This document shows positions 1 to 64,000 of a stretch of DNA of 64,000 nt, in pieces (positions within the stretch are counted from its first letter, which is position 1; the number at the start of each line of letters is the position of its first letter). The position numbers were made by a program, and so were the translations under genes. This stretch comes from Allopusillimonas soli (GTDB lineage Bacteria > Pseudomonadota > Gammaproteobacteria > Burkholderiales > Burkholderiaceae_B): NCBI RefSeq assembly GCF_004153445.1, contig NZ_SDQC01000002.1:62001-126000 (forward strand). Direction: 5' to 3'. The notes under the pieces were generated by a model that searched no databases, was not told where the DNA came from, and worked only from the letters and a program-made list of their open reading frames with translations.

Positions 1-63
1 CTGATTTCGCCCATAGTGCAGGTGATGGTGTTGGGCAGGACAGTAGAGAACGTGTCGCGATAG
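1..63 (+). CDS. Possible 3' end of an upstream gene (partial)
   Basis: Frame 1 is open from the window edge to a TAG at 61-63 and encodes only 20 residues, so no family can be named. It ends 12 bases before the kpsM-like ATG and would fit the tight packing of a capsule export operon. Frame 3 is also open through this stretch, so the call rests mainly on position. It may be the tail of another export or polysaccharide gene. Confidence 0.3.
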   Translation: MISPIVQVMVLGRTVENVSR

Positions 64-75
64 GAAGAAATCGTA

Positions 76-861
76 ATGCGTAAGCGCCCAACCCTTGAAA
101 TCGTACGCGATGTGCTTTTTGCGCTGGTACTGCGTGAAATGCAGACGCGGCTGGGCGCGCGCCGCATGGGCTGGTTCTGGATACTGTTTGAGTCGGCTGC
201 GCATATCGCAATCATGATGCTGATATTCAGCACCATACATGGGCGAGATGTGCCGGGCATGGAATATTCGGTTTTCCTGCTGACGGGATTGGTGCCATTT
301 TTTCTAATGCGCAATATCGCCCTGAAGCTGATGGATGCGGTCAATGCCAACAGGGCGCTGTTTGCCTACCCGAATATCAGGCCTTTTGACACGTTTGTAG
401 CGCGAACGATTGTTGAATTTTGCCTCATGGCTTGCGTATATCTATTGATTGCGGGTTTCATGGCCTTGTGGCTGGATATTGACGTGTCGATTCACAGGCC
501 GCTTGAATGGATTGCATCCCTTTCGACTGGCATCATTTTGTCATTTGGCCTGGGATTGATCTTCTGCGTTATCGCAGAGGTGATGCCGAACGCGAAGACT
601 GTAATACGGTTGATATTTTGGCCGCTTTATTTTGTATCGGGCATCATTTTCCCCATTTGGGCAATCCCCAGCCAATACATGTCGTGGTTGCTGTGGAATC
701 CCTACCTTCATATTTTTGATAATGTGCGTTCAGCCACGTTTGCGCATTTTCCTCACACAGAAGGCATCAGTTATTTATATCCGCTAGAAGTTGCCATAAT
801 TACATTGTTCCTTGGCATATCACTGTATTGGGTTAGGCGCAGGGAGTTGTTGGCGATATGA
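76..861 (+). CDS. kpsM: Capsule polysaccharide ABC exporter, permease (KpsM-like)
   Basis: The 261-residue protein is an ABC-2 type inner-membrane permease of the KpsM/CtrC/BexB class, which moves lipid-linked capsule across the inner membrane. It has a short basic cytoplasmic N-terminus, about six hydrophobic segments, and the usual conserved region where the last third is rich in Pro, Trp and Phe around residues 190-215. Length matches KpsM (about 258). An AGGAAG-type ribosome binding site lies just upstream of the ATG. The stop overlaps the kpsT-like start (ATGA), so the two are translationally coupled and form the exporter pair. Confidence 0.9.
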   Translation: MRKRPTLEIVRDVLFALVLREMQTRLGARRMGWFWILFESAAHIAIMMLIFSTIHGRDVPGMEYSVFLLTGLVPFFLMRNIALKLMDAVNANRALFAYPNIRPFDTFVARTIVEFCLMACVYLLIAGFMALWLDIDVSIHRPLEWIASLSTGIILSFGLGLIFCVIAEVMPNAKTVIRLIFWPLYFVSGIIFPIWAIPSQYMSWLLWNPYLHIFDNVRSATFAHFPHTEGISYLYPLEVAIITLFLGISLYWVRRRELLAI

Positions 862-1517
862 TTGAATTGCGTAACGTCACAAAGTCCTATCTGCACGACC
901 ACGGGGGCAGGAAAACGGTTTTTCGCAATCTGTCGTTCACTATTCCGCCAGATTGCAATGTCGCCATTATCGGGCGAAATGGCGCAGGTAAATCCACATT
1001 GATGCGCTTGCTGTGCGGCCTTGACGCGCCAGACAGCGGAAAAATCATTACCGATAAAAGCATTTCCTGGCCGGTTGGCCTCTCCGGCGGATTTCAAGGC
1101 TCGTTGACCGCCCGCGAGAACGTCAAGTTCGTATGCCGGGTACAGGGTGCAAAGGGTGAAACCTTGAGAAGGCTGGTGCAGTATGTCGAGGCGTTTGCAG
1201 AAATTGAAGAATACTTCGACAGGCCTGTAAAGACGTTTTCAAGCGGCATGCGTAGCCGCGTGGCCTTTGGCCTTAGCCTGGCCTTTGACTTCGATTATTA
1301 CCTTGTGGACGAGGCCATGTCCACGGGCGATGCACATTTCAAGAAAAAGGCGGCAAACGCCTTCAAGGAAAGAACCGGCAAGGCCAACCTGATTCTTGTT
1401 ACACACGGTATGGGTCAGGTTCGCAATCTTTGCGATATGGTCTTGCTGCTGCAAGATGGCAAACTGATTCCGTTTGAAGATGTGGAAGAAGGTATTGCCG
1501 CTTATCAGAAAAGCTAA
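858..1517 (+). CDS. kpsT: Capsule polysaccharide ABC exporter, ATP-binding protein (KpsT-like)
   Basis: This is the ATPase partner of the preceding permease, 219 residues, the usual KpsT size. The Walker A motif GRNGAGKST is at residues 39-47. The shortened signature FSSGMRSR and a Walker B ending in VDEAMSTGD follow, which are typical of capsule and teichoic acid exporters. The gene overlaps kpsM by four bases. A 58-base gap separates it from rfbB. Together with kpsC at the far end of the locus it points to an ABC-dependent (group 2-like) capsule rather than a Wzy-dependent one. Confidence 0.93.
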   Translation: MIELRNVTKSYLHDHGGRKTVFRNLSFTIPPDCNVAIIGRNGAGKSTLMRLLCGLDAPDSGKIITDKSISWPVGLSGGFQGSLTARENVKFVCRVQGAKGETLRRLVQYVEAFAEIEEYFDRPVKTFSSGMRSRVAFGLSLAFDFDYYLVDEAMSTGDAHFKKKAANAFKERTGKANLILVTHGMGQVRNLCDMVLLLQDGKLIPFEDVEEGIAAYQKS

Positions 1518-1575
1518 AGAACAGTTGGTTGGCGTCGGAGAATAACTGGCGCCGACCATAGCAGGGGAAAATGCT

Positions 1576-2637
1576 ATGAGTATCATTGTTACGGGCGGGG
1601 CCGGCTTTATCGGCGCCAATTTTGTTCTGGATTGGCTGGCTCAAAATGATGAGGCCGTCATCAATCTGGATAAGCTCACTTATGCGGGCAATCGCAATAA
1701 TTTGCGCTCCTTGGTCGATGACGCGCGGCATGTTTTTGTGCAAGGCGATATCGCCGATGCGGAGCTGGTGGCTAGACTGTTGCGTCAATACCAGCCTCGA
1801 GCAGTGCTTAACTTTGCAGCCGAAAGCCATGTGGATCGATCCATTAGTGGCCCAGAGGCTTTTATTCAAACAAATATCGTCGGTACGTTCCGCTTGCTGG
1901 AGGCGGTACGCGCATATTGGCAAGCGCTGCCAGAAGAGGAAAAATCGGCTTTTCGTTTTCTGCATGTGTCGACTGACGAAGTATACGGCTCACTTGGCAC
2001 GCAAGACCCCGCCTTCAAGGAAAGCAACCCTTATGAGCCCAATAGCCCGTATTCCGCCAGCAAGGCGGCATCCGACCATCTTGTGCGTGCCTACCTGCAT
2101 ACCTATGGCCTGCCGGTATTGACGACCAATTGCTCAAACAACTATGGGCCTTATCATTTCCCCGAGAAGCTTATCCCCCTGGTTATTCACAATGCGCTGA
2201 CGGGCAAAGCCCTGCCTATTTATGGCGACGGCCAGCAGGTGCGCGATTGGCTTTACGTCAGCGACCATTGCAGCGCCATCCGCACAGTACTTAAGCATGG
2301 CCGGCCGGGGGAAACCTATAACGTGGGTGGCTGGAACGAGAAAACCAACCTGGACGTGGTGAATACCATATGCAATATTCTGGATGTGGAGCAGCCCCGT
2401 GTTGACGGCGAGTCGTACAAGACGCAAATTGTTTTTGTCAAAGACCGTCCAGGCCACGATCGACGCTATGCCATTGACGCCAGCAAGCTGGAAAAAGAGC
2501 TGGGCTGGAAACCGGCGGAAACCTTTGATACTGGCATCCAGAAGACGGTACGCTGGTATCTGGATAACCAGGCGTGGGTTGATGATGTCACCAGTGGCGC
2601 ATATCGTAACTGGATACAGGCACAGTACGCAGCATGA
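1576..2637 (+). CDS. rfbB: dTDP-glucose 4,6-dehydratase
   Basis: RmlB/RfbB converts dTDP-glucose to dTDP-4-keto-6-deoxyglucose, step two of dTDP-L-rhamnose synthesis. The 353-residue protein has the NAD-binding GGAGFIG loop at residues 7-13, the STDEVYG active-site segment near residue 135 and a YSASK catalytic Tyr-Lys motif. The ribosome binding site AGGGGA sits 8 bases before the ATG. It overlaps rfbD by four bases. The GC content here is higher than that of rfbA and rfbC four kilobases downstream, so the rhamnose set is split and compositionally mixed. Confidence 0.96.
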
Positions 2638-3536
2638 ACATTCTATTGCTCGGAAAAGATGGCCAGGTGGGTTGGGAACTGCAGCGCTCGCTGGCAACGC
2701 TTGGTAATGTGACTGCTTGTGGCCGGCGCGAAGCCGACATGGAGGATTTTGCCGGACTTCGGCGGCTGGTAAATCAAACACGAGCCGACGTCATCGTCAA
2801 TGCGGCAGCCTATACCGCTGTGGATAAAGCAGAATCGGACGCAGACACGGCCAGGCGTGTGAACACGGATGCTGTTGGCGTATTGGCGGAAGAGGCCGGC
2901 AAGCGCAGCGCGTGGCTTATTCATTACTCAACGGATTATGTCTTTGATGGCCGGAAGAATGGGGCCTATAGTGAAGACGATGCCTGCAACCCATTATCGG
3001 TATATGGGAGCACCAAGCTGGCTGGAGAGGCGCTGATTCAGGCAGCACACAATAGATTCATGATTTTCCGCACGAGCTGGGTCTATGGCAGCAGAGGCAG
3101 CAATTTCGCCAAGACCATGCTGCGCCTTGCACAGGAAAGAGACCAGCTCAGAGTGGTAAGTGACCAGCACGGCGTGCCGGTCAGCGCGGAAATGATTGCA
3201 GACGTTACAGCGCTAGCGCTGCATCAGGCTGTTCGGGGGCAGGGTGGCGATAGTGTTTCGGGTATTTACCACTTGGCAAGCGAAGGCGAAACCAACTGGC
3301 ATGGCTATGCCCGTTACGTGCTGGAGCTTGCTCAGGCCAAGGGTATGAGACTCAAAGTGCAGCCTGATGCCATAGAGCCCATCTCCACGGCGGATTACCC
3401 CGTGCCCGCCTTCCGCCCGCAAAATTCGCTACTGAATACAGCCAAGCTACAAGAAGCGTTCGGGCTTCAATTGCCCGATTGGAAATTCCATGTGCAGCGG
3501 CTTATAGATGAGCTCTATCCGGAGTCTCATGGATGA
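2634..3536 (+). CDS. rfbD: dTDP-4-dehydrorhamnose reductase
   Basis: RmlD/RfbD performs the final NADPH-dependent reduction that yields dTDP-L-rhamnose. The 300 residues match the family length. The N-terminal nucleotide-binding stretch contains GKDGQVG at residues 7-13, followed by the conserved [12 protein letters not shown] region, STDYVFDG and the catalytic YGSTK motif. The start ATG overlaps the rfbB stop (ATGA), and its own stop overlaps the start of the following glycosyltransferase in the same way, so three genes are translationally coupled. Confidence 0.95.
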
Positions 3537-5704
3537 TATCAATTGCCTCGCTTCCCCCGCGCGGACGTGGCCCCGTGCCGGTTCAGTTTGTGCCGGTGCG
3601 CGGATTGCATTGGGAGGCGACACAGGGGATTTGGGTATCAACCGATGAAGATGCTTTGTTTCGCGCTGATCTGGGCATAAGCATAAAGCCAGCGGCGGGA
3701 GGCTGGGTATTAATACGGGGTGTTCTCCGAAGCCATGGCATGCGCAGGATGACGTGCCTAAGGGTGGAAGTGGCTGGCAAGCCTGACCCCATCAGCATCC
3801 GCATACCTGTTTCAGTAAAAGGAACCGTGCTGGAACTGATATGTTTGCCAAGTAAATGGCACAGTATCTATATGCAACCTCTAGGTGCTGAGGGTTCGTT
3901 TGAGCTCGAACAATGGTCGGCAAGGTCTATTGGCCTCATTGAGCGTACCGTGCGGCGAGTGCAGCGCATGCTACCCATATATCGTAAGCTGACTTATACC
4001 GTGCGTCGGCGCCTGGGTTTTAGGTTGCGTTCATTGATTACGCATACCCCTAGCGCACATCGCGTTATGGCCGATATCAGAGATGCATGCGCACCTATGG
4101 ATTACCCACTATGGGTACAGCGATTCCACGGCCTACAGGATATAGACACGAAGTTGATTCGGAAACAAATTGAACATTGGCCGGACAAACCCGTATTCAA
4201 GATCTTCGTAACGGGAGAGCAGGAAGAGGCTCTGCAAACTACGTTGGCCTCACTTCATCATCAGTTATATCAGCAGTTTGAAATTCTACAGTGTACTGAT
4301 GTTGCTGCTTTCGCCGCCTTGGCGCAGCGCCATATATTCAATGCCGACTGGTACGTGTTCCTGGTTGCTGGGACTAGTATTTCTGAGCACGCATTGTACT
4401 GGCTCGCATATGAGGCAAGGCAATGGCCTGATGCCACCATTATTTATACAGATCACGACTTTTTTGGGCCTGATCAAATCCCTCAAGACCCTGTATTCAA
4501 GCCGGATTGGTCGCCGCAGTTATTATGCTCAACAAATTATATTGGCAGCGCTGTTGCTTACCGTACAAAAGAGCTTGCCAAGGAGCTAGAAGCGGTAGAT
4601 AAACAGCTTTACCACGGCCAGAATCATGACCTTCTGTTTCGGTTGTGTGAGGTGGCCAAACCAAAACATATTCTACATATCCCCGCGCCACTTTGGCATT
4701 TCCCGATAAACCAAGCCAATCGAGCAGCGACGGAAATGCCGGAGCCTGATCCAGTGAGTCGCCACCTGAAACGTATCGGTGCAAAAGGAAATGTAATCAG
4801 CAACCATAATGATTATTATCATATTCGCTATGATATTTCTGACCCCAAGCCCAAGGTGAGCATTATTATTCCCACGCGAGATGCTTTTGAGCACCTCAAG
4901 GCGTGCATTGAAAGCGTATTGAAGAAAAGCTCATACGATAATTTCGAAATTTTCATCGTTGACAACAAGACAACCGACTCAGCAGCTATTGCTTATCTTA
5001 ATAGCTTGCGTTCTCATCGCAAGATTCGGATACTTTCATATGAAAAGGAATTTAACTACTCCGCAATAAACAACTGGGCGGTAAGCCATAGCGATGGAAG
5101 TGTGCTGTGCTTGCTGAACAATGACACAGAGGTAATTACACCCGATTGGATTGAAGAAATGCTAGGCTATCTAGTCCAGCCTGAAGTGGGTGTGGTGGGC
5201 GCCAAGCTTCTCTTCGACGACGGTAGCGTCCAGCACGCGGGAGATGTAGTTGGGGTTGGCGGTTGCGCTACACATCTGCATGCGAACCTGCCGAAAGAGA
5301 GCGAGGGCTATTGTGCTCGCGCTGTCCTAGCCCAAGATTTGTCTGCTGTAACCGGCGCTTGCTTGATGACTTGGCGTCACTTATATATTGCGCTGAATGG
5401 GCTGGACGCAGATAAGTTACCCGTGGCCTTTAATGATGTGGATTATTGTCTGCGTGTGCGAGAAGCAGGGCGTCGCGTCGTGTGGACGCCTCATGCACAA
5501 CTTTATCATCATGAATCGATTTCTAGGGGTGCTGATACCAGCCGCAAGCAGCGCTTGCGAGCAAAGGCTGAGGTTGCCTATATGCGACGCAGGTGGGGTG
5601 AAGCGATGCATCACGACCCTTTCTATAATCCAAATCTAAATTATCAACGTGCTGATTTCTCTTTTAGTGGATCCCCACGCATACACTACCCTTGGTGGCA
5701 ATGA
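3533..5704 (+). CDS. Large glycosyltransferase with two GT-A domains
   Basis: A 723-residue glycosyltransferase. Residues about 441-690 form a clear family 2 GT-A domain: KVSIIIPTRD at 441-450, an IVDN acidic site near 475, NNDTEV at 529-534, and an NDVDYCLRVREAG acceptor-side motif near 643. Residues about 190-400 resemble a second, degenerate GT-A domain (YTDHDF near 305-310) and the first 180 are not recognised. The same layout recurs in the protein at 14170-16548, so the two are paralogues. It is coupled to rfbD, which hints that it may transfer rhamnose; the substrate cannot be read from sequence. Confidence 0.85.
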   Translation: MISIASLPPRGRGPVPVQFVPVRGLHWEATQGIWVSTDEDALFRADLGISIKPAAGGWVLIRGVLRSHGMRRMTCLRVEVAGKPDPISIRIPVSVKGTVLELICLPSKWHSIYMQPLGAEGSFELEQWSARSIGLIERTVRRVQRMLPIYRKLTYTVRRRLGFRLRSLITHTPSAHRVMADIRDACAPMDYPLWVQRFHGLQDIDTKLIRKQIEHWPDKPVFKIFVTGEQEEALQTTLASLHHQLYQQFEILQCTDVAAFAALAQRHIFNADWYVFLVAGTSISEHALYWLAYEARQWPDATIIYTDHDFFGPDQIPQDPVFKPDWSPQLLCSTNYIGSAVAYRTKELAKELEAVDKQLYHGQNHDLLFRLCEVAKPKHILHIPAPLWHFPINQANRAATEMPEPDPVSRHLKRIGAKGNVISNHNDYYHIRYDISDPKPKVSIIIPTRDAFEHLKACIESVLKKSSYDNFEIFIVDNKTTDSAAIAYLNSLRSHRKIRILSYEKEFNYSAINNWAVSHSDGSVLCLLNNDTEVITPDWIEEMLGYLVQPEVGVVGAKLLFDDGSVQHAGDVVGVGGCATHLHANLPKESEGYCARAVLAQDLSAVTGACLMTWRHLYIALNGLDADKLPVAFNDVDYCLRVREAGRRVVWTPHAQLYHHESISRGADTSRKQRLRAKAEVAYMRRRWGEAMHHDPFYNPNLNYQRADFSFSGSPRIHYPWWQ

Positions 5705-6765
5705 TGCATAATGGATTGTGTCGCCTTACCAGCTATTTGAGAATAGCTCATAAACATAGATGTAATTATAAATATATGGCAGAGCCAGCCCGCCTTGTCA
5801 TTCTGCATGAAGGAGACAATCCCACTTTAGGCTATTTTGGTGTTTCTATTGAATCAATGTATGCACAGCTATCAGTGCTGAGGGTGGATATTTCTAGAAA
5901 TCCCGAAGATTTTCAGCTTGCTTGGGGAGATGTGGTTGTAATCATGCGTTATCTGAATAACGCATGGTATCGCAAGTTGCAGAAATGCAAGCCATGTCTG
6001 GCTGGCTTAATTTATTTTATGGATGATGATTTACTTGATTCATCAGCCATGGTGGGGTTGCCAATCAATTATGTACGTAAATTAAAGCAAAAAGCATTAC
6101 GCTACCGTGGTTGGATTAAACGTTATTGTTCAGGGCTCTGGGTTGGCGCTAACATGTTGGCTGAAAAATATGCAGATCTTGAGCCTAAGCTTTTGAATCC
6201 TAGTCCTCCCACTTTCTATTTAACCAGATCTAAGCCTGTGTATGTAGCTTATCATGGTTCGACTTCTCATCGCGACGAAATAATATGGCTTTACGATGTA
6301 ATGGCTCCGGTGCTGAAATATGGTAGCAATATTTATATGGAAATATTTGGTGATTCATATGTAAGCCGCTTATATCGGGATTTGCCTCACGTGAGTGTAA
6401 TTCAAGCCATGTCGTGGCCTAATTATTTTGCATATACTTCATCACGACGCGTAGATTTATTCTTAGTGCCATTGATTAGTAAATCTTTCAATAGAGGAAG
6501 AAGCTATACAAAATTTTTTGATAGTGCTCGGCTCGGCGCAGCTGGCTTATATAGCTGTGTCGCTCCTTATAAAGATTTCGTAGATAATAAAAAAGACGGA
6601 TTGCTATTGAGTAATGAGAAACAGTTATGGGTGGATGCTATTCTTTCTCTATCAGAGAATTCAGGGCAAAGAGAATATCTCGCAAATAATTGTAAGCTGA
6701 GAGCAGCATCGTTAATTAAAAAATCATATTCAGATAATATTTTAAGGCAAAAAAATGCTTCGTAA
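5701..6765 (+). CDS. Glycosyltransferase, GT-B-like (family 1/4 type)
   Basis: About 354 residues. The second half has the layout of a GT-B glycosyltransferase: a [13 protein letters not shown] segment near residue 182, an EIFGD strand, and a C-terminal [11 protein letters not shown] region at the usual nucleotide-sugar site. An MDDDLL acidic cluster lies near residue 107. I take the ATG at 5701, which overlaps the previous stop as ATGA; a TTG at 5692 and an ATG at 5704 are in the same frame. From here the DNA becomes distinctly AT-rich. The stop lies 11 bases inside rfbA. Donor and acceptor are unknown. Confidence 0.75.
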
Positions 6766-7627
6766 AGGAATTATATTGGCAGGTGGCTCAGGCACGCGCT
6801 TGTACCCAGCCACGTTGGCTGTTTCAAAGCAACTCTTACCTGTTTATGATAAACCTATGGTTTATTACCCGTTGAGTACTTTAATGCTGGCTGGGATTCG
6901 CGATGTGCTTATCATCTCTACACCACAAGATATTCCAAGATTTAATTATCTTTTGAAAGATGGTGCGCAATGGGGAATCAATCTTCACTATGCCGTGCAA
7001 GATAGCCCGGACGGACTGGCTCAAGCTTTCCTGATTGCAGAGAGTTTCTTATCCGGGGGCCCCTCCTGTCTCGTATTAGGAGATAATATATTTTATGGCC
7101 ATGGCCTGGCAGACTTGCTTAGGCAGGCGTCAAAAAAAAGCATAGGCGCAAGTGTCTTTGCTTATCGTGTGCAAGATCCAGAACGCTATGGTGTGGTGGA
7201 GTTTGACGAAGCGGGTAAGGCTTTGAGCATTGAGGAGAAGCCTCGGCGCCCGAAGTCAAAATATGCTGTGACTGGCCTTTATTTTTATGATGAACGCGTA
7301 GTCGAAATTGCAAAATCCGTTAAACCTTCCGCAAGAGGAGAGTTGGAGATAACAGATGTAAATCAAAAATATCTAGAAGAAAAACAATTAGATGTCCAAA
7401 CTTTAGGACGAGGGTATACCTGGCTTGATACAGGAACTCATGAATCTATGCTTGAAGCTAGCCAATTCATTGCGACAATTGAGACTAGGCAAGGCCTGAA
7501 GGTCGCATGTCTAGAAGAGATCGCATACAGGCTAGGATACATTACGGCGGATCGCATTATTGAACTAGCTACCCCACTGAAGAAGAATGGCTATGGAACT
7601 TATCTAATAGGAATGTTAGAGGATTAA
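6755..7627 (+). CDS. rfbA: Glucose-1-phosphate thymidylyltransferase
   Basis: RmlA/RfbA makes dTDP-glucose from glucose-1-phosphate and dTTP, the first step to dTDP-L-rhamnose. The 290-residue protein begins with the [11 protein letters not shown] nucleotide-binding loop at residues 10-20, followed by [18 protein letters not shown] and later EEKP, all diagnostic. It overlaps the upstream glycosyltransferase by 11 bases and is 4 bases from rfbC. It lies in AT-rich DNA, unlike rfbB and rfbD, so the two halves of the pathway may have different histories. Confidence 0.96.
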
Positions 7628-7631
7628 TATT

Positions 7632-8180
7632 TTGAAAATAACTAATACTATTATCGGTGATGTGAAGGTTGTGGAGCCAAAAGTTTTCACTGATGATCGA
7701 GGATTTTTTTTTGAAAGCTTTAATGAAGCATTGTTTGAGAAGCTTGTGGGACAGCGCATAAGATTTGTACAGGATAATCATTCTCGCTCTTATAGGAATG
7801 TTTTACGAGGGCTGCATTACCAGTTACCACCTCATTCACAAGGGAAGCTAGTTCGGGTTGTTGCTGGAGCGGTATATGACGTTGCTGTGGACATACGGCG
7901 ATCTTCAAAAACATTTGGCCAATGGGTCGGAGTTATTTTATCTGCGGATAATAAGAGGCAACTTTGGATACCTGAAGGATTTGCACATGCTTTTTTAGTG
8001 CTTTCTGACACAGCAGAGTTTTTATATAAAACTACTGATTATTGGTATAAAGATTTGGAACGGACAATACATTGGAATGATTCAGAGTTATCCATACAGT
8101 GGCCGTTACAAGAGGCGCCTATCCTGTCACCCAAGGATTTGGCAGGTAGCAGTCTTAGCATGGCTGACTTATTTGCTTAG
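7632..8180 (+). CDS. rfbC: dTDP-4-dehydrorhamnose 3,5-epimerase
   Basis: RmlC/RfbC epimerises dTDP-4-keto-6-deoxyglucose at C3 and C5. The 182 residues carry the cupin-fold signature DDRGFFFESF near the start and the catalytic HYQLPPHSQGKLVRV segment with the active-site His near residue 61. The start is TTG, because no ATG or GTG precedes the conserved N-terminus. Only four bases separate it from rfbA. It completes the dTDP-L-rhamnose set. Confidence 0.95.
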   Translation: MKITNTIIGDVKVVEPKVFTDDRGFFFESFNEALFEKLVGQRIRFVQDNHSRSYRNVLRGLHYQLPPHSQGKLVRVVAGAVYDVAVDIRRSSKTFGQWVGVILSADNKRQLWIPEGFAHAFLVLSDTAEFLYKTTDYWYKDLERTIHWNDSELSIQWPLQEAPILSPKDLAGSSLSMADLFA

Positions 8181-8288
8181 TTTAGCGGGCCCCTGTATAG
8201 ATTAGAGTGTGATTTGTTACGTTTCAAGATTTGAAAATTTATATTTCATTTAATTATAAATTATTGTACGTTAGGATTGAACTACTAT

Positions 8289-9242
8289 ATGAATCAAATC
8301 AACGATCAAGATGCACTCTCCGCGAAGCGGGTAGTTGTGGTAGGAGGAAACGGTTTTATTGGACGGCACATAGTAAAGGCTTTACAAAAAGAAGATGCTC
8401 AGGTATCGGTGATAGATGTCTGCCCTATATCGGATGACAGTAGCTTCAAAGTAGAGACAATTATTGGCTCCATTAATGATTCCACATTATTTTCGTCAGC
8501 TATTGCTGGTAGTCAAATAGTAATTTTTTTAGCCAACAATTCGCTTCCAGGGTCCGCCAATTTCGATTTAGCATCGGAGGTGAGATTGCATGTTGAGCAT
8601 AGCATAAAGGCGGCGGATCTTTGTCGTACTCAGGGGGTTGAAAAATTCATCTTTTCATCATCCGGTGGAACGGTGTATGGATATTCAAGTGATGTTCCCC
8701 TGAGCGAAAACATGTTAACACGCCCAATTAATGCTTATGGTGTTTCCAAACTTTCTATCGAGAATTATTTGCGAATTATTTCGATGCAAAGTTCTATGAG
8801 GACCATATCGATTAGGATTTCTAACCCATATGGTGAGGGACAACGTGCAATCCGTAACCAGGGTTTCATTGCAGCAGCTATGGAGCACGGCATAAACGAC
8901 AGAGTGCTTCCCATTTGGGGGGATGGCACAGTTGAGAGGGATTTTATTTATATAGATGATGTTGCCAGGGCATTTATATTAGCTTGTAAATCGGCAAACC
9001 CTCCCGATGTGGTAAATATTGGATCAGGACAGCCTTATTCATTATTAGAGATTATCAAGCTATCTGAGAATGCCCTTGAGCGTGAAATCAAAATTGAATT
9101 TCACTCGAGTAGAACAGTGGATGTCCAACGCAATTATCTTGATATAACACGAGCTGAAGAAAAATTGGGCTGGCATCCAAACATATCTATTGAGGAGGGG
9201 CTTAGAAGAACGGCTAAATGGTGGAAAAATATTTCGATTTAG
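8289..9242 (+). CDS. NAD-dependent sugar epimerase/dehydratase (GalE-like)
   Basis: An extended short-chain dehydrogenase of about 317 residues that probably converts a nucleotide sugar for the polysaccharide. It has an N-terminal GGNGFIGRHI dinucleotide loop, an SSSGGTVYG segment, a YGVSK catalytic Tyr-Lys motif and the WGDGTVERDFIYIDDVA stretch typical of UDP-glucose 4-epimerase and relatives. I use the ATG at 8289; a TTG at 8277 is in frame but abuts the AGGA sequence. A gap of about 108 bases separates it from rfbC. The exact substrate (UDP-Glc, UDP-GlcNAc or other) is not determinable. Confidence 0.85.
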   Translation: MNQINDQDALSAKRVVVVGGNGFIGRHIVKALQKEDAQVSVIDVCPISDDSSFKVETIIGSINDSTLFSSAIAGSQIVIFLANNSLPGSANFDLASEVRLHVEHSIKAADLCRTQGVEKFIFSSSGGTVYGYSSDVPLSENMLTRPINAYGVSKLSIENYLRIISMQSSMRTISIRISNPYGEGQRAIRNQGFIAAAMEHGINDRVLPIWGDGTVERDFIYIDDVARAFILACKSANPPDVVNIGSGQPYSLLEIIKLSENALEREIKIEFHSSRTVDVQRNYLDITRAEEKLGWHPNISIEEGLRRTAKWWKNISI

Positions 9243-9326
9243 ATGTAGGAAATTAAGAGATAATTAACATAATTTTTGAACCAAGCATTGGAATTTTGTT
9301 CGAATTACTTTTTTAAGAGATGAATT

Positions 9327-9557
9327 ATGGCTGACCTGAGCGTAGAAGGTAAAAAAGAACTTATTTATACAGGAGAGCGTTTTAAAGAGATAGCTCTTGA
9401 AATGCATCAGATGCTTGAAGAGAAAAAAAAGCTCGAAAATATTAGCGATTTATCGGATATGGAGCGTCGTCGTCGAGTATACACAATTGAGAGGATTAAG
9501 CGCCTTAAAGGCGAAAAAGAGGAGCTACACAAAGTTAGACAGAGATTAGCTATTTAA
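9327..9557 (+). CDS. Small charged coiled-coil protein, unknown
   Basis: A 76-residue ORF I cannot assign. It is almost wholly helical in appearance, very rich in Glu, Lys and Arg, with heptad-like spacing of Leu, Ile and Met, and no hydrophobic segment or signal peptide, so it should be cytosolic. It sits alone between the epimerase and a sulfotransferase-like gene with 84 and 58 bases on either side and shares their AT-rich composition. A gene start at ATG 9327 is reasonable. It might be a scaffold for neighbouring enzymes, which is only a guess. Confidence 0.55.
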   Translation: MADLSVEGKKELIYTGERFKEIALEMHQMLEEKKKLENISDLSDMERRRRVYTIERIKRLKGEKEELHKVRQRLAI

Positions 9558-9615
9558 GGTTGACACTAGCTTATCAAGCTGTTTTGGTGAAAATTAACTT
9601 AACTAAAAAAGTCTT

Positions 9616-10764
9616 ATGCGGAAAGCAAAGAAACTCATTCTTCATGCAGGTCTTCCGAAGACCGCGACGACAACTATCCAAAACAGCTTATACGTGAAGC
9701 GTCACGAGCTTTTTGAAAAAACGGGAGTTTTATATTCCGGGATTGCTGCAAACCACACAAACGCATTGTGCACGGCTTTCTTGGAAGACCCTCGTACTCA
9801 TATTTCAAATAAGATTGCTGGCATAATAGATATTGAGGAGCTGAGAAAGGAAGGCACAAAAGCCCGAATAGTGATTGAAGAGGAAATTTCTAGCAAATTA
9901 CCAGAGGTAATTCTATTTTCCGCTGAAGGTATGGCGAACTTATCTGCGCCAGAATTAAAAAAATTTAATGACTGGGCTAAAACACTCGCGGATGAAATTT
10001 CTGTATGCTATGTAGTGAGGAATCCTGTCAATTATTGTGCGAGTGTCATGCAACAGCATTTAAAAGGGGGAGATATTTTAGAATCAATGTATGAAAATCC
10101 TCCTTTGCAAAATTGTAAAGGAAGGATTGGTAATGCAATCCAAGCATTTGGGCGAAAAAACACCCATGTTTATACTTTTGAAGAGATGACTAGCTATTCA
10201 CAAGGGATTGTAGAGTATTTTCTTAACAAAATTGCTGCTGTTAAAGGCAGCATGGCATCTACAATTCTATTGGAAGAGACGAAAGCGAATGAGTCGCTTT
10301 CACATGAGGCTGCTCTAATTCTGAGTAGCTTGAATAGACAACGCCCCATGTTTGTCGATGGAAAACATGGAACCCGCAGGACAATGCGTGAGCTTCAAGC
10401 TATAGAATTGATAAGAGGTGAAAAATTTCACTTACCTGCTGTTGTATCGGAAAAAATTGCGAGACTGTCTGAACCCGACAATATTTGGCTATCTGATGTA
10501 TTTGGAATCACGTCTTATATAAATATAACGAATAATACATCAGCACCGCTTCGAGGCCTATCCTCTGAGTCTATCGATAGCATAGCTATACTTCTCTCCA
10601 ATTTGATGAATGGGCGATATGTTATAGAACTTCTTAGACGCGCTGAGCACATGGATGCAAACAATGAAAAGGATGAGTTGTCGAGTATCGCAAGCGAATT
10701 ATTGCGAGTTGCACCGGAAATTAAGCTGCCTCCATTATTGAGCACTTTGAAAGAAATTAATTAA
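9616..10764 (+). CDS. Sulfotransferase-like protein
   Basis: The 382-residue protein has the hallmarks of PAPS-dependent sulfotransferases. A 5'-phosphosulfate-binding loop HAGLPKTATTT lies at residues 10-20 directly after the first strand, and a 3'-phosphate-binding segment YVVRNPVNYCASVMQ at about 132-146. It would transfer sulfate from PAPS to a sugar hydroxyl or amine, and its position between glycosyltransferases makes the capsule the natural acceptor. No signal peptide or membrane segment is seen, so it acts in the cytosol. The C-terminal 200 residues show no motif I recognise. Confidence 0.8.
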   Translation: MRKAKKLILHAGLPKTATTTIQNSLYVKRHELFEKTGVLYSGIAANHTNALCTAFLEDPRTHISNKIAGIIDIEELRKEGTKARIVIEEEISSKLPEVILFSAEGMANLSAPELKKFNDWAKTLADEISVCYVVRNPVNYCASVMQQHLKGGDILESMYENPPLQNCKGRIGNAIQAFGRKNTHVYTFEEMTSYSQGIVEYFLNKIAAVKGSMASTILLEETKANESLSHEAALILSSLNRQRPMFVDGKHGTRRTMRELQAIELIRGEKFHLPAVVSEKIARLSEPDNIWLSDVFGITSYINITNNTSAPLRGLSSESIDSIAILLSNLMNGRYVIELLRRAEHMDANNEKDELSSIASELLRVAPEIKLPPLLSTLKEIN

Positions 10765-10823
10765 TCTAGCGCCTCATAAGTGAAGGTAATTAATATTGGA
10801 TCGCTATATAGCGCGTATGGTAT

Positions 10824-13800
10824 ATGATGGCGAGTTACTTTAAAAAATGGTTTTGGAAAAAGAACAAAAATGATGAGAAATATTTTTCTCCACATATAAT
10901 AAACGCATTTGATGTCGATTTTTATCTTAAAAATAATCCTGATGTAGTAAATTCGGGTATTGATCCATTATTGCACTATATGAATTATGGCTGGCGTGAG
11001 GGAAGAGATCCGAGGCCAGATTTTTCAACAGAATTTTATATTAATGCTCATAATATTGGGCCCATAAACCCTCTCGTACATTGGGTGGAAATAGGGAAGA
11101 AGACTAAACTACCCACTCAACCACAAAGTGCCAAGGGAGAATTTACATGCAGCTCTGAAGAGCGAGAAGCTTATTTAAAATATTTTGACCCTGATTATTA
11201 TTTAAAGCAATACCCTGATGTTGCAAATGCGGGCATCGATCCACTTACGCACTATATGATCTGGGGATGGAAAGAACAAAGAAACCCGTCTAGAGATTTT
11301 TCAACTAAATATTACATCAGCTCAAATACAGACATAGCAAGGGCGGAAATTAATCCTTTTTGGCATTATGTATTTCATGGGAAAGCTGAGGGCAGGTATC
11401 CACTTGGATTAAAAGAATATCATAATGCAAGGCATTTCTCCACGCTCGTTTTGGGATTAACTGAGAATCAGTTTGAATTAATTAAATCTGAATTTGATAG
11501 TCAGTATTATTGTCAGCAATACAATGACGTGGAATTGGATCCATTATTACATTATTTGTTTATCGGCTGGAAACAACACAGAAAGCCGGCTAAATATTTT
11601 GACGGAGAATATTATTTAAATAAATATCCTGATATTTCGAGCCATAATTTAAATCCATTTGTTCATTGGGTTCTTCATGGGAGAGCTGAAGGACGCATAA
11701 CTGAAATTGAAAAGTCGAAGCATGTTGACCATGGCTCAAAGTTTAATTTAGCTAATGTGGACTGGACGGATTACAGTGTCGATGATGTAAATGAAATTTC
11801 TCAGCTCTTCGACGAGTCGTTTTATATAAATACTTATCCTGAGGTTCTGACATACTCAATTGACCCAAGGATCCACTATCTTTTGGCGGGATGGAAGCTT
11901 GGCTACGATCCATGCCCAAACTTCTCTACTACATATTATATAGATCGATATGTTGATATAAAAAATAGCGGCGTAAATCCTTTTTTACATTATTGTCAAT
12001 TTGGCCATAAAGAGCATCGTGAGACAAAGTCGTATATAGAAAGTCGAAAAGGAAAATTTAGGCCTCTAGTTTCAGTTATTATTCCTAATTTTAATCATGC
12101 TAAATATCTAAAGCAGCGTATTAATTCTATCGCAAATCAAACTTATGATAACTTAGAGATAATTATTCTGGATGATAAATCTACAGACGACAGCCAAGCA
12201 ATAATTCAAGAAACAATATCGGAGTTAAACATTGAGGCCTCATTGATTTTCAATGACTCCAATTCTGGAAATGTGTTTGCGCAATGGCAAAAAGGCCTGG
12301 CTAACGCGAAAGGCGAATTAGTATGGATCTGCGAAAGTGATGATTTTTGTGAGTTCAATTTCTTAGAGCATATCGTACCAACTTTTATCGATGAATCGAT
12401 AAATATTAGCTTTGGCCGAATCCAATTTTCGGATAATCGGGGTAACTTTCAAGAGGGGCTGGACGCTTATCGTGAGAATGCGGAACCTCGCATCTGGGAT
12501 AAACAGCTAATACGACCTGCTAAAGAATGGTTCGATGGAGCCTTTGGAGTAAATAATATTATCGCAAATGTAGGCGGCTGCGTATTTCGTAGAGTGTCTA
12601 TTTCAGATTGTGTCTGGAGAGAAGCGCGAAATTATAAAATTTGCGGAGACTGGTTTCTTTATATCCATATCGCGGGAGCGGGGCAAATTGCTTTTGTGCC
12701 TGATGCTATTGCTTATTTCCGACAGCATGGCGCTAATACCTCTGCTAGCAATTTCAATCATAAATACTATTATGATGAAAATATTAGAATACTTCAGCTT
12801 ATTATTCAATATTGGGGTATTCCAAAATCAACTCGTATAAGATTTTTACAACAAATAGAAAATCAATTTAATCATTTCGATTTAGCATCTAAGTTTGGCA
12901 GATTTAAAGATGTATATGATACTGAGTCACTATTGCGTGAAGCGAGAGCAAGGGAGCATATTCAAATATGCTTTTTGGGTTTTTATTCTGGCGGGGGTGA
13001 ACTTTTTCCAATAAACCTGGCGAATGCGCTTCATGATTTGGGCTATCTTGTCTCGATGTTGGCAGTAGATATGACAGAAATTAATAGCGATATGGCCAAC
13101 AGACTATATAAAGGAATTCCTGTTTATCACGCTTCGCAAATGGCAATGAAAGGAAGGGCGCAATTTTTTGAAGAGTGTGGTGTCACGCTGATTAATAGCC
13201 ACATTGCAGCAGCAGATGCATTTCTCTATACGATGGGGGCACACGCTATTGAAAGACCCTGGGTTGTTACGCTTCATGGCTCTTATGTGGGATTTGAATC
13301 CGCACCAACTGAGCTCGTGAACTGGATTACTGGCAACGTTACCAGTTGGATTTATACTGCTGATCGAAACTTGGATTTTTTTAACAATCGAAAGGTTGAT
13401 TGGGATAATTTTGTTAAGTTGCCCAATGCTATGCCACGTGATTGTAGAGACGCGGGCTTCAAGAGGAGCGATCTAGGTATATCAGAAAAAGAGACTGTAT
13501 TTGTACTAGTTGCTCGCGGCATCAAACGGAAGGGCTGGCGAGCTGCAATTGAGGGGTTCTCCATTTTACGAGAAAAGCTTGGAAAACATGATGTCCAGTT
13601 GATTTTAGTAGGTGACGGGGAAGCAACAGACAGTGCACGTGCTCTAGCCAAGGGTATGGATGGAGTGCATTTTCTAGGCTATCAATCAACAGTTAATGGT
13701 GTATTGCGCTTATCAGATTGTCTTATATTACCAACCCGTTTTGAAGGTGAATCTTACCCTCTGTGTTTAATTCAGGCGTTGCAAGAAGGATTACCTGTTA

Positions 13801-14078
13801 TTGCAACTGATATCGGGGAAATCCGGTCTATGATGACGGAGAGTACTACGTCTACTTTATGCGGAATTTTACTAAAAAACCAACGAGATAGTCGTGCTTT
13901 TTTCCTTGAACTTGCCATGGCGATGAAGGAGATGTGTGATCCAAATACTAGAAGTAAATACGCTCTATCATCCAATAGGAAGGCTACAGAGTTTGATTTA
14001 GACCGGTTAGCGCTAGCTTATAAAGATGTATATGACTCTACTATGGTTCGTTTTGCAAATGAAAGAAATTTAATCTAG
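10824..14078 (+). CDS. Giant glycosyltransferase: four repeats, GT2 and GT4 domains
   Basis: A 1084-residue polysaccharide assembly enzyme. The first 400 residues hold four units (about 29-90, 120-190, 223-290, 329-400). Each has a FD..YL...PDV..GIDPLLHY...GW.E.R.P consensus followed by a shorter F(S/D).(E/K)YY....DI...NPF.H(W/Y) half. A GT-A family 2 domain follows at about 414-640 (VSVIIPNFNHA, ILDDKSTDDS, ESDDF), then a GT-B domain at about 712-1075 with LVARGIKRKGW near 895 and the FEGESYPLCLIQALQEGLPV donor-site segment at 973-992. Similar repeats occur beside glycosyltransferases in other polysaccharide loci. ATG 10827 is an alternative start. Strongly AT-rich. Confidence 0.85.
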   Translation: MMASYFKKWFWKKNKNDEKYFSPHIINAFDVDFYLKNNPDVVNSGIDPLLHYMNYGWREGRDPRPDFSTEFYINAHNIGPINPLVHWVEIGKKTKLPTQPQSAKGEFTCSSEEREAYLKYFDPDYYLKQYPDVANAGIDPLTHYMIWGWKEQRNPSRDFSTKYYISSNTDIARAEINPFWHYVFHGKAEGRYPLGLKEYHNARHFSTLVLGLTENQFELIKSEFDSQYYCQQYNDVELDPLLHYLFIGWKQHRKPAKYFDGEYYLNKYPDISSHNLNPFVHWVLHGRAEGRITEIEKSKHVDHGSKFNLANVDWTDYSVDDVNEISQLFDESFYINTYPEVLTYSIDPRIHYLLAGWKLGYDPCPNFSTTYYIDRYVDIKNSGVNPFLHYCQFGHKEHRETKSYIESRKGKFRPLVSVIIPNFNHAKYLKQRINSIANQTYDNLEIIILDDKSTDDSQAIIQETISELNIEASLIFNDSNSGNVFAQWQKGLANAKGELVWICESDDFCEFNFLEHIVPTFIDESINISFGRIQFSDNRGNFQEGLDAYRENAEPRIWDKQLIRPAKEWFDGAFGVNNIIANVGGCVFRRVSISDCVWREARNYKICGDWFLYIHIAGAGQIAFVPDAIAYFRQHGANTSASNFNHKYYYDENIRILQLIIQYWGIPKSTRIRFLQQIENQFNHFDLASKFGRFKDVYDTESLLREARAREHIQICFLGFYSGGGELFPINLANALHDLGYLVSMLAVDMTEINSDMANRLYKGIPVYHASQMAMKGRAQFFEECGVTLINSHIAAADAFLYTMGAHAIERPWVVTLHGSYVGFESAPTELVNWITGNVTSWIYTADRNLDFFNNRKVDWDNFVKLPNAMPRDCRDAGFKRSDLGISEKETVFVLVARGIKRKGWRAAIEGFSILREKLGKHDVQLILVGDGEATDSARALAKGMDGVHFLGYQSTVNGVLRLSDCLILPTRFEGESYPLCLIQALQEGLPVIATDIGEIRSMMTESTTSTLCGILLKNQRDSRAFFLELAMAMKEMCDPNTRSKYALSSNRKATEFDLDRLALAYKDVYDSTMVRFANERNLI

Positions 14079-14169
14079 CGGCGTTAATGCCTATATTATA
14101 ATTTTTTGTATATTGAGTTTGTTTATATATTTTAAACAATTGTCATCTAAATGATTAAAAAATAATTAC

Positions 14170-16548
14170 ATGAAATTTCTAAAATCCATGGCAATTAGTT
14201 TTTGGAAGCTCGGTGCTGGCCTAGAGATATATTTTAGTCATATTTGCTTTTCTATTAATAAAAGACTACAGCTTTTAAAAGAGAATAATGAAAAGAAGCG
14301 ATCAAAGATTTTGTATTTGGTGCCAAATATTAATATTATTTCTAATGATGCTGAAACGTATAACTGGACGTCCATTAATAATGATCCAGGATTTAAAGTA
14401 CAGTCAATTCATGGATTTAAAAAAGGTTGGTATAAGCTATCCTTTGAAATATCGGCTGCTTGCTCGATGGGCTTAGCTAAGCTCTATATAGATTATGGTA
14501 AAGGGTATACTGAAAAAAATTCGATATCTATTGCATTTAGGAATGAGGATCCTATTGAGCTAGTTATTCGGCTTAAACATAATGCTAGAGCTTTGCGTTT
14601 TGATCCGTTTGATAAGGCTGTAAATTTTACTATTGACACCTTTGCAATTGAGTCACAATCTCCCTACTGCGTGAAAACTCTCATGCTAGAGTATTTGTGT
14701 ATTAAGGAAAATAGATTTTCACTGAGCGACCCTTGGGCTTTGTGGTCAAGAATTAGAAGCGAGGCTCTACCGGAATTCAAATCTCCACTATTTTATTTAT
14801 ATAGAGAATATAGGGCAGAAATAAAACGAAATCTAGCTGATTATAACTATGAATTATGGCTATCATTCAAATGTCCAGCCACCATAAAAACAATTGACGC
14901 GGCAGTATTCGAGCAAAAAAAATTTCTAAAGAGGCCTCGCTTTTCCATCATAATGCCGGTATATAACCCAGTTTTAAAGTACTTAGTCAAAGCTATTGAT
15001 TCAGTAGTTGGTCAAAGCTATGATAATTGGGAGCTTTGCATCGCGGATGATTGCTCTACAGATATTGATGTGCGAGCTATGCTAAGCCATTACGCATCTA
15101 AAGAGCCCAGAATTAAAGTCCTCTTTAGAGAATCTAATGGTCATATTTCTGAGGCCTCTAATAGTGCATTGTCCTTGGCAGCCGGAGATTATGTTGCATT
15201 TTTAGATCAAGATGACGAGCTGGCTGTGCATGCGCTGCATTTTATTGCGTCTTATATAAACAATCAGCCCAACTTAAAATTTATATACACTGATGAGGAT
15301 AAGATAGATAGCGCGGGAGCTAGAAGCTCTCCTCATTTTAAATCTGATTGGAATCCAGATTTATTTTTTTCCCAAAACTATATATCTCATTTATCTTGTT
15401 TTGATTATAATATTGTTGACCAAATTGGTGGCTTTAGGATTGGTTTAGAAGGCAGTCAAGATTATGATTTGATTTTGAGATGCTTACAACATATTGATCC
15501 TGAGCAAATCGCTCATATTCCTGTAGTCCTGTACCATTGGCGTATCCATGAAGGGTCTACCGCGCAGAGTGAAAAATGCAAACCTTATTCGAGCACTGCG
15601 GGCTTGCGTGCACTGCGAGATTACTTTCGCGCAATCGATCAATTTGATGTTGTGGTTAACTCGGGCATATCCAGTAATACTTATCGCGTCACATTCCCGC
15701 TTTCTCACCCCCGCCCTCTTGTCAGCATATTAATACCCACCCGAGATAAATTTCAGTTACTGAATAGATGCATTGAAAGCGTATTGAGTAAGACTGCATA
15801 TAAAAATTTTGAAATTATCATTATTGATAATGGTAGTCGAGAACCTGAAGTAAAAAATTACTTGCGTCAATTACAACAAATACACACTAATATTCATGTC
15901 TTGGATTACCCGTTTCATTTTAATTATTCAGCTATCAATAATTATGCAGCTAATGCATCACGAGGAGAGATTTTGGCGTTATTGAATAATGATGTTGAGG
16001 TTATTAACTCCAGCTGGCTTACGGAAATGGTGCGGCATGCTTCACGGGATGATATCGGTTGTGTTGGCGCTAAACTATATTATGAAGATAATACTATTCA
16101 ACATGCTGGAGTTATAGTTGGCTTGGGTGGCGTTGCAGGTCATTCTCATAAGCATTGCTGTGGAGATGCCCCAGGCTATTTTCGAAGGCTTCAACTTACA
16201 CAAAATTTATCAGCGGTTACTGGCGCTTGCATGCTGATTAAAAGGGAACTTTATTTTGAAGTTGGAGGAATGGAAGAAAATCTCGCTGTAGCGTTTAATG
16301 ATGTCGATTTTTGTCTGAAGGTGCGAGAAGCAGGATACAGAAATTTATGGACACCTTATGCAGAACTATATCATTTCGAATCTAAATCTAGAGGTGCAGA
16401 AGATGACCCTGTAAAATTAGCACGCTTTTCGGCGGAAGTTGAGTTTATGAAAAATAAATGGGGAAGAATTTTATCTGAAGACCCTTATTATAATGTTAAC
16501 TTAAGCCGAGCACGCGAAGATTTCTCGATTGCATCGCGAGACGAATAA
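14170..16548 (+). CDS. Tandem-domain GT2 glycosyltransferase
   Basis: A 792-residue protein with two complete family 2 GT-A domains. The first, about 257-480, has FSIIMPVYNP, IADDCSTD and the DXD-type LDQDDE at 345-350. The second, about 515-770, has VSILIPTRDKF, IIDNGS and LLNNDVEV. The first 200 residues are an unassigned beta-rich region. It is a paralogue of the protein at 3533-5704, but here both catalytic domains look intact, so it may add two sugars in turn as bifunctional polymerising enzymes do. It follows the giant transferase after a 91-base AT-rich gap. Confidence 0.87.
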   Translation: MKFLKSMAISFWKLGAGLEIYFSHICFSINKRLQLLKENNEKKRSKILYLVPNINIISNDAETYNWTSINNDPGFKVQSIHGFKKGWYKLSFEISAACSMGLAKLYIDYGKGYTEKNSISIAFRNEDPIELVIRLKHNARALRFDPFDKAVNFTIDTFAIESQSPYCVKTLMLEYLCIKENRFSLSDPWALWSRIRSEALPEFKSPLFYLYREYRAEIKRNLADYNYELWLSFKCPATIKTIDAAVFEQKKFLKRPRFSIIMPVYNPVLKYLVKAIDSVVGQSYDNWELCIADDCSTDIDVRAMLSHYASKEPRIKVLFRESNGHISEASNSALSLAAGDYVAFLDQDDELAVHALHFIASYINNQPNLKFIYTDEDKIDSAGARSSPHFKSDWNPDLFFSQNYISHLSCFDYNIVDQIGGFRIGLEGSQDYDLILRCLQHIDPEQIAHIPVVLYHWRIHEGSTAQSEKCKPYSSTAGLRALRDYFRAIDQFDVVVNSGISSNTYRVTFPLSHPRPLVSILIPTRDKFQLLNRCIESVLSKTAYKNFEIIIIDNGSREPEVKNYLRQLQQIHTNIHVLDYPFHFNYSAINNYAANASRGEILALLNNDVEVINSSWLTEMVRHASRDDIGCVGAKLYYEDNTIQHAGVIVGLGGVAGHSHKHCCGDAPGYFRRLQLTQNLSAVTGACMLIKRELYFEVGGMEENLAVAFNDVDFCLKVREAGYRNLWTPYAELYHFESKSRGAEDDPVKLARFSAEVEFMKNKWGRILSEDPYYNVNLSRAREDFSIASRDE

Positions 16549-16571
16549 TTTGTGTATTATTAGCAAACTCC

Positions 16572-17540
16572 ATGATAGAACCCCGTATTCTATATTTTGT
16601 ACATGTACCTAAAACCGCAGGCACTAGTTTTAGAGTTGCTGCTGAAAAAGCATATGGCAGTGAAAGCATTGCGTGTGACTATGGCTTACAGTCTGGGAAA
16701 ACACATGTTGATATTAAAGGATTAGCCTGCAATAATGATCTGTTTGCTCTCCTTTCTAAATTTCAAAATTCAAAAATAAGAATGATTGCTGGCCATGTTC
16801 CTGTTAGCAAATATTTACCTATCATACCTGCAGAGAATATTATTACTTTTGTACGCCATCCATTATCTCAAATAATCTCTCATTTTGAGCATCACAGACG
16901 TCATAATAAGAAATTTAATAAGAATTTTTTTGATTATATCAAGAGCCCTGAGGCTAATAATTTTCAAAGCAGATTATTGGCGGGAATTCCTTTGGAAACA
17001 ATTGGATTGTTGGGCGTCACTGAGCGTTATAGTGAAAGCTTGGCCGTATTGAATCGAAAATTTGGAACTGATTTTCTAGAGTATTATGAGAATAAAAAGC
17101 CTCTTGAGAAAAATTTAAATTTATGTCTAGATAATGATATTATTCAAGCTATCCTCGATGCGAATAAAGAAGATATTCGACTATTGAAACGTGCTAATGA
17201 ACTACTGGATATAAGGCTCGAAATGGAGCGAAATGGGAGCCCTTTTGTCCATGGAAAGCTGTTGAACATTACTACACGGAGCTTGCGAGGATTCGCATAC
17301 TATGGCTGCAATTCCGAGCCAGTTGAGGTTCAGTGCCTTGTTAACGGAACCTTGTATGGAAAGCCTGTGCGAGCAACTCAGTTCCGCCCTTTACTATTGT
17401 CAGCTAGGCCCCCACGTCGCGGATGTGTGGGCTTTGATATAGAATTTAAACCATTATTGAAACCTGGGGATACCGTTGTATGTAAGGTTGTTGGTAGCAA
17501 TCAAACTATTTTTTCGCACAATATTGAAGGGGAAGCGTAA
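16572..17540 (+). CDS. Sulfotransferase family protein (Sulfotransfer_2 type)
   Basis: A 322-residue PAPS-dependent sulfotransferase candidate. The PAPS 5' loop HVPKTAGTSF is at residues 11-20 and the 3'-phosphate segment ITFVRHPLSQIISHF at 91-105; both are closest in pattern to the carbohydrate (heparan/uronyl-type) sulfotransferases. The last 80 residues form a separate beta-rich tail without recognisable motif. It starts 23 bases after the preceding glycosyltransferase and ends the long plus-strand run. No export signal is present. The probable acceptor is the polymer built by the neighbouring enzymes. Confidence 0.85.
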   Translation: MIEPRILYFVHVPKTAGTSFRVAAEKAYGSESIACDYGLQSGKTHVDIKGLACNNDLFALLSKFQNSKIRMIAGHVPVSKYLPIIPAENIITFVRHPLSQIISHFEHHRRHNKKFNKNFFDYIKSPEANNFQSRLLAGIPLETIGLLGVTERYSESLAVLNRKFGTDFLEYYENKKPLEKNLNLCLDNDIIQAILDANKEDIRLLKRANELLDIRLEMERNGSPFVHGKLLNITTRSLRGFAYYGCNSEPVEVQCLVNGTLYGKPVRATQFRPLLLSARPPRRGCVGFDIEFKPLLKPGDTVVCKVVGSNQTIFSHNIEGEA

Positions 17541-17773
17541 TCGTAACCCTGCCAGAGAAGAAACGTAACTCTTCTGAATGCTGCCTTGTAAGCCTCGTTG
17601 GAGAGTGATTTGACTACCCGTTCTTGCGTAAGAATCTCGGTTGAGACACTTTCAGAGATGGCCCTCCTCGGTACACTAGGTCGGGTCTTTTTATTGAGCC
17701 ACATGATCATACCGTTTTTGACGAGTAGATCATTACAGACACTTACACAACGGCAAGGGAAACCCAACGATGG

Positions 17774-19399
17774 TCAAGGTTGTGGAGTAAGATGCGTAGC
17801 TATTCTGTTAGCGAGATCCAAACGACTGCTGTAACTTTTTACTGATGCAATGAGAGCATAGCTCGCTTTTCGAAATTTAGGATTTTGACAACGTTTCTTG
17901 ACCCAGTCTTTATATTGACTTTTGTTCAAGGAATAATCCTGCTTTAAAAGCAATGTCAGGAGTGTCTTTTGTATTTCAAGATCAGCATTTGTTTGAGACT
18001 TGAGTAAGGAAATTGCTTCTTGAGTCTTTCCCATATGATCGAGGGCTATCGCTCGAAGAATAAGGAGGGGAGAGGTTACGATACCTTTTTGTGAAGCAGT
18101 GTGTAGTAATTCATCCGCCTCTGCGTAGCGGCCAATAGTGAGCCACAGGCTGGCCATATGCGTATAGAACCTGGCGTTGTTTGGATTCTTTAATAAGGCT
18201 AACTTATAAAAATGTTCAGCACTTTCTTCATCTAACATTGCCTCATAGCAAGTACCAAGATACATAAAAATATAAGGAGGAGTATGGCCGCTAAGTATGA
18301 CGTTGAGAAATGCCGATTTCGCCTGCTCTAATTGCCCTTTAAATTTACATACTAGCGCGAACTGTTCCCAAATATGTGAGTCAAACTTAGCTCGACTTTC
18401 TATCGCTTCTAATATGCTGCCTAATGATGCTGGCGTACGAGGATATGTATGTAGAAAAGATAATTGCTCGCGCCACTTTAAAGGGAGGGTTTGGGTACAC
18501 GTATTATTCTCTTTGTTTTGTTCAGCCGAGTTTAATAGATCGTTGGCGAAATCTTGCCGTTTTGATTGTTCATCTTGTATATTTGGCCCCCACTTGGGCT
18601 GCTCGTATTCGCTGCGTATATCTGCATGCCTTAATAAGTTGGCCCATAAACTATTTAAAGCTGCAATTTTTTCATCGCTTATCATACGGCATATGCTGCA
18701 ATCAACTTGGTTGTGAGCCAACGATGGTTTCAGCGAACTGTGCGTTTTTGGATTCAGATGTATGTCAAATTGTTTATTTACAAGCTCAATCAGCGAAATT
18801 CCGCTTAATATTGATTGTTGAGTTAAAACTAAGCGCTGAACTTTCGGACATTTTTCGATAAAAGCTAAGATTCGACGGCAATAGGCTATCCACATATCAG
18901 CTGCTAGCTCTGGTTGGTACCAGAATGCGCCATTTTCAGATGCTGAGCCTTCTTGAAATGCCAGAAGCTCGGAATGACGACGATAAAGAGATTGAATGCT
19001 AGCGCTCCAATGCCTAAGCAGGATGACATAGTGGCCGGCGTCGCCTAGCGCCTCACTCCATCTTGGTAAGAATAGGCATTGGCGCGGATCCTTCATTCCC
19101 CAAACTGGTCCATCGATTCGATTTCGTCTTTCGATGTATCGTTCAACATATGGCAGGTTTCGCTCCATTCCAAGCGACACTTCATCGTGAAATTGCCAAA
19201 ATGTATTGTGGCGAGCCAGCCACTGATCATGTAGTGCAACTAGTGGCATGTCTTCGAAATGCCCATCTGGGTTGGATGGATTGGGAGGCATTAGATAGCT
19301 ACCCATGGGTAAGCCCGCGTTATGCAACCACTGAGCCACTGCCGATGTCAGACTGCGGTGAAAACCAGCCACAACTACAATGCGCGATTTCGATGCCAT
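17774..19399 (-). CDS. Sulfotransferase with C-terminal TPR repeats
   Basis: A 541-residue fusion. The N-terminal 300 residues match the sulfotransferase fold: a 5' PAPS loop AGFHRSLTSAV at 11-21, KDPRQCLFLPRW at 103-114 and a 3'-phosphate segment VILLRHWSASIQSLY at 125-139. Residues about 350-500 are tetratricopeptide-like helical repeats (for example FMYLGTCYEAMLDEESAEHF and YTHMASLWLTIGRYAEADEL). The repeats may dock the enzyme to a partner or to the polymer. It is the third sulfotransferase of the locus, on the opposite strand, and is separated from cysNC by a strong terminator, so it probably has its own promoter. Confidence 0.85.
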   Translation of the reverse strand: MASKSRIVVVAGFHRSLTSAVAQWLHNAGLPMGSYLMPPNPSNPDGHFEDMPLVALHDQWLARHNTFWQFHDEVSLGMERNLPYVERYIERRNRIDGPVWGMKDPRQCLFLPRWSEALGDAGHYVILLRHWSASIQSLYRRHSELLAFQEGSASENGAFWYQPELAADMWIAYCRRILAFIEKCPKVQRLVLTQQSILSGISLIELVNKQFDIHLNPKTHSSLKPSLAHNQVDCSICRMISDEKIAALNSLWANLLRHADIRSEYEQPKWGPNIQDEQSKRQDFANDLLNSAEQNKENNTCTQTLPLKWREQLSFLHTYPRTPASLGSILEAIESRAKFDSHIWEQFALVCKFKGQLEQAKSAFLNVILSGHTPPYIFMYLGTCYEAMLDEESAEHFYKLALLKNPNNARFYTHMASLWLTIGRYAEADELLHTASQKGIVTSPLLILRAIALDHMGKTQEAISLLKSQTNADLEIQKTLLTLLLKQDYSLNKSQYKDWVKKRCQNPKFRKASYALIASVKSYSSRLDLANRIATHLTPQP

Positions 19400-19427
19400 C
19401 CGTGCTCCAATGTCCTGTATTCAAAAA

Positions 19428-19449
19428 AGCGTGGGCCTTAACCCACGCT
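19428..19449 (-). terminator. Rho-independent terminator after cysNC
   Basis: AGCGTGGG at 19428-19435 and CCCACGCT at 19442-19449 form a perfect 8-base-pair stem with a 6-base loop. Read on the minus strand it is followed at once by a run of six T. It begins 6 bases after the cysNC stop codon, so it ends the cysD-cysNC transcript and separates it from the TPR sulfotransferase gene downstream. Confidence 0.9.
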
Positions 19450-19454
19450 CATTT

Positions 19455-21356
19455 CTAACAATACCCGTTTCCTTTCAAATACTCGAGTATCTTGTCCGCT
19501 TGTTCTGCAGGTGAGCCTCCACTCGTATCCACCACAATCTCCGCATTCTCCGGCACCTCATATGGTGAATCAATTCCCGTGAAGTTCTTCAGTTCGCCGG
19601 AGCGCGCCTTCTTGTAAAGCCCCTTGGTATCCCGGCTTTCCGCAACCTGCAGCGGAGTGCTGACATACACCTCGATGAATTCTCCATCTTCCAGCATGCC
19701 GCGCGCCATGGTGCGTTCTGACTCGAACGGCGAAATAAAGGATGTAATGACGATCAGGCCGGCATCCACCATCAGTTTGGACACTTCCGCAACCCGGCGT
19801 ATGTTCTCTACGCGGTCTGCATCGGTAAAGCCCAGATCCTTGTTCAGGCCATGGCGTATGTTGTCGCCATCCAGCAAATAGGTATGGCGGCCTTCGGCGT
19901 GTAGTTTCTTTTCCACCAGGTTGGCTATGGTGGATTTGCCCGCGCCCGACAGGCCGGTGAACCAGAGTACGCACGATTTTTGCTGCTTGATGGCACTGCG
20001 GGCTGCCTTGTTCACATCCACGTGTTGCATATGGATGTTATGGCTGCGGCGCAGGGCGAAGCGCAACAGGCCGGCGCCTACCGTATTATTGGTAAGGCGG
20101 TCAATCAGGATAAAGCCGCCAGTATCCGGGTTTTCTTCGTAGGGGTCGAAGGGCACCGGTTTGTCCAGGCTGATGTTGCACACACCGATTTCATTCAAAT
20201 CCAGTTTGCGGGCGGCAATATGCTCCAGCGTATTGACATTGACCTGATGCTTGATCGCCGTAACGGTGGTTGACACCATGTTGTTGGCAATCTTCATCAG
20301 GTAGGGGCGGCCCGGCAACAGGGGTTCGTCGTGCATCCAGATCAGCGTGGCTTCAAATTGGTCGGCCACCTCGGCAGATGCTTCCGTCGTGGAGATGACA
20401 TCGCCACGCGAGATATCGATTTCATCTGCCAGCGTCAGGGTAATAGACTGCCCCGCAACTGCCATGGGCAGGTCGCCGCCTTGCGTCACAATGCGTGCAA
20501 CCGAGCTTTCCTTGCCCGAGGGCTGCACCCGTATTTTGTCGCCCGGCTTGATCAGGCCGCTGGCAATAGTGCCGGTAAAGCCGCGGAAATCCAGGTTGGG
20601 GCGGTTTACCCACTGCACCGGCAGCCTGAAGGGCTGCTGCTGCATTCGCATCTCGTTGATTTCCACGGTTTCCAGGAAGCCCATCAGTGTGCTGCCATGG
20701 TACCAGCCCATATTGGGGCTGCGGCTGATGATGTTGTCGCCCTTGAAGGCGGAGACGGGAATAAAGGTAACGTTTTTCAGGCCTATCTGCTTCGCAAAGG
20801 CCATGTAGTCTTCGACAATCTTGTTGTAGGTGGATTCGGCGTAGTCAACCAGGTCCATTTTGTTGATGGCAACCACAATGTGCTGTATGCCAATCAACGA
20901 CACCAGATAGCTGTGGCGACGGGTTTGTGTCAGCACGCCTTTGCGGGCGTCAACCATGACCACGGCCATGTCGGCGGTGGACGCACCGGTAATCATGTTG
21001 CGCGTGTACTGCTCGTGGCCCGGGGTGTCGGCCACGATGAATTTTCGCTTGTCGGTGGAGAAGAAGCGATAGGCCACATCGATGGTAATGCCTTGCTCGC
21101 GTTCGGCAGCCAGGCCGTCCACCAGCAGGGCAAAGTCGATGGCGTCGCCTTGGGTGCCCCATTTTTTTGAGTCGGCTTCCACGGCAGCCAGCTGATCTTC
21201 AAACAGCATCTTGGATTCGAAAAGCAGGCGGCCTATCAGCGTGCTTTTGCCGTCATCGACGCTGCCGCAGGTAATGAAGCGCAGCAGGTGCTTTTTCTCG
21301 TGTGCGCTCAGATACTGCGCGATATCGGTGGAAATCAGGTCGGAAACGTGTGACAT
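19455..21356 (-). CDS. cysNC: Bifunctional sulfate adenylyltransferase large subunit / APS kinase (CysN-CysC)
   Basis: The 633 residues combine the GTPase subunit of ATP sulfurylase with APS kinase, so with CysD it makes PAPS, the donor for sulfotransferases. The CysN part has the G1 loop GSVDDGKST at 31-39, DTPGHEQY and NKMD motifs. The APS kinase part begins near residue 460, with GLSGAGKST at 468-476 and the FISPF segment holding the catalytic Ser near 540. This is the NodQ arrangement known from sulfated Nod factor synthesis. It overlaps cysD by one base (TGATG). No reductive genes such as cysH or cysI are nearby. Confidence 0.96.
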
Positions 21357-22255
21357 CAGAAGTATCCCTCTTGTTTTTTCTTTTCCATGGAAGCGGCGGA
21401 GTCGTGATCGATGACGCGCCCCTGGCGCTCCGATGTGCGGGTCAGCAGCATTTCCTGGATGATGGCGGGCAGCGTGTCGGCTTCGGACTCAACGGCGCCG
21501 GTCAAAGGGTAGCAGCCCAGTGTGCGAAAACGTACTTTCTTCATCATGGGCACTTCACCCGGCTTTAGCGGCATGCGGTCGTCGTCCACCATGATGAGGG
21601 CGCCGTCGCGCTCCACCACAGGCCGGGACGCGGAATAGTACAGCGGTACGATGGGGATATTCTCCAGGTAGATATATTGCCAGATGTCCAGCTCCGTCCA
21701 GTTGGACAGCGGAAATACCCGCATGGATTCGCCCTTGTGCTTGCGGGCGTTGTACAGCTTCCAGAGTTCCGGGCGCTGGTTTTTGGGGTCCCAGCGGTGT
21801 TGGGCCGTTCGGAAGGAAAAGATGCGTTCCTTGGCGCGCGATTTTTCCTCGTCGCGCCTGGCTCCGCCAAAGGCAGCATCGAAGCGGTGTTTGTCCAGCG
21901 CCTGCTTCAGGCCCTCGGTTTTCATGATATCGGTATGAATGGCCGACCCATGGGTGAAAGGGTTGATATTCTTGGCTACGCCGTCGGGGTTGATGTGCAC
22001 GAGCAGCTCCATGCCCGTTTCCTTGGCAACCTTGTCGCGGAAGGCGTACATGTCGCGGAATTTCCAGCGCGTGTCCACGTGCAGCAGGGGGAAGGGCGGT
22101 ATGGCGGGATAAAAGGCCTTTAGCGCCAGGTGCAGCATGACGGCGCTGTCTTTGCCAATGGAATAGAGCATGACGGGGTTTTCGGCCTCGGCTACAACTT
22201 CCCGCATGATATGAATGCTTTCGGCTTCCAGCCGCTGTAAGTGGGTAAGGGGCAT
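21356..22255 (-). CDS. cysD: Possible internally initiated canonical CysD
   Basis: This is an alternative product of the same frame. The ATG at 22255 encodes MPLTHL, the usual beginning of CysD, and gives 299 residues against 302 in Escherichia coli. An AAGG sequence lies 7 bases upstream of the ATG, which could serve as ribosome binding site. If used, the cell would make both the fusion and normal CysD. Whether both forms exist cannot be decided from sequence. Confidence 0.5.
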
Positions 22256-23158
22256 AGTTTGCCTTGTCGTTGATGTCGAAAATGAAGAGGTTGCCGCAGG
22301 GGTTGCCTGCGGGGCGGGCAGGTCTGCAAGTGCAGGTTGCCCGGTGGGCAGGCACACGGCGCACATGCGCTCGCCTTGGTCGGTCAGCCATTTGCCCAAA
22401 GCCTGGGGCCGCAGCAGGTATGGGTTGTCCAGCACAATGTGTTGCGAGTGGGGAAACTGGGCGATCAGGCCTTCAAGAAATGCTCGCCAATCCTGCAGGC
22501 CTGGCGTCTTGGGAAAAAGCAGCCAGAAAACCTGGCCGCGTGGAGTGTGTGCATAGATCTGATGGCAGTGCAGCGCGGCCACCTGCCGCTGGCCGGCCCA
22601 GAGAATCTGGCCGCCGGCTTTGCGTGCATCGGCCTGCAGCGCCGGATAGTGGGCGGCCATCCATTGAACGACATCCAGGCTGCGCGACGCCTTGGCCTGC
22701 GCCAGCAGATTGGGACAGTTCAGCCCCCAGCTGTGAACGAGGCGGGCGGCATTGCGCACCGGTACCGCCAGGCCACATTGGTGCTTGAACCAGGCCACCA
22801 TGGCATTCTGGCTCCATAGCCTGTGTTCACCCGGCTCCTGTAGTTGGCTCGGGTCGTTGGCCAACATGGCTGTTTGCAGTGCTTGGATGGCTTCTGGTGT
22901 GAGTTTTTCGTAACCCGCGGCGGGTCGCCCGCCTTTCTGGGTAACCACGGCGTCCCAGCCGCCAGCCTGATAGGCCTTGTGCGCGGCGATGACAGTGGGA
23001 ATGCTGAGCCCTGTGGCGCGTCGCGTGGCTTCCAGCGTAGCCCCGGCCAGCCGCATTTCGACTGCCTGGCGACGGCGCTGGTTGGTGACGGAAACGGAGC
23101 GGGTTGTGGTGGCCACGGCACTGTGCTGTACGTTCAGATTGGGCCTAGTGTAAGCCAA
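21356..23158 (-). CDS. cysD: CysD (ATP sulfurylase small subunit) fused to an IS630-transposase-like N-terminal half
   Basis: The 600-codon frame has two parts. Residues 302-600 are a complete CysD ([10 protein letters not shown] at 332-341, [16 protein letters not shown]), which with CysN makes adenylyl sulfate. Residues about 25-285 resemble an IS630-family transposase: a helix-turn-helix at 28-62, a GGRP linker and LTPEAIQAL winged-helix region at 77-147, and a DDE-like RNase H fold ending in IVLDN at 241-245. The position of the first catalytic acid reads LWAGQ (186-190), and the C-terminal glutamate region is absent, so transposition activity is unlikely. ATG 22255 with AAGG upstream could also give normal 299-residue CysD. 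The N-terminal half may be a DNA-binding regulator. Confidence 0.88.
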
Positions 23159-23256
23159 TTCAGGCCTTTATGCACTATTAAACATTAATTTATTATGGAA
23201 TAGACTAAAACTATTCGCTACAATCAAATCGCTTTCAACTCACCCATCTTTAATTT
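23159..23256. promoter_or_regulatory. Divergent promoter region between cysD fusion and cysQ
   Basis: The 98 bases between the divergent genes are much more AT-rich than the flanking coding DNA. An inverted repeat, GAATAG at 23198-23203 and CTATTC at 23211-23216, lies in the middle with a 7-base spacer, and a TACAAT that could be a -10 element for cysQ is at 23219-23224. The symmetric element could bind a regulator, for instance CysB-like or the helix-turn-helix half of the fusion itself; this is inference. Confidence 0.45.
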
Positions 23257-24084
23257 ATGTCCGAACCCACTAGAAAAGAATTGCTGGAGCGCCTCATTCC
23301 CGTTGTCCGTGCAGCGGGGGATGTCATCATGGACATCTACGATACCGATTTCCAGGTGCAGGGCAAGGCCGACAACTCGCCGGTAACCGTGGCCGATCAG
23401 CAAGCCGAGGCGCTTATTGTGCCGGCCCTGCAGGCGCTGCTGCCCGGCGTGCCCGTGGTGGCCGAAGAGGCGGTGGCCGCGGGCGATATTCCGCAGGTGG
23501 GCGATCGTTTCTGGCTTGTGGATCCGCTCGACGGCACGCGCGAGTTCATCAACCGCAACGGCGAGTTCACTGTCAATGTGGCGCTGATCGAGTCGGGGCA
23601 GCCTGTGCTGGGTGTCGTGCTGGCACCTGCCTTGGGGCGTCTTTATGCCGGGGGGCAGGGTGTCGGGGCATTTCTCGAGGACGCGCAGGGCCGGTGCGCC
23701 GTGGCTTGCCGTGTGCCGCCCGATTGCGGGCTTACCGTGGTGGCCAGCCGCTCCCACGGGGATGCCGAGGCGTTGGCAGCCTTTCTGAATGGTCGCAAGC
23801 TGGCCGAGTTGCGCAATGCGGGCTCCTCTTTGAAGCTTTGCCTGGTGGCGCACGGCGAGGCAGATCTTTACCCCCGTCTTGGGCGCACCATGGAGTGGGA
23901 TATTGCCGCTGGCCACGCGGTGCTGGCTGCCGCCGGCGGGGCGGTGAATACCCTGGACGGCCTTGCCTTGCTCTATGGCAAGCCTGGTTTCGAGAACCCG
24001 CACTTCGTGGCTGTGGGGCTGCACGATGCACTCCCTGCCGGCGCCGAAGGCCGTTTGCCGCCCTCCGCCGCGCCGGGTGCATGA
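23257..24084 (+). CDS. cysQ: 3'(2'),5'-bisphosphate nucleotidase (CysQ)
   Basis: CysQ hydrolyses PAP, the by-product of sulfotransferases and PAPS reductase, to AMP. The 275-residue protein has the inositol monophosphatase-fold metal sites: EEAVAA near 70, DPLDGTREF near 90 and WDIAAGHAVLAAAGG near 218. PAP strongly inhibits sulfotransferases, so its placement beside three such genes makes sense. It is divergent from cysD, and its stop overlaps the SLC13-type transporter start (ATGA). Confidence 0.95.
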   Translation: MSEPTRKELLERLIPVVRAAGDVIMDIYDTDFQVQGKADNSPVTVADQQAEALIVPALQALLPGVPVVAEEAVAAGDIPQVGDRFWLVDPLDGTREFINRNGEFTVNVALIESGQPVLGVVLAPALGRLYAGGQGVGAFLEDAQGRCAVACRVPPDCGLTVVASRSHGDAEALAAFLNGRKLAELRNAGSSLKLCLVAHGEADLYPRLGRTMEWDIAAGHAVLAAAGGAVNTLDGLALLYGKPGFENPHFVAVGLHDALPAGAEGRLPPSAAPGA

Positions 24085-25814
24085 TGACAGCGTGGCTGGT
24101 GCTGGCATCAGTTGGCATATTGTTGGCGGTATTGATTCATGGCAGGGTGCCGGCAGCCATTGCCTTTACGGTCCTGGCCGGTATCTATTTACTTGCCGGG
24201 CTTATTCAGGCGTCCGCGTATCTGGCCAGCTTTTCCAATTCGGCGCTGGCCACCCTGGTGGTGCTGCTGCTGGTATCCATCGCGCTTGAGCGTTCTCCCA
24301 TCTTGGGGCAGCTTTCCCGTCTGTTGATCAGGCCGGGGTCAGCCACCCGGGCCGTGTTCAGGCTGTCCGGCGCCTCAGTATTGGCATCGGCCTTTGTGAA
24401 CAACACCGCGGTGGTGGGCGCTTTTCTGGGCATGGTCACGCACCAGCGGCGCATTGCGCCTTCCAAGCTGCTCATCCCGCTGTCTTATGCCTCTATATTA
24501 GGCGGCATATGTACATTGGTGGGTACCAGCACCAATCTCGTGGTCAATTCCTTTGCCGTCAACGCGGGCCTGCCGGCATTGGCCATGTTCCAGTTCACCT
24601 GGGTGGGTGTGCCCGTGGCGCTGGTGTGCCTGGTGGTGCTTGCCTTGTCGGCCCGCCTGCTGCCGGTGCGCGAAACAGACAGCAAGCGCGACGCGCATGC
24701 ATACTTCGTCGAAGCGCTGATCGCGGCTGATTCGCCCATGGCAGGCAAGACCATCGAGGCCAACGGGCTGCGCAATCTGGATGGCCTGTTTCTGGTGGAG
24801 ATTCTGCGCGGCGGCCGGTTGATTTCCCCGGTTGGCCCCGAAACAGTGCTCGAGCCGGAAGATCAGCTATTGTTCACCGGCGAGGTTCAAAAGCTGCAAA
24901 CCATGCGTCAGTTCAAGGGGCTGCATGTGTTCGGCGCGCCGGCCTCATCGCTGCTGGCGTCCAATCTGGTCGAGGTGGTGATTTCAAATGAATCCGAGCT
25001 GGCGGGCCGCACCTTGCGCGAGGTGGACTTCCGCACCATGTTCGATGCCGGCGTGGTGGCCATCCGTCGGGGCGAGCGCCGGCTTACGGGTCAGCTTGGC
25101 CGCATTCCGCTGCGTGTGGGCGATTCTCTATTGCTGGCCACGGGGCCAGACTTCCGCCAACACCGCAACCTGGATCGCAATTTTCATATCCTGAACGGCG
25201 ATGGCCTGCGCCCGCATCTGGGCCGCTGGCAAAACCGGCTTGTAACCGGCGGTTTTGCGCTGGTGATTGCCCTGTCCGCATTGAACTGGCTGCCTTTGTT
25301 GCAAGGCATGATGGTGCTATTGGCCTTGTTGTTGGCCAGCGGTGTATTGAGCCTGTCCGAAATCCGCCGGCGTTTTCCGTTTGAGCTGGTATTGATTATC
25401 GGCTCGGCACTGGCCATGGCTACAGTGCTGGAAACATCAGGCGCGGCGGCGCTGATCGCCGGCGGAATACGTTATGTATTTCAGGACTACGGCGTCATGG
25501 GCGCTTTTGTTGGGGTCTACCTGATGACGCTGGCGCTTACAGAACTGGTCACCAATAATGCGGCGGCAGCTCTGGCTTTCCCTATTGCGCTGTCCACGGC
25601 GCGTGCCTTTGGCGTGGATCCAACCGCTTTCGTCATGGTGGTGGCTTATGGCGCGAGCGCGGGTTTTCTCATGCCATTCGGCTATCAGACGCACCTTATG
25701 GTGTATTCGGCGGGCCATTACCGCATGGGGGATTTCGTGCGGGTTGGGCTGCCGGTAAGCATTGCGTATTCGGTGTGCGTACTGCTATTGGTGCCGCTGG
25801 TATTTCCATTCTGA
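24081..25814 (+). CDS. SLC13-family anion transporter with TrkA-C domains
   Basis: A 577-residue inner-membrane transporter of the DASS/SLC13 family, probably bringing in sulfate. Hydrophobic N- and C-terminal halves flank two cytosolic TrkA-C-like domains (about 205-370). Conserved SNSALATL, FVNNTAVV and TSTNLVV segments mark the first half and LVTNNAAAALAFP the second. The start is the ATG overlapping the cysQ stop; an ATG three bases later is equivalent. Sulfate as substrate is inferred from the cys neighbours, as related algal and cyanobacterial proteins with TrkA-C domains carry sulfate; other divalent anions are possible. Confidence 0.82.
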   Translation: MMTAWLVLASVGILLAVLIHGRVPAAIAFTVLAGIYLLAGLIQASAYLASFSNSALATLVVLLLVSIALERSPILGQLSRLLIRPGSATRAVFRLSGASVLASAFVNNTAVVGAFLGMVTHQRRIAPSKLLIPLSYASILGGICTLVGTSTNLVVNSFAVNAGLPALAMFQFTWVGVPVALVCLVVLALSARLLPVRETDSKRDAHAYFVEALIAADSPMAGKTIEANGLRNLDGLFLVEILRGGRLISPVGPETVLEPEDQLLFTGEVQKLQTMRQFKGLHVFGAPASSLLASNLVEVVISNESELAGRTLREVDFRTMFDAGVVAIRRGERRLTGQLGRIPLRVGDSLLLATGPDFRQHRNLDRNFHILNGDGLRPHLGRWQNRLVTGGFALVIALSALNWLPLLQGMMVLLALLLASGVLSLSEIRRRFPFELVLIIGSALAMATVLETSGAAALIAGGIRYVFQDYGVMGAFVGVYLMTLALTELVTNNAAAALAFPIALSTARAFGVDPTAFVMVVAYGASAGFLMPFGYQTHLMVYSAGHYRMGDFVRVGLPVSIAYSVCVLLLVPLVFPF

Positions 25815-25819
25815 GTTTC

Positions 25820-25860
25820 AGCCCCGCCCCAGGCTGCCATGCAGGGTGGGGCTGTGCTTT
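25820..25860 (+). terminator. Hairpin terminator after the cysQ-transporter unit
   Basis: AGCCCCGCCC at 25820-25829 pairs with GGGTGGGGCT at 25844-25853, a 10-base-pair stem with one G-U pair and a 14-base loop. It starts 6 bases after the transporter stop and is followed by GTGCTTT. The T tract is short, so it may be only partly efficient before kpsC. Confidence 0.6.
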
Positions 25861-25919
25861 AATGGGTGCCCGCGGCCGCTTGTGCCGATTTCACCTGTTT
25901 TTACTGCACGCTTGCAAGC

Positions 25920-28028
25920 ATGATAGGCATATTTTCCGCCGGCATATTGCGAATTCCGCATTTGTCCTCCTTTATTGGAGACCATGTCCGCTTGATATCG
26001 AAACGCGGCGCCGAAGGCCTGACAGCCATCGCCGGCTGGGGGCAGCGCCCCACCACGGCCGCTGCGCGCGCCTATGCCAGGCGGCGGGGCTTGCCATATA
26101 TTTCCCTGGAAGACGGCTTTCTGCGCTCGCCGGGGCTTAGTGTGGATGGCGACGTTACGCTGTCCATGGTGGTGGACGACCTGGGCATTTATTACGACGC
26201 TTCACGGCCTTCGCGCCTGGAGGCGCTTATCGCTGGAATCGAGCTGGATGATGCCCTGGCCAGGCAGGCAGGCCGGGCCATGCGCCTGATACGCAAGTAT
26301 CGTTTGTCCAAATACAACCATTCGCCCGAGGTAACGTTGCCGGCGGCGCAGCCAGGCAGCGCCTCGCGTGTACTGGTGGTGGACCAGACTTTTGGCGACA
26401 TGTCCGTGTCGCTGGGCGGGGCCGATCCCGACACCTTTCTTGACATGCTGGCCTGTGCTTTGCGTGAAAACCCTGGCGCCGAAGTCTGGATCAAGACCCA
26501 TCCCGACATCCTGGCCGGTAAGAAGCGTGGTTACCTGACCGCGCCTGATATCGATCCAGCCGATGCGATGCGTGTGCATGTACTTGCGCGTGGCGCGTCG
26601 CCCCTGCCCTTGCTGGAGCAAATGGACAAGGTCTATGTGGTGACCTCGCAAATGGGCTTTGAGGCTTTGATGATGGGCAAGCCGGTGGTGTGTTTCGGCC
26701 TGCCCTGGTATGCGGGTTGGGGGCTTACGGACGATCGCCACGCCGGTGTGGCGGCGCTGCGTGCGCGCAGGCCCGTGGCCCGCTCGGTCGAGCAGCTGTT
26801 TGCGGCAGCCTATATGCAGTATGCCCGCTATTTGAACCCGGCCACGGCGCAATCGGGCAGTATTTTCGATGTTATTGAATACCTGGCATGCAATAAGCGT
26901 ATGGAAACGCTCACGCGCGGTACGCTGTACTGCATGGCCATGGGGGTGTGGAAGCGCGGTGTTGTGCGGCCATTTGTACATACGCGTTCCAACAAGGTGC
27001 GTTTTGTAGGCAAACTGTCACGCTTGGCGCACATGCCGCTTGCTGAAGACAGGCGTATGGTGATCTGGGGCACCAAGGCGCTTGAAGCGTCGCGCGCTGC
27101 GGCGCAAAGGCATGGCATGCCGCTGTGGCGCATGGAAGATGGCTTTCTGCGGTCTGTGGGGCTGGGGTCTGATCTGTTTCGTGCTGTGTCTCTTGTGTTG
27201 GATACGCACGGCATGTATTACGATCCGGCTTCGGGCAGCGATCTTGAGCGCATGATCCAGCGCCAGCAACTGGACAATGACGACATCGCCAGGGCGCGTG
27301 AATTCAATGCCGTGTATGTGGCTTCGGGCGTCAGCAAATACAACATACAAGCCGGCGGGTTTGCCGTGGATGCCGGCGGCCGGCGAGTGATACTTGTGCC
27401 GGGCCAGGTGGAAGACGATGCATCCATACGGTTGGGTACGGGCGACGTCTGCACCAACCAGGGCTTGTTGCAGGCTGTGCGCGCCGCCAACCCGAGCGCT
27501 TATATTATCTACAAGCCCCACCCGGACGTGGAGGCCGGCAACCGCGAGGGCAGGGTAAGCGCCGAGGCCTTGGCCGTGCTCGCTGACTTGTGCGCCAACC
27601 AGGCCAACATCATCGACTGCATCCTGGTGGCCGACGAAGTGCATACCATGACGTCCTTGTCTGGCTTCGAGGCCTTGCTGCACGGCAAGGTGGTGCACTG
27701 CTATGGAGGCCCCTTCTATGCAGGGTGGGGGTTGACGCAAGATCATTTTCCCTTGCCGCATCGCACAAGGCGGGCCTCGCTGGAAGAGTTGATCTTTGCG
27801 GCGATACTGCAGTATCCCCGCTATGCCTTGCCGGAGGGCGCGGGCGTTGGGGGCTACGTGCCGGCTGAAGCGGTGATGAAATGGCTGGCTACCCAGGCCA
27901 GGATCATGCAACGGCGCGGAATTGGCGAACGAGGGCCCATCCCCGCCTGGATGGTGCGCCGGGGAATCAAGACCTGGTCTATTGCGCAATCTGCGATGGA
28001 AGAGTGGCGTTACCGGCGCAGGCGCTAA
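25920..28028 (+). CDS. kpsC: Capsule polysaccharide beta-Kdo transferase (KpsC-like)
   Basis: KpsC builds the poly-Kdo linker that anchors ABC-exported capsules to lipid. The start at 25920 gives 702 residues and the conserved N-terminus MIGIFSAGILRIPHL; a GTG 54 bases upstream is in frame but unlikely. The protein is an internal duplication of about 330 residues. LEDGFLRSPGL, GIYYDAS and KTHPD in the first half are matched by MEDGFLRSVGL, GMYYDPA and KPHPD in the second, consistent with its two transferase modules. It confirms the capsule class suggested by kpsMT. The partner kpsS is not in the window. Confidence 0.93.
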   Translation: MIGIFSAGILRIPHLSSFIGDHVRLISKRGAEGLTAIAGWGQRPTTAAARAYARRRGLPYISLEDGFLRSPGLSVDGDVTLSMVVDDLGIYYDASRPSRLEALIAGIELDDALARQAGRAMRLIRKYRLSKYNHSPEVTLPAAQPGSASRVLVVDQTFGDMSVSLGGADPDTFLDMLACALRENPGAEVWIKTHPDILAGKKRGYLTAPDIDPADAMRVHVLARGASPLPLLEQMDKVYVVTSQMGFEALMMGKPVVCFGLPWYAGWGLTDDRHAGVAALRARRPVARSVEQLFAAAYMQYARYLNPATAQSGSIFDVIEYLACNKRMETLTRGTLYCMAMGVWKRGVVRPFVHTRSNKVRFVGKLSRLAHMPLAEDRRMVIWGTKALEASRAAAQRHGMPLWRMEDGFLRSVGLGSDLFRAVSLVLDTHGMYYDPASGSDLERMIQRQQLDNDDIARAREFNAVYVASGVSKYNIQAGGFAVDAGGRRVILVPGQVEDDASIRLGTGDVCTNQGLLQAVRAANPSAYIIYKPHPDVEAGNREGRVSAEALAVLADLCANQANIIDCILVADEVHTMTSLSGFEALLHGKVVHCYGGPFYAGWGLTQDHFPLPHRTRRASLEELIFAAILQYPRYALPEGAGVGGYVPAEAVMKWLATQARIMQRRGIGERGPIPAWMVRRGIKTWSIAQSAMEEWRYRRRR

Positions 28029-28174
28029 GCTTCGCGTAGGCGGATGTCGCATGTGAAAAGCAGTATTTTTTAGTGCGACTTCAGCCAAATGGATGAGCAC
28101 CTTACGCCCTATATTGGGATTTCGTACTTTTTGTTTCAATGATATACGCGTACGACCCAAAAAATGGGGGCAAC

Positions 28175-28360
28175 ATGTGGGTAATTGCACTGCTTGCTAT
28201 TGCGTTGGTCTGTTGGGTGTCCCTGGGCCTGCGCGTGATGGAGCGGACGGAAGAAGAAGAAGGCCAGGCTGGCTTGCTGCCATGGGATGAGCAGGAGAGC
28301 CCAGTTGAGCCGGTGAAACCGTTGGAAAAGAAAATCTCGACTGGCTTACATCGTATATAA
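28175..28360 (+). CDS. Small single-pass membrane protein, unknown
   Basis: A 61-residue ORF with an N-terminal hydrophobic segment at about residues 2-19 followed by an acidic, Pro- and Glu-rich tail, so a single-span inner-membrane protein is predicted. The ATG at 28175 has a GGGGG stretch 5-9 bases upstream; an ATG at 28139 in frame is less well placed. It lies alone between kpsC and the DUF1800 gene. I do not recognise a family. Confidence 0.5.
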   Translation: MWVIALLAIALVCWVSLGLRVMERTEEEEGQAGLLPWDEQESPVEPVKPLEKKISTGLHRI

Positions 28361-28435
28361 GCTGCCAGGCCGGTTTTCGCCACAAAATGCTCTATGCTAT
28401 TCACATAGCAACCTTCCAGAAGGAAGACTCAGAGC

Positions 28436-30040
28436 ATGGCCGTGACACATGTATTGATGCGCAGATTGCTTGCCTGTGCCCTTCTTGCGATAGGCTCCAT
28501 GGCTGCGATGGGAACGGGTGCGGCACAGCAGGATGCACGGCATCAAACACCCGCTGCCGCAGCGGCGCAGGCGGCGCATCAAGAGGCTGCGCTTGGCCTC
28601 AAGCAGATATCGCTGCTTAACCGTCTTACCTGGGGCGCCACGCCCGCGCTGGCGAAGCATTTGCAGGAAGTGGGCGACAAAGCCTTTATTGACGAGCAGC
28701 TTGAGCCCGGCCCCGCCAAGCTGCCATCGGCTGTGCAACGTGCAATAGATACCCTGCCGGTCTCCAAAGACCCTCAAGCTTTAGTGTTGCGAATTCGTCG
28801 TCGCCAAATTGACATGAGTAAAACGCAAGGCACCAGGATGGAGGAAAAGGAACGTGAAGAGTTCCAAGCTTGGATACTGGATTTTCAGCGCCAAGCGCAG
28901 CAGCGTACGCTATTTCGTGCTGTGTATTCTTCTAATCAGCTGCAAGAAAAAATGACTTGGTTTTGGATGAACCATTTCAGCGTATTTATAGGTAAAGGGC
29001 CAATTATGAGGCCGTTGATAGTTGATTATGAAGAACGCGTCGTGCACCCGCGCGCTTTGGGCAAATTCCAGGATCTTCTGGCAGCCACCATGCGTCATCC
29101 TGCTATGCTCGTCTACTTGGATAACCGTTTCAATTATGCCAAGAAAATCAATGAAAACTATGGCCGGGAATTGATGGAGCTACACACCCTGGGCGTGGAT
29201 GCAGGATACACCCAGAAGGACGTAATCGCGCTGAGCCATATTCTCACCGGGTTGGGGGTAAACCTTACCGGCAAGCAGCCCAAGCTGCCCAAGAAGCATA
29301 AAGATGATTATGTGCACGAGGGCCTGTTCGAGTTCAACCCCGCGCGGCACGATTATGGCGACAAGCAGTTCCTGGGACATACCATTCATGGCAAGGGCTT
29401 GGCGGAGATCGACGAGGTGGCCAAGCTGCTGGCCCATCAGCCCGCTACTGCAAAGCATATCAGCAAGAAACTCGCTGTTTACTTTGTAAGTGACGACCCC
29501 CCCGAAGCGCTGATAGACCATATGAGCAAGGTGTTTCTGGACAGCGACGGCGACATTGCCGCCACGCTGCGCGCCATGTTTGAAAGCCAGGCCTTCCAGC
29601 AGGCGCTGAGCAAGGAAGATTTCAAGGACCCTATGCGTTATGTAATGGCGTCTGTGCGCATGATGCATGGGGAGGGCGACCCCATTGTGAATGCGCAGCC
29701 GATTGTGGGATGGTTGGGGCAATTGGGTGAAGTACCTTATGGCCGGGTGACGCCAGATGGCTATCCATTGGAGCGCAGCGACTGGCAGGGGTCGGGCCAG
29801 ATGCAGACGCGGTTTGTTATTGCGCGAGGCATAGGCAGCCCGGCGGCGGGGCTGTATGAGAAGCCCGAAAAAGGCAAAAAGCCGGCGACACGCAAACCGC
29901 CAGAAGAAGCGCGTAAAGCCTACGCAGGCATCTTGCGCAACGGCGTCAGTAAGGCAACACGCCAGGCCTTGCAACAGGCAAACTCCCTGGCGGAGTGGAA
30001 TACTCTGCTTTTGTCTTCGCCCGACTTCATGAACCATTGA
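28436..30040 (+). CDS. DUF1800 family secreted protein
   Basis: A 534-residue exported protein. An N-terminal hydrophobic signal segment ends near residue 30. The DUF1800 hallmark LLNRLTWGAT follows near residue 61, and the family's conserved middle has WFWMNHFSV, the YGRELMELHTLG segment and IHGKG. Function is not established for the family. It is typically paired with a DUF1501 protein, as here, with 18 bases between the two. The pair may handle an extracellular polymer, but nothing in the sequence proves this. Confidence 0.88.
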   Translation: MAVTHVLMRRLLACALLAIGSMAAMGTGAAQQDARHQTPAAAAAQAAHQEAALGLKQISLLNRLTWGATPALAKHLQEVGDKAFIDEQLEPGPAKLPSAVQRAIDTLPVSKDPQALVLRIRRRQIDMSKTQGTRMEEKEREEFQAWILDFQRQAQQRTLFRAVYSSNQLQEKMTWFWMNHFSVFIGKGPIMRPLIVDYEERVVHPRALGKFQDLLAATMRHPAMLVYLDNRFNYAKKINENYGRELMELHTLGVDAGYTQKDVIALSHILTGLGVNLTGKQPKLPKKHKDDYVHEGLFEFNPARHDYGDKQFLGHTIHGKGLAEIDEVAKLLAHQPATAKHISKKLAVYFVSDDPPEALIDHMSKVFLDSDGDIAATLRAMFESQAFQQALSKEDFKDPMRYVMASVRMMHGEGDPIVNAQPIVGWLGQLGEVPYGRVTPDGYPLERSDWQGSGQMQTRFVIARGIGSPAAGLYEKPEKGKKPATRKPPEEARKAYAGILRNGVSKATRQALQQANSLAEWNTLLLSSPDFMNH

Positions 30041-30058
30041 TATTGCAGGTGGAAAGCC

Positions 30059-31306
30059 ATGCAACGACGCGATCTATTGAAATTTCTCGGCAGCCTGCCC
30101 GCAGCACGCATTGGGCAGTGCGCCACCGCCGGACTGGCGCTGGGCAGTACACGTCTGTACGCCGCGCCGCAAACAAATGCACGATTGCTTGTGGTATTCA
30201 TGCGCGGCGCCTACGATGCCAGCAACCTGCTGGTACCCATAGGCAGTGATTTCTATTACGAGTCGCGCAAGACCATTGCCATACCTCGCCCACAAGGGTC
30301 CGGCAAATCCAAGGCAGACGGCAAGGCGGTTGCCTTGCCGCTCGATGCCGACTGGGGCTTGCATCCCATCATGAAAGATACACTGCTGCCGTTGTACAAA
30401 GAAAAGCAGTTGGCATTCGTGAATTTTGCCGGCACCGATGATCTGACGCGCAGCCATTTCGACACGCAGAACACCATAGAGCTGGGCCAGGCCCTGAAGG
30501 GCCAGCGGGACTATGGCTCCGGCTTCCTGAACCGGCTGGTTGAGGTCATGGGTCGAAACAAGGCGCACCCCTGTGCATTCAGCGGCCAACTGCCCTTGAT
30601 CATGCGCGGCAAGGCGGATGTGCCCAATATTGCATTGGCTGCTCCCAAAATGGCCAAGCCGCTCAAGGAGCGTCAGCAGAAACTCATCCAGCGCATGTAC
30701 AAGGATTCGACGCTGGGCGACATGGTGCGCGAAGGCTTCACTGTACGCAATGCATCGGCGGATGCCATCAAGAAGGAAATGGACGAAGCCAGCGGCGGTG
30801 CAATCTCCGCGGCCGGTTTCAAGGGCGAGGCCCGCCGTGTCGCCACGCTGATGCGCGACCGCTTCAATGTGGGCTTCGTGGACGTGGGAGGCTGGGATAC
30901 GCACGTAAACCAGGGCGGCGTCGAAGGAGCGCTCGCCAAGCGGCTGGACATACTGGCTCAGGGCCTGAAAGGCTTTGCGGAAGGTATGGGCGACCAGTGG
31001 AAGAACACCGTGGTGGTCGTTGTCAGCGAATTTGGTCGCACCTTCCGCGAGAACGGCAACAGGGGCACCGACCACGGTCACGGCACCACCTATTGGGTCA
31101 TGGGCGGCTCGGTCAAGGGCGGTCAGATCGCCGGTGAACAAACCGAGCTGACAGCCAAAACCCTGAACCAGAACCGCGACTACCCCGTGCTGAACAATTA
31201 CCGTGATGTACTGGGCGGGCTATTCCAGCGCATGTATGGGCTGAACGCCAAGCAGGTACAGACGGTTTTTCCAGGGGCGAAGGCCAAGGATGTGGGGTTG
31301 GTTTGA
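30059..31306 (+). CDS. DUF1501 family protein, probable Tat substrate
   Basis: A 415-residue partner of the DUF1800 protein. The N-terminus MQRRDLLKFLG fits a Tat-type twin-arginine signal, with the mature part from about residue 40. DUF1501 has an alkaline phosphatase/sulfatase-like fold; here VDVGGWDTHVNQGG, VVVSEFGRTFRENG and GTDHGHGTTYW carry the conserved acidic and His residues. The biochemical role of the family is unknown. A perfect hairpin 68 bases downstream may end the transcript. Confidence 0.88.
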   Translation: MQRRDLLKFLGSLPAARIGQCATAGLALGSTRLYAAPQTNARLLVVFMRGAYDASNLLVPIGSDFYYESRKTIAIPRPQGSGKSKADGKAVALPLDADWGLHPIMKDTLLPLYKEKQLAFVNFAGTDDLTRSHFDTQNTIELGQALKGQRDYGSGFLNRLVEVMGRNKAHPCAFSGQLPLIMRGKADVPNIALAAPKMAKPLKERQQKLIQRMYKDSTLGDMVREGFTVRNASADAIKKEMDEASGGAISAAGFKGEARRVATLMRDRFNVGFVDVGGWDTHVNQGGVEGALAKRLDILAQGLKGFAEGMGDQWKNTVVVVVSEFGRTFRENGNRGTDHGHGTTYWVMGGSVKGGQIAGEQTELTAKTLNQNRDYPVLNNYRDVLGGLFQRMYGLNAKQVQTVFPGAKAKDVGLV

Positions 31307-31373
31307 TTTACGAACGCTTCAAAGATCGAAGTGCTCCGTCTACTAAAAATCAGCAAGCCCAAAATAATGCGAT

Positions 31374-31399
31374 CTGAACTTCTCCATATTGAAGTTCAG
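31374..31399 (+). repeat. Perfect inverted repeat downstream of the DUF1501 gene
   Basis: CTGAACTTC at 31374-31382 and GAAGTTCAG at 31391-31399 pair perfectly around an 8-base spacer. There is no immediate T tract, though a T8 run follows at about 31419. It may be a weak terminator or an operator for the downstream unit. Confidence 0.5.
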
Positions 31400-31466
31400 C
31401 TTAGAACGCTACTTTGATTTTTTTTCAAACCTGACTGCCTGCCCGTCACTAAACTGGCTTGGGAGA

Positions 31467-31492
31467 GCAATGGAGCATATTGGTTCCATTGC
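31467..31492 (+). promoter_or_regulatory. Inverted repeat upstream of the binding-protein operon
   Basis: GCAATGGA at 31467-31474 and TCCATTGC at 31485-31492 form a perfect 8-base dyad with a 10-base spacer, 35 bases before the ATG of the periplasmic binding protein. The position suits an operator or a leader hairpin; no regulator binding is known. Confidence 0.4.
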
Positions 31493-31527
31493 GTTTCTCT
31501 ATACCAGACTAAAAAAGAGGAGGCGTC

Positions 31528-32730
31528 ATGAAACTACTCAGCATTGCATTGATGCTGGCTGTAGCGACCTTGAGCGGGGTCGCGTATGCCGATAATGAAT
31601 CAGTCAAAATTGGCGTGCTCACGGATATGAGCGGGCCGTACGCTGACGTTGTTGGCGAGGGCTCTGTCATAGCGACTCAGCTGGCTGCCGAAGACTGTAA
31701 GGCGAAGGAATGCAAGGGAATGAAGATCGAGGTGATACCTGGTGATCATCAAAATCGCCCGGATATCGGCCTGCAGATAGCTCGAAAATGGATAGATGTG
31801 GACCACGTTGATGCCATGGTGGACCTGACGAATTCGGCTATTGCCTTGGGCGTGGCGCGAATGCTGAAGGATAAAACGCATGTTATTGGCCTTTTCTCCG
31901 GGCCCGGCACTACCAAACTCGCGAACGACGCATGCGTTCCAAATGGCTTTAAGTGGATGTATGACACATACTCATTAGCCGTTGCGCCTATCAAAGCGCT
32001 AAAGCAGAAAGGCATCAAGTCCATATACATCATCACCGCCGATTATGCATTTGGACATCAACTTGAAAAAGATGCTATGGATACTGCTAAAGAAGTGGGT
32101 ATTGAGGTTAAAGGCTCAGTTCGTCATCCGCTTAACAATTTCGATTTCTCTTCTTTCCTGATGGGCGCACAGGCGTCAGGGGCGGAGGCCATCGTCCTTG
32201 CGAATGCGGGTAATGACACAATTACGGCACTTAAGCAGGCGGCCGAGTTCGGTTTGACAAAGAGCCATAGCATTACGGCGTTGTTAATGATGCTGACGGA
32301 TGTTCATGCAGTGGGTCTTGAGCAGGCGCAAGGCCTGACATATGTGACCGGGTACTATTCGGACCTGAACGAACAAGCGCGTTCCTTTGCAAAACGATTT
32401 GAAGAGCGGCACGGGAGGGCGCCAACGATGACTCAAGCGGGGACATACTCGGCGGCGTTGCATTATTTGCGTGCTGTAGCAAAAGCAGGGACTACTGACG
32501 GTGTAAAGGTGGGGCCTGTAATGCGTGAGATGAAGGTGTCCGATGACGTTATTCAGAGCGGATATATTCGTGAAGATGGCCTGCTTATACATGATATGTA
32601 TTTGGTTCAAGTGAAAAGTCCAAGTGAAAGTAAGCGGCCATGGGATTACGAAAAATTGATTGCTACTATTCCTGGTGACGATGCTTACAGTCCTTTGGAA
32701 AAGTCCACATGCCCACTTTTGAAACAATAA
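31528..32730 (+). CDS. Periplasmic substrate-binding protein, branched-chain amino acid type
   Basis: A 400-residue type I periplasmic binding protein (Peripla_BP_6/LivK class). A signal peptide with cleavage after VAYA near residue 21 precedes IGVLTDMSGPYADVVG, the usual N-terminal strand and ligand loop. No permease or ATPase genes lie nearby, so it must use a transporter encoded elsewhere. It has a good AGGAGG ribosome binding site. It leads a same-strand run with hydantoinase, aminotransferase and flavin reductase genes and so probably binds their substrate, perhaps a cyclic amide or amino acid. Confidence 0.88.
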   Translation: MKLLSIALMLAVATLSGVAYADNESVKIGVLTDMSGPYADVVGEGSVIATQLAAEDCKAKECKGMKIEVIPGDHQNRPDIGLQIARKWIDVDHVDAMVDLTNSAIALGVARMLKDKTHVIGLFSGPGTTKLANDACVPNGFKWMYDTYSLAVAPIKALKQKGIKSIYIITADYAFGHQLEKDAMDTAKEVGIEVKGSVRHPLNNFDFSSFLMGAQASGAEAIVLANAGNDTITALKQAAEFGLTKSHSITALLMMLTDVHAVGLEQAQGLTYVTGYYSDLNEQARSFAKRFEERHGRAPTMTQAGTYSAALHYLRAVAKAGTTDGVKVGPVMREMKVSDDVIQSGYIREDGLLIHDMYLVQVKSPSESKRPWDYEKLIATIPGDDAYSPLEKSTCPLLKQ

Positions 32731-32776
32731 TGACTAGCATATCTATGGGTTCATCTTGTGGTTCAAAAGGATTAGC

Positions 32777-34888
32777 ATGAGCATAGAAATTGCGTTCGAC
32801 ATAGGTGGGACATTTACCGACTTTGCCGTTAGGATAGATGGCAGCATCCAAACCAAATTTCTAAAGATTCCCACCACAAGCGAACAACCTGCCATTGCAG
32901 CGCTGAATGGCTTGGAGGAGCTACTTGCGGAAAATGCCGGCAGGGAGTCGGATGTTGAGTTGCTACTGCACGCTACCACTATCGCAACCAACGCTATCTT
33001 GGAGCGTAAGGGGGCGAAGACCGCCCTGATTACAACGCGTGGTTTTAGGGATGTTCTTCTTATCGGACGCCAGAAGCGGCACGAAACCTTCAATTTGAAT
33101 TTAAGTAAGCCTCCTGCGCTGATCAAGCGTAGCCATGTACTGGAAATAAGCGAGAGGATTTCGGCCCGCGGAGAGGTTCTTGTACACCCAGATGAGGATG
33201 AAGTTCATTCCTTGGTTCAACAGTTGAAAAAGCTTGACGTGCAGTCTGTCGCTGTGTGCTTTCTACATGCATACAGCAATCCCAGGAATGAATTGAAAGT
33301 AGCAGCAGCTTTAAAGGAAGCGCTGCCTGATGTAGACATCTCGCTATCATCTGAAGTGAGTCCACGTATTCGGGAGTATGAGCGAACCAATACGACTGTT
33401 GCGAATGCCTACGTGCGGCCTCTCGTTCGTGATTACGTCGCCGATCTAAAAGAAACTGTGGGTGGCCTGGGGATTCGATCCGCCATGCATATCATGCAGT
33501 CAAACGGAGGCTTGGTGCCTGCTGAGATGGCATGCCAGAATCCCATCCGTATCGTTGAATCCGGCCCTGCCGCTGGTGTCTTGATGTGTGCCTCCATGGG
33601 TCATACGGAAGGCATTAAGGACATTCTCACGTTTGATATGGGTGGTACTACTGCCAAGCTGGGCGCCATTGATGATGGACAGGCTGCGGTGACCTCCTCA
33701 TTTGAGGTGGATCTCATAGACTATAAACGAGGCAGCGGTCTTCCCTTAAATGTGTCAAGCGTAGAACTGATAGAGATAGGGGCAGGAGGAGGAAGCATTG
33801 CTCATGTTGAGGCTGGTGTCATCAGCGTAGGTCCGGAAAGCGCATCCTCCACCCCAGGCCCTGCCTGCTACGGCCGAGGAGGACGTGAACCGACTGTTAC
33901 CGATGCCAACCTCGTACTAGGCTACATAGATGCGGAAGATTTCAATGGCAAAGCATTCCAGCTGCATTACGACGCTGCCTATGAGGTAATTCAAAGGCAT
34001 ATTGCGGAGCCACTGAGGTTGAGTGTTGAAAAATCCGCATGGGCAATTCATACTTTGGCCACAAATAAAATGGAGCGCGCACTACGCAATGTCTCGATAG
34101 AGCGTGGGCGTGATCCTCGCTTATATACCATGGTGGCGTTCGGTGGCGCTGGGCCGCTTCATGCGGCGAGACTCGCACGGCAAGCGTCCATTCCCCGGTT
34201 AATGATTCCCATGGGTGCGGGAGTTGGCTCTGCCATTGGACTGCTTAACGCTCCAACAAAGCTGGATGCTTCAAGAACACATGCAGTGTTACTTGACACT
34301 CAATACGTTGAAGTCATCCAGGAAATCTTTGCGCAACTTGAAGAACAAGTAAGAAATCAAGTCGAAAAAATTGGTGAAGGGCTTAAGAAGTTCAATTTCA
34401 GCCGTCATGCATACATGCGATTCGCAGGGCAGGGTTTTGAAATAAAAGTCGAACTGGATAGCGGCACGATTGACGACTCCTTTGTATTGTCAGCACGAAA
34501 TCGCTTTGAATCCCGCTATCAGGATATTTACGGCGCTGTAAACCCCACTGGCTCGGTGGAGGTGATTGACTGGCATGTCAGCGCAACAAGCGCCAATACA
34601 TACCCTGGCGGTGAGTGGACTCATGGAATGGGGCACAAGACATTGTCGGATAAATCATCAAGCGCTAGTGCCAGCCGAACTCGCCCGGTCTATTTTCCTG
34701 AAACTGACGGCTTCGCCCCTTGTCCAGTTTATGAACGTGAACAGCTGGAGCCGGGCCATTTCATTGTTGGACCGGCAGTGATTCAGGAGCGGGAGACTGC
34801 AACAGTGCTTCTGCCGGGTGACCGGGCAAACGTTAGTGAGTATGGAAACATACTAATTGATATAGAGGCTGATCCATGTCTGACGTGA
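32777..34888 (+). CDS. hyuA: Hydantoinase/oxoprolinase subunit A
   Basis: The 703-residue protein belongs to the ATP-dependent N-methylhydantoinase/5-oxoprolinase/acetone carboxylase alpha family. The N-terminal ATP-binding motif DIGGTFTDFAV is at residues 8-18 and a second FDMGGTTAK at 286-294. With subunit B it hydrolyses or carboxylates cyclic amide or ketone substrates at the cost of ATP. I use ATG 32777, with AAAGG six bases upstream; an upstream ATG at 32756 has no support. It overlaps hyuB by 13 bases. The actual substrate is open. Confidence 0.9.
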   Translation: MSIEIAFDIGGTFTDFAVRIDGSIQTKFLKIPTTSEQPAIAALNGLEELLAENAGRESDVELLLHATTIATNAILERKGAKTALITTRGFRDVLLIGRQKRHETFNLNLSKPPALIKRSHVLEISERISARGEVLVHPDEDEVHSLVQQLKKLDVQSVAVCFLHAYSNPRNELKVAAALKEALPDVDISLSSEVSPRIREYERTNTTVANAYVRPLVRDYVADLKETVGGLGIRSAMHIMQSNGGLVPAEMACQNPIRIVESGPAAGVLMCASMGHTEGIKDILTFDMGGTTAKLGAIDDGQAAVTSSFEVDLIDYKRGSGLPLNVSSVELIEIGAGGGSIAHVEAGVISVGPESASSTPGPACYGRGGREPTVTDANLVLGYIDAEDFNGKAFQLHYDAAYEVIQRHIAEPLRLSVEKSAWAIHTLATNKMERALRNVSIERGRDPRLYTMVAFGGAGPLHAARLARQASIPRLMIPMGAGVGSAIGLLNAPTKLDASRTHAVLLDTQYVEVIQEIFAQLEEQVRNQVEKIGEGLKKFNFSRHAYMRFAGQGFEIKVELDSGTIDDSFVLSARNRFESRYQDIYGAVNPTGSVEVIDWHVSATSANTYPGGEWTHGMGHKTLSDKSSSASASRTRPVYFPETDGFAPCPVYEREQLEPGHFIVGPAVIQERETATVLLPGDRANVSEYGNILIDIEADPCLT

Positions 34889-36594
34889 GCACTGTGACTT
34901 CAGTCACGAAACCCAATATTGATGCCGTGACTATTTCGGTTCTTTGGAGTTCTTTGGTTGCCATCACTGAAGAGATGGGAACGGCACTACGTAATTCGGC
35001 ATACTCCGCTGCAGTCAGAGAAGGGGATGATTTTTCTACAGGACTTTTTGACCGGCATGGGCGCTTGATAGCCCAAGGGAATTTCACGCCAGGTCATTTG
35101 GGAGCAATGCCGTATGTTTTGGAGAATGTTGAGCATTACTTTCCCCGAAAGGAAATGCGTCCTGGAGATGGATTTCTGCTTAACGATTCACAATTAGGTT
35201 CGGGTCACTTTCCTGACTGCTTTTTGGTCACACCAATATTTGACGGTAGTGTACTTATCGGATACTCGGTCACCATAGCGCATCAAGTCGATGTTGGTGG
35301 AGCAGCTGCGGGTTCACAAATGGTGCAAGGCGTATCTGAAGCATTTCAAGAAGGTCTTCGTATACTTCCCACACGAGTGATGGCCAACTATCAGTTTGAT
35401 GACAACGTAATTAGGCTAATTTTGGGCAATGTCAGAATGCCTGAGATAATGCTGGGCGATCTTACGGCACAAAAAAATGCCAATCTTTCAGGTGCGCAAC
35501 AATTCTTGGATTTGTACAAGCGCCATGGTGAAGAGGTTTTCGATGGCACGGTGTCAATAATTCTTGAGCGCACTGAAGCAGACATGCGAGAGCGATTGTT
35601 GTCGCTCCCACAAGGAAGTTTTTCTTTTGATGACTATCTTGATGATGCCGGGCCCGGTACGGAGCCCGTATGTATTGCTGTCGATATAGAGGTCAGGAAT
35701 GGTGAAATAGTATTGGACTTCTCGCGCAGCAGCGATCAAGTTGATGCTGCCATCAATTCGTACATCAACTATACGAGAGCGTACAGTTATTTTGCTATTA
35801 AGGTTCTGACTCAGGCGACATTGCCTCAAAATGCAGGGGCCATCTCGCCTATCAAGATTAGATCACGTGAAGGTTCTTTTATGAATCCTTGCTTTCCCGC
35901 TCCTTCTGGCGGGCGGGCCACTGTACAGGTGAGGATCTATGAGGTGATCAACGGTGCGCTATCAAAGGCTGTTCCAAACAGGGTGCTGGCGGGATTCTCT
36001 CACTGGAGCAACCCGAACATAGGCGGAATTGATCCGAACACGGGCTCTCCGTTCGTCTACTATGACCTCATCATGGGTGGGTACGGTGCCATGTCTTGCA
36101 AGGATGGGGCTGAGGCGATGGCTCCCGTGATGAATTGCGCCAATATTCCGATCGAAATGCACGAGCTTACTTGTCCAGTACGCATATTGCGGTTTGGCTT
36201 CATTACGGATTCGGGCGGAGCGGGCCAATACAGAGGTGGTTGTGGTATTCAAAAAGATGTCGAACTCCTTGCAGACAAGGGAAAGTTGACGCTGCTGAGT
36301 GATCGACATGTATTTGCGCCGTATGGTTTGGAGGGCGGCATGCCCGGAGGTATCGGAAAAACCACGTTGCTGCGGAATGGAAAACCTCGGGAACTGGGAT
36401 CGAAAGAGGTAATGGATCTGCGTCGTGGGGACATCGTTTGTTTCAACACTTCTGGTGCGGGCGGGCACGGCGATCCAAGCCTGCGTTCGCCGGCGCTCAT
36501 TGCCCAGGATATCGAAGAGGGCTATTTCTCCATGGAGCTGTCTGAATCCACCTATGGAAAGGAGTCTCTTTCGCTGGCCACTAACAAAGATTGA
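34876..36594 (+). CDS. hyuB: Hydantoinase/oxoprolinase subunit B
   Basis: The 572-residue partner of subunit A. It shows the family's conserved EEMGTALRNSAYS segment near residue 34, GDDFSTGLFD, GHLGAMPY, a GHFPDCFLVTP stretch that contributes metal ligands, and the C-terminal GGAGQYRGGCG segment near 445. The two chains form the catalytic complex in the cytosol. Composition of this operon is lower in GC than the flanking cys and BKACE regions, which suggests separate acquisition. Confidence 0.9.
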   Translation: MSDVSTVTSVTKPNIDAVTISVLWSSLVAITEEMGTALRNSAYSAAVREGDDFSTGLFDRHGRLIAQGNFTPGHLGAMPYVLENVEHYFPRKEMRPGDGFLLNDSQLGSGHFPDCFLVTPIFDGSVLIGYSVTIAHQVDVGGAAAGSQMVQGVSEAFQEGLRILPTRVMANYQFDDNVIRLILGNVRMPEIMLGDLTAQKNANLSGAQQFLDLYKRHGEEVFDGTVSIILERTEADMRERLLSLPQGSFSFDDYLDDAGPGTEPVCIAVDIEVRNGEIVLDFSRSSDQVDAAINSYINYTRAYSYFAIKVLTQATLPQNAGAISPIKIRSREGSFMNPCFPAPSGGRATVQVRIYEVINGALSKAVPNRVLAGFSHWSNPNIGGIDPNTGSPFVYYDLIMGGYGAMSCKDGAEAMAPVMNCANIPIEMHELTCPVRILRFGFITDSGGAGQYRGGCGIQKDVELLADKGKLTLLSDRHVFAPYGLEGGMPGGIGKTTLLRNGKPRELGSKEVMDLRRGDIVCFNTSGAGGHGDPSLRSPALIAQDIEEGYFSMELSESTYGKESLSLATNKD

Positions 36595-36666
36595 TACCCT
36601 AATCCGCAAAGAAAAATTTTAATTGAACAACGTAAGAACCATGTTTGCCATACCTCTTGGACAGCT

Positions 36667-37893
36667 ATGACTAATGTAATTCATGAGCCTGTTGAATCGG
36701 CGACTGCACAATTCAGCTCGGAAGCACTTATTCCAACCCATAAGCGTTTACCCGTTACCTTTACGCACGGAAACGGTGCCTGGTTGTGGGACACGCAAGG
36801 TAAAAAATATCTAGATGCGCTAGCTGGAATTGCTGTCAACACTTTGGGGCACGCCCATCCCGCACTTGTAAAAGCGGTTAGTGAACAAGCAGCACAGCTT
36901 ATCCATATTTCAAATAATTATTTCATTCCACAGCAAATTAGACTGGCAGAACGCTTGGTGTCAATGTCTGGATTGCGACAAGCTTTTTTCGTGAATTCAG
37001 GAGCTGAAGCAAACGAATGTGCCATTAAGTTGGCACGCATGCTGGGGCATAAGCGAGGCATATCTGTTCCCAAAATTCTTGTCATGGAGAAGGCTTTTCA
37101 TGGGCGTACCATGGGCAGCCTGTCCGCAACTGCCAAACAAAGCATCCGAGAGGGCTTTGGTCCGTTGCTGGAAGGGTTTGAACGCGTTCGTTTTGACATA
37201 GAAGAGATTGAAAACGCGTCGAAGGATCCGGATGTTGTTGCTGTTCTGTTGGAGGTAATTCAAGGCGAAGGAGGTATCAATCTGCTTCCGGAGGACTCGT
37301 TGAGGAGACTCAGGAAGCTTTGCGATGAGCGCGATATTCTGTTGATGCTTGATGAAGTTCAAACGGGTATTGCACGCACGGGAAAACTTTTTGCTTATCA
37401 GCACGCGAATATTGTTCCTGATGTGCTCGCTCTGGCGAAAGGGCTTGGCGGCGGAGTTCCAATTGGCGCTTGCCTTATCGGCGAGAGAGCCATGGATATC
37501 TTTTCAGTGGGTAGCCATGGCTCCACCTTCGGGGGAAACCCGCTTGTATGTGCTGCAGCAAATGCGGTGCTCGACGTCGTTGAGCAGGAAAGGCTGTATG
37601 ACAATGCACGAGTGATAGGAAATTTTATTGCTCATGAATTTCAAAAAAAGCTTGTGGATGTCCCTGGTGTACGCGGCGTACGCGGTGCTGGCTTGCTGAT
37701 TGGTATAGAACTGGAACAGCCATGTGGTTCTCTACCCGCTTTGGCCCTCGATGCGGGACTACTGATAAGCGTTACAGCTGATAATGTTGTCCGTCTAGCA
37801 CCACCGCTAATCTTGTCGCAGTCTGAAGCGGAGTACCTGGTCGATACGTTGGTATCTGTGATTCGAGATTATGTAACAAGAACCCGGTCATAG
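36667..37893 (+). CDS. Class III aminotransferase (acetylornithine/succinylornithine type)
   Basis: A 408-residue PLP enzyme of the ArgD/GabT group. NSGAEANE at 110-117 binds the cofactor phosphate, FHGRT at 144-148 stacks on the ring, DEVQTG at 229-234 holds the ring-nitrogen Asp and K258 in LALAKGLGGG is the Schiff-base lysine. It would transaminate an omega- or delta-amino group with 2-oxoglutarate. It follows hyuB by 72 bases, so an amino acid released by the hydantoinase-like enzyme is a plausible substrate. Arginine biosynthesis is less likely in this context. Confidence 0.87.
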   Translation: MTNVIHEPVESATAQFSSEALIPTHKRLPVTFTHGNGAWLWDTQGKKYLDALAGIAVNTLGHAHPALVKAVSEQAAQLIHISNNYFIPQQIRLAERLVSMSGLRQAFFVNSGAEANECAIKLARMLGHKRGISVPKILVMEKAFHGRTMGSLSATAKQSIREGFGPLLEGFERVRFDIEEIENASKDPDVVAVLLEVIQGEGGINLLPEDSLRRLRKLCDERDILLMLDEVQTGIARTGKLFAYQHANIVPDVLALAKGLGGGVPIGACLIGERAMDIFSVGSHGSTFGGNPLVCAAANAVLDVVEQERLYDNARVIGNFIAHEFQKKLVDVPGVRGVRGAGLLIGIELEQPCGSLPALALDAGLLISVTADNVVRLAPPLILSQSEAEYLVDTLVSVIRDYVTRTRS

Positions 37894-37933
37894 AACTGTA
37901 GAAATTCTGCATTCCACTATATATAGGTTCATT

Positions 37934-38551
37934 ATGTTTTTTGAAGCAGATTCCGAGCATGGTTTGCCTCGTGACCCATTTAAAGCCTGCATTGTTCCCC
38001 GGCCCATAGGGTGGATTAGTACGATAGACGCAAGCGGGAATGAAAACCTTGCACCGTATAGCTTTTTCAATGCGGTAGCAGAGCGCCCTCGTATGGTGAT
38101 GTTTTGCGTAAATGGCCAGCACGAGAAGGGCGGGGCGAAAGACACCCTGAGAAACGTAATGGAGGTTCCGGAATTTGTCGTGAATATGTCGACTTGGGAA
38201 TTGCGTGAACAGATGAACACCTCATGTGCTCCTCTGGATAGCAAATGCGACGAGTTTCAGGCTGCGGATTTGGAAAAATCGAGAGCGAGACTCGTGCGTC
38301 CCTCGCTGGTCAAGGCAGCCCCGATAAATCTTGAATGCTTAGTGCATCAGATGGTTGACTTGCCGCCAGACCCATTAAATGGCCGGAACTGCATGATTAT
38401 TGGCCGGGTGATAGGCATCCACATCCAAGACAATATTTTAGTCAATGGCCGTGTTAACTTTGATGGCCTTCGCCCCTTGGGCAGGCTTGGCTATGCGCAA
38501 TACGTTGTGGCTAAAGAGGAGGGCATTTTTGAGATGCGCCGGCCAGACTGA
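37934..38551 (+). CDS. Flavin reductase-like FMN-binding protein
   Basis: A 205-residue protein of the flavin reductase-like (FMN-binding split barrel) family. PRPIGWISTID near residue 24 and LAPYSFFNAVAERP near 39 are the family's flavin-binding segments. Members reduce free flavin for a monooxygenase or act as flavoproteins in amine catabolism. It closes the plus-strand operon. Its last 41 bases overlap the 3' end of the convergent TetR gene. Confidence 0.85.
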   Translation: MFFEADSEHGLPRDPFKACIVPRPIGWISTIDASGNENLAPYSFFNAVAERPRMVMFCVNGQHEKGGAKDTLRNVMEVPEFVVNMSTWELREQMNTSCAPLDSKCDEFQAADLEKSRARLVRPSLVKAAPINLECLVHQMVDLPPDPLNGRNCMIIGRVIGIHIQDNILVNGRVNFDGLRPLGRLGYAQYVVAKEEGIFEMRRPD

Positions 38552-39287
38552 CTGAGTGGATGGCAACGGCTTTGTGCTTAATTTGCCATTCCTGCGCCAA
38601 CCCCCGAGCCCGAAAGCCCGAGGCGATGAATGCCACCATCTGCTCAATGCCATACTCTGGATCATTCTCAAGATCGGAGTTGGCGACATTGCTGAATACA
38701 ATCGGGCGCCTGGCCATCCGCTGTGGTCCCGCCATGGCATAGATTAATGCGCCGACCATCATGTTGTAGCGCCAGAGCAGATCATCCAGCGATAGACCGG
38801 GCAGGCACACCTGAAGTGCGAGTACAAACCGGCTGCGCACCGGCTCGTAGTGAGCCTTGAGGAAATCCTCTTCTCCAGGCATGGAGTATATGCGCGCAAG
38901 AAACTGCGTCACGATTAGCGATGAGTTCCCCAGATTTTCGCCCTCTACAGGGGAGGTGGAGGCAATGCCGCGGATCACCGGGGCAACAAAGCTGCGGATT
39001 ACTTCCTCCAAAAGAATATCTCTCGGTCCGCTGAGGGCACAGTCGAGTAGCCGAAGCCTTTCCTCGTTCAAGGGTGTTACGCGCCGCTGGAACATTTCTT
39101 CCAGCAGCCTCTGCTTATTTCCGAAGTGATAGCTGATGGATGCCACGTTGGCGCCAGCCTGTTCGCAGACAGCACGCACAGACAACGCTTCGACCCCGCC
39201 TTCAGCGCAGAGGCGCTCGGCGACATCCAGAATCAATTGTTTGGTGACTTCGCTGGACCTTGGCCCGCCGGGGTAATGTCTCACCAT
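38511..39287 (-). CDS. TetR family regulator
   Basis: A 258-residue repressor. The N-terminal helix-turn-helix spans about residues 15-62 (ILDVAERLCAEGGVEALSVRAVCEQAGANVASISYHF in outline), followed by NKQRLLEEMF. The C-terminal ligand domain resembles the second TetR protein at 57409-58098, so they are paralogues. It is divergent from the BKACE gene, and two perfect palindromes occupy the intergenic space. One lies 5 bases before its own start, so it should repress itself and the BKACE-nitrilase unit. Confidence 0.9.
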   Translation of the reverse strand: MVRHYPGGPRSSEVTKQLILDVAERLCAEGGVEALSVRAVCEQAGANVASISYHFGNKQRLLEEMFQRRVTPLNEERLRLLDCALSGPRDILLEEVIRSFVAPVIRGIASTSPVEGENLGNSSLIVTQFLARIYSMPGEEDFLKAHYEPVRSRFVLALQVCLPGLSLDDLLWRYNMMVGALIYAMAGPQRMARRPIVFSNVANSDLENDPEYGIEQMVAFIASGFRARGLAQEWQIKHKAVAIHSVSLAGASQKCPPL

Positions 39288-39291
39288 TTTA

Positions 39292-39309
39292 TTTAAACGA
39301 CTGTTTAAA
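39292..39309. promoter_or_regulatory. TetR operator, tetR-proximal
   Basis: TTTAAAC at 39292-39298 and GTTTAAA at 39303-39309 form a perfect dyad with the 4-base spacer GACT. It starts 4 bases upstream of the tetR ATG and shares its core with the palindrome at 39364-39387. Confidence 0.75.
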
Positions 39310-39363
39310 CATCGTTTAATTATACGTGAAAGGCCTAGTATCTAATAAAAATTAGTAAAAATA

Positions 39364-39387
39364 CAATTTAAACAACTGTTTAAATTG
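39364..39387. promoter_or_regulatory. TetR operator, BKACE-proximal
   Basis: CAATTTAAAC at 39364-39373 and GTTTAAATTG at 39378-39387 make a perfect 10-base dyad with spacer AACT. The inner TTTAAAC-N4-GTTTAAA core is identical to that of the first operator, 72 bases away. Paired sites of this kind allow control of both divergent promoters. Confidence 0.78.
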
Positions 39388-39479
39388 GCTATTGAATGTA
39401 CGGCTCACTTTGCCGGAGTTGTACGCAAGCGAAATATCCGAATTCAGTAAAACCACTGATGTCTTCATATGAGGTCAAG

Positions 39480-40361
39480 ATGCCCAAGCCCACGATCATT
39501 ACATGCGCCATTACGGGTGGCGACGATACCGCTGGCCGCTTTCGCGCGGTTCCGGTTACGCCAAGGCAGATTGCCGATTCTGCAATCGAGGCATGTCGAG
39601 CCGGTGCGGCCATCGCGCATATTCACGTGCGCAACCCGGAAACAGGGAAGCCCTCGATCGAGCTTGCGTTATATCGAGAGGTTGTGGAACGCATCAGAGA
39701 CAGCGGCTCGCCGGTTATCGTGAATCTGACTACCGGGGCCGGTGCGCGTTTCATCCCCAGCGATGATGCACCCAACACAGTGGCCGAAGGATCAAACTTG
39801 CGCACGCCCGCTGAACGCGCTCGTCATATTGCCGCCTTGCGCCCGGAGATCTGTAGCCTGGACATGGGGAGCCTAAATTTCGGCAAAGGGGCGCTTATCA
39901 ATATTCAGAAGCATGTCGAGGCGATTGCCGCTGTCATCCGTGAGGCTGGCGTAAAGCCAGAGCTGGAGATCTTTGATACCGGCCATATTGCACTCGCCAG
40001 ACATATGATGAATGAGGGCCTGATCGAGCAAAATCCGCTATGGCAGTTCGTGATGGGTGTTCCGTGGGGGGCGCCGTCTGATACGGATGTTCTGTTGGCG
40101 ATGCGCAACCTGCTGCCGTCGGGCGCGAACTGGTCGGCGTTCGGCATAGGTGCCAAGGAGTATCCCATGCTGGCGCAAGCCGCATTGCTGGGAGGCCATG
40201 TTCGTGTGGGTCTGGAAGACAATCTGTATGTCGAAAAGGGCGTGCAGGCCACCAGCAATGCACAGTTGGTGGAGAAGGGCGTGAATGTGCTTCAAACGCT
40301 GGGTTTCGAGGTGGCAACGCCGAAGCAAGCACGTGAAATACTGGGGTTGCAAGCGTTGTGA
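39480..40361 (+). CDS. BKACE-family beta-keto acid cleavage enzyme
   Basis: The 293-residue protein belongs to the 3-keto-5-aminohexanoate cleavage (DUF849) family, Zn-dependent TIM barrels that split a beta-keto acid with acetyl-CoA into acetoacetate and a new acyl-CoA. TCAITGG near residue 8, the metal-binding HIHVRNPETG at 47-56 and FGIGAKEYPML near 217 are conserved. ATG 39480 has GAGGT five bases upstream; ATG 39459 is in frame. It overlaps the nitrilase gene by four bases. Members act on keto acids such as dehydrocarnitine, which fits the amine-oxidising neighbourhood. Confidence 0.9.
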   Translation: MPKPTIITCAITGGDDTAGRFRAVPVTPRQIADSAIEACRAGAAIAHIHVRNPETGKPSIELALYREVVERIRDSGSPVIVNLTTGAGARFIPSDDAPNTVAEGSNLRTPAERARHIAALRPEICSLDMGSLNFGKGALINIQKHVEAIAAVIREAGVKPELEIFDTGHIALARHMMNEGLIEQNPLWQFVMGVPWGAPSDTDVLLAMRNLLPSGANWSAFGIGAKEYPMLAQAALLGGHVRVGLEDNLYVEKGVQATSNAQLVEKGVNVLQTLGFEVATPKQAREILGLQAL

Positions 40362-41203
40362 GTACTTCCCTGATTGTGGCACTTGGTCAGTACGCGCCAT
40401 CGCCAGACATTGATGCGAATATGGTGACTATTTCTGGTTTGGCGGATCAGGCGGCCCAGCGTGGCGCCGATTGGTTGCTGCTGCCCGAATATGCCAGTTG
40501 CCTGGATAGCCGCCGCGCAGTAATGTTGGAGGCCGCGCATCACTCAGATTACGCTCACAGCAAGATCTGCCAGGCGGCGGCGCACTCGGGGTTATGGATA
40601 TTCCTTGGCTCGCACGTCATATACGATGCAGCCGAGAGCAAGATGGTGAATCGTTCGCTGGTGATTGACCCGCGCGGCAACGTACGCGCGGCGTACGACA
40701 AGCTGCATATGTTTGATGTGACATTGGCTGATGGCACCCGAATTCAAGAATCCCGCAATTACCGATCTGGCGACAGGGGTGTGGTTGTTGCCACGCCTTG
40801 GGGTCAGGTGGGGTTATCCATTTGCTACGATCTGCGTTTCCCTCAGCTCTATCGCCAGTTGGCCCAAGCGGGCGCGGAGGTGCTGCTGGCGCCTGCTGCA
40901 TTCACGCGCCAGACGGGCCCCGCCCATTGGCGCACGCTGCTTCAGGCGCGCGCTATCGAGAACCGTGCCTTCGTATTGGCCGCCGCCGCATGCGGCGAAA
41001 GCGGCAATGGCCGCACAAGCTACGGGCACAGCATGGTCATCAATCCGGAGGGCAGGGTTTTGGGTGAACTGAATGGTGAGCCTGGTCTACTTGTTCAGTC
41101 CATTACTGTGGCCGAAACGGCGCGCAGCCGTCGGCAATTGCCAAGTCTGAAACATGACCGGCCGTTTTTCGTTGAAACATATGATGCGGTTGGCGATGTT
41201 TGA
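40358..41203 (+). CDS. Carbon-nitrogen hydrolase (nitrilase superfamily amidase)
   Basis: A 281-residue cytosolic amidase with the complete nitrilase catalytic triad: E44 in LLPEYAS, K115 in YDKLHMFD and C156 in ICYDLRFP. The pattern is closest to the Nit2/omega-amidase-like branch. GTG start at 40358 overlaps the preceding stop, so translation is coupled to the BKACE enzyme. It may hydrolyse an amide intermediate of the same pathway. A hairpin follows before the convergent FAD oxidase gene. Confidence 0.9.
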   Translation: MSTSLIVALGQYAPSPDIDANMVTISGLADQAAQRGADWLLLPEYASCLDSRRAVMLEAAHHSDYAHSKICQAAAHSGLWIFLGSHVIYDAAESKMVNRSLVIDPRGNVRAAYDKLHMFDVTLADGTRIQESRNYRSGDRGVVVATPWGQVGLSICYDLRFPQLYRQLAQAGAEVLLAPAAFTRQTGPAHWRTLLQARAIENRAFVLAAAACGESGNGRTSYGHSMVINPEGRVLGELNGEPGLLVQSITVAETARSRRQLPSLKHDRPFFVETYDAVGDV

Positions 41204-41206
41204 TTG

Positions 41207-41257
41207 AAACCCAGTCTTCATGGCGTCGATATGCGGCACAGATGAAGTCGTGGGTTT
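41207..41257. terminator. Bidirectional hairpin between convergent genes
   Basis: AAACCCA (41207-41213) pairs with TGGGTTT (41251-41257) and CTTCAT (41216-41221) with ATGAAG (41242-41247), giving a long stem with a small bulge and a 20-base loop. It lies between the stops of the nitrilase and FAD oxidase genes. There is no clear T run, so its strength is uncertain. Confidence 0.45.
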
Positions 41258-41271
41258 GATACTGAGACGCC

Positions 41272-42429
41272 TTATCGCCCGCTATCTCCCGTAGCCGCCG
41301 CGCCATTGCCCAGGGCAAACCGGTCAATGCGAAACGGTTCTATGGGAAGGTCGGTAAAGCCCTCGGTGATGAGATCGGCAATAATCTTGCCGACTATGGG
41401 CCCCAGTTCGAAGCCATGGGCGGAAAACCCAAAGGCATGGAATGCGTTTTCATGCCGGATGCTGGGCCCGATGACCGGAATATCGTCAGGCATTCTGGCC
41501 TCGATGCCGGCCCATCCGCGGTTTATCACGGCCTGGCGCATATGAGGAAACAGCTCGCATACTACGCGTGCGCCTTCGGCCAGGGCATGAAAATCCAGCT
41601 CGGTCCAGTTCGTGTCGCGATTCACCCTGGCGCGGCGGCCCCCGCCTATGAGCACCGTGCCGTTGGCCCGCTGCTTGAAGGAGAGCGGCCGTCCGCTGCC
41701 GATGACGACGGGATCAAGAAAATGCGGCATGGGCAATGTCACCAGCATCATCGGTGCGATGGCTTCCAAAGGCACATCCTCGCCCAGTTGCGAGGCGATG
41801 CGGTCTGCCCACGCGCCAGCGCAGTTCACTATCACGGGTGTGGTGAATACGTCTGTTTCCGTCGATACAGACCATTGCCTGCCTACGCGCTCCACCCGTT
41901 TTACTAATACGCCTTCACGAAACCGCGCACCCAGGCTTTCTGCCTTGCGGCGAAATGCCAGCGTTGTGCGATACGGGTCCGCGGCGCCGTTCTCGGCAGC
42001 CATAATGCCGCCTCGCACAGACGGATTGATGGCAGGTATGCGTTCGCATAGCGCGGAGGGTGCCAGCCATTGCTCATGGATATAGCCTTGTGCTGACAAG
42101 GTTTGCAGCCGAGTCTGCAGCGTTGCGAGATCCGCTTCGTTTTCCGCCACGAGAATCTGGCCATGCTGCTCGAAGCCACAGTCGTCGTCAACGAGGTTCT
42201 CAATATCCTTCCATAGCGCCAGGGAAGCAAGCGACAGCGGAATCTCGGCAAGATGGCGGGCAAGTGTGCGCACGCCGCCGGCGTTCACGCCCGAGGCGTG
42301 GCGGCCCACATAGTTTTTCTCCAGCACCAGCGCGTGCACACCCGCGCGCGCCAGGTGCAGCGCCACCGAGCTGCCATGCAGGCCTCCTCCGATGACAATC
42401 GCCGCGGCGGAATGATCTGGCGCGGCCAT
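41272..42429 (-). CDS. FAD-dependent amine/amino acid oxidase (DAO family)
   Basis: A 385-residue flavoprotein of the D-amino acid oxidase/glycine oxidase fold. The FAD-binding IVIGGGLHGSS is at residues 11-21, followed by NAGGVRTLARH, the second cofactor segment VIVNCAGAWADRIAS near 209, and a C-terminal FSAHGFELGP. It would oxidise a secondary amine or amino acid. It starts one base after the stop of the HcnB/OoxA-like gene, the last gene of the eight-gene minus-strand operon. Substrate specificity is not visible. Confidence 0.88.
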   Translation of the reverse strand: MAAPDHSAAAIVIGGGLHGSSVALHLARAGVHALVLEKNYVGRHASGVNAGGVRTLARHLAEIPLSLASLALWKDIENLVDDDCGFEQHGQILVAENEADLATLQTRLQTLSAQGYIHEQWLAPSALCERIPAINPSVRGGIMAAENGAADPYRTTLAFRRKAESLGARFREGVLVKRVERVGRQWSVSTETDVFTTPVIVNCAGAWADRIASQLGEDVPLEAIAPMMLVTLPMPHFLDPVVIGSGRPLSFKQRANGTVLIGGGRRARVNRDTNWTELDFHALAEGARVVCELFPHMRQAVINRGWAGIEARMPDDIPVIGPSIRHENAFHAFGFSAHGFELGPIVGKIIADLITEGFTDLPIEPFRIDRFALGNGAAATGDSGR

Positions 42430-42430
42430 G

Positions 42431-43912
42431 TCATTTTTTCAGGCGGACGACGGCCTCTATGGACGCGTCCGTCTGCGGCAAGGATGCCAGCTCGCCCAGC
42501 GTGAGTGGCTTTATGGGGAAACGAAGCCGGTAATAGCCAACATCGCGCGGCGGTATGCCCAGCTCGTCGCCAATGACTTCGGCTACGGTAAGCCCGCAGA
42601 ATCTGCCTTGGCAGGGGCCCATGCCGCAGCGTAAAAAGGATTTCATCTGGTTTGGGCCGGTGCAGCCAAGCTTGACGGTATCGCGTATTTGCGCGGCGGT
42701 AATTTCCTCGCATCGGCATACAATGGTGTCGCCCGTGGGTCGACGAAATGAAGGCGGAGCCTGGTACAGCGTATCGAAGAAATCTCGTCCGCCGAGCGCC
42801 TTGCGCAACGCATGGCGGAGTGGCTTGGCCTTTGCGTCCCTGTCGGGCGCGGTAATGCGCCCCAACCTGTGCGCGGCTTGCAGCGCCGCGATGCGGCCCC
42901 GGTTCTCGGCTGCGATGGCGCCGCCTATCCCGGCGCCGTCGCCTGCCAGCCATACATCGGGTATCGACGATGTGCCCCAGGTATCGACCACAGGCTCCCA
43001 ACAGTCCAGCAGACTGTTCCAGGCATGGTCCAGGCCCAGCGCCCGCGCCAGGTTGACATTGGGTACAACGCCCTGGTGCAGCAGAAGCATGTCGGCAGGC
43101 ATGGCGTGGGTCTTGCCGCCGGCCGTGTACCGAACGGTCTCAAGACTGCCATCGCCTTCGGCGCGCAGATCGCTGACATTCTTGATAATGCGCACGCGTT
43201 GCTTCACCTCCCGCATGAGCTTGATGCCTTTTGCAAAATACGGCGAAAGCATGAATGCCAATGCATGCGGCAAAGCGCGTTTCAAATTACTGGACTGTGT
43301 GGTTTCCAGCAGCGCGTCGATCTTCACGCCGGCATTGAGATACTGCCATGCGATCAGGTAGAGCAGGGGCCCGCAGCCTGCAAGAACGATGTGGCCGGTG
43401 GGCACCATGCCGGATGCTTTCAATAGTATCTGGCCGGCGCCCGCGGTAATGACACCAGGCAGCGTCCAGCCTGGTATCGGTACCGGGCGCTCTTGCGCGC
43501 CGGTTGCCAACAGCAGCTGCCGCGCGCGCACCAATTCGGCCGTACCGTTGATGGAGCAAGCGGCTTCAAACCGGCTATCGGGATCTTGTGAGTTCTTCTG
43601 AGTAATGGCCCATACCGTGGCGGAAGGCTGATAGTGTGCGCCGGACTGTTCAAAAGGCCCGATCAGGCTCTCGCCCGCCCAGTAATCGGGTCCCAGGATA
43701 CGGCGATTCTCAGTGGGTGGCTGCGTGATGGCGCGGTATATCTGGCCGCCAGGCGCTGCTTGTTCGTCCAGCAGCAGTGTGTCCACGCCCGCCTGCGCCG
43801 CCACCGTAGCGGCTGCCAGGCCGGCGGGCCCGGCGCCAATCACCAGCAGATCGCATTGCCGCAGGGGTGTGCCGCTGGTGGCAGTGTACGGGCTGGTTTG
43901 ATTGTTTGTCAT
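42431..43912 (-). CDS. HcnB/opine oxidase subunit A-like flavoprotein
   Basis: A 493-residue NAD(P)/FAD-type disulfide oxidoreductase-fold subunit. The N-terminal VIGAGPAGLAAA is at residues 24-35 and a second dinucleotide loop LAGCGPLLY sits in the middle. The C-terminal region has a BFD-like Cys cluster (CRCEEIT, then CGMGPCQGRFC) that can hold a [2Fe-2S] centre. With the next two genes it forms a three-subunit dehydrogenase like hydrogen cyanide synthase HcnABC, octopine/nopaline oxidase and D-hydroxyproline dehydrogenase. It overlaps the ferredoxin-like gene by four bases. Confidence 0.9.
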   Translation of the reverse strand: MTNNQTSPYTATSGTPLRQCDLLVIGAGPAGLAAATVAAQAGVDTLLLDEQAAPGGQIYRAITQPPTENRRILGPDYWAGESLIGPFEQSGAHYQPSATVWAITQKNSQDPDSRFEAACSINGTAELVRARQLLLATGAQERPVPIPGWTLPGVITAGAGQILLKASGMVPTGHIVLAGCGPLLYLIAWQYLNAGVKIDALLETTQSSNLKRALPHALAFMLSPYFAKGIKLMREVKQRVRIIKNVSDLRAEGDGSLETVRYTAGGKTHAMPADMLLLHQGVVPNVNLARALGLDHAWNSLLDCWEPVVDTWGTSSIPDVWLAGDGAGIGGAIAAENRGRIAALQAAHRLGRITAPDRDAKAKPLRHALRKALGGRDFFDTLYQAPPSFRRPTGDTIVCRCEEITAAQIRDTVKLGCTGPNQMKSFLRCGMGPCQGRFCGLTVAEVIGDELGIPPRDVGYYRLRFPIKPLTLGELASLPQTDASIEAVVRLKK

Positions 43913-44217
43913 GGTTGCACCTCTCGGGCGCCCGATTGGCGCTGCACGTGCATACCTTCCTGTGCACGTGTCATGCAGGCCTGCTGATTGGGTTTACCGT
44001 CTATGATCACCAGGCAGTCATAGCAGACACCCATCAGGCAGAAAGGGCCTCGCGGGGTCTGGCTGATTGCCGTATCTCGACAGGCGAGCGTGCCGGAAGA
44101 AAAAAGCGCAGCGGCGACACTGTCGCCGTCCATACAGGTAACCGCCATATCATCAATGGTGATATGGATGGTGCGAGCCTGCTTTTGCTGCTCGACTTCA
44201 GGCAATCTCTGGAACAT
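43909..44217 (-). CDS. [2Fe-2S]-binding small subunit (HcnA-like)
   Basis: A 102-residue ferredoxin-like subunit. Cysteines in FCLMGVCYDC near residue 68-77 and a fourth in QQAC near 88 match the [2Fe-2S] ligands of HcnA and the small subunits of amine dehydrogenases, which carry electrons between the flavin subunits. The ATG at 44217 has GGAGAG six bases upstream; an ATG at 44250 would overlap the previous gene by 53 bases. It overlaps both neighbours, which supports a fixed complex. Confidence 0.9.
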   Translation of the reverse strand: MFQRLPEVEQQKQARTIHITIDDMAVTCMDGDSVAAALFSSGTLACRDTAISQTPRGPFCLMGVCYDCLVIIDGKPNQQACMTRAQEGMHVQRQSGAREVQP

Positions 44218-45349
44218 GAAATCTCTCCGCTGAGAAGGGTGCCATTTCAACTGGAAGGCTGCCGCCGGCGATCATGGGCGCCAGGAGCAGCGCGTGGGCT
44301 GCCGCGAGCGTTACGCCACTATGGCAGGTGACAACGAATGCGCCCGGACAGCTGCGGGATTCCTGATAAATGGGGTAGCCGTCGGGGGACATTACACGCA
44401 GCGCCGCCCAGCTTCGCACGACGCGCACATCGCGCAGTGCCGGCAACGTCCGAACGGCCCTGTCCGCCAAAGTGGCAAGAATAGGCAAGCCCGTTTGTTG
44501 ATCCGCAAAGCCCGCTTCCTCCTGCGAGTCGCCGATTAGCCAGGTGCCTTCATCCATTTGTCTGAGCGTGGCCATGGGTGTGCGCAGCAAAGGGCGTGTT
44601 CTTTCCAGGGCAATGATTTGGCCGCGTTGCGGGCGTACGGGAATGTGAAGACCGAGCTGTTCTCCCAGTGTCTTGTTGCCAAGGCCCGCTGCCAGTACAA
44701 CCTTGGCGGCGCGTACTGCACCGCGCGTCGTGTGGATATGAAACAGGCCGTCTATATGATCGATCTTTACCACGCCATGCATGGGACGGTAATCTATTTG
44801 GTCGGCGGAAAACGATGTGTGCAAGGCGCGCAGCAGCTTGAGCGGGTTGGCCGTGCCGTCAATGCTGGTCCAGCTTGCGCCGCATACATCCGGGCCTATG
44901 CCAGGCACCATGTCTGCCAACTCCTGCCTATCGAGCAGCTTCCAATCGTAGGGAAGCATGCCGGGCTGATCCATCAGCTCTGTCATGAAACGGATGCGCG
45001 CCTGTTTCTCTTCCTCTGATAGCAAGATATGCAATCCACCAAGCTGTTCATGGTGCACATCCACGCCTGTTTTTTCCATCAACTCCTGTGCAAACTGTGC
45101 CCAGTGCGAGGCCGACGCTCTTGTCCAGGCACTGTATTGCGGCTTGCCCATGCCTTTGCTTTGCACCCATACCAGTCCGAAGTTGCCGCGCGAAGCACGG
45201 TATGCCACATCGCCCTCGTCAACCACAGTGACGTGGTCAAGCGTGCGCCGCAATCCGTATGCAATGGACGCTCCGACCAGACCGCCGCCCACGACCGCCG
45301 CATCGTAGACACCCGTATGCACAGGCTCCGGTAGTTTCACATCAAGCAT
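44198..45349 (-). CDS. HcnC/opine oxidase subunit B-like FAD protein
   Basis: A DAO-fold flavoprotein of about 383 residues, the substrate-oxidising subunit of the trimeric dehydrogenase. VVGGGLVGASIAYGL at residues 19-33 binds FAD, and PQRGQIIALERTRP and a C-terminal VTCHSGVTLAAAHA are family features. I use ATG 45349; an ATG at 45379 is in frame but overlaps the upstream permease by more. It probably oxidises an opine, proline derivative or similar N-alkyl amino acid, as in its best-studied relatives. Confidence 0.88.
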   Translation of the reverse strand: MLDVKLPEPVHTGVYDAAVVGGGLVGASIAYGLRRTLDHVTVVDEGDVAYRASRGNFGLVWVQSKGMGKPQYSAWTRASASHWAQFAQELMEKTGVDVHHEQLGGLHILLSEEEKQARIRFMTELMDQPGMLPYDWKLLDRQELADMVPGIGPDVCGASWTSIDGTANPLKLLRALHTSFSADQIDYRPMHGVVKIDHIDGLFHIHTTRGAVRAAKVVLAAGLGNKTLGEQLGLHIPVRPQRGQIIALERTRPLLRTPMATLRQMDEGTWLIGDSQEEAGFADQQTGLPILATLADRAVRTLPALRDVRVVRSWAALRVMSPDGYPIYQESRSCPGAFVVTCHSGVTLAAAHALLLAPMIAGGSLPVEMAPFSAERFHVPEIA

Positions 45350-46160
45350 TGCCGGGATCCTTGAATTCTTTGCCAACAAACAGCGTTTCCAGGCCGATCA
45401 GCCTGTCCAGAATGAATATGAGAATCAATGCGGCATAGATCAGCACAGCCGAAACGGCGGTGACCAACGGGTCGATGGTATCGGCAATCTGCAGAAATAT
45501 CCGTACTGGCAGTGTCGTGGTGGAGGGCGACGCGATGAATATGGACATGGTCAATTCGTCGAAACTGGTGATAAAGGCAATGACCCAGCCGCTGACCACG
45601 CCGGGCAACATGAGGGGCAGCACGATGCGGCGGAATACCGTCCAGTTGGAGGCGCCCAGCGACAGCGCGGCGCGGCCCAGCTTTGGATCTATGCCGACTG
45701 CGGAGGTCAATACCAGCCGCAGTGCATAAGGCATGATGATAATGATGTGCGCCACCACCAGCCCGGCATAGGTGCCTGCCAGGCCTATGGTGCTGAAAAA
45801 CCGCAGGAAGGCCAGCCCCAGCACGACATGGGGAATCATGAGTGGCGAAAGGAAAAAGGCGACAAGCGCCTCGCGCCCGCGAAAGCGGTTGCGGGCAACG
45901 GCCAGCGCACAGGGTATGGAAACCAGCAGGGCGATGGTGGCCGACAGGGCGCCCAGGCCCAGGCTGAACCAGAATGCGTCGATGAAGCGCGGGTTGTCGA
46001 GTATGGCCTTGAACCAGCGCAGTGACAGCCCTTGCGTAGGCAGCGAGATATAGCCTTGCGATGTGAAGGCGACGGCGCAGACCATGACAATGGGCGCAAG
46101 AATAAATGCGATAAACAGCGCGTGAAAAAGCAGGCTCCAGAAACCGTTACGAAATTGCAT
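45342..46160 (-). CDS. ABC transporter permease, spermidine/putrescine type (PotC-like)
   Basis: A 272-residue inner-membrane permease with six predicted spans and the binding-protein-dependent EAA loop (AALSLGASNWTVFRRIVLPLMLPG near 175), the contact site for the ATPase. It belongs to the PotC/YdcV group that takes up polyamines and related compounds. Nine bases separate it from the PotB-like gene, and it overlaps the OoxB-like gene by eight bases, so uptake and oxidation are encoded together. Confidence 0.9.
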   Translation of the reverse strand: MQFRNGFWSLLFHALFIAFILAPIVMVCAVAFTSQGYISLPTQGLSLRWFKAILDNPRFIDAFWFSLGLGALSATIALLVSIPCALAVARNRFRGREALVAFFLSPLMIPHVVLGLAFLRFFSTIGLAGTYAGLVVAHIIIIMPYALRLVLTSAVGIDPKLGRAALSLGASNWTVFRRIVLPLMLPGVVSGWVIAFITSFDELTMSIFIASPSTTTLPVRIFLQIADTIDPLVTAVSAVLIYAALILIFILDRLIGLETLFVGKEFKDPGNA

Positions 46161-46169
46161 GGCCGGCTC

Positions 46170-47030
46170 CTAGCTGTACACGGCGCTGTAGCGCCTTTCG
46201 ATCAGGCGGTTGGCCGATACCAGCACCGCCATGGTGGCAAGGAGCAGAATAATCGCCAGCGCAGCGCCCAAGGGCCAGTTGAGCGTATTAAGAAACTCAT
46301 CATAGGCGGATGTTGCAACTGTCTTGAGCCTTCTGCCGCCTATGATTTCCGGCGTCGCAAACGCGCTGGCCGCGAGGGAGAAAACGATAATGGAGCCCGA
46401 AGCAATGCCTGGCATGATCTGGGGCAGTATCACCCGGCGCACCACGGTCAGCTGGCCCGCGCCCAAAGAGCGTGCGGCGGCTTCAGAGGAGGGGTTGATG
46501 CGCTGCAGCGACGCCCACACGGCGATGACCATGAAGGGGACCAATACATGTGTCAAGGCTATTGTGACGCCAAGATTGGTGTACATGAGGCTGACCGGGC
46601 CCGAGGAAAGCCCCAGCAACTGCAGGGCTTGGCTGATCAGACCGGTGGAGCCGAACAACAGCGCCCATCCCAGGGTACGCACGACCACGGATATCAAGAG
46701 CGGCCCCAGCACGATCATCAGGAACAATCCTTTCCACGGCTTGCGCATGCGGGAAAGCACATAGGCTTCCGTGCTGCCCAGGACAATGGAAATGGCGGTG
46801 ACGGCCGCCGCCACGCCGAAAGTCCTGGCATAGACTTCATAGTAATAGGCGTCGGTGGCGATATCGACGTAGTTTTTCCAGGTGAACGTGCGCTGGATGC
46901 CCCCGTAGAAATCAAAGCTGAAAAAACTGATCAGCAGCACCATGAAGAGCGGCACGATCAGGAAAGTTGCATACAGCACGAGCGCCGGTGCTGTGAGCAG
47001 CCATGGCTTGGCCCGATTGCCGGGGGTCAT
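46170..47030 (-). CDS. ABC transporter permease, spermidine/putrescine type (PotB-like)
   Basis: The 286-residue partner permease. Several hydrophobic segments and the EAA loop (AARSLGAGQLTVVRRVILPQIMPG near 185) are visible. PotB-type proteins pair with PotC-type ones to form the channel. It overlaps the ATPase gene by four bases. Confidence 0.9.
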   Translation of the reverse strand: MTPGNRAKPWLLTAPALVLYATFLIVPLFMVLLISFFSFDFYGGIQRTFTWKNYVDIATDAYYYEVYARTFGVAAAVTAISIVLGSTEAYVLSRMRKPWKGLFLMIVLGPLLISVVVRTLGWALLFGSTGLISQALQLLGLSSGPVSLMYTNLGVTIALTHVLVPFMVIAVWASLQRINPSSEAAARSLGAGQLTVVRRVILPQIMPGIASGSIIVFSLAASAFATPEIIGGRRLKTVATSAYDEFLNTLNWPLGAALAIILLLATMAVLVSANRLIERRYSAVYS

Positions 47031-48082
47031 GATGCCTCCCGGCCTGATTCAATGGGGTACATGTCCGATGCGTTCCAGCGCATGTTCACGCTGTCGCCTT
47101 CCGCAGGTATAGGCTGTCCATCGTTCTGGCGTATCACCGATACTTCGCCGACCGATGTGCTGACCTGGCAGAGCCAGTGGTTGCCCTGGAACACGCGGGT
47201 TTTGATGCGGCCTGGCAGTGCGCAGGCCGACGGTTCGGAAAAAACAATCTTCTCTGGTCTGACTATCACTTTTCCCGATGGGCTGGGCTGCCCGCTGAAC
47301 GGTATCGACGCCTCGCCGATGCGTATCCGGGTCTCGCCGGCATCCGTCTCCAGCGCGGTCGTGAACATATTGGCCTTGCCCAGGAAGCCGCCGACAAAAG
47401 AGCTGGCAGGGCCCTCGTAGGCCGAAAAGGGCTCCGCCACTTGCTCGACGCACCCTTTGTTCATGACCACAATGCGGTCGGACATGCCCAGCGCCTCGGA
47501 CTGGTCGTGCGTGACCAGTATGGTGGTGGTGCCTACTGTGCGCTGGATGCTGCGCAGCTCCAGCTGCATCTCTTCGCGCAGCTTTGCGTCCAGATTGGAG
47601 AGCGGTTCGTCAAGCAGCAGCACGCTGGGTTTGATGACGAGTGCGCGCGCCAGGGCTACCCGCTGCTGCTGGCCGCCAGACATTTGCGAAGGATACCTGT
47701 CCTGAAGATGCGCCAGCCCAACAAGGTTCAATGCCTCCTTGACGCGCTGTGTGCGTTCAGCATTCTTGACGCCCTGCATCTCCAGGCCGAACGAGATATT
47801 TTCTCCCGCGGTCATGTGAGGAAACAGGGCGTAGTTCTGGAACACAATGCCCAGTCCGCGCTTGTTGGGCGGTACGCGGGCAAGGTTCTTGCCGTTCAGG
47901 ATCACGCTGCCGGATGTGGGTTCCACAAAACCCGCAATCATCTGGAGCGTGGTTGTCTTGCCGCATCCAGAGGGCCCAAGCAGGGAAATGAACTCCCCCT
48001 GCTGCACTGACAAATCCAGGTTGTCTACAGCAGTTAGGTCGCCGTAGCGCCGGGTCAGGCCTTTCAGTTCCAGATGAGCCAT
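47027..48082 (-). CDS. ABC transporter ATP-binding protein (PotA-like)
   Basis: A 351-residue ATPase. Walker A GPSGCGKTT is at residues 36-44, the signature MSGGQQQRVALARAL near 135 and Walker B LLLDEPLSNLDAKLRE follow. The C-terminal 110 residues are a TOBE domain, as in PotA. ATG 48082 is the natural start; an in-frame ATG at 48196 would run into the binding-protein gene. It energises import through the two permeases. Confidence 0.92.
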   Translation of the reverse strand: MAHLELKGLTRRYGDLTAVDNLDLSVQQGEFISLLGPSGCGKTTTLQMIAGFVEPTSGSVILNGKNLARVPPNKRGLGIVFQNYALFPHMTAGENISFGLEMQGVKNAERTQRVKEALNLVGLAHLQDRYPSQMSGGQQQRVALARALVIKPSVLLLDEPLSNLDAKLREEMQLELRSIQRTVGTTTILVTHDQSEALGMSDRIVVMNKGCVEQVAEPFSAYEGPASSFVGGFLGKANMFTTALETDAGETRIRIGEASIPFSGQPSPSGKVIVRPEKIVFSEPSACALPGRIKTRVFQGNHWLCQVSTSVGEVSVIRQNDGQPIPAEGDSVNMRWNASDMYPIESGREAS

Positions 48083-48095
48083 GGATGCACGCCTG

Positions 48096-49127
48096 TCAAC
48101 GCTCGATTTCACGCACCCAGCGGGTATTCCATTCCTGCCTGTGTTGGTTGACGGTATCCCAGTCGAGCACCAGCAGATTCGCCGCTCGGTCGCCAATGGG
48201 CAGGGGTACCCGCGGGTCGTCCTTTACCTTGGCGTTTTTGTTGACGGGGCCGAAGCCTTGGGCCTTGGCCATGATCTCCTGGACGCTGGGCGAGATAAGG
48301 TATTGGATAAAGGTTTGCGCCAGCGGGTTGGGCTCGGGCTTGTTCACAGGGCACACCGAGGCGAGCAGGGCATAGGCGCCTTCCTTCGGATAGACGAACC
48401 CGACGGGAAAGCCAGTATCCGCAAAAGCCTTCACGCGACTGCTGCCCCAGACTGCAATGGAAGCCTGGCCGCTTGAAAACAGCTCTGTCATTTTCCCCGG
48501 AGAGGGTTCATAGACAAGCACATTGGGGCCTACCTTTTCTTCGAACGCCTTGAACCCAGGGTCTATGTTCTTCTCGCCGCCGCCATTTGCGCGGGCAAAC
48601 TGGACCAGCGCATGCAGGCCATAGGTATTGTTCAGCGGCGGAATGACGAGGTGACCCTTGTATTTGGGGTCTGTAAGATCATGCCAGGAGGTGGGGGGAT
48701 CCCACTTCTTCTCCTCGAATATCTTCTTGTTGTACATGATGCCCGTGGCGACCAGGCCGATGGCAACAGCCTTGTCGTCTTTGTAGCGCGCCGTCTTGTA
48801 GATATCTTCGTCGGATATGCCTTGTATGGGTGAACAGAATCCGAGCGCGATGGCCTGGTACATGGGGCCGTCGTCGATAATGGCAACGTCTATCTGTTGG
48901 TTGCTTTTCTGGGCCTGCAGTTTGGCCACTGTATTGGTGGAATTGCCGGCGACATAAACCAGCTTGGCATTGTGTTCCTTGGCGAAAGGCGGAAAAATAT
49001 CCGAGCGCATTATCTCTTCGAAGGAGCCGCCATAACCGGCAACGACGAGTTCTTGCTGTGCCGCCGCGCTGGAGGAATACGCAGCGGCCAGTGTTGCCGC
49101 TGCGAGTACTGCGAGTAACTTGACCAT
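48096..49127 (-). CDS. Periplasmic binding protein, PotD/AfuA-like
   Basis: A 343-residue type II periplasmic binding protein of the spermidine/putrescine and related (PotD, YdcS) class. A signal peptide with cleavage after SSSAAA near residue 23 precedes ELVVAGYGGSFEE, and QKSNQQIDVAIIDDGPMYQAI is in the central hinge. It is the first gene of the operon and is read from a promoter with a perfect -35 at 49229-49234. It selects the compound that the downstream dehydrogenases oxidise. Confidence 0.9.
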   Translation of the reverse strand: MVKLLAVLAAATLAAAYSSSAAAQQELVVAGYGGSFEEIMRSDIFPPFAKEHNAKLVYVAGNSTNTVAKLQAQKSNQQIDVAIIDDGPMYQAIALGFCSPIQGISDEDIYKTARYKDDKAVAIGLVATGIMYNKKIFEEKKWDPPTSWHDLTDPKYKGHLVIPPLNNTYGLHALVQFARANGGGEKNIDPGFKAFEEKVGPNVLVYEPSPGKMTELFSSGQASIAVWGSSRVKAFADTGFPVGFVYPKEGAYALLASVCPVNKPEPNPLAQTFIQYLISPSVQEIMAKAQGFGPVNKNAKVKDDPRVPLPIGDRAANLLVLDWDTVNQHRQEWNTRWVREIER

Positions 49128-49173
49128 GACAACCTCCTGGTGAAGGAAAAGGCGTTGCTTGTCTTGTGAATAC

Positions 49174-49201
49174 TCCGTACTGCGATGCTACTATGTACGG
49201 A
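49174..49201. promoter_or_regulatory. Inverted repeat operator, probable GntR site
   Basis: TCCGTAC at 49174-49180 and GTACGGA at 49195-49201 form a perfect dyad with a 14-base spacer in the divergent region between the binding protein and the GntR-type regulator. It lies just downstream of the -10 of the transporter promoter, where a bound repressor would block transcription. Confidence 0.6.
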
Positions 49202-49204
49202 CAA

Positions 49205-49234
49205 ATGATAGGCACCCTTTTGAGAGATTGTCAA
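49205..49234 (-). promoter_or_regulatory. Sigma70 promoter of the transporter-dehydrogenase operon
   Basis: On the minus strand a perfect -35 TTGACA (49234 to 49229) is followed after 18 bases by TATCAT (49210 to 49205) as -10. It points to the binding-protein gene, whose start is about 78 bases from the -10. Confidence 0.65.
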
Positions 49235-49273
49235 TAAGGTATAACGGCCACGGGCTATTCCCCGGAGAATTAC

Positions 49274-50068
49274 ATGCTTGAAACTGCGGTCAGAAAAAAC
49301 AGGGCATCCGCCGGGCCACGCAGGCTTCGCCAGGCGGGCGGCGACGAGGACGGCACGCCGCTGTATCGGGTAATCTACAAGGATCTGGAGCAGGGTATAA
49401 AGACGGGCCGCTACCCGGTCATGTCGCTGCTTCCCACCGAGCATGCGTTATGCGCGCGTTATGGCGCCAGCAGGCACACCATACGCGAAGCGATACGCAT
49501 GCTGACGGAAGCCGGCATGGTTTCAAGACGGCGCGGGGTTGGCACCCGCGTTGAAGCGGACATGCCCGAAACCCGCTATACCCAGCAGATATCCGAGCTT
49601 GCGGATCTGTTCCAGTACATTTCGAACGCGACGCTGCAGGTGCGCGCACTGGAAACGGTGACGGCTTCCGACGGGCTGGCGGGCATTCTGGGCTGCGAAA
49701 GAGGGCAGGCGTGGCTGCACATAGACGCAATCAAGCTGCTGGGCGACAAGGAAGCGCCGGTGGCCGCTGCTTCGGCGTATGTGCACCCCGATTATTCCGC
49801 GCTGGGGCCTGAGGTCGTCACGGCGCAATTGCCTTTGTCGCAGTTGATCGAGCAGCGTTACAGCCAGAAGATACGCAAGGTCAATCAGGTATTCTCAGCC
49901 GCGCCTATAAAGGGTGCGATGGCGCGTACTTTGCAAGTGACGGCGGGCACGGCGGGCCTGGTCATCACACGCAGGTACTATGGCACCCGCAACAAGCTGG
50001 TGCTGGTCACGGTGACGACTTTCCCTTATCAGAAGATGAAGTATTCGATGTGGCTATCATTCAGGTAG
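49274..50068 (+). CDS. GntR family regulator, HutC type
   Basis: A 264-residue regulator. The N-terminal winged helix-turn-helix spans about residues 28-97 (LYRVIYKDLEQGIKTGRY, LPTEHALCARYGASRHTIREA, RRGVGTRV). The C-terminal UTRA ligand domain covers about 110-260. HutC-type members are usually repressors released by the substrate of the pathway they control. It is divergent from the PotD-like operon, with a perfect dyad between them, so that operon is its likely target. Confidence 0.9.
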   Translation: MLETAVRKNRASAGPRRLRQAGGDEDGTPLYRVIYKDLEQGIKTGRYPVMSLLPTEHALCARYGASRHTIREAIRMLTEAGMVSRRRGVGTRVEADMPETRYTQQISELADLFQYISNATLQVRALETVTASDGLAGILGCERGQAWLHIDAIKLLGDKEAPVAAASAYVHPDYSALGPEVVTAQLPLSQLIEQRYSQKIRKVNQVFSAAPIKGAMARTLQVTAGTAGLVITRRYYGTRNKLVLVTVTTFPYQKMKYSMWLSFR

Positions 50069-50118
50069 GAGGCGCCTGGCAAATCCGCTGCCTGAAGACC
50101 TGGCGCCGCAATCGTCGT

Positions 50119-51210
50119 TTATGACTGCTGTTGTATTACCGAGTTCGGCCGTATCCGTATGCCATTCAGCAGCCGGTTCCATAGCGCTTCCGCCTCTTTG
50201 CCGCTGGTGATGGTCGCCGGTTTGTCATCATCTGGCTGAATATCAAGCTCAATTTCCATGTATGGGCGAGTGGCGTCATTGAGCACACCTTTTGCCGCCC
50301 ACGAGAATTTGTACATCGTGGCACCGGGCGCATCCTCGCTGGGTGTGCTCAATGCGACCTGGTAGCCCTTCTGTCCCGCGGCTTCCCGGTTGCCGCGATC
50401 CATGACATGAATATTCGCGAACATGCGCATCATCAGGCCCAGGGCGCCGCTAAAGCGGGATTTGATCTCAAGTTCGTCTTCGTTTCCAGCCGCGCCTGTG
50501 GCGAACGAGTCGATGGAGAACGTTGCGTCTGGATGATCTTTGAATCTGACAAACAATGAAAAGGTTTCACTGACAGGAGGATCGCCGTCATCAGCGAATA
50601 AGCCTTTGTCCATGCAAAAGCCCGGTTCATTGGGGATTTCGTCCGCGGCCCGGTGCCGAAACCGTTCGGCTGCTTTCCACATGAATGCGCTGATGTTGTC
50701 GTAGTCATCGGCGCTGCCGCCCTTTGTTGCCAGGACGTATTGCGCGTCGTCTATCACTTTGTGGAGTTCCACGCGAAGGGTGGGAACATCCAGTTCAGGG
50801 TGATATCCGATCATCGCCTGCTTTTGAGATCGGTCCACGCGTATACCGGCGAACTGGGTCTTGCCGAAAAGCACGTCTGGATCGTAACCAGCCGCCCGAT
50901 AGAGTTTGTTGGTGTAGTCGCTATTCTCCATTTTGGCTGTTCGCATTTTCTTTGCGCGCGCCTCAAGCTGGCGGGCTACGTTCGGGAAACCCGAAACCGC
51001 TTTGATGTCCTCGATTTCTATGGATTGATAGCTTGCCTGTGCGATGGGCTCGGCACCTTCGGGCAGGGTAATGACAAAACGGCCAAGGCAAATTGGTGCG
51101 GCATTGGCTTGCTGGCTGGCATCGATGCCGGATGTGCCGGCGCCAAGTCCGGTGCAGCCCGACAGCATCATAAACACGGACAAGCCTGCGGCGAGGGGAA
51201 GTTGATTCAT
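50119..51210 (-). CDS. Tli4-like type VI secretion immunity lipoprotein
   Basis: A 363-residue lipoprotein. The lipobox LSGC puts the lipidated Cys at residue 19. The mature part has CLGRFVITLPEGAEP near 41 and a C-terminal domain with the layout of Tli4, the periplasmic immunity protein against the Tle4 phospholipase effector. No effector, VgrG or PAAR gene is adjacent, so it appears to be an orphan immunity gene that may protect against toxins of competitors. The assignment is from general resemblance, so I give moderate confidence. Confidence 0.65.
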   Translation of the reverse strand: MNQLPLAAGLSVFMMLSGCTGLGAGTSGIDASQQANAAPICLGRFVITLPEGAEPIAQASYQSIEIEDIKAVSGFPNVARQLEARAKKMRTAKMENSDYTNKLYRAAGYDPDVLFGKTQFAGIRVDRSQKQAMIGYHPELDVPTLRVELHKVIDDAQYVLATKGGSADDYDNISAFMWKAAERFRHRAADEIPNEPGFCMDKGLFADDGDPPVSETFSLFVRFKDHPDATFSIDSFATGAAGNEDELEIKSRFSGALGLMMRMFANIHVMDRGNREAAGQKGYQVALSTPSEDAPGATMYKFSWAAKGVLNDATRPYMEIELDIQPDDDKPATITSGKEAEALWNRLLNGIRIRPNSVIQQQS

Positions 51211-51373
51211 GGCGGGTTTACGCGCGGCCTTTTTTATTCGTCACGAAAGCCCTCGCCGGCGCCGGACGGCCAGTGGAAACGATGGCCTGGATGGCGTGGC
51301 AACGGTCGCCGGCGAGATGCCGGCAAACGTCATAGTAATGGATTTGCGTGGAGTGGCCGCTTGCCCCGCCTTG

Positions 51374-51772
51374 TCAATCGTCTTCTGTAAAGAACTTAGC
51401 GCCGTCGAAAAAGCGGTTGGGCTTCATGAAGAATGATATAAATACGGCCCCCTTCGGCGCCCAAGCCTTGTGCGCGTTGCCGCCCGGGCGCCAGACGAAA
51501 TTTCCGGCGGTTACTTCTCCCTGATCATCGGCCAGGCTTCCTTCGATCATGTAGGTTTGTTCGACTGCCGTATGCTCATGCGGCGGCACCACAGCGCCGG
51601 GCGCCATTTTGAACATGATGGTGGACATGCCGGTGTTGGGGTCCGAGTACAGGATCTTGGTCTGGATGCCTTCGAACGGCGATGGTGCCCAATCCAGAGC
51701 AGCGACGTCTATGTAGCGTGCATCCAGCGCTTCGGTGTTCGAGTTCATGCTGCGGGTTGTTTCTTCCTTCAT
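51374..51772 (-). CDS. Cupin domain protein (ChrR-like)
   Basis: A 132-residue single-domain cupin. The first cupin motif includes PPHEHTAVEQTYMIEGSLAD at about 61-80 with two His and a Glu as metal ligands, and the second has GNFVWRPGGNAHKAWAPKG with a His near 104. ATG 51772 has AAGGAAG five bases upstream; a second ATG at 51748 is in frame. It is the last gene of the Bug-led operon and may be a dioxygenase, isomerase or sensor. Confidence 0.82.
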   Translation of the reverse strand: MKEETTRSMNSNTEALDARYIDVAALDWAPSPFEGIQTKILYSDPNTGMSTIMFKMAPGAVVPPHEHTAVEQTYMIEGSLADDQGEVTAGNFVWRPGGNAHKAWAPKGAVFISFFMKPNRFFDGAKFFTEDD

Positions 51773-51833
51773 AGTGCTTCCTTGTGTTGAAACGCCGGGC
51801 TGCTTGTGGTCGCCGGTTGAGGCGGGGCTGATG

Positions 51834-52811
51834 TCAATCCACCGTCGCCCCGGAGCGCCGAACGATGTCACCAAGCGACTGGATCTGTTCGGCGATGAAT
51901 GCCTTGAACTCTGCTGGCGAGCTGCCCACCGCTTCCATACCTTGCATTTCCAGCTTTTTGCGGACTTCCGGATTGGCCAGTGCCTTGACCGCCTCGGCGT
52001 GTATGCGGTCTATGGCCTGCTCTGGTGTGCCATCGGGTGCAAGAAGCCCGAGCCAGCCGCTGAAGTGGTAGGAAGGCAGCGTTTCGGCTATGGCCGGAAC
52101 ATCGGGCAAAAGAGGGGAGCGCTTGGTGCCCGTGACACCAAGCGCTCGAACGCTTCCCGCCTCGATGTGAGACAGTGCGACCGTCATGCTTTCAAAATCG
52201 ATGTCTATTTGCCCAGCGAGCAGCGCCTGCATGGCGGGGGCGCTTCCCTTATAGGGCACATGGTTCAGGTTCGTGCCCGCCACATGATTGAACAGTTCGC
52301 CGGCCAGGTGCATGGACGTTCCATTACCCGCGGAGCCGCGGTTGAGCGTATCGGCATGCTTGCGTACATAGGCGACGAAATCCTTCACTGTGGTCGCTGG
52401 AACGGTTTTCGGATTCACGATCAGAACCAGGGGATAGGAAACCACTTCCGATATCGGCGCAAAGTCTTTGACGGCGTCGTAACCCAGATGACGATACAGC
52501 GTCGTATTGATGCCATGGGTGCTGATCGAACCCATCAGCAATGTGTAGCCGTCGGCGGGTTGATTGGCCACATATTCCGAGGCGATGACGCCGCCGCCTC
52601 CGCCCTTGTTCACGACCACGACGGGTACGCCCATGCTTTTGCTCATGTGCTTGCCCAGGAGCCGGGCCACGGCGTCGGTCGGCCCTCCCGGCGCGGCGCC
52701 GACAACCAGATTGATGGCGTGGCTGGGATAGGGCTGTGCATGTGCTGCGGGTTGTCCCAAAAGCAGCGTGGCCGAAAGGGCCGCTATGCCGGCTATCTGT
52801 TTCGTATTCAT
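51834..52811 (-). CDS. Tripartite tricarboxylate transporter receptor (Bug family)
   Basis: A 325-residue extracytoplasmic solute receptor of the Bug family. A signal peptide ends after AAHAQ near residue 26, and the mature protein begins YPSHAINLVVGAAPGGPTD, the family signature, with later GNGTSMHLAGELF and YKGSAPAMQALLAGQID. Membrane subunits TctA and TctB are absent nearby. It lies between the monooxygenase-like and cupin genes. Confidence 0.92.
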   Translation of the reverse strand: MNTKQIAGIAALSATLLLGQPAAHAQPYPSHAINLVVGAAPGGPTDAVARLLGKHMSKSMGVPVVVVNKGGGGGVIASEYVANQPADGYTLLMGSISTHGINTTLYRHLGYDAVKDFAPISEVVSYPLVLIVNPKTVPATTVKDFVAYVRKHADTLNRGSAGNGTSMHLAGELFNHVAGTNLNHVPYKGSAPAMQALLAGQIDIDFESMTVALSHIEAGSVRALGVTGTKRSPLLPDVPAIAETLPSYHFSGWLGLLAPDGTPEQAIDRIHAEAVKALANPEVRKKLEMQGMEAVGSSPAEFKAFIAEQIQSLGDIVRRSGATVD

Positions 52812-52851
52812 GTGTGCTGTCTCCTTTGATGGCTGTTTTTATGCCTGCGGG

Positions 52852-53151
52852 CTACGATGGGTTGTTGACGACGTGCCCATGCACGATGTGGCGATTGAAT
52901 ATCCACGGGTCGTACTGCTTGCGGGTATCGTTGAGCTTCGAGTGTTTCAGGTGCCAATCCAGGGCCTCCTGATCACGCCATTCCTCAAACAGGAATACGC
53001 GTCCGTCCATGGCTGCGCTGGCTGCGATGATCTTGAACTGCACACAGCCCGGCTCCTGCTGGGATGCCTCAGCATGGGTTTTCATCACAGAAAGAAAGGC
53101 GTCGAGATGCTCTGGCTTTACCGAAAACTCGACGATCAGGGCGATGCTCAT
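52852..53151 (-). CDS. Antibiotic biosynthesis monooxygenase domain protein (quinol monooxygenase type)
   Basis: A 99-residue ABM-fold protein resembling YgiN/putative quinol monooxygenases. The pattern includes VEFSVKPEHLDAFLSVM at 8-24, a QEPGCVQF segment near 35, and FEEWRDQEALDWHLK near 57-71. These small dimers oxidise phenolic compounds without a cofactor. ATG 53151 gives the conserved start; the frame extends further upstream but overlaps the isomerase gene. It is 10 bases after that gene in the same operon. Confidence 0.85.
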   Translation of the reverse strand: MSIALIVEFSVKPEHLDAFLSVMKTHAEASQQEPGCVQFKIIAASAAMDGRVFLFEEWRDQEALDWHLKHSKLNDTRKQYDPWIFNRHIVHGHVVNNPS

Positions 53152-53161
53152 AATGAATCTC

Positions 53162-54016
53162 CTAGGTGTTGGATGGATCAATAATTGAGGTTCCCAGCGA
53201 TAGGTAGCGCTCCGCGCAGATGCGCACGACATCATCGGGCGGCATGCTCCACCAGTCCTGGGAGAAAATCTCCACTTCATAAGGGCCTGTGTAGCCGCTG
53301 TCTTCCAGTGCCGCGGCAATGCCGTGCACATTGGCCGCACCCTCTCCCATCATGGCCCGGTCCTCCACTGAATGGCGCGTGGGAACACGCCAGTCGCAAA
53401 GCTGTACGGTGGCAATGGCATCCGTATACGGCGGTGCAAGAAAGCGATAGAGCTCGGGATCCCACCAGACGTGGAATACATCCACCACCACGCTCGCGGC
53501 CGGCCCTATGCTTGCGCAGAGCGCATGCGCCTGCGACAGCGTATTGATACAGCCGCGCTCCGCGGCATGCATGGGGTGAAAAGGCTCTATGCCAAGACTC
53601 ACGCCATGTTTGACGGCAAATGCACTGGCCTCGTGCAGCACTTCGGCGACCTTTGCGCGCGCTGCCTCGATATCCTTGCTATCCGTGCCAATGCCACCGC
53701 ATACGAACACGACGCACCCGGCGCCGATTTCGGCGGCTTCCTCTATGGCGCGGCGGCAATCGTCCAGCGCGGGCCTGGTTCCGGCGGTGGCGAATTGTGC
53801 AATATTGCCGGCCTTGCACAAGGAGGGAACCCAGGATCCGGCGGCCCGCAAGGCCGAGCGTGCACGAATAAGGCCGCAGGCAGCAAGCTTGTCGCGCCAG
53901 ACGCCTACCCCGTGAATGCCATGACGCGCATAGCCTTCTATGGCTTGCTCAAGAGACCAGGCCGGTGTGGTGATCTGATTGATAGCCAGGCGCCTGATAT
54001 CCATGGCGGTGTTCAT
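53162..54016 (-). CDS. Sugar phosphate isomerase/epimerase-like TIM barrel
   Basis: A 284-residue protein of the xylose isomerase-like TIM-barrel/AP endonuclease 2 family, as in hydroxypyruvate isomerase and inositol-catabolic IolE/IolH. LGIEPFHPMHAAERGCINTL near 138 and VVVDVFHVWWDP near 175 contain the usual Glu, Asp and His metal ligands, and VEIFSQDWW near 258 supplies the final Glu. A start at 54004 is also possible. It lies 10 bases from the racemase-like gene. Confidence 0.83.
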   Translation of the reverse strand: MNTAMDIRRLAINQITTPAWSLEQAIEGYARHGIHGVGVWRDKLAACGLIRARSALRAAGSWVPSLCKAGNIAQFATAGTRPALDDCRRAIEEAAEIGAGCVVFVCGGIGTDSKDIEAARAKVAEVLHEASAFAVKHGVSLGIEPFHPMHAAERGCINTLSQAHALCASIGPAASVVVDVFHVWWDPELYRFLAPPYTDAIATVQLCDWRVPTRHSVEDRAMMGEGAANVHGIAAALEDSGYTGPYEVEIFSQDWWSMPPDDVVRICAERYLSLGTSIIDPSNT

Positions 54017-54026
54017 GTTACGGGAT

Positions 54027-54821
54027 TCAGGAACGGCGCAGCGCGTCGATGTTGCGCACATCCGCTACCCGGTCGATATAGTCCTGGGAAGGCGCCTGGT
54101 ACAGTAGCTTGCGGCTGATATGAACACCGGTAAGGCGCTTCATGGCAACGACCATTTCTGCGGATTTCAGCAGCAGCCTGTAGCTGTCCATGATCGGCAC
54201 GTCATCGATCTGATGAATGCCGCGCATGGCCAGCAGCGTGGCGTGCGGCCCGGCCGGTATCACGACTTCGGCTCCTTTCTCTATGCAGCGTCTTGCACTG
54301 GCCTTCACCTGTGCTATGCATTCGTCACCCAGCTTCTCGTCGGTGAACACGGCATCGAATCCGCGAATATTCGAGAACTCGATGGCCTCCACGGTAGCCA
54401 GGCGGTCTTTCAAGCCATAGCCGATGGGAATTTCCCGATAGCGCGGAACCATTTTTTCGTTGGGAACGATAAGGCCGAATTTTTCACCCATGGTACACGC
54501 ATGGAAACAGGTGACCTCCATGAAGGAAACCACCGGGATATCCATGACTTCGCGCAGTTCGACCAGGGCAGGATCCAGAGAGTTAGCCAGCACAAACGCA
54601 TCGTAGCCGCCGGTCTTTCTGATTTGCAGGGCGTTGTCGATGATCTCGCGCACGTCGTAGTTCCAGAACAGCCTGAACTGGTCGCCCAGCGCGCCTTGGG
54701 ACGTGCCGCGCACCTCGACAGCAGTATCAGGCAGCGCGGCATCCTGGCATAGTTTCTGGGTGGCTTGCAGAAAGTGTTTCATGCCGGATTCGGAGGAAAC
54801 GAGCTGGTACCAGATTTTCAT
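54027..54821 (-). CDS. Asp/Glu/hydantoin racemase-like protein lacking the expected cysteines
   Basis: The 264 residues resemble the hydantoin/aspartate racemase superfamily, which normally inverts a stereocentre with two cysteines. Here the first site reads LANSLDPAL near residue 97, where relatives have a Cys before the DPGL-type turn. The second reads VIPAGPHATL near residue 202, where relatives have Gly-Cys. Both nucleophiles thus seem replaced, so it may be a lyase, isomerase or binding protein. It sits in the Bug-CapA-isomerase operon. Confidence 0.78.
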   Translation of the reverse strand: MKIWYQLVSSESGMKHFLQATQKLCQDAALPDTAVEVRGTSQGALGDQFRLFWNYDVREIIDNALQIRKTGGYDAFVLANSLDPALVELREVMDIPVVSFMEVTCFHACTMGEKFGLIVPNEKMVPRYREIPIGYGLKDRLATVEAIEFSNIRGFDAVFTDEKLGDECIAQVKASARRCIEKGAEVVIPAGPHATLLAMRGIHQIDDVPIMDSYRLLLKSAEMVVAMKRLTGVHISRKLLYQAPSQDYIDRVADVRNIDALRRS

Positions 54822-54884
54822 TTGCGTTCCTGTATGGTTGGTGTGATGAAGAATGCCTTGTCCAGGCGTGGATACATGTCGTTG

Positions 54885-56216
54885 TCATGCCGTGCTTAAT
54901 GTGAGTGTTTCGTCGTTCAAATGCAATGCCGTGCCCAGGCGCTGACTGAGATCCTGGATTTTTGCCAGGATTTCCCTGCCGCGGTTGCCCTCTGCCAGGT
55001 GAGGCAGGCCATCCGGTTCGTGCGCCGCATCCGGCCACAGCGAGATGGGATGGATGCGGAAACAGGGCGGTGCGCCGGGATGCAGCTGCAGATGAACCAG
55101 CATGGCTTCCCAATATTCTCTGTGCTTGAAGAATCCGGCGGCCTCGCGCCTCGCCGCATAGACTTCGGCGAGGCTGGCATGCTGCAGGTCATAGGCCTCG
55201 AAAAAGTCGGCGGGCTGGCGCGGAAAGAGATAAGGCTGAAATACAAAAGGACCCATGCCGTGAAAGATGGGTTTGCCTTCATAGACCTCCACGCCGCGCA
55301 GTCCGTGATGTCCGTGCCCCAGCACGGCGTCGGCGCCCGCGTCGATGCAGGCCTGCGCAAAACGCCGGGCAAAGCCGCTCGGATGGTCCGGCGCGCTGTC
55401 ATATTCATGGGTGTGCAGGCTGACCACCACCCAATCGGCATCCTGCCGGGCCTGGGCGATGCAGGCCTGGATATCGGTAACATCCTTGTGGGCCGGCCAG
55501 GATTCAACGCCGAACTGTGTATCCTCCACAAACTCCATTCCGAAAAAATCCAGACTGGGCCTGTCCGTCTTGTTGTCGTTGCGCTGCAGGGGGCGCTCAC
55601 GATGTGTGCGGTTTACCGGAAGCTTGTCCAGAATGCGCGCCAGCTCGCGATATGCCTGCGCATCCACATGGTATTGCGTGCCGAAGCGCAAGGGAGAAAC
55701 GCCCGGGCGGCCTTGCACGTCCACACCGGGAGCGCCAGCCCTCGCGTGCTGCATATAACTGGAGGAAACGGAAATGAAGGCCACGCGCCCTCCAGCTGAA
55801 TTGGCGTAGGCAGGCATGCGGGCCTGGCCAAGATCGCTCCCCGTGCCGCAATAGGAAATACCCAAGTGACGCAAACAGGCCTGGGTGTTTCTTATGCCCG
55901 CGGCGCCATAGTCGCCGGCGTGATTGTTGGCCGTGGATACTACGGTTGTGCCCAGCCAGGCCAGCTCCTCGCCCAGCGATTCAGGTCCGGCGGCCCATGC
56001 GCCGCCCGCCAGTGCGGCGGCAGGCATATCGCTGGAGATCAATTGAAACTCCAGATTGGCAAAACGGATGTCCGCATCGCGAAATCGTTCGATGGCCGCA
56101 TGAAATGCCGGACTCTCTTCGCTGCGCAATGCCTTGCCGATATATAAGTCACCCACGGCGCTCAGTGAGACGCACGCTGAATCGGAAAGGCTGCGATGGC
56201 GGAACTTGGGCATCAA
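54885..56216 (-). CDS. CapA family metallophosphatase-like protein
   Basis: A 443-residue protein of the CapA/PgsA family with a calcineurin-like phosphoesterase fold. SAVGDLYIG near residue 19, FANLEFQ near 53, VSTANNHAGDYG near 94, VSLHTHEYD near 256 and GHGHHGLRGVE near 300 carry the metal-ligand Asp, Asn and His. No N-terminal membrane anchor or signal is visible, unlike CapA of poly-glutamate capsule systems, and capB/capC are absent. In this operon it is more likely a catabolic hydrolase. It is 33 bases after the Bug gene. Confidence 0.83.
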   Translation of the reverse strand: MMPKFRHRSLSDSACVSLSAVGDLYIGKALRSEESPAFHAAIERFRDADIRFANLEFQLISSDMPAAALAGGAWAAGPESLGEELAWLGTTVVSTANNHAGDYGAAGIRNTQACLRHLGISYCGTGSDLGQARMPAYANSAGGRVAFISVSSSYMQHARAGAPGVDVQGRPGVSPLRFGTQYHVDAQAYRELARILDKLPVNRTHRERPLQRNDNKTDRPSLDFFGMEFVEDTQFGVESWPAHKDVTDIQACIAQARQDADWVVVSLHTHEYDSAPDHPSGFARRFAQACIDAGADAVLGHGHHGLRGVEVYEGKPIFHGMGPFVFQPYLFPRQPADFFEAYDLQHASLAEVYAARREAAGFFKHREYWEAMLVHLQLHPGAPPCFRIHPISLWPDAAHEPDGLPHLAEGNRGREILAKIQDLSQRLGTALHLNDETLTLSTA

Positions 56217-56249
56217 GGCTCCTGGCGTTGACTACTGGGGCTGGCCGGA

Positions 56250-57230
56250 TCAGTTCGGCTTGATATGCGCACTGGCAATGATCTGCTTGATGCGGGCGCG
56301 CTCCTGATTCAGGAATTCAGAAAACTGTGCGGCACTACCCGGCTTGGGGGTCGCGCCCATGTCAACCAGTCGTTTCTTCATGGCCGGCTCCGTAATCACT
56401 GCCTGCAACGTGGAATTCAGACGCTCGATGACATCGGCGGGCGTGCCGGCGGGGGCGGCGAGCCCGAACCAGACGGATTCCACGTAGTTGGGCAGGCCTG
56501 ACTCCTCGACAGTAGGCAAGTCGGGATACTGCTCGATGCGTTCGGGAGCCGCGACGGCCAGCATCTTGACGCGGTGTCCCTTGACGTAGGGGGTGATCTC
56601 GATCGTGTTCATTGTCATGAAGGAGATGCGCCCGCCTATCAGGTCGGCAATGGCGGGGGCTGCCCCCTTGTACGGCACATGAAGCACATCGATATGTGCG
56701 GCCTGCTTGAGTGATTCGCCCGCCAAGTGGCTGGAGCTGCCGTTGCCGGCGCTGGCATACGTGAGCTTTCCGGGGTTTTCGCGAGCCTCTTTCAGCAATT
56801 GCTGAAAGCTATCCATTTTGGAATCGATAGGCACTGTGACGACAAGAGAAGCCGAGGCTATCTGGCCCACCGGCGCAAAATCGCGCAGGCCATCGAAAGG
56901 CAGGGAAGAGAACAAACTATTGTTTGTCACAATCGAATTCGCGCACAGCAGCAAGGTATAACCGTCGGCCCGCGCCTTCGCGACATAACCCATGCCGATA
57001 TTTGAACTGGCGCCGGCCTTGTTCTCGATGATGACAGGCTGATGCAGGCGCTCGCTCATATGCTGTCCAACCAGCCGGGCGATGGCATCGGTGGCGCCGC
57101 CCGGAGAATAGGGGACGACGATGGTAATCGGCTTGTCCGGCCAGGTTGCGGCGGAAGCGCAGGGCAGCAGGCCGAGCGCGAGAGCGCCTGAAAGCGCCAG
57201 CGTTTCCATACATCGTTGCAATCGCTTCAT
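56250..57230 (-). CDS. Tripartite tricarboxylate transporter receptor (Bug family)
   Basis: A 326-residue Bug receptor. The signal peptide cleaves after SAA near residue 27, followed by WPDKPITIVVPYSPGGATDA. The GNGSSSHLAGESL and PYKGAAPAIADLIGG segments that shape the carboxylate pocket are present. ATG 57230 has AGAGGT upstream. It is the first gene of a seven-gene unit ending with the cupin. A TetR-type palindrome lies 100 bases upstream. Confidence 0.92.
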   Translation of the reverse strand: MKRLQRCMETLALSGALALGLLPCASAATWPDKPITIVVPYSPGGATDAIARLVGQHMSERLHQPVIIENKAGASSNIGMGYVAKARADGYTLLLCANSIVTNNSLFSSLPFDGLRDFAPVGQIASASLVVTVPIDSKMDSFQQLLKEARENPGKLTYASAGNGSSSHLAGESLKQAAHIDVLHVPYKGAAPAIADLIGGRISFMTMNTIEITPYVKGHRVKMLAVAAPERIEQYPDLPTVEESGLPNYVESVWFGLAAPAGTPADVIERLNSTLQAVITEPAMKKRLVDMGATPKPGSAAQFSEFLNQERARIKQIIASAHIKPN

Positions 57231-57330
57231 GGTAAGACCTCTTCTGGTTTTGGGGATCGTGGGATACCTGAGTACTTGCTTGTGCGGCATGCTGCGGGAT
57301 GCATCCATAAAGTCTGTATTTAAATTAATA

Positions 57331-57344
57331 CATACGACTGTATG
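57331..57344. promoter_or_regulatory. TetR-type operator upstream of the Bug-led operon
   Basis: CATAC at 57331-57335 and GTATG at 57340-57344 form a perfect dyad with spacer GACT, the same geometry and the same spacer as the operator beside the first TetR gene. It sits in the space between the TetR and Bug genes and resembles the ATAC-GAAC-GTAT element upstream of that TetR gene. Confidence 0.65.
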
Positions 57345-57408
57345 ATATTGGAAATACTATTCCTCAAGCCCATTCATTTCCAATGGGGTTTACCCTTGGT
57401 TTTTTAAG

Positions 57409-58098
57409 TCAGGCGGATTGCTGTTGATAAGCCGAAAAGCCAGCGCTGAAAAACTGCACAAATCGGTTGACCAGCACATCGACATCGGTTTCGAAGTGCA
57501 TGGGGGTGGCGGCAAAGACTTCCGGTCGGCGCTCCATGCGTTCAGGCCCACCCATTGCGTAGATAATGGCGCCCACCATCAGGTTGTAGCCCCAGATGAC
57601 CGCTTCCAGCGGCACTTCCGGAAGAAGCTGCTTGAGCGCCAGGATGAATCGGCTGCGCACGGGCTCGTAATAGGTGCCTAGAAACTGGCCTTCGCCCGGC
57701 ATGGAGAATGCACGCGATAGAAATTGCATGACCACAATGGCCGAATTGCCGGAAAGCTTATGCGCCGGCGCGCTGAGCCGCATGGGCGGTTCGACGAAGG
57801 CCCGGATAACGTCCTCCAGCTGAACGCCCCGGGGTTGGGACAGGGCCGCATCGAGCAGGCTTAATCGTTCTTCATTCAAGGGAAGGACGCGTCGTTTGAA
57901 CAGCGCTTCGAACAGGCCGTCCTTCCCGCCGAAATGGTAGGTTACCGCGCCCAGATTGACAGACGCCTCGTCGCTGATGGCGCGCATGGACAACGCATCA
58001 AAACCCTTCTCGGCACAGATGCGCTCCGCCACATCCAGAATGTGTGTACGCGTCTTGTCTCCCGCGATTTTCCGCGCAGTGCGTGCTTTGTCGTTCAT
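57409..58098 (-). CDS. TetR family regulator
   Basis: A 229-residue TetR protein, paralogous to the one at 38511-39287. The helix-turn-helix lies at about residues 16-63 (ILDVAERICAEKGFDALSM, NLGAVTYHFGGK), and the ligand domain shares the LPLNEERLSLLD and YYEPVRSRFILAL stretches with its relative. It precedes the Bug-led operon on the same strand. Short dyads of the same design occur upstream of both, so it probably represses itself and that operon. Confidence 0.9.
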   Translation of the reverse strand: MNDKARTARKIAGDKTRTHILDVAERICAEKGFDALSMRAISDEASVNLGAVTYHFGGKDGLFEALFKRRVLPLNEERLSLLDAALSQPRGVQLEDVIRAFVEPPMRLSAPAHKLSGNSAIVVMQFLSRAFSMPGEGQFLGTYYEPVRSRFILALKQLLPEVPLEAVIWGYNLMVGAIIYAMGGPERMERRPEVFAATPMHFETDVDVLVNRFVQFFSAGFSAYQQQSA

Positions 58099-58154
58099 CC
58101 GCTGTCATTCCATCGCTGTTCTTCAGCTTCGATGTTATCACCGCTGCAGAGTTA

Positions 58155-58166
58155 ATACGAACGTAT
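58155..58166. promoter_or_regulatory. Putative TetR autoregulatory operator
   Basis: ATAC at 58155-58158 and GTAT at 58163-58166 flank the spacer GAAC, 57 bases upstream of the TetR start. The arms match the core of the site at 57331-57344. The dyad is short, so the call depends on the pair. Confidence 0.45.
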
Positions 58167-58264
58167 GAGCGACCAAGCTGCGTGAAAAAGAAAGCGCGCG
58201 CGAATGCCTTGCGGTTTTCCAGTGTGGATATCTTCCGTGCTGCTGCAATCGAGGTGTCTCTCCA

Positions 58265-59704
58265 TTACTGGCCTGGCACAGGGGTGGCGCCGCTCGCGCC
58301 CATGCTGGCGGCGACATTCATTCCTCCTAGGCTGTCTATCAGTTTTTTCTGGTCTGCCTTGGCTTGGGCGTCTATGGCCTCGGGATCGCAGAGGGCGTAT
58401 AGTGCCCCTCTCATTTCCTGAAGAATGCTCGCATGGTCCGGATCGTTAGCCAAGTTGTGCAATTCTTCGGGATCTGCTTCCAGATCAAAGAGTTCTGGTT
58501 CAAAACGCACATAATGATGATATTTCCAGCGTCCCCTGCGCAGCATGAAGCCTGCTGTATTGCTGCCTGCCGCGTGGTACTCGCTGAGTATAGGCCGGGT
58601 GGGCTCGGGAGGCAGGCTGACAATGTCAAGCAATGATTTTCCTGGGCGGTTTCGCATTGTGGCGCAGACGTCCGCGCCAGCCATGTCGAGAATGGTGGGA
58701 TAGAGATCAAGCAGGTCGACGGGCGTCTCGCATGTTCCGGCATGCACGCGCGGGCCAGCCACAATGAGCGGAATGCCGACGCTTTCTTGATACAGCGTGG
58801 ACTTCCCCCACAACCCACGAGCACCAACATTGTCGCCATGGTCCGAGGTATAGATAACGTGCGTGGTATTCGATAATCCGGTGCTATCGAGAGCGTCGAT
58901 GATTTGACCCACATTGTCATCAAGGAAGCTGCATAGTCCGTAATAGGCCAGAAAGGCATTGATGCGTTCCTGCTTATTGGCGAATGTTTCTTCTGTTCTT
59001 TCGAAGGCAGCGTATTCGTTTACCCACGGATGCCGTATGTGCCCTTTGGAAGGGTGCAGTTTTGCCGGAGGGATCTGCTTTGCATCGTAAAGCGAGTAGA
59101 AGGCCTCGGGCGCAATCAGGGGGAAATGCGGCGCCACCAAGCCTACATAAAGAACAAAGGGTTGCCGTGTCCGGGAAGCCGCCTGCAGCCAATCGCACGC
59201 CTGCCGCGTGACCGCGCGATCATAATCCGTGTAGCTGGATTCGCCAGCGCCGATACGATCACCGAGCATGCGTTTTCCATCTCCCCGAGTAATGTATGGA
59301 TCGCGTATGGACGCCCACACCATACCGTGACCGCCAACGACGTGCATGGGTATATGTTGGACATCGAATCCTACATCGTCATCCTCAGAGCGGTAGTGCA
59401 ACTTGCCGATGCTTTCCACACGTATGTGCTGCGCCTGCAGAGCATGGCCCCAACTGTCCGGTTCCCCGATATAAGGCGTGGCGTTGTCCCAATGCCGGGT
59501 TTGATGCACCCGCATGCCTGTGGCGAACGCGGCGCGGGCAGGTACGCAAATGGGGCTTGGCGTATAAGCGCTGCTGAATCGGACTCCTCGGCGGCTCAGG
59601 CGATCCAGGTTGGGCGTTTTGATGAATGGGTGCCCGGCACAGCCCATGTAGGCGGCATTGTGCTCGTCAGACATGATGACCACAACATTCTTTAATTCAT
59701 GCAT
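58265..59704 (-). CDS. Sulfatase, choline-sulfatase-like
   Basis: A 479-residue type I sulfatase. The CVPAR motif at residues 53-57 is the C-x-P-x-R site whose Cys becomes formylglycine. The metal residues appear in MSDEHNAAYMG near 11 and SDHGDNVGARG near 290, and an FVLYVGLVAPHFPL stretch supplies other active-site residues. There is no signal peptide, so it is cytosolic and should act on a small imported sulfate ester, as choline sulfatases do, not on intact polysaccharide. It follows the Bug gene by 21 bases, which suggests that the receptor binds the ester. Confidence 0.9.
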   Translation of the reverse strand: MHELKNVVVIMSDEHNAAYMGCAGHPFIKTPNLDRLSRRGVRFSSAYTPSPICVPARAAFATGMRVHQTRHWDNATPYIGEPDSWGHALQAQHIRVESIGKLHYRSEDDDVGFDVQHIPMHVVGGHGMVWASIRDPYITRGDGKRMLGDRIGAGESSYTDYDRAVTRQACDWLQAASRTRQPFVLYVGLVAPHFPLIAPEAFYSLYDAKQIPPAKLHPSKGHIRHPWVNEYAAFERTEETFANKQERINAFLAYYGLCSFLDDNVGQIIDALDSTGLSNTTHVIYTSDHGDNVGARGLWGKSTLYQESVGIPLIVAGPRVHAGTCETPVDLLDLYPTILDMAGADVCATMRNRPGKSLLDIVSLPPEPTRPILSEYHAAGSNTAGFMLRRGRWKYHHYVRFEPELFDLEADPEELHNLANDPDHASILQEMRGALYALCDPEAIDAQAKADQKKLIDSLGGMNVAASMGASGATPVPGQ

Positions 59705-59725
59705 TCTTGGAATCCTGGAGACAGC

Positions 59726-60691
59726 TTATGAGGGTGTGTAGCCGCTTTTTCGCACTACGCGGTCCCAGAATTTGTCTTCATTCTCCATCCGGCTTGTCAG
59801 CGCCTGTGGCGTGCTGGAGATCGCCTTGAAATCAAGACGGTTCATGGTGTCCTGGAACGACGTGCTTTGGACGGCTTGCGAGATTGCCGCATTCAGCTCG
59901 GAAACAATCTTTTGAGGCGTATTGGCGCGGCAGAAAGCCGCGAAATAACCTATCAGCGTCAGGTCCGCGTACCCGAGCGATGCAAAAGTCGGCACACTCT
60001 CCAATCGGGACGAGGGTTGTGCGCCAGAGGTAGCCAGGATGCGAATTTTTCCCGCTTTGTGCATGGGAATCAGGTTGGGTGTCGTGGTGATGAGGGCGGG
60101 AATGATGCCGCCGATGGTGTCCGCAAGCGCAACCGCGCCGCCTTTGTAGGGGACCGGTGTAAGCGGTACGCCGGTTTCCCGGGCGAGCATGGCGCCAAGA
60201 AACTGCATGGCGGTGCCGGTGCCTGGAATTCCATACGAAGCCATGGCGGCGTCCGATTTTGCCAGGGAGAGATAGTCCGAGAGCGCCCGGGCAGGGCTCT
60301 GGGCGCCCACAGCGAAACCGAAATCGAATTCGCTAATGGTGCTGATCGGTGCCAGGTCGACCCGTTGATAGCGAAGATTGCGGTATATATGCGGATACAA
60401 CGTCAGGTTGCCGTCCGGTGTAACTAAGATAGTGTAGTCATCTGTGGCCGATAGCAGGGCATCGGTGGCAATCCGCCCGCCGGCGCCTGCCTTGTTCTCC
60501 ACGACAACGGTATAGCCGGAGGCTTTCATCGCATCCGCCAGCGCCCGGGCGACCAGATCGACTGCTCCTCCAGGGGAGAAGCCGACCAGCATGCGCACGA
60601 CGCGATCATTACCTGCGAATGCTGCACTTGGTATAAGACATGCGGCGCTTGCGGCCGCTGCGATCATCAACTGTCTGCGGCGGGGATTCAT
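59726..60691 (-). CDS. Tripartite tricarboxylate transporter receptor (Bug family)
   Basis: A 321-residue Bug receptor. MNPRRRQLMIAAAASAACL with two further arginines suggests an export signal, possibly Tat-like, cleaved after AFAG near residue 27. VVRMLVGFSPGGAVDLVARAL is the family motif, and GTGTAMQFLGAML and PYKGGAVALADTIGG follow. ATG 60691 has AGGAAGG upstream. It precedes the sulfatase gene and follows a LysR gene in the same direction. Confidence 0.9.
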   Translation of the reverse strand: MNPRRRQLMIAAAASAACLIPSAAFAGNDRVVRMLVGFSPGGAVDLVARALADAMKASGYTVVVENKAGAGGRIATDALLSATDDYTILVTPDGNLTLYPHIYRNLRYQRVDLAPISTISEFDFGFAVGAQSPARALSDYLSLAKSDAAMASYGIPGTGTAMQFLGAMLARETGVPLTPVPYKGGAVALADTIGGIIPALITTTPNLIPMHKAGKIRILATSGAQPSSRLESVPTFASLGYADLTLIGYFAAFCRANTPQKIVSELNAAISQAVQSTSFQDTMNRLDFKAISSTPQALTSRMENEDKFWDRVVRKSGYTPS

Positions 60692-60778
60692 GGCTGACCT
60701 TCCTGTGGTGGCGCTTTTGAGTAAAGTCAGTTTAGGCACCAGGGAAGTCTTAAGCCAATATTATTTCTATTTATATTT

Positions 60779-60796
60779 CATAAGAATAATCTTATG
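60779..60796. promoter_or_regulatory. Perfect palindrome between LysR and Bug genes
   Basis: CATAAGA at 60779-60785 and TCTTATG at 60790-60796 form a 7-base dyad with spacer ATAA, one base after the LysR stop and 88 bases before the Bug start, in AT-rich DNA. It could be a LysR operator for the Bug-sulfatase unit or a terminator hairpin. Confidence 0.5.
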
Positions 60797-60797
60797 T

Positions 60798-61742
60798 TCA
60801 CTGGGCCAGGCTTGTGTCGGCCAGTTTGCCATCAAGCTGTCCTGTACGGATCAGCGCGTCGACAAGCATGGGTAGGATGTCGGCCACTGCCTGAATTGCT
60901 GCGTCCGTACCGTTCGCGTCCAGCGGGCGTACGATGGATTGAACACGAGACAATCTGGGCTTGATGATGCGCCGCATGGCAATCTGCGGATTATGGCGCA
61001 GAGCAAAGCTGGCGTTCTCTGGCAGGATGGCGGACGCAACACCCTCTCGCACCAGCGCCATGCACAACGCCGGGTCATTGATTTCATAGCACACATTGAG
61101 GGGGCAGTTGTGTGCAACGGCCGTTCGCTCCACCATTCGGCGCAGATCATGGTCCCGGTCCGGGGCGACCAGGGGGCGTGATCCGATATTGGCGAAAGCG
61201 ATTGTTTTCGCAACACGCCGTATGCTGGTGTGTGCCTCGAACAGCGCAAAGCTTTCTTCGTACAGTGGCTGGCAAACAATATTTGGCAACTCAAATGCAT
61301 TGGGCATGAGTGCCAGGTCGAGTTGACGCGCCTCCATCAGGGTTCGCGCTTCGCTGGACAGGGCGCTTGACAGCAGCAGCCGCACATCGGGATAAGTGGC
61401 CTGAACACTGCGGTATAGCGGCGCAGCAAGGATATCAACCATTGACCGAGCGATGCACAGGCGCACTGGCCCGCGTGGCCTACCGGGTGGTGCTATGACA
61501 TCCGAATGCAGCGCCTCCATTTGATCAAGAATGGATGAGGCGCGCTGCACCAATCGCTTGCCTTCGGCCGTGAGAGACACCCCTTTGCCGTGACGCACAA
61601 GCAGCTTGACGCCCAGCTCCTGCTCCATCGAGGCGACGTGCTGGCTCAGCGCCGGTTGGGCAATGCGCAATGCCGCGGAGGCGACGGAGATATTGCCTGA
61701 TTTGGCGATTTCAACGAAGTAGCGCAATTGTCTGGGGGTCAT
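60798..61742 (-). CDS. LysR family regulator
   Basis: A 314-residue LysR protein. The N-terminal winged helix-turn-helix MTPRQLRYFVEIAKSGNISVASAALRIAQPALS in outline covers residues 1-60, followed by the effector domain. ATG 61742 matches the conserved MTPRQLRYF start; frame continues upstream without support. It lies 7 bases after the SDR gene and 106 bases before the Bug-sulfatase unit, its probable target. Confidence 0.93.
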   Translation of the reverse strand: MTPRQLRYFVEIAKSGNISVASAALRIAQPALSQHVASMEQELGVKLLVRHGKGVSLTAEGKRLVQRASSILDQMEALHSDVIAPPGRPRGPVRLCIARSMVDILAAPLYRSVQATYPDVRLLLSSALSSEARTLMEARQLDLALMPNAFELPNIVCQPLYEESFALFEAHTSIRRVAKTIAFANIGSRPLVAPDRDHDLRRMVERTAVAHNCPLNVCYEINDPALCMALVREGVASAILPENASFALRHNPQIAMRRIIKPRLSRVQSIVRPLDANGTDAAIQAVADILPMLVDALIRTGQLDGKLADTSLAQ

Positions 61743-61749
61743 TTCCGAT

Positions 61750-62508
61750 CTATAGCATAAAACTGCCCCCATTGACATCAATCGTGGCGCCCGTGGTGTA
61801 GCCCGCGCCCTCCGATGCCAGAAACGCGACCGTGGCGGCAACTTCTTCGGGTAAGCCCAAGCGGGCGAGCGGTACGGTTGCCGAATGTTTGGCATTGACG
61901 TCATTGCCCGCTTCGGCTGTCATGGCGGACTGGATGCGGCCCGGCGCGACGCAGTTCACGGTGATGCCGTGCTGGGCAACTTCACCCGCCAGCACCCGCG
62001 CAAGGCCCGTCATGCCGGACTTGGTTGCTGAGTAATGAGCGCCCGGCACTGGCGTGCGGGTGCGGGCCGCTTGGCTGGTGATCATGATGATGCGGCCCCA
62101 GCCGGCAGCAACCAGCGTGGGCAGGCAGGTTTGTGTAACCAGGAATGTGCCCGTGAGATTCACATCAAGCACGCGCCGCCATTCCTCTATCGGCATGTCC
62201 AGCACATCGCGCTTGCGGCCCTGGTGCTTGGGCGATATGCCTGCGTTGTTAACGACGATGGCGAGCTGCGGCCACCAGTCCCGGCATGCTTGCGGCAGGC
62301 TGCGTACGGCGTTTTCGTCCGAGATGTCCAGACGCAGTCCCTTGGCCTGGAGCCCGCGCTCGGTCAGGCCCGCGGCGGCGTCGACAACATCCTGGCTGGC
62401 ATCCAGCATAATGACCGGATGGCCGTCAAGGGCCAGACGGGTGGCGATGGCGAGACCGATGCCGCGTGCGGCTCCGGTAATCAGGGCGGTTCTGCCTGCG
62501 GCAGTCAT
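61750..62508 (-). CDS. Short-chain dehydrogenase/reductase
   Basis: A 252-residue classical SDR of the FabG-like group. TGAARGIG at residues 11-18 binds NAD(P), NNAG near 87 stabilises the fold, and Ser near 141 with YSATK near 154-158 forms the catalytic triad. Length and layout fit 3-oxoacyl reductases and many alcohol dehydrogenases. It is divergent from the LysR gene at 62592 and precedes another LysR gene in the same direction. Substrate unknown. Confidence 0.92.
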   Translation of the reverse strand: MTAAGRTALITGAARGIGLAIATRLALDGHPVIMLDASQDVVDAAAGLTERGLQAKGLRLDISDENAVRSLPQACRDWWPQLAIVVNNAGISPKHQGRKRDVLDMPIEEWRRVLDVNLTGTFLVTQTCLPTLVAAGWGRIIMITSQAARTRTPVPGAHYSATKSGMTGLARVLAGEVAQHGITVNCVAPGRIQSAMTAEAGNDVNAKHSATVPLARLGLPEEVAATVAFLASEGAGYTTGATIDVNGGSFML

Positions 62509-62591
62509 GGCATGTTTCCTTTCAAGTTGAGTGTGGTTTGCGGGCCGCTATGGTTAAACTCACAGTTCTTCCATCCGTTCTGTGACCCGCC

Positions 62592-63497
62592 ATGGAATTA
62601 CGTCATTTGCGCTACTTTCTGATGCTTGCGGAGACTTTGCATTTTGGCCGGGCGGCAAGCCGGCTGGGTATCGCGCAGCCCCCCTTGTCGCGCCAGATAC
62701 GTGACCTGGAGGACCAGGTAGGCGCGGCGTTGTTCTACAGAAGCGCGCGTGGCGTGTCCCTCACGGAAGCTGGAGTTGCGTTTGCACAGCGTGCCGCACA
62801 GATAGTCAGCGCCGCCGATGAGGCGATCTTCGAGGCGCGCGAAGCGGGGCAGGGCCGGACAGGCCGCATAGTGATCGGTTTTGTTCATTCCCTGGCGTAC
62901 TCCCTGCTGCCCAGTGTGCTGCCGGGATTCCGCCGTAAACATCCTGGCATTGCCGTGTCCTTGCGCGAGGTCACTGTGGCCGACAAAGAAAGTGCATTGC
63001 TTTCCGGATCCATCGACAGCGGCATCTACCGGCCCCCTGTAAGGCACCCCGAGATTGCCACCTTGCCCGTATTCGAGGAAGGTTTTGTTCTGGCGCTGCC
63101 GAGCAGCCATCGGCTGGCGCGCAAGCGGCGTGTACCGGTGCGCAGCCTGCGCGATGAGCCATTGATTCTCTTTCGCGCTTTGCGCGGCGACGTGGGCTTG
63201 CATGGCACCATCGCGGCTTTCCTGCGTGCTCACGACGTGCCGGTCAAGGCGTGCGAGGAGGTTGGTACCATTCATGCGGGCATGGGTCTGGTACTGGCCG
63301 GCGTGGGCGTATGCATTATTCCCGAGACCTCGCGCATGGTGCACATAGACGGGGTGGTTACCCGGCCATTCATCGAGCCCACCACGCGGGTAAGCTCCAC
63401 CATTTGCTGGCGCCATCAGGAAACCAGCCACAGCGTCGAAGCCTGGGTGCGGCACGTGCGCGAACTGGCCCTGGCTGGCGGGAGCGCCGCTCGCTAA
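62592..63497 (+). CDS. LysR family regulator
   Basis: A 301-residue LysR protein beginning MELRHLRYFLMLAETLHFGRAASRL, with the helix-turn-helix over residues 1-60 and the AQPPLSRQIRDLE recognition helix. The start resembles the BenM/CatM/CbbR-type regulators of aromatic and organic acid genes. It is divergent from the SDR gene across 83 bases, so that SDR-LysR unit is a likely target. It converges on a Bug gene. Confidence 0.93.
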   Translation: MELRHLRYFLMLAETLHFGRAASRLGIAQPPLSRQIRDLEDQVGAALFYRSARGVSLTEAGVAFAQRAAQIVSAADEAIFEAREAGQGRTGRIVIGFVHSLAYSLLPSVLPGFRRKHPGIAVSLREVTVADKESALLSGSIDSGIYRPPVRHPEIATLPVFEEGFVLALPSSHRLARKRRVPVRSLRDEPLILFRALRGDVGLHGTIAAFLRAHDVPVKACEEVGTIHAGMGLVLAGVGVCIIPETSRMVHIDGVVTRPFIEPTTRVSSTICWRHQETSHSVEAWVRHVRELALAGGSAAR

Positions 63498-63523
63498 TGC
63501 ATTGAGCGCCCCGCCGGCCTGGA

Positions 63524-64000
63524 TCAAGGCTTGACGATATGCGCTGTCTCGATAACCTTGGCCCACTTCGCGGTGTCATCCTTCATGATCGCAGTATATT
63601 CGTCAGGTGTCGTCGTCTTTGGGGTTGCGCCCAGGTCACTCAGCTTTTTGCTGACCTCTGCGCTATGCACGATATCCTGAAGCGTCTTGTTCAGCTTCTG
63701 CACCACGTCCGCAGGGGTGCCGGCGGGCGCAAACAGGCCGAACCACGTCACCACGCTGAAGTCGGGATAGCCTGATTCCTTTACCGTAGGAATATCGGGT
63801 GCGCTCTTTTCACGCTCAGGTCCGGTAACCGCCAGCGCCCGCAGGGAGCCGTCTCGCACCATGCCTATGGCCGAAGGCATGTTGTCGAACATCACCGAGG
63901 GCCCGGTGCCGCCGACCAGGTCTATTAGCGCAGGCCCGCTGCCCTTGTATGGCACGTGCTCCATATGCAATCCCGTCGCCATGTTGAACAATTCGCCTGT
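63524..64000 (-). CDS. Bug family receptor, 5' part cut off by the window edge
   Basis: The reading frame continues through 64000 with no start of its own. The visible 158 residues are the C-terminal half of a Bug receptor: GELFN, the VPYKGSGPALIDLVGG segment, then a GLFAPAGTPADVVQKLNKTLQDI stretch shared with the other three receptors. The N-terminal half and signal peptide lie beyond the window. It is convergent with the LysR gene. Confidence 0.9.
   Translation of the reverse strand, partial: TGELFNMATGLHMEHVPYKGSGPALIDLVGGTGPSVMFDNMPSAIGMVRDGSLRALAVTGPEREKSAPDIPTVKESGYPDFSVVTWFGLFAPAGTPADVVQKLNKTLQDIVHSAEVSKKLSDLGATPKTTTPDEYTAIMKDDTAKWAKVIETAHIVKP

Follow-up and report, generated by a model that had tools for sequence, protein, structure and literature searches.

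Why should the CysD subunit of an ATP sulfurylase begin with what looks like the remains of a transposase, and what might such an extension do? The question is raised by a locus of Allopusillimonas soli, in a stretch of 64,000 nucleotides that was analyzed as a whole and is here termed the window. On its reverse strand a single uninterrupted frame of 600 amino acids (21356-23158) runs from a TTG at 23158 to a stop at 21356-21358. No ATG lies ahead of its helix-turn-helix (HTH), the start being this TTG or a GTG at codon 15. The features of the locus are as follows:

19455..21356, reverse strand: cysNC, 633 aa, CysN GTPase and APS kinase, with a one-base overlap with the cysD stop
21356..23158, reverse strand: fused gene, transposase-derived N-terminal part and CysD, 600 aa, TTG start
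21356..22255, reverse strand: complete CysD domain (TIGR02039), with a possible internal ATG at 22255
22256..22342, reverse strand: variable linker (mean pairwise identity 0.17)
22343..22618, reverse strand: degenerate RNase H-like (DDE_3) remnant, residues 181-272, by profile comparison
22709..22828, reverse strand: winged HTH, residues 111-150, HTH_33-like by profile matches, also in the short forms described below
22919..23086, reverse strand: first HTH, residues 25-80, the best-conserved segment of the extension, with sub-threshold matches to HTH_28/29
23175..23188, reverse strand: candidate operator, the AT-rich near-palindrome TTAATGTTTAATAG, 16 bp ahead of the start codon
23257..24084, forward strand: divergent cysQ-like phosphatase (Inositol_P)

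The fused gene and its neighbors

Residues 302-600 constitute a full-length CysD (TIGR02039, 519.7 bits against a cut-off of 396.6) and cysN lies in the same operon; an earlier sequence-only reading, which had described a complete CysD from residue 302 preceded in one frame by about 280 residues, is thus borne out. The fused gene is the sole CysD of this genome (4.15 Mb, 99.99% complete) and, as a search for Sat-type enzymes (PF01747, E<=0.01) returned none, the only ATP sulfurylase found in it. One further gene with a PAPS_reduct domain, a 295-aa frame on the same contig, is read as CysH on account of its size.

A cysNC homologue is present in all 21 loci compared (the window and 20 others), being separated from the fused gene by another gene in L130. 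A cysQ-like gene was recognized by clustering in 14 of the 21 and lies next to the fused gene in divergent orientation in 12; the window's own comes in addition. Glycosyltransferase-like genes occur in 12 of the 21 and TSUP-like transporters in nine (putative names, assigned to clusters by sequence likeness), and genes read by eye as cysI, cysG and cysH lie nearby in G158. Based on these neighbors, the operon probably serves both assimilation and the supply of PAPS. In the window cysQ is followed by a permease-like gene (23694-25814 by eye, its true start probably near 24078) and by a capsule synthesis gene (Capsule_synth, 25866-28028). Two further frames, 16572-17540 and 17774-19399, have nucleotide-binding-like N-termini resembling those of sulfotransferases in a single motif only. 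We dropped this identification: neither has a Pfam sulfotransferase match, the former showing nothing and the latter TPR, and Sulfotransfer_3 is not found in the window genome.

Ancestry and distribution of the extension

Residues 1-301 match the IS630 transposase profile NF033545 (E 7.9e-14; 51.8 bits, under its cut-off of 100) and, also below cut-off, HTH_28, HTH_29, HTH_33 and DDE_3. In some relatives the same region is closer to the transposases: the L148 extension matches NF033545 at E 1.2e-25, and the curated cut-offs, under which the window remains, are passed by L148 and L150 for HTH_33 and by L148 for DDE_3. In profile-profile comparison the long forms, i.e. those with both HTH units, align with 13 IS630 proteins at 99.9% (E 1.1e-36), co-linear over 261 columns, so that about 270 residues of the window protein are homologous. 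The short forms, which lack the first HTH, are linked to the long ones at 95.1% (E 3.2e-8) and only weakly to IS630 directly (13.4%, E 0.002); a match at E 3.9e-7 was also obtained between the long-form profile and the short form in G601, and two short-form extensions examined against Pfam and NCBIfam gave no match. Both the order of HTH, winged HTH and DDE_3 and the sequence homology thus correspond to IS630, as the sequence-only reading had proposed for residues 1-301, and the profile search removes the objection that no transposase profile would be matched.

An intact D-D-E triad is found in none of the 31 long forms. In the window the first acid position reads W-A-G within LWAGQ (G189, at 22592-22594), the second acid is kept as D244 of VLDN (22427-22429), and the third is absent together with its NPxE strand; the alignment of the long forms confirms what had been read from the window on all three points. 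Across the 31, the first acid is retained in four (L143, L148, L150 and L166), the second in three (the window, L148 and L150) and the third in none; in L152, L158 and L163 an aspartate sits one residue after the second-acid position. The distance from the tryptophan at the first-acid position to the RG..W motif, which is among the conserved residues of the RNase H-like part, is 10-27 residues in the long forms versus about 43 in IS630 proteins. This internal deletion and the truncation before the third acid are common to all 31. Hence, homology of the N-terminal part to IS630 transposases and its predicted catalytic inactivation are well supported, and the combination of profile homology with a broken triad indicates that we are almost certainly dealing with a domesticated IS630-type transposase fused to CysD. 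The window genome has one copy of the extension.

With the N-terminal part as query (E<=0.001), 15 of 268 genomes of the family were matched: six of these, from four genera by taxon labels, have 589-636-aa frames with CysD confirmed, and the other nine have transposase-sized frames of 323-414 aa. The CysD part as query matched 190 of the 268 at 1e-60. All 19 CysD genes of at least 70% identity in these 268 genomes are 485-636-aa frames that bear the extension; among the matches listed, CysD genes at about 50% identity are mostly of 300-380 aa, with some in longer frames. The first HTH is missing from 13 of the 19, which come from 12 genomes (G241 has two); the other six are long forms. At the level of the order, 82 of 399 genomes have a CysD match at 1e-120, which added 13 more short forms beside many plain CysD genes. 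The long-form profile matched 42 of the 399, mostly in free IS630-like frames, and the fused genes recognized in the frames inspected among these 42 are those of the window genome, G075 and G601 (a short form).

A contig scan of a wider genome collection yielded no match with a single sequence as query; with the alignment as query and a piece of the first HTH as pattern it recovered 30 loci, a pattern by which short forms could not be found. In 28 of these 30 the extension runs in frame into CysD, the contigs of L148 and L156 ending before CysD and that of L158 inside it: among the 30 relatives with this HTH type the extension enters CysD wherever the contig permits the check. The same in-frame fusion recurs in five other family genomes and in these 28 loci and is, therefore, neither confined to this genome nor a product of chance or of a sequencing error joining two genes, alternatives that the sequence-only reading had raised when it called for a survey of homologues. 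Five of the 30 loci are the five already found in the family genomes, which with the window gives 31 distinct long forms. Their hosts include Bordetella petrii BT 1 9.2, Pusillimonas TS35, Advenella FME57, two Achromobacter, Methyloversatilis, Azohydromonas, Comamonas, and bins of Granulosicoccaceae and Chromatiales.

The short forms amount to 26 genes and two found later, 28 in all. The latter two (L174 and L175), both fused, are the only matches of the short-form profile in a class-wide scan of 369 genomes; in 230 family genomes the same profile gave 12 matches, ten of them fused and previously found. Short decayed pieces of the short-form extension alone occur in G239 (C11:95681-95923) and G085 (C1:2539797-2539898). 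Five plain genes with long upstream frames (L109, L110, L111, L119 and L120) were rejected as fusions, since the profile detected no extension domain in them at E<=1, as was the 638-aa frame L035 among the transposase matches, which has no CysD motif. A literature search of open-licence PMC papers returned no report of such a fusion.

Trees of the CysD part do not decide on a single origin of the fusion, which is neither shown nor excluded by them. With 56 rows a single clade of fused genes is rejected (p-AU 5e-6) with G536, which lacks the domain, nested among the fused genes, a placement that rests on a long branch; when the long-branch plain rows G536 and G531 are left out, a branch (support 90/90, not starred) separates the 32 fused rows from all others. 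In a wider tree of 79 rows plain and long forms are intermixed on a poorly supported backbone, and without the same two rows (77 rows) one clade is borderline (p-AU 0.051). The internal deletion and truncation common to all 31 long forms argue for one fusion.

Conservation along the long forms is uneven: mean pairwise identity is 0.62 in the first HTH, 0.81 in CysD and 0.13-0.41 elsewhere. We compared dN/dS in nine long and seven short pairs. Five of the long pairs, some of which share members, have dS<1 (dS being saturated in the other four); in these five, dN/dS ranges over 0.01-0.12 in the first HTH and 0.02-0.12 in CysD, against 0.32-0.64 in the remainder of the extension, the constraint on the first HTH thus being similar to that on CysD. 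Short extensions show 0.13-0.43 in the four short pairs with dS<1, the highest short-form value belonging to the L105/L107 pair, which has no upstream site of the kind described below. The in-frame fusion is thus conserved across species and under purifying selection, as in host-transposase fusions. A passive relic, tolerated and slowly eroding, would agree with the low identity outside the first HTH, with the decayed pieces in G239 and G085, and with the mixing of plain cysD and long forms in the wide tree, which suggests losses or separate gains. We give this explanation scarcely any weight, since 59 genes (31 long, 28 short) have the extension as an open frame of about 190-300 codons, and dN/dS is below 1 in the unsaturated pairs, with the first HTH constrained like CysD.

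The internal start suggested earlier at 22255 does exist as an ATG at codon 302. An ATG lies within 25 codons before the LEAES motif in 23 of 28 long forms, also in the window, and production of free CysD from such a start is possible in the long forms. In the short forms, the absence of any ATG, GTG or TTG from those 25 codons in 11 of 26 speaks against it.

Upstream sites of the long and short forms

The region 23159-23256, to which the sequence-only reading had pointed for binding, contains the candidate site 23175-23188, a palindrome that, with up to 1 mismatch allowed, occurs nowhere else in the genome. Its generalized form, ATTAAATrTTTAAT, is present within 2 mismatches in 25 of 31 long-form upstream regions (local shuffles 0.77, maximum 3, a figure that, like the one given for the short forms, overstates the strength of the motif because both motifs were picked by eye after seeing the upstream regions side by side, with related loci not being independent). 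It is found upstream of one of 26 short forms (1.07 expected) and of none of 19 plain cysD genes, a set of 19 regions extracted from 21 loci given. The 14-mers were taken from seven Granulosicoccaceae/Chromatiales loci, and 18 of the 24 others match, all regions having been seen beforehand. Among the six of 31 long forms without a match are L148 and L150, which resemble IS630 most closely of the forms tested.

Six of those seven loci (L147, L155, L158, L160, L161 and L163) have a second AT palindrome-like site, about 27 bp from the first. The window has a second small inverted repeat, GAATAG...CTATTC (23198-23216), upstream of the candidate site, and other inverted repeats are seen by eye in the same region in B. 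petrii (L141) and Advenella (L143). The idea that the upstream sites are copies of IS630 ends was dropped, as by eye they bear no likeness to the end repeats of about 10 of the 13 IS630 copies.

The short forms are preceded by a different element: 21 of 26 loci (shuffles 0.13), from 10 genera of 6 families by taxon labels, have TGTCGCA and TGCGACA at a distance of 86-90 bp, each with at most 1 mismatch. The 12-base consensus of these outward-pointing arms is CAAATTGCGACA, and the interior is 78% A+T. This pair is found upstream of none of the 31 long forms and none of the 19 plain cysD genes. Hence, the type of upstream site goes with the N-terminal architecture: the palindrome with the long forms and the arm pair with the short ones. 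Five of the 26 short forms lack the pair: L105-L107, from one genus, have a degenerate RTAERRL helix, and L056 and L057 retain the helix yet have no pair. G536, with its CysD in the short clade and the extension domain absent, also has no pair upstream, and neither of the two later loci, L174 and L175, has a full one. In L175, from outside the order, the left arm is intact and the right arm is degenerate by eye, at about the same spacing; in L063, a locus of G241, two fused cysD genes of the short type lie about 6.5 kb from one another, each with an arm pair of its own.

In 26 genomes the forward search for the exact pair (spacing 70-100) returned 24 matches, of which 10 lie at fused genes, sites with a mismatch being missed by an exact search. 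The 14 others are at chance level (22 in a reversed-pattern control), and none combines 86-90 spacing with AT-rich arms; three (G596, G487 and G458) have spacings of 86-89 and G+C-rich interiors. In whole-locus scans pairs with one mismatch per half occur by chance in plain and long loci, outside the upstream regions, the window itself holding one at 21262.

The spacing stays at 86-90 bp while the distance to the start codon varies: relative to the start codon chosen, right arms range from -65 to +17, overlapping codons in some loci, and left arms overlap the cysQ start in some. A constant promoter position relative to the arms was considered and dropped, promoter-like hexamers lying at inconsistent distances. 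Given where the arms lie, control could act on the message, with the arms being RNA elements at the 5' ends of both transcripts bound by the extension. We regard this as very improbable: a fixed spacing across divergent transcripts makes sense on DNA only, and the pair is also present without an adjacent cysQ (L112/L113).

A candidate autogenous regulator and its known counterparts

Together, these observations suggest that the fused protein is probably an autogenous DNA-binding regulator of its operon. The earlier guess at an autoregulator is supported by the match between upstream sites and N-terminal architecture; binding and regulation themselves we infer. CysD within the CysDNC complex would carry the DNA-binding module to the upstream sites, where the bound module would repress or tune its own operon and often the divergent cysQ too. 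In the long forms the first HTH would contact the AT palindrome; in the short forms the winged HTH would bind the two inverted arms, bridging about 88 bp. The state of the enzyme (substrate, APS or CysN engagement) might set binding, thereby coupling sulfate activation, i.e. the supply of APS and PAPS, to expression. A further extension of this model, which we consider doubtful, is that synapsis has been retained, with a CysD-fused dimer bridging the inverted arms 86-90 bp apart and looping the divergent cysQ/cysDNC promoters. The fixed arm spacing would then be a relic of the paired-end complex, the state of the loop would be read from ATP sulfurylase activity, and the switch in site type, from palindrome to arm pair, would record that the first HTH was lost.

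Sulfur genes are commonly under LysR-type regulators, and the sites might thus belong to another regulator, with the extension being a protein-interaction or assembly domain of CysDNC that does not bind DNA. Such a role would account for the retention of the RNase H-like part, with RG..W among its conserved residues. It also has a eukaryotic precedent: PMC12062965 states that the HTH of C. elegans F-box proteins is not involved in transcriptional regulation, so captured transposase HTHs need not bind DNA. Nevertheless, we hold an assembly role to be unlikely, as the first HTH is far better conserved than the rest, the site type follows the architecture and is absent from the plain cysD upstream regions tested, and no regulon was apparent at the search stringency used (26 genomes for the pair, the window genome for the palindrome).

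If the preferred reading as an autogenous regulator is true, a bacterial DDE transposase was turned into a regulator through fusion with the enzyme under its control, adding a direct control of sulfate activation. Cysteine synthesis and, on the evidence of neighboring genes only, sulfated surface sugars may both be supplied by these loci. Intermediates would be preserved: forms with two acids kept (L148 and L150), forms with none, and forms that have lost the first HTH and have a different type of site. This would make it possible to follow by experiment how a transposase was domesticated in steps and how protein and site evolved together. What is new here is that the upstream DNA differs by the architecture of the fused gene.

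The extension shares with IS630 and Tc1-mariner transposases the order HTH, winged HTH, RNase H-like domain; it differs from them in the broken triad, truncation and internal deletion of all 31 long forms, and in being a single-copy part of CysD in the window genome. Likewise, the fused gene resembles CysD proper (TIGR02039) and NodP, likewise an ATP sulfurylase small subunit, in its full-length domain above cut-off and the cysN-cysC of its locus, and differs in the N-terminal extension of 190-300 residues. PutA, BirA and NadR are enzymes that carry their own DNA-binding domain, as the fused CysD carries a domain of DNA-binding type; unlike the latter, none of them is known to be transposase-derived. 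Another counterpart is TldR, whose ancestry lies in TnpB. As described in PMC13418256, TldR is a transposon-related transcription factor of bacteria, and thus, as we propose for the fused CysD, has a regulatory function while being related to a transposon protein; TldR is RNA-guided, whereas the protein reported here joins a DDE transposase to a metabolic enzyme. Finally, the eukaryotic F-box proteins with a Tc1/mariner HTH, host-transposase fusions according to PMC12062965, are alike in that an HTH of the same transposase superfamily was captured by a host gene; the CysD fusion, in contrast, is bacterial, involves a metabolic enzyme and has conserved sites upstream of its own gene.
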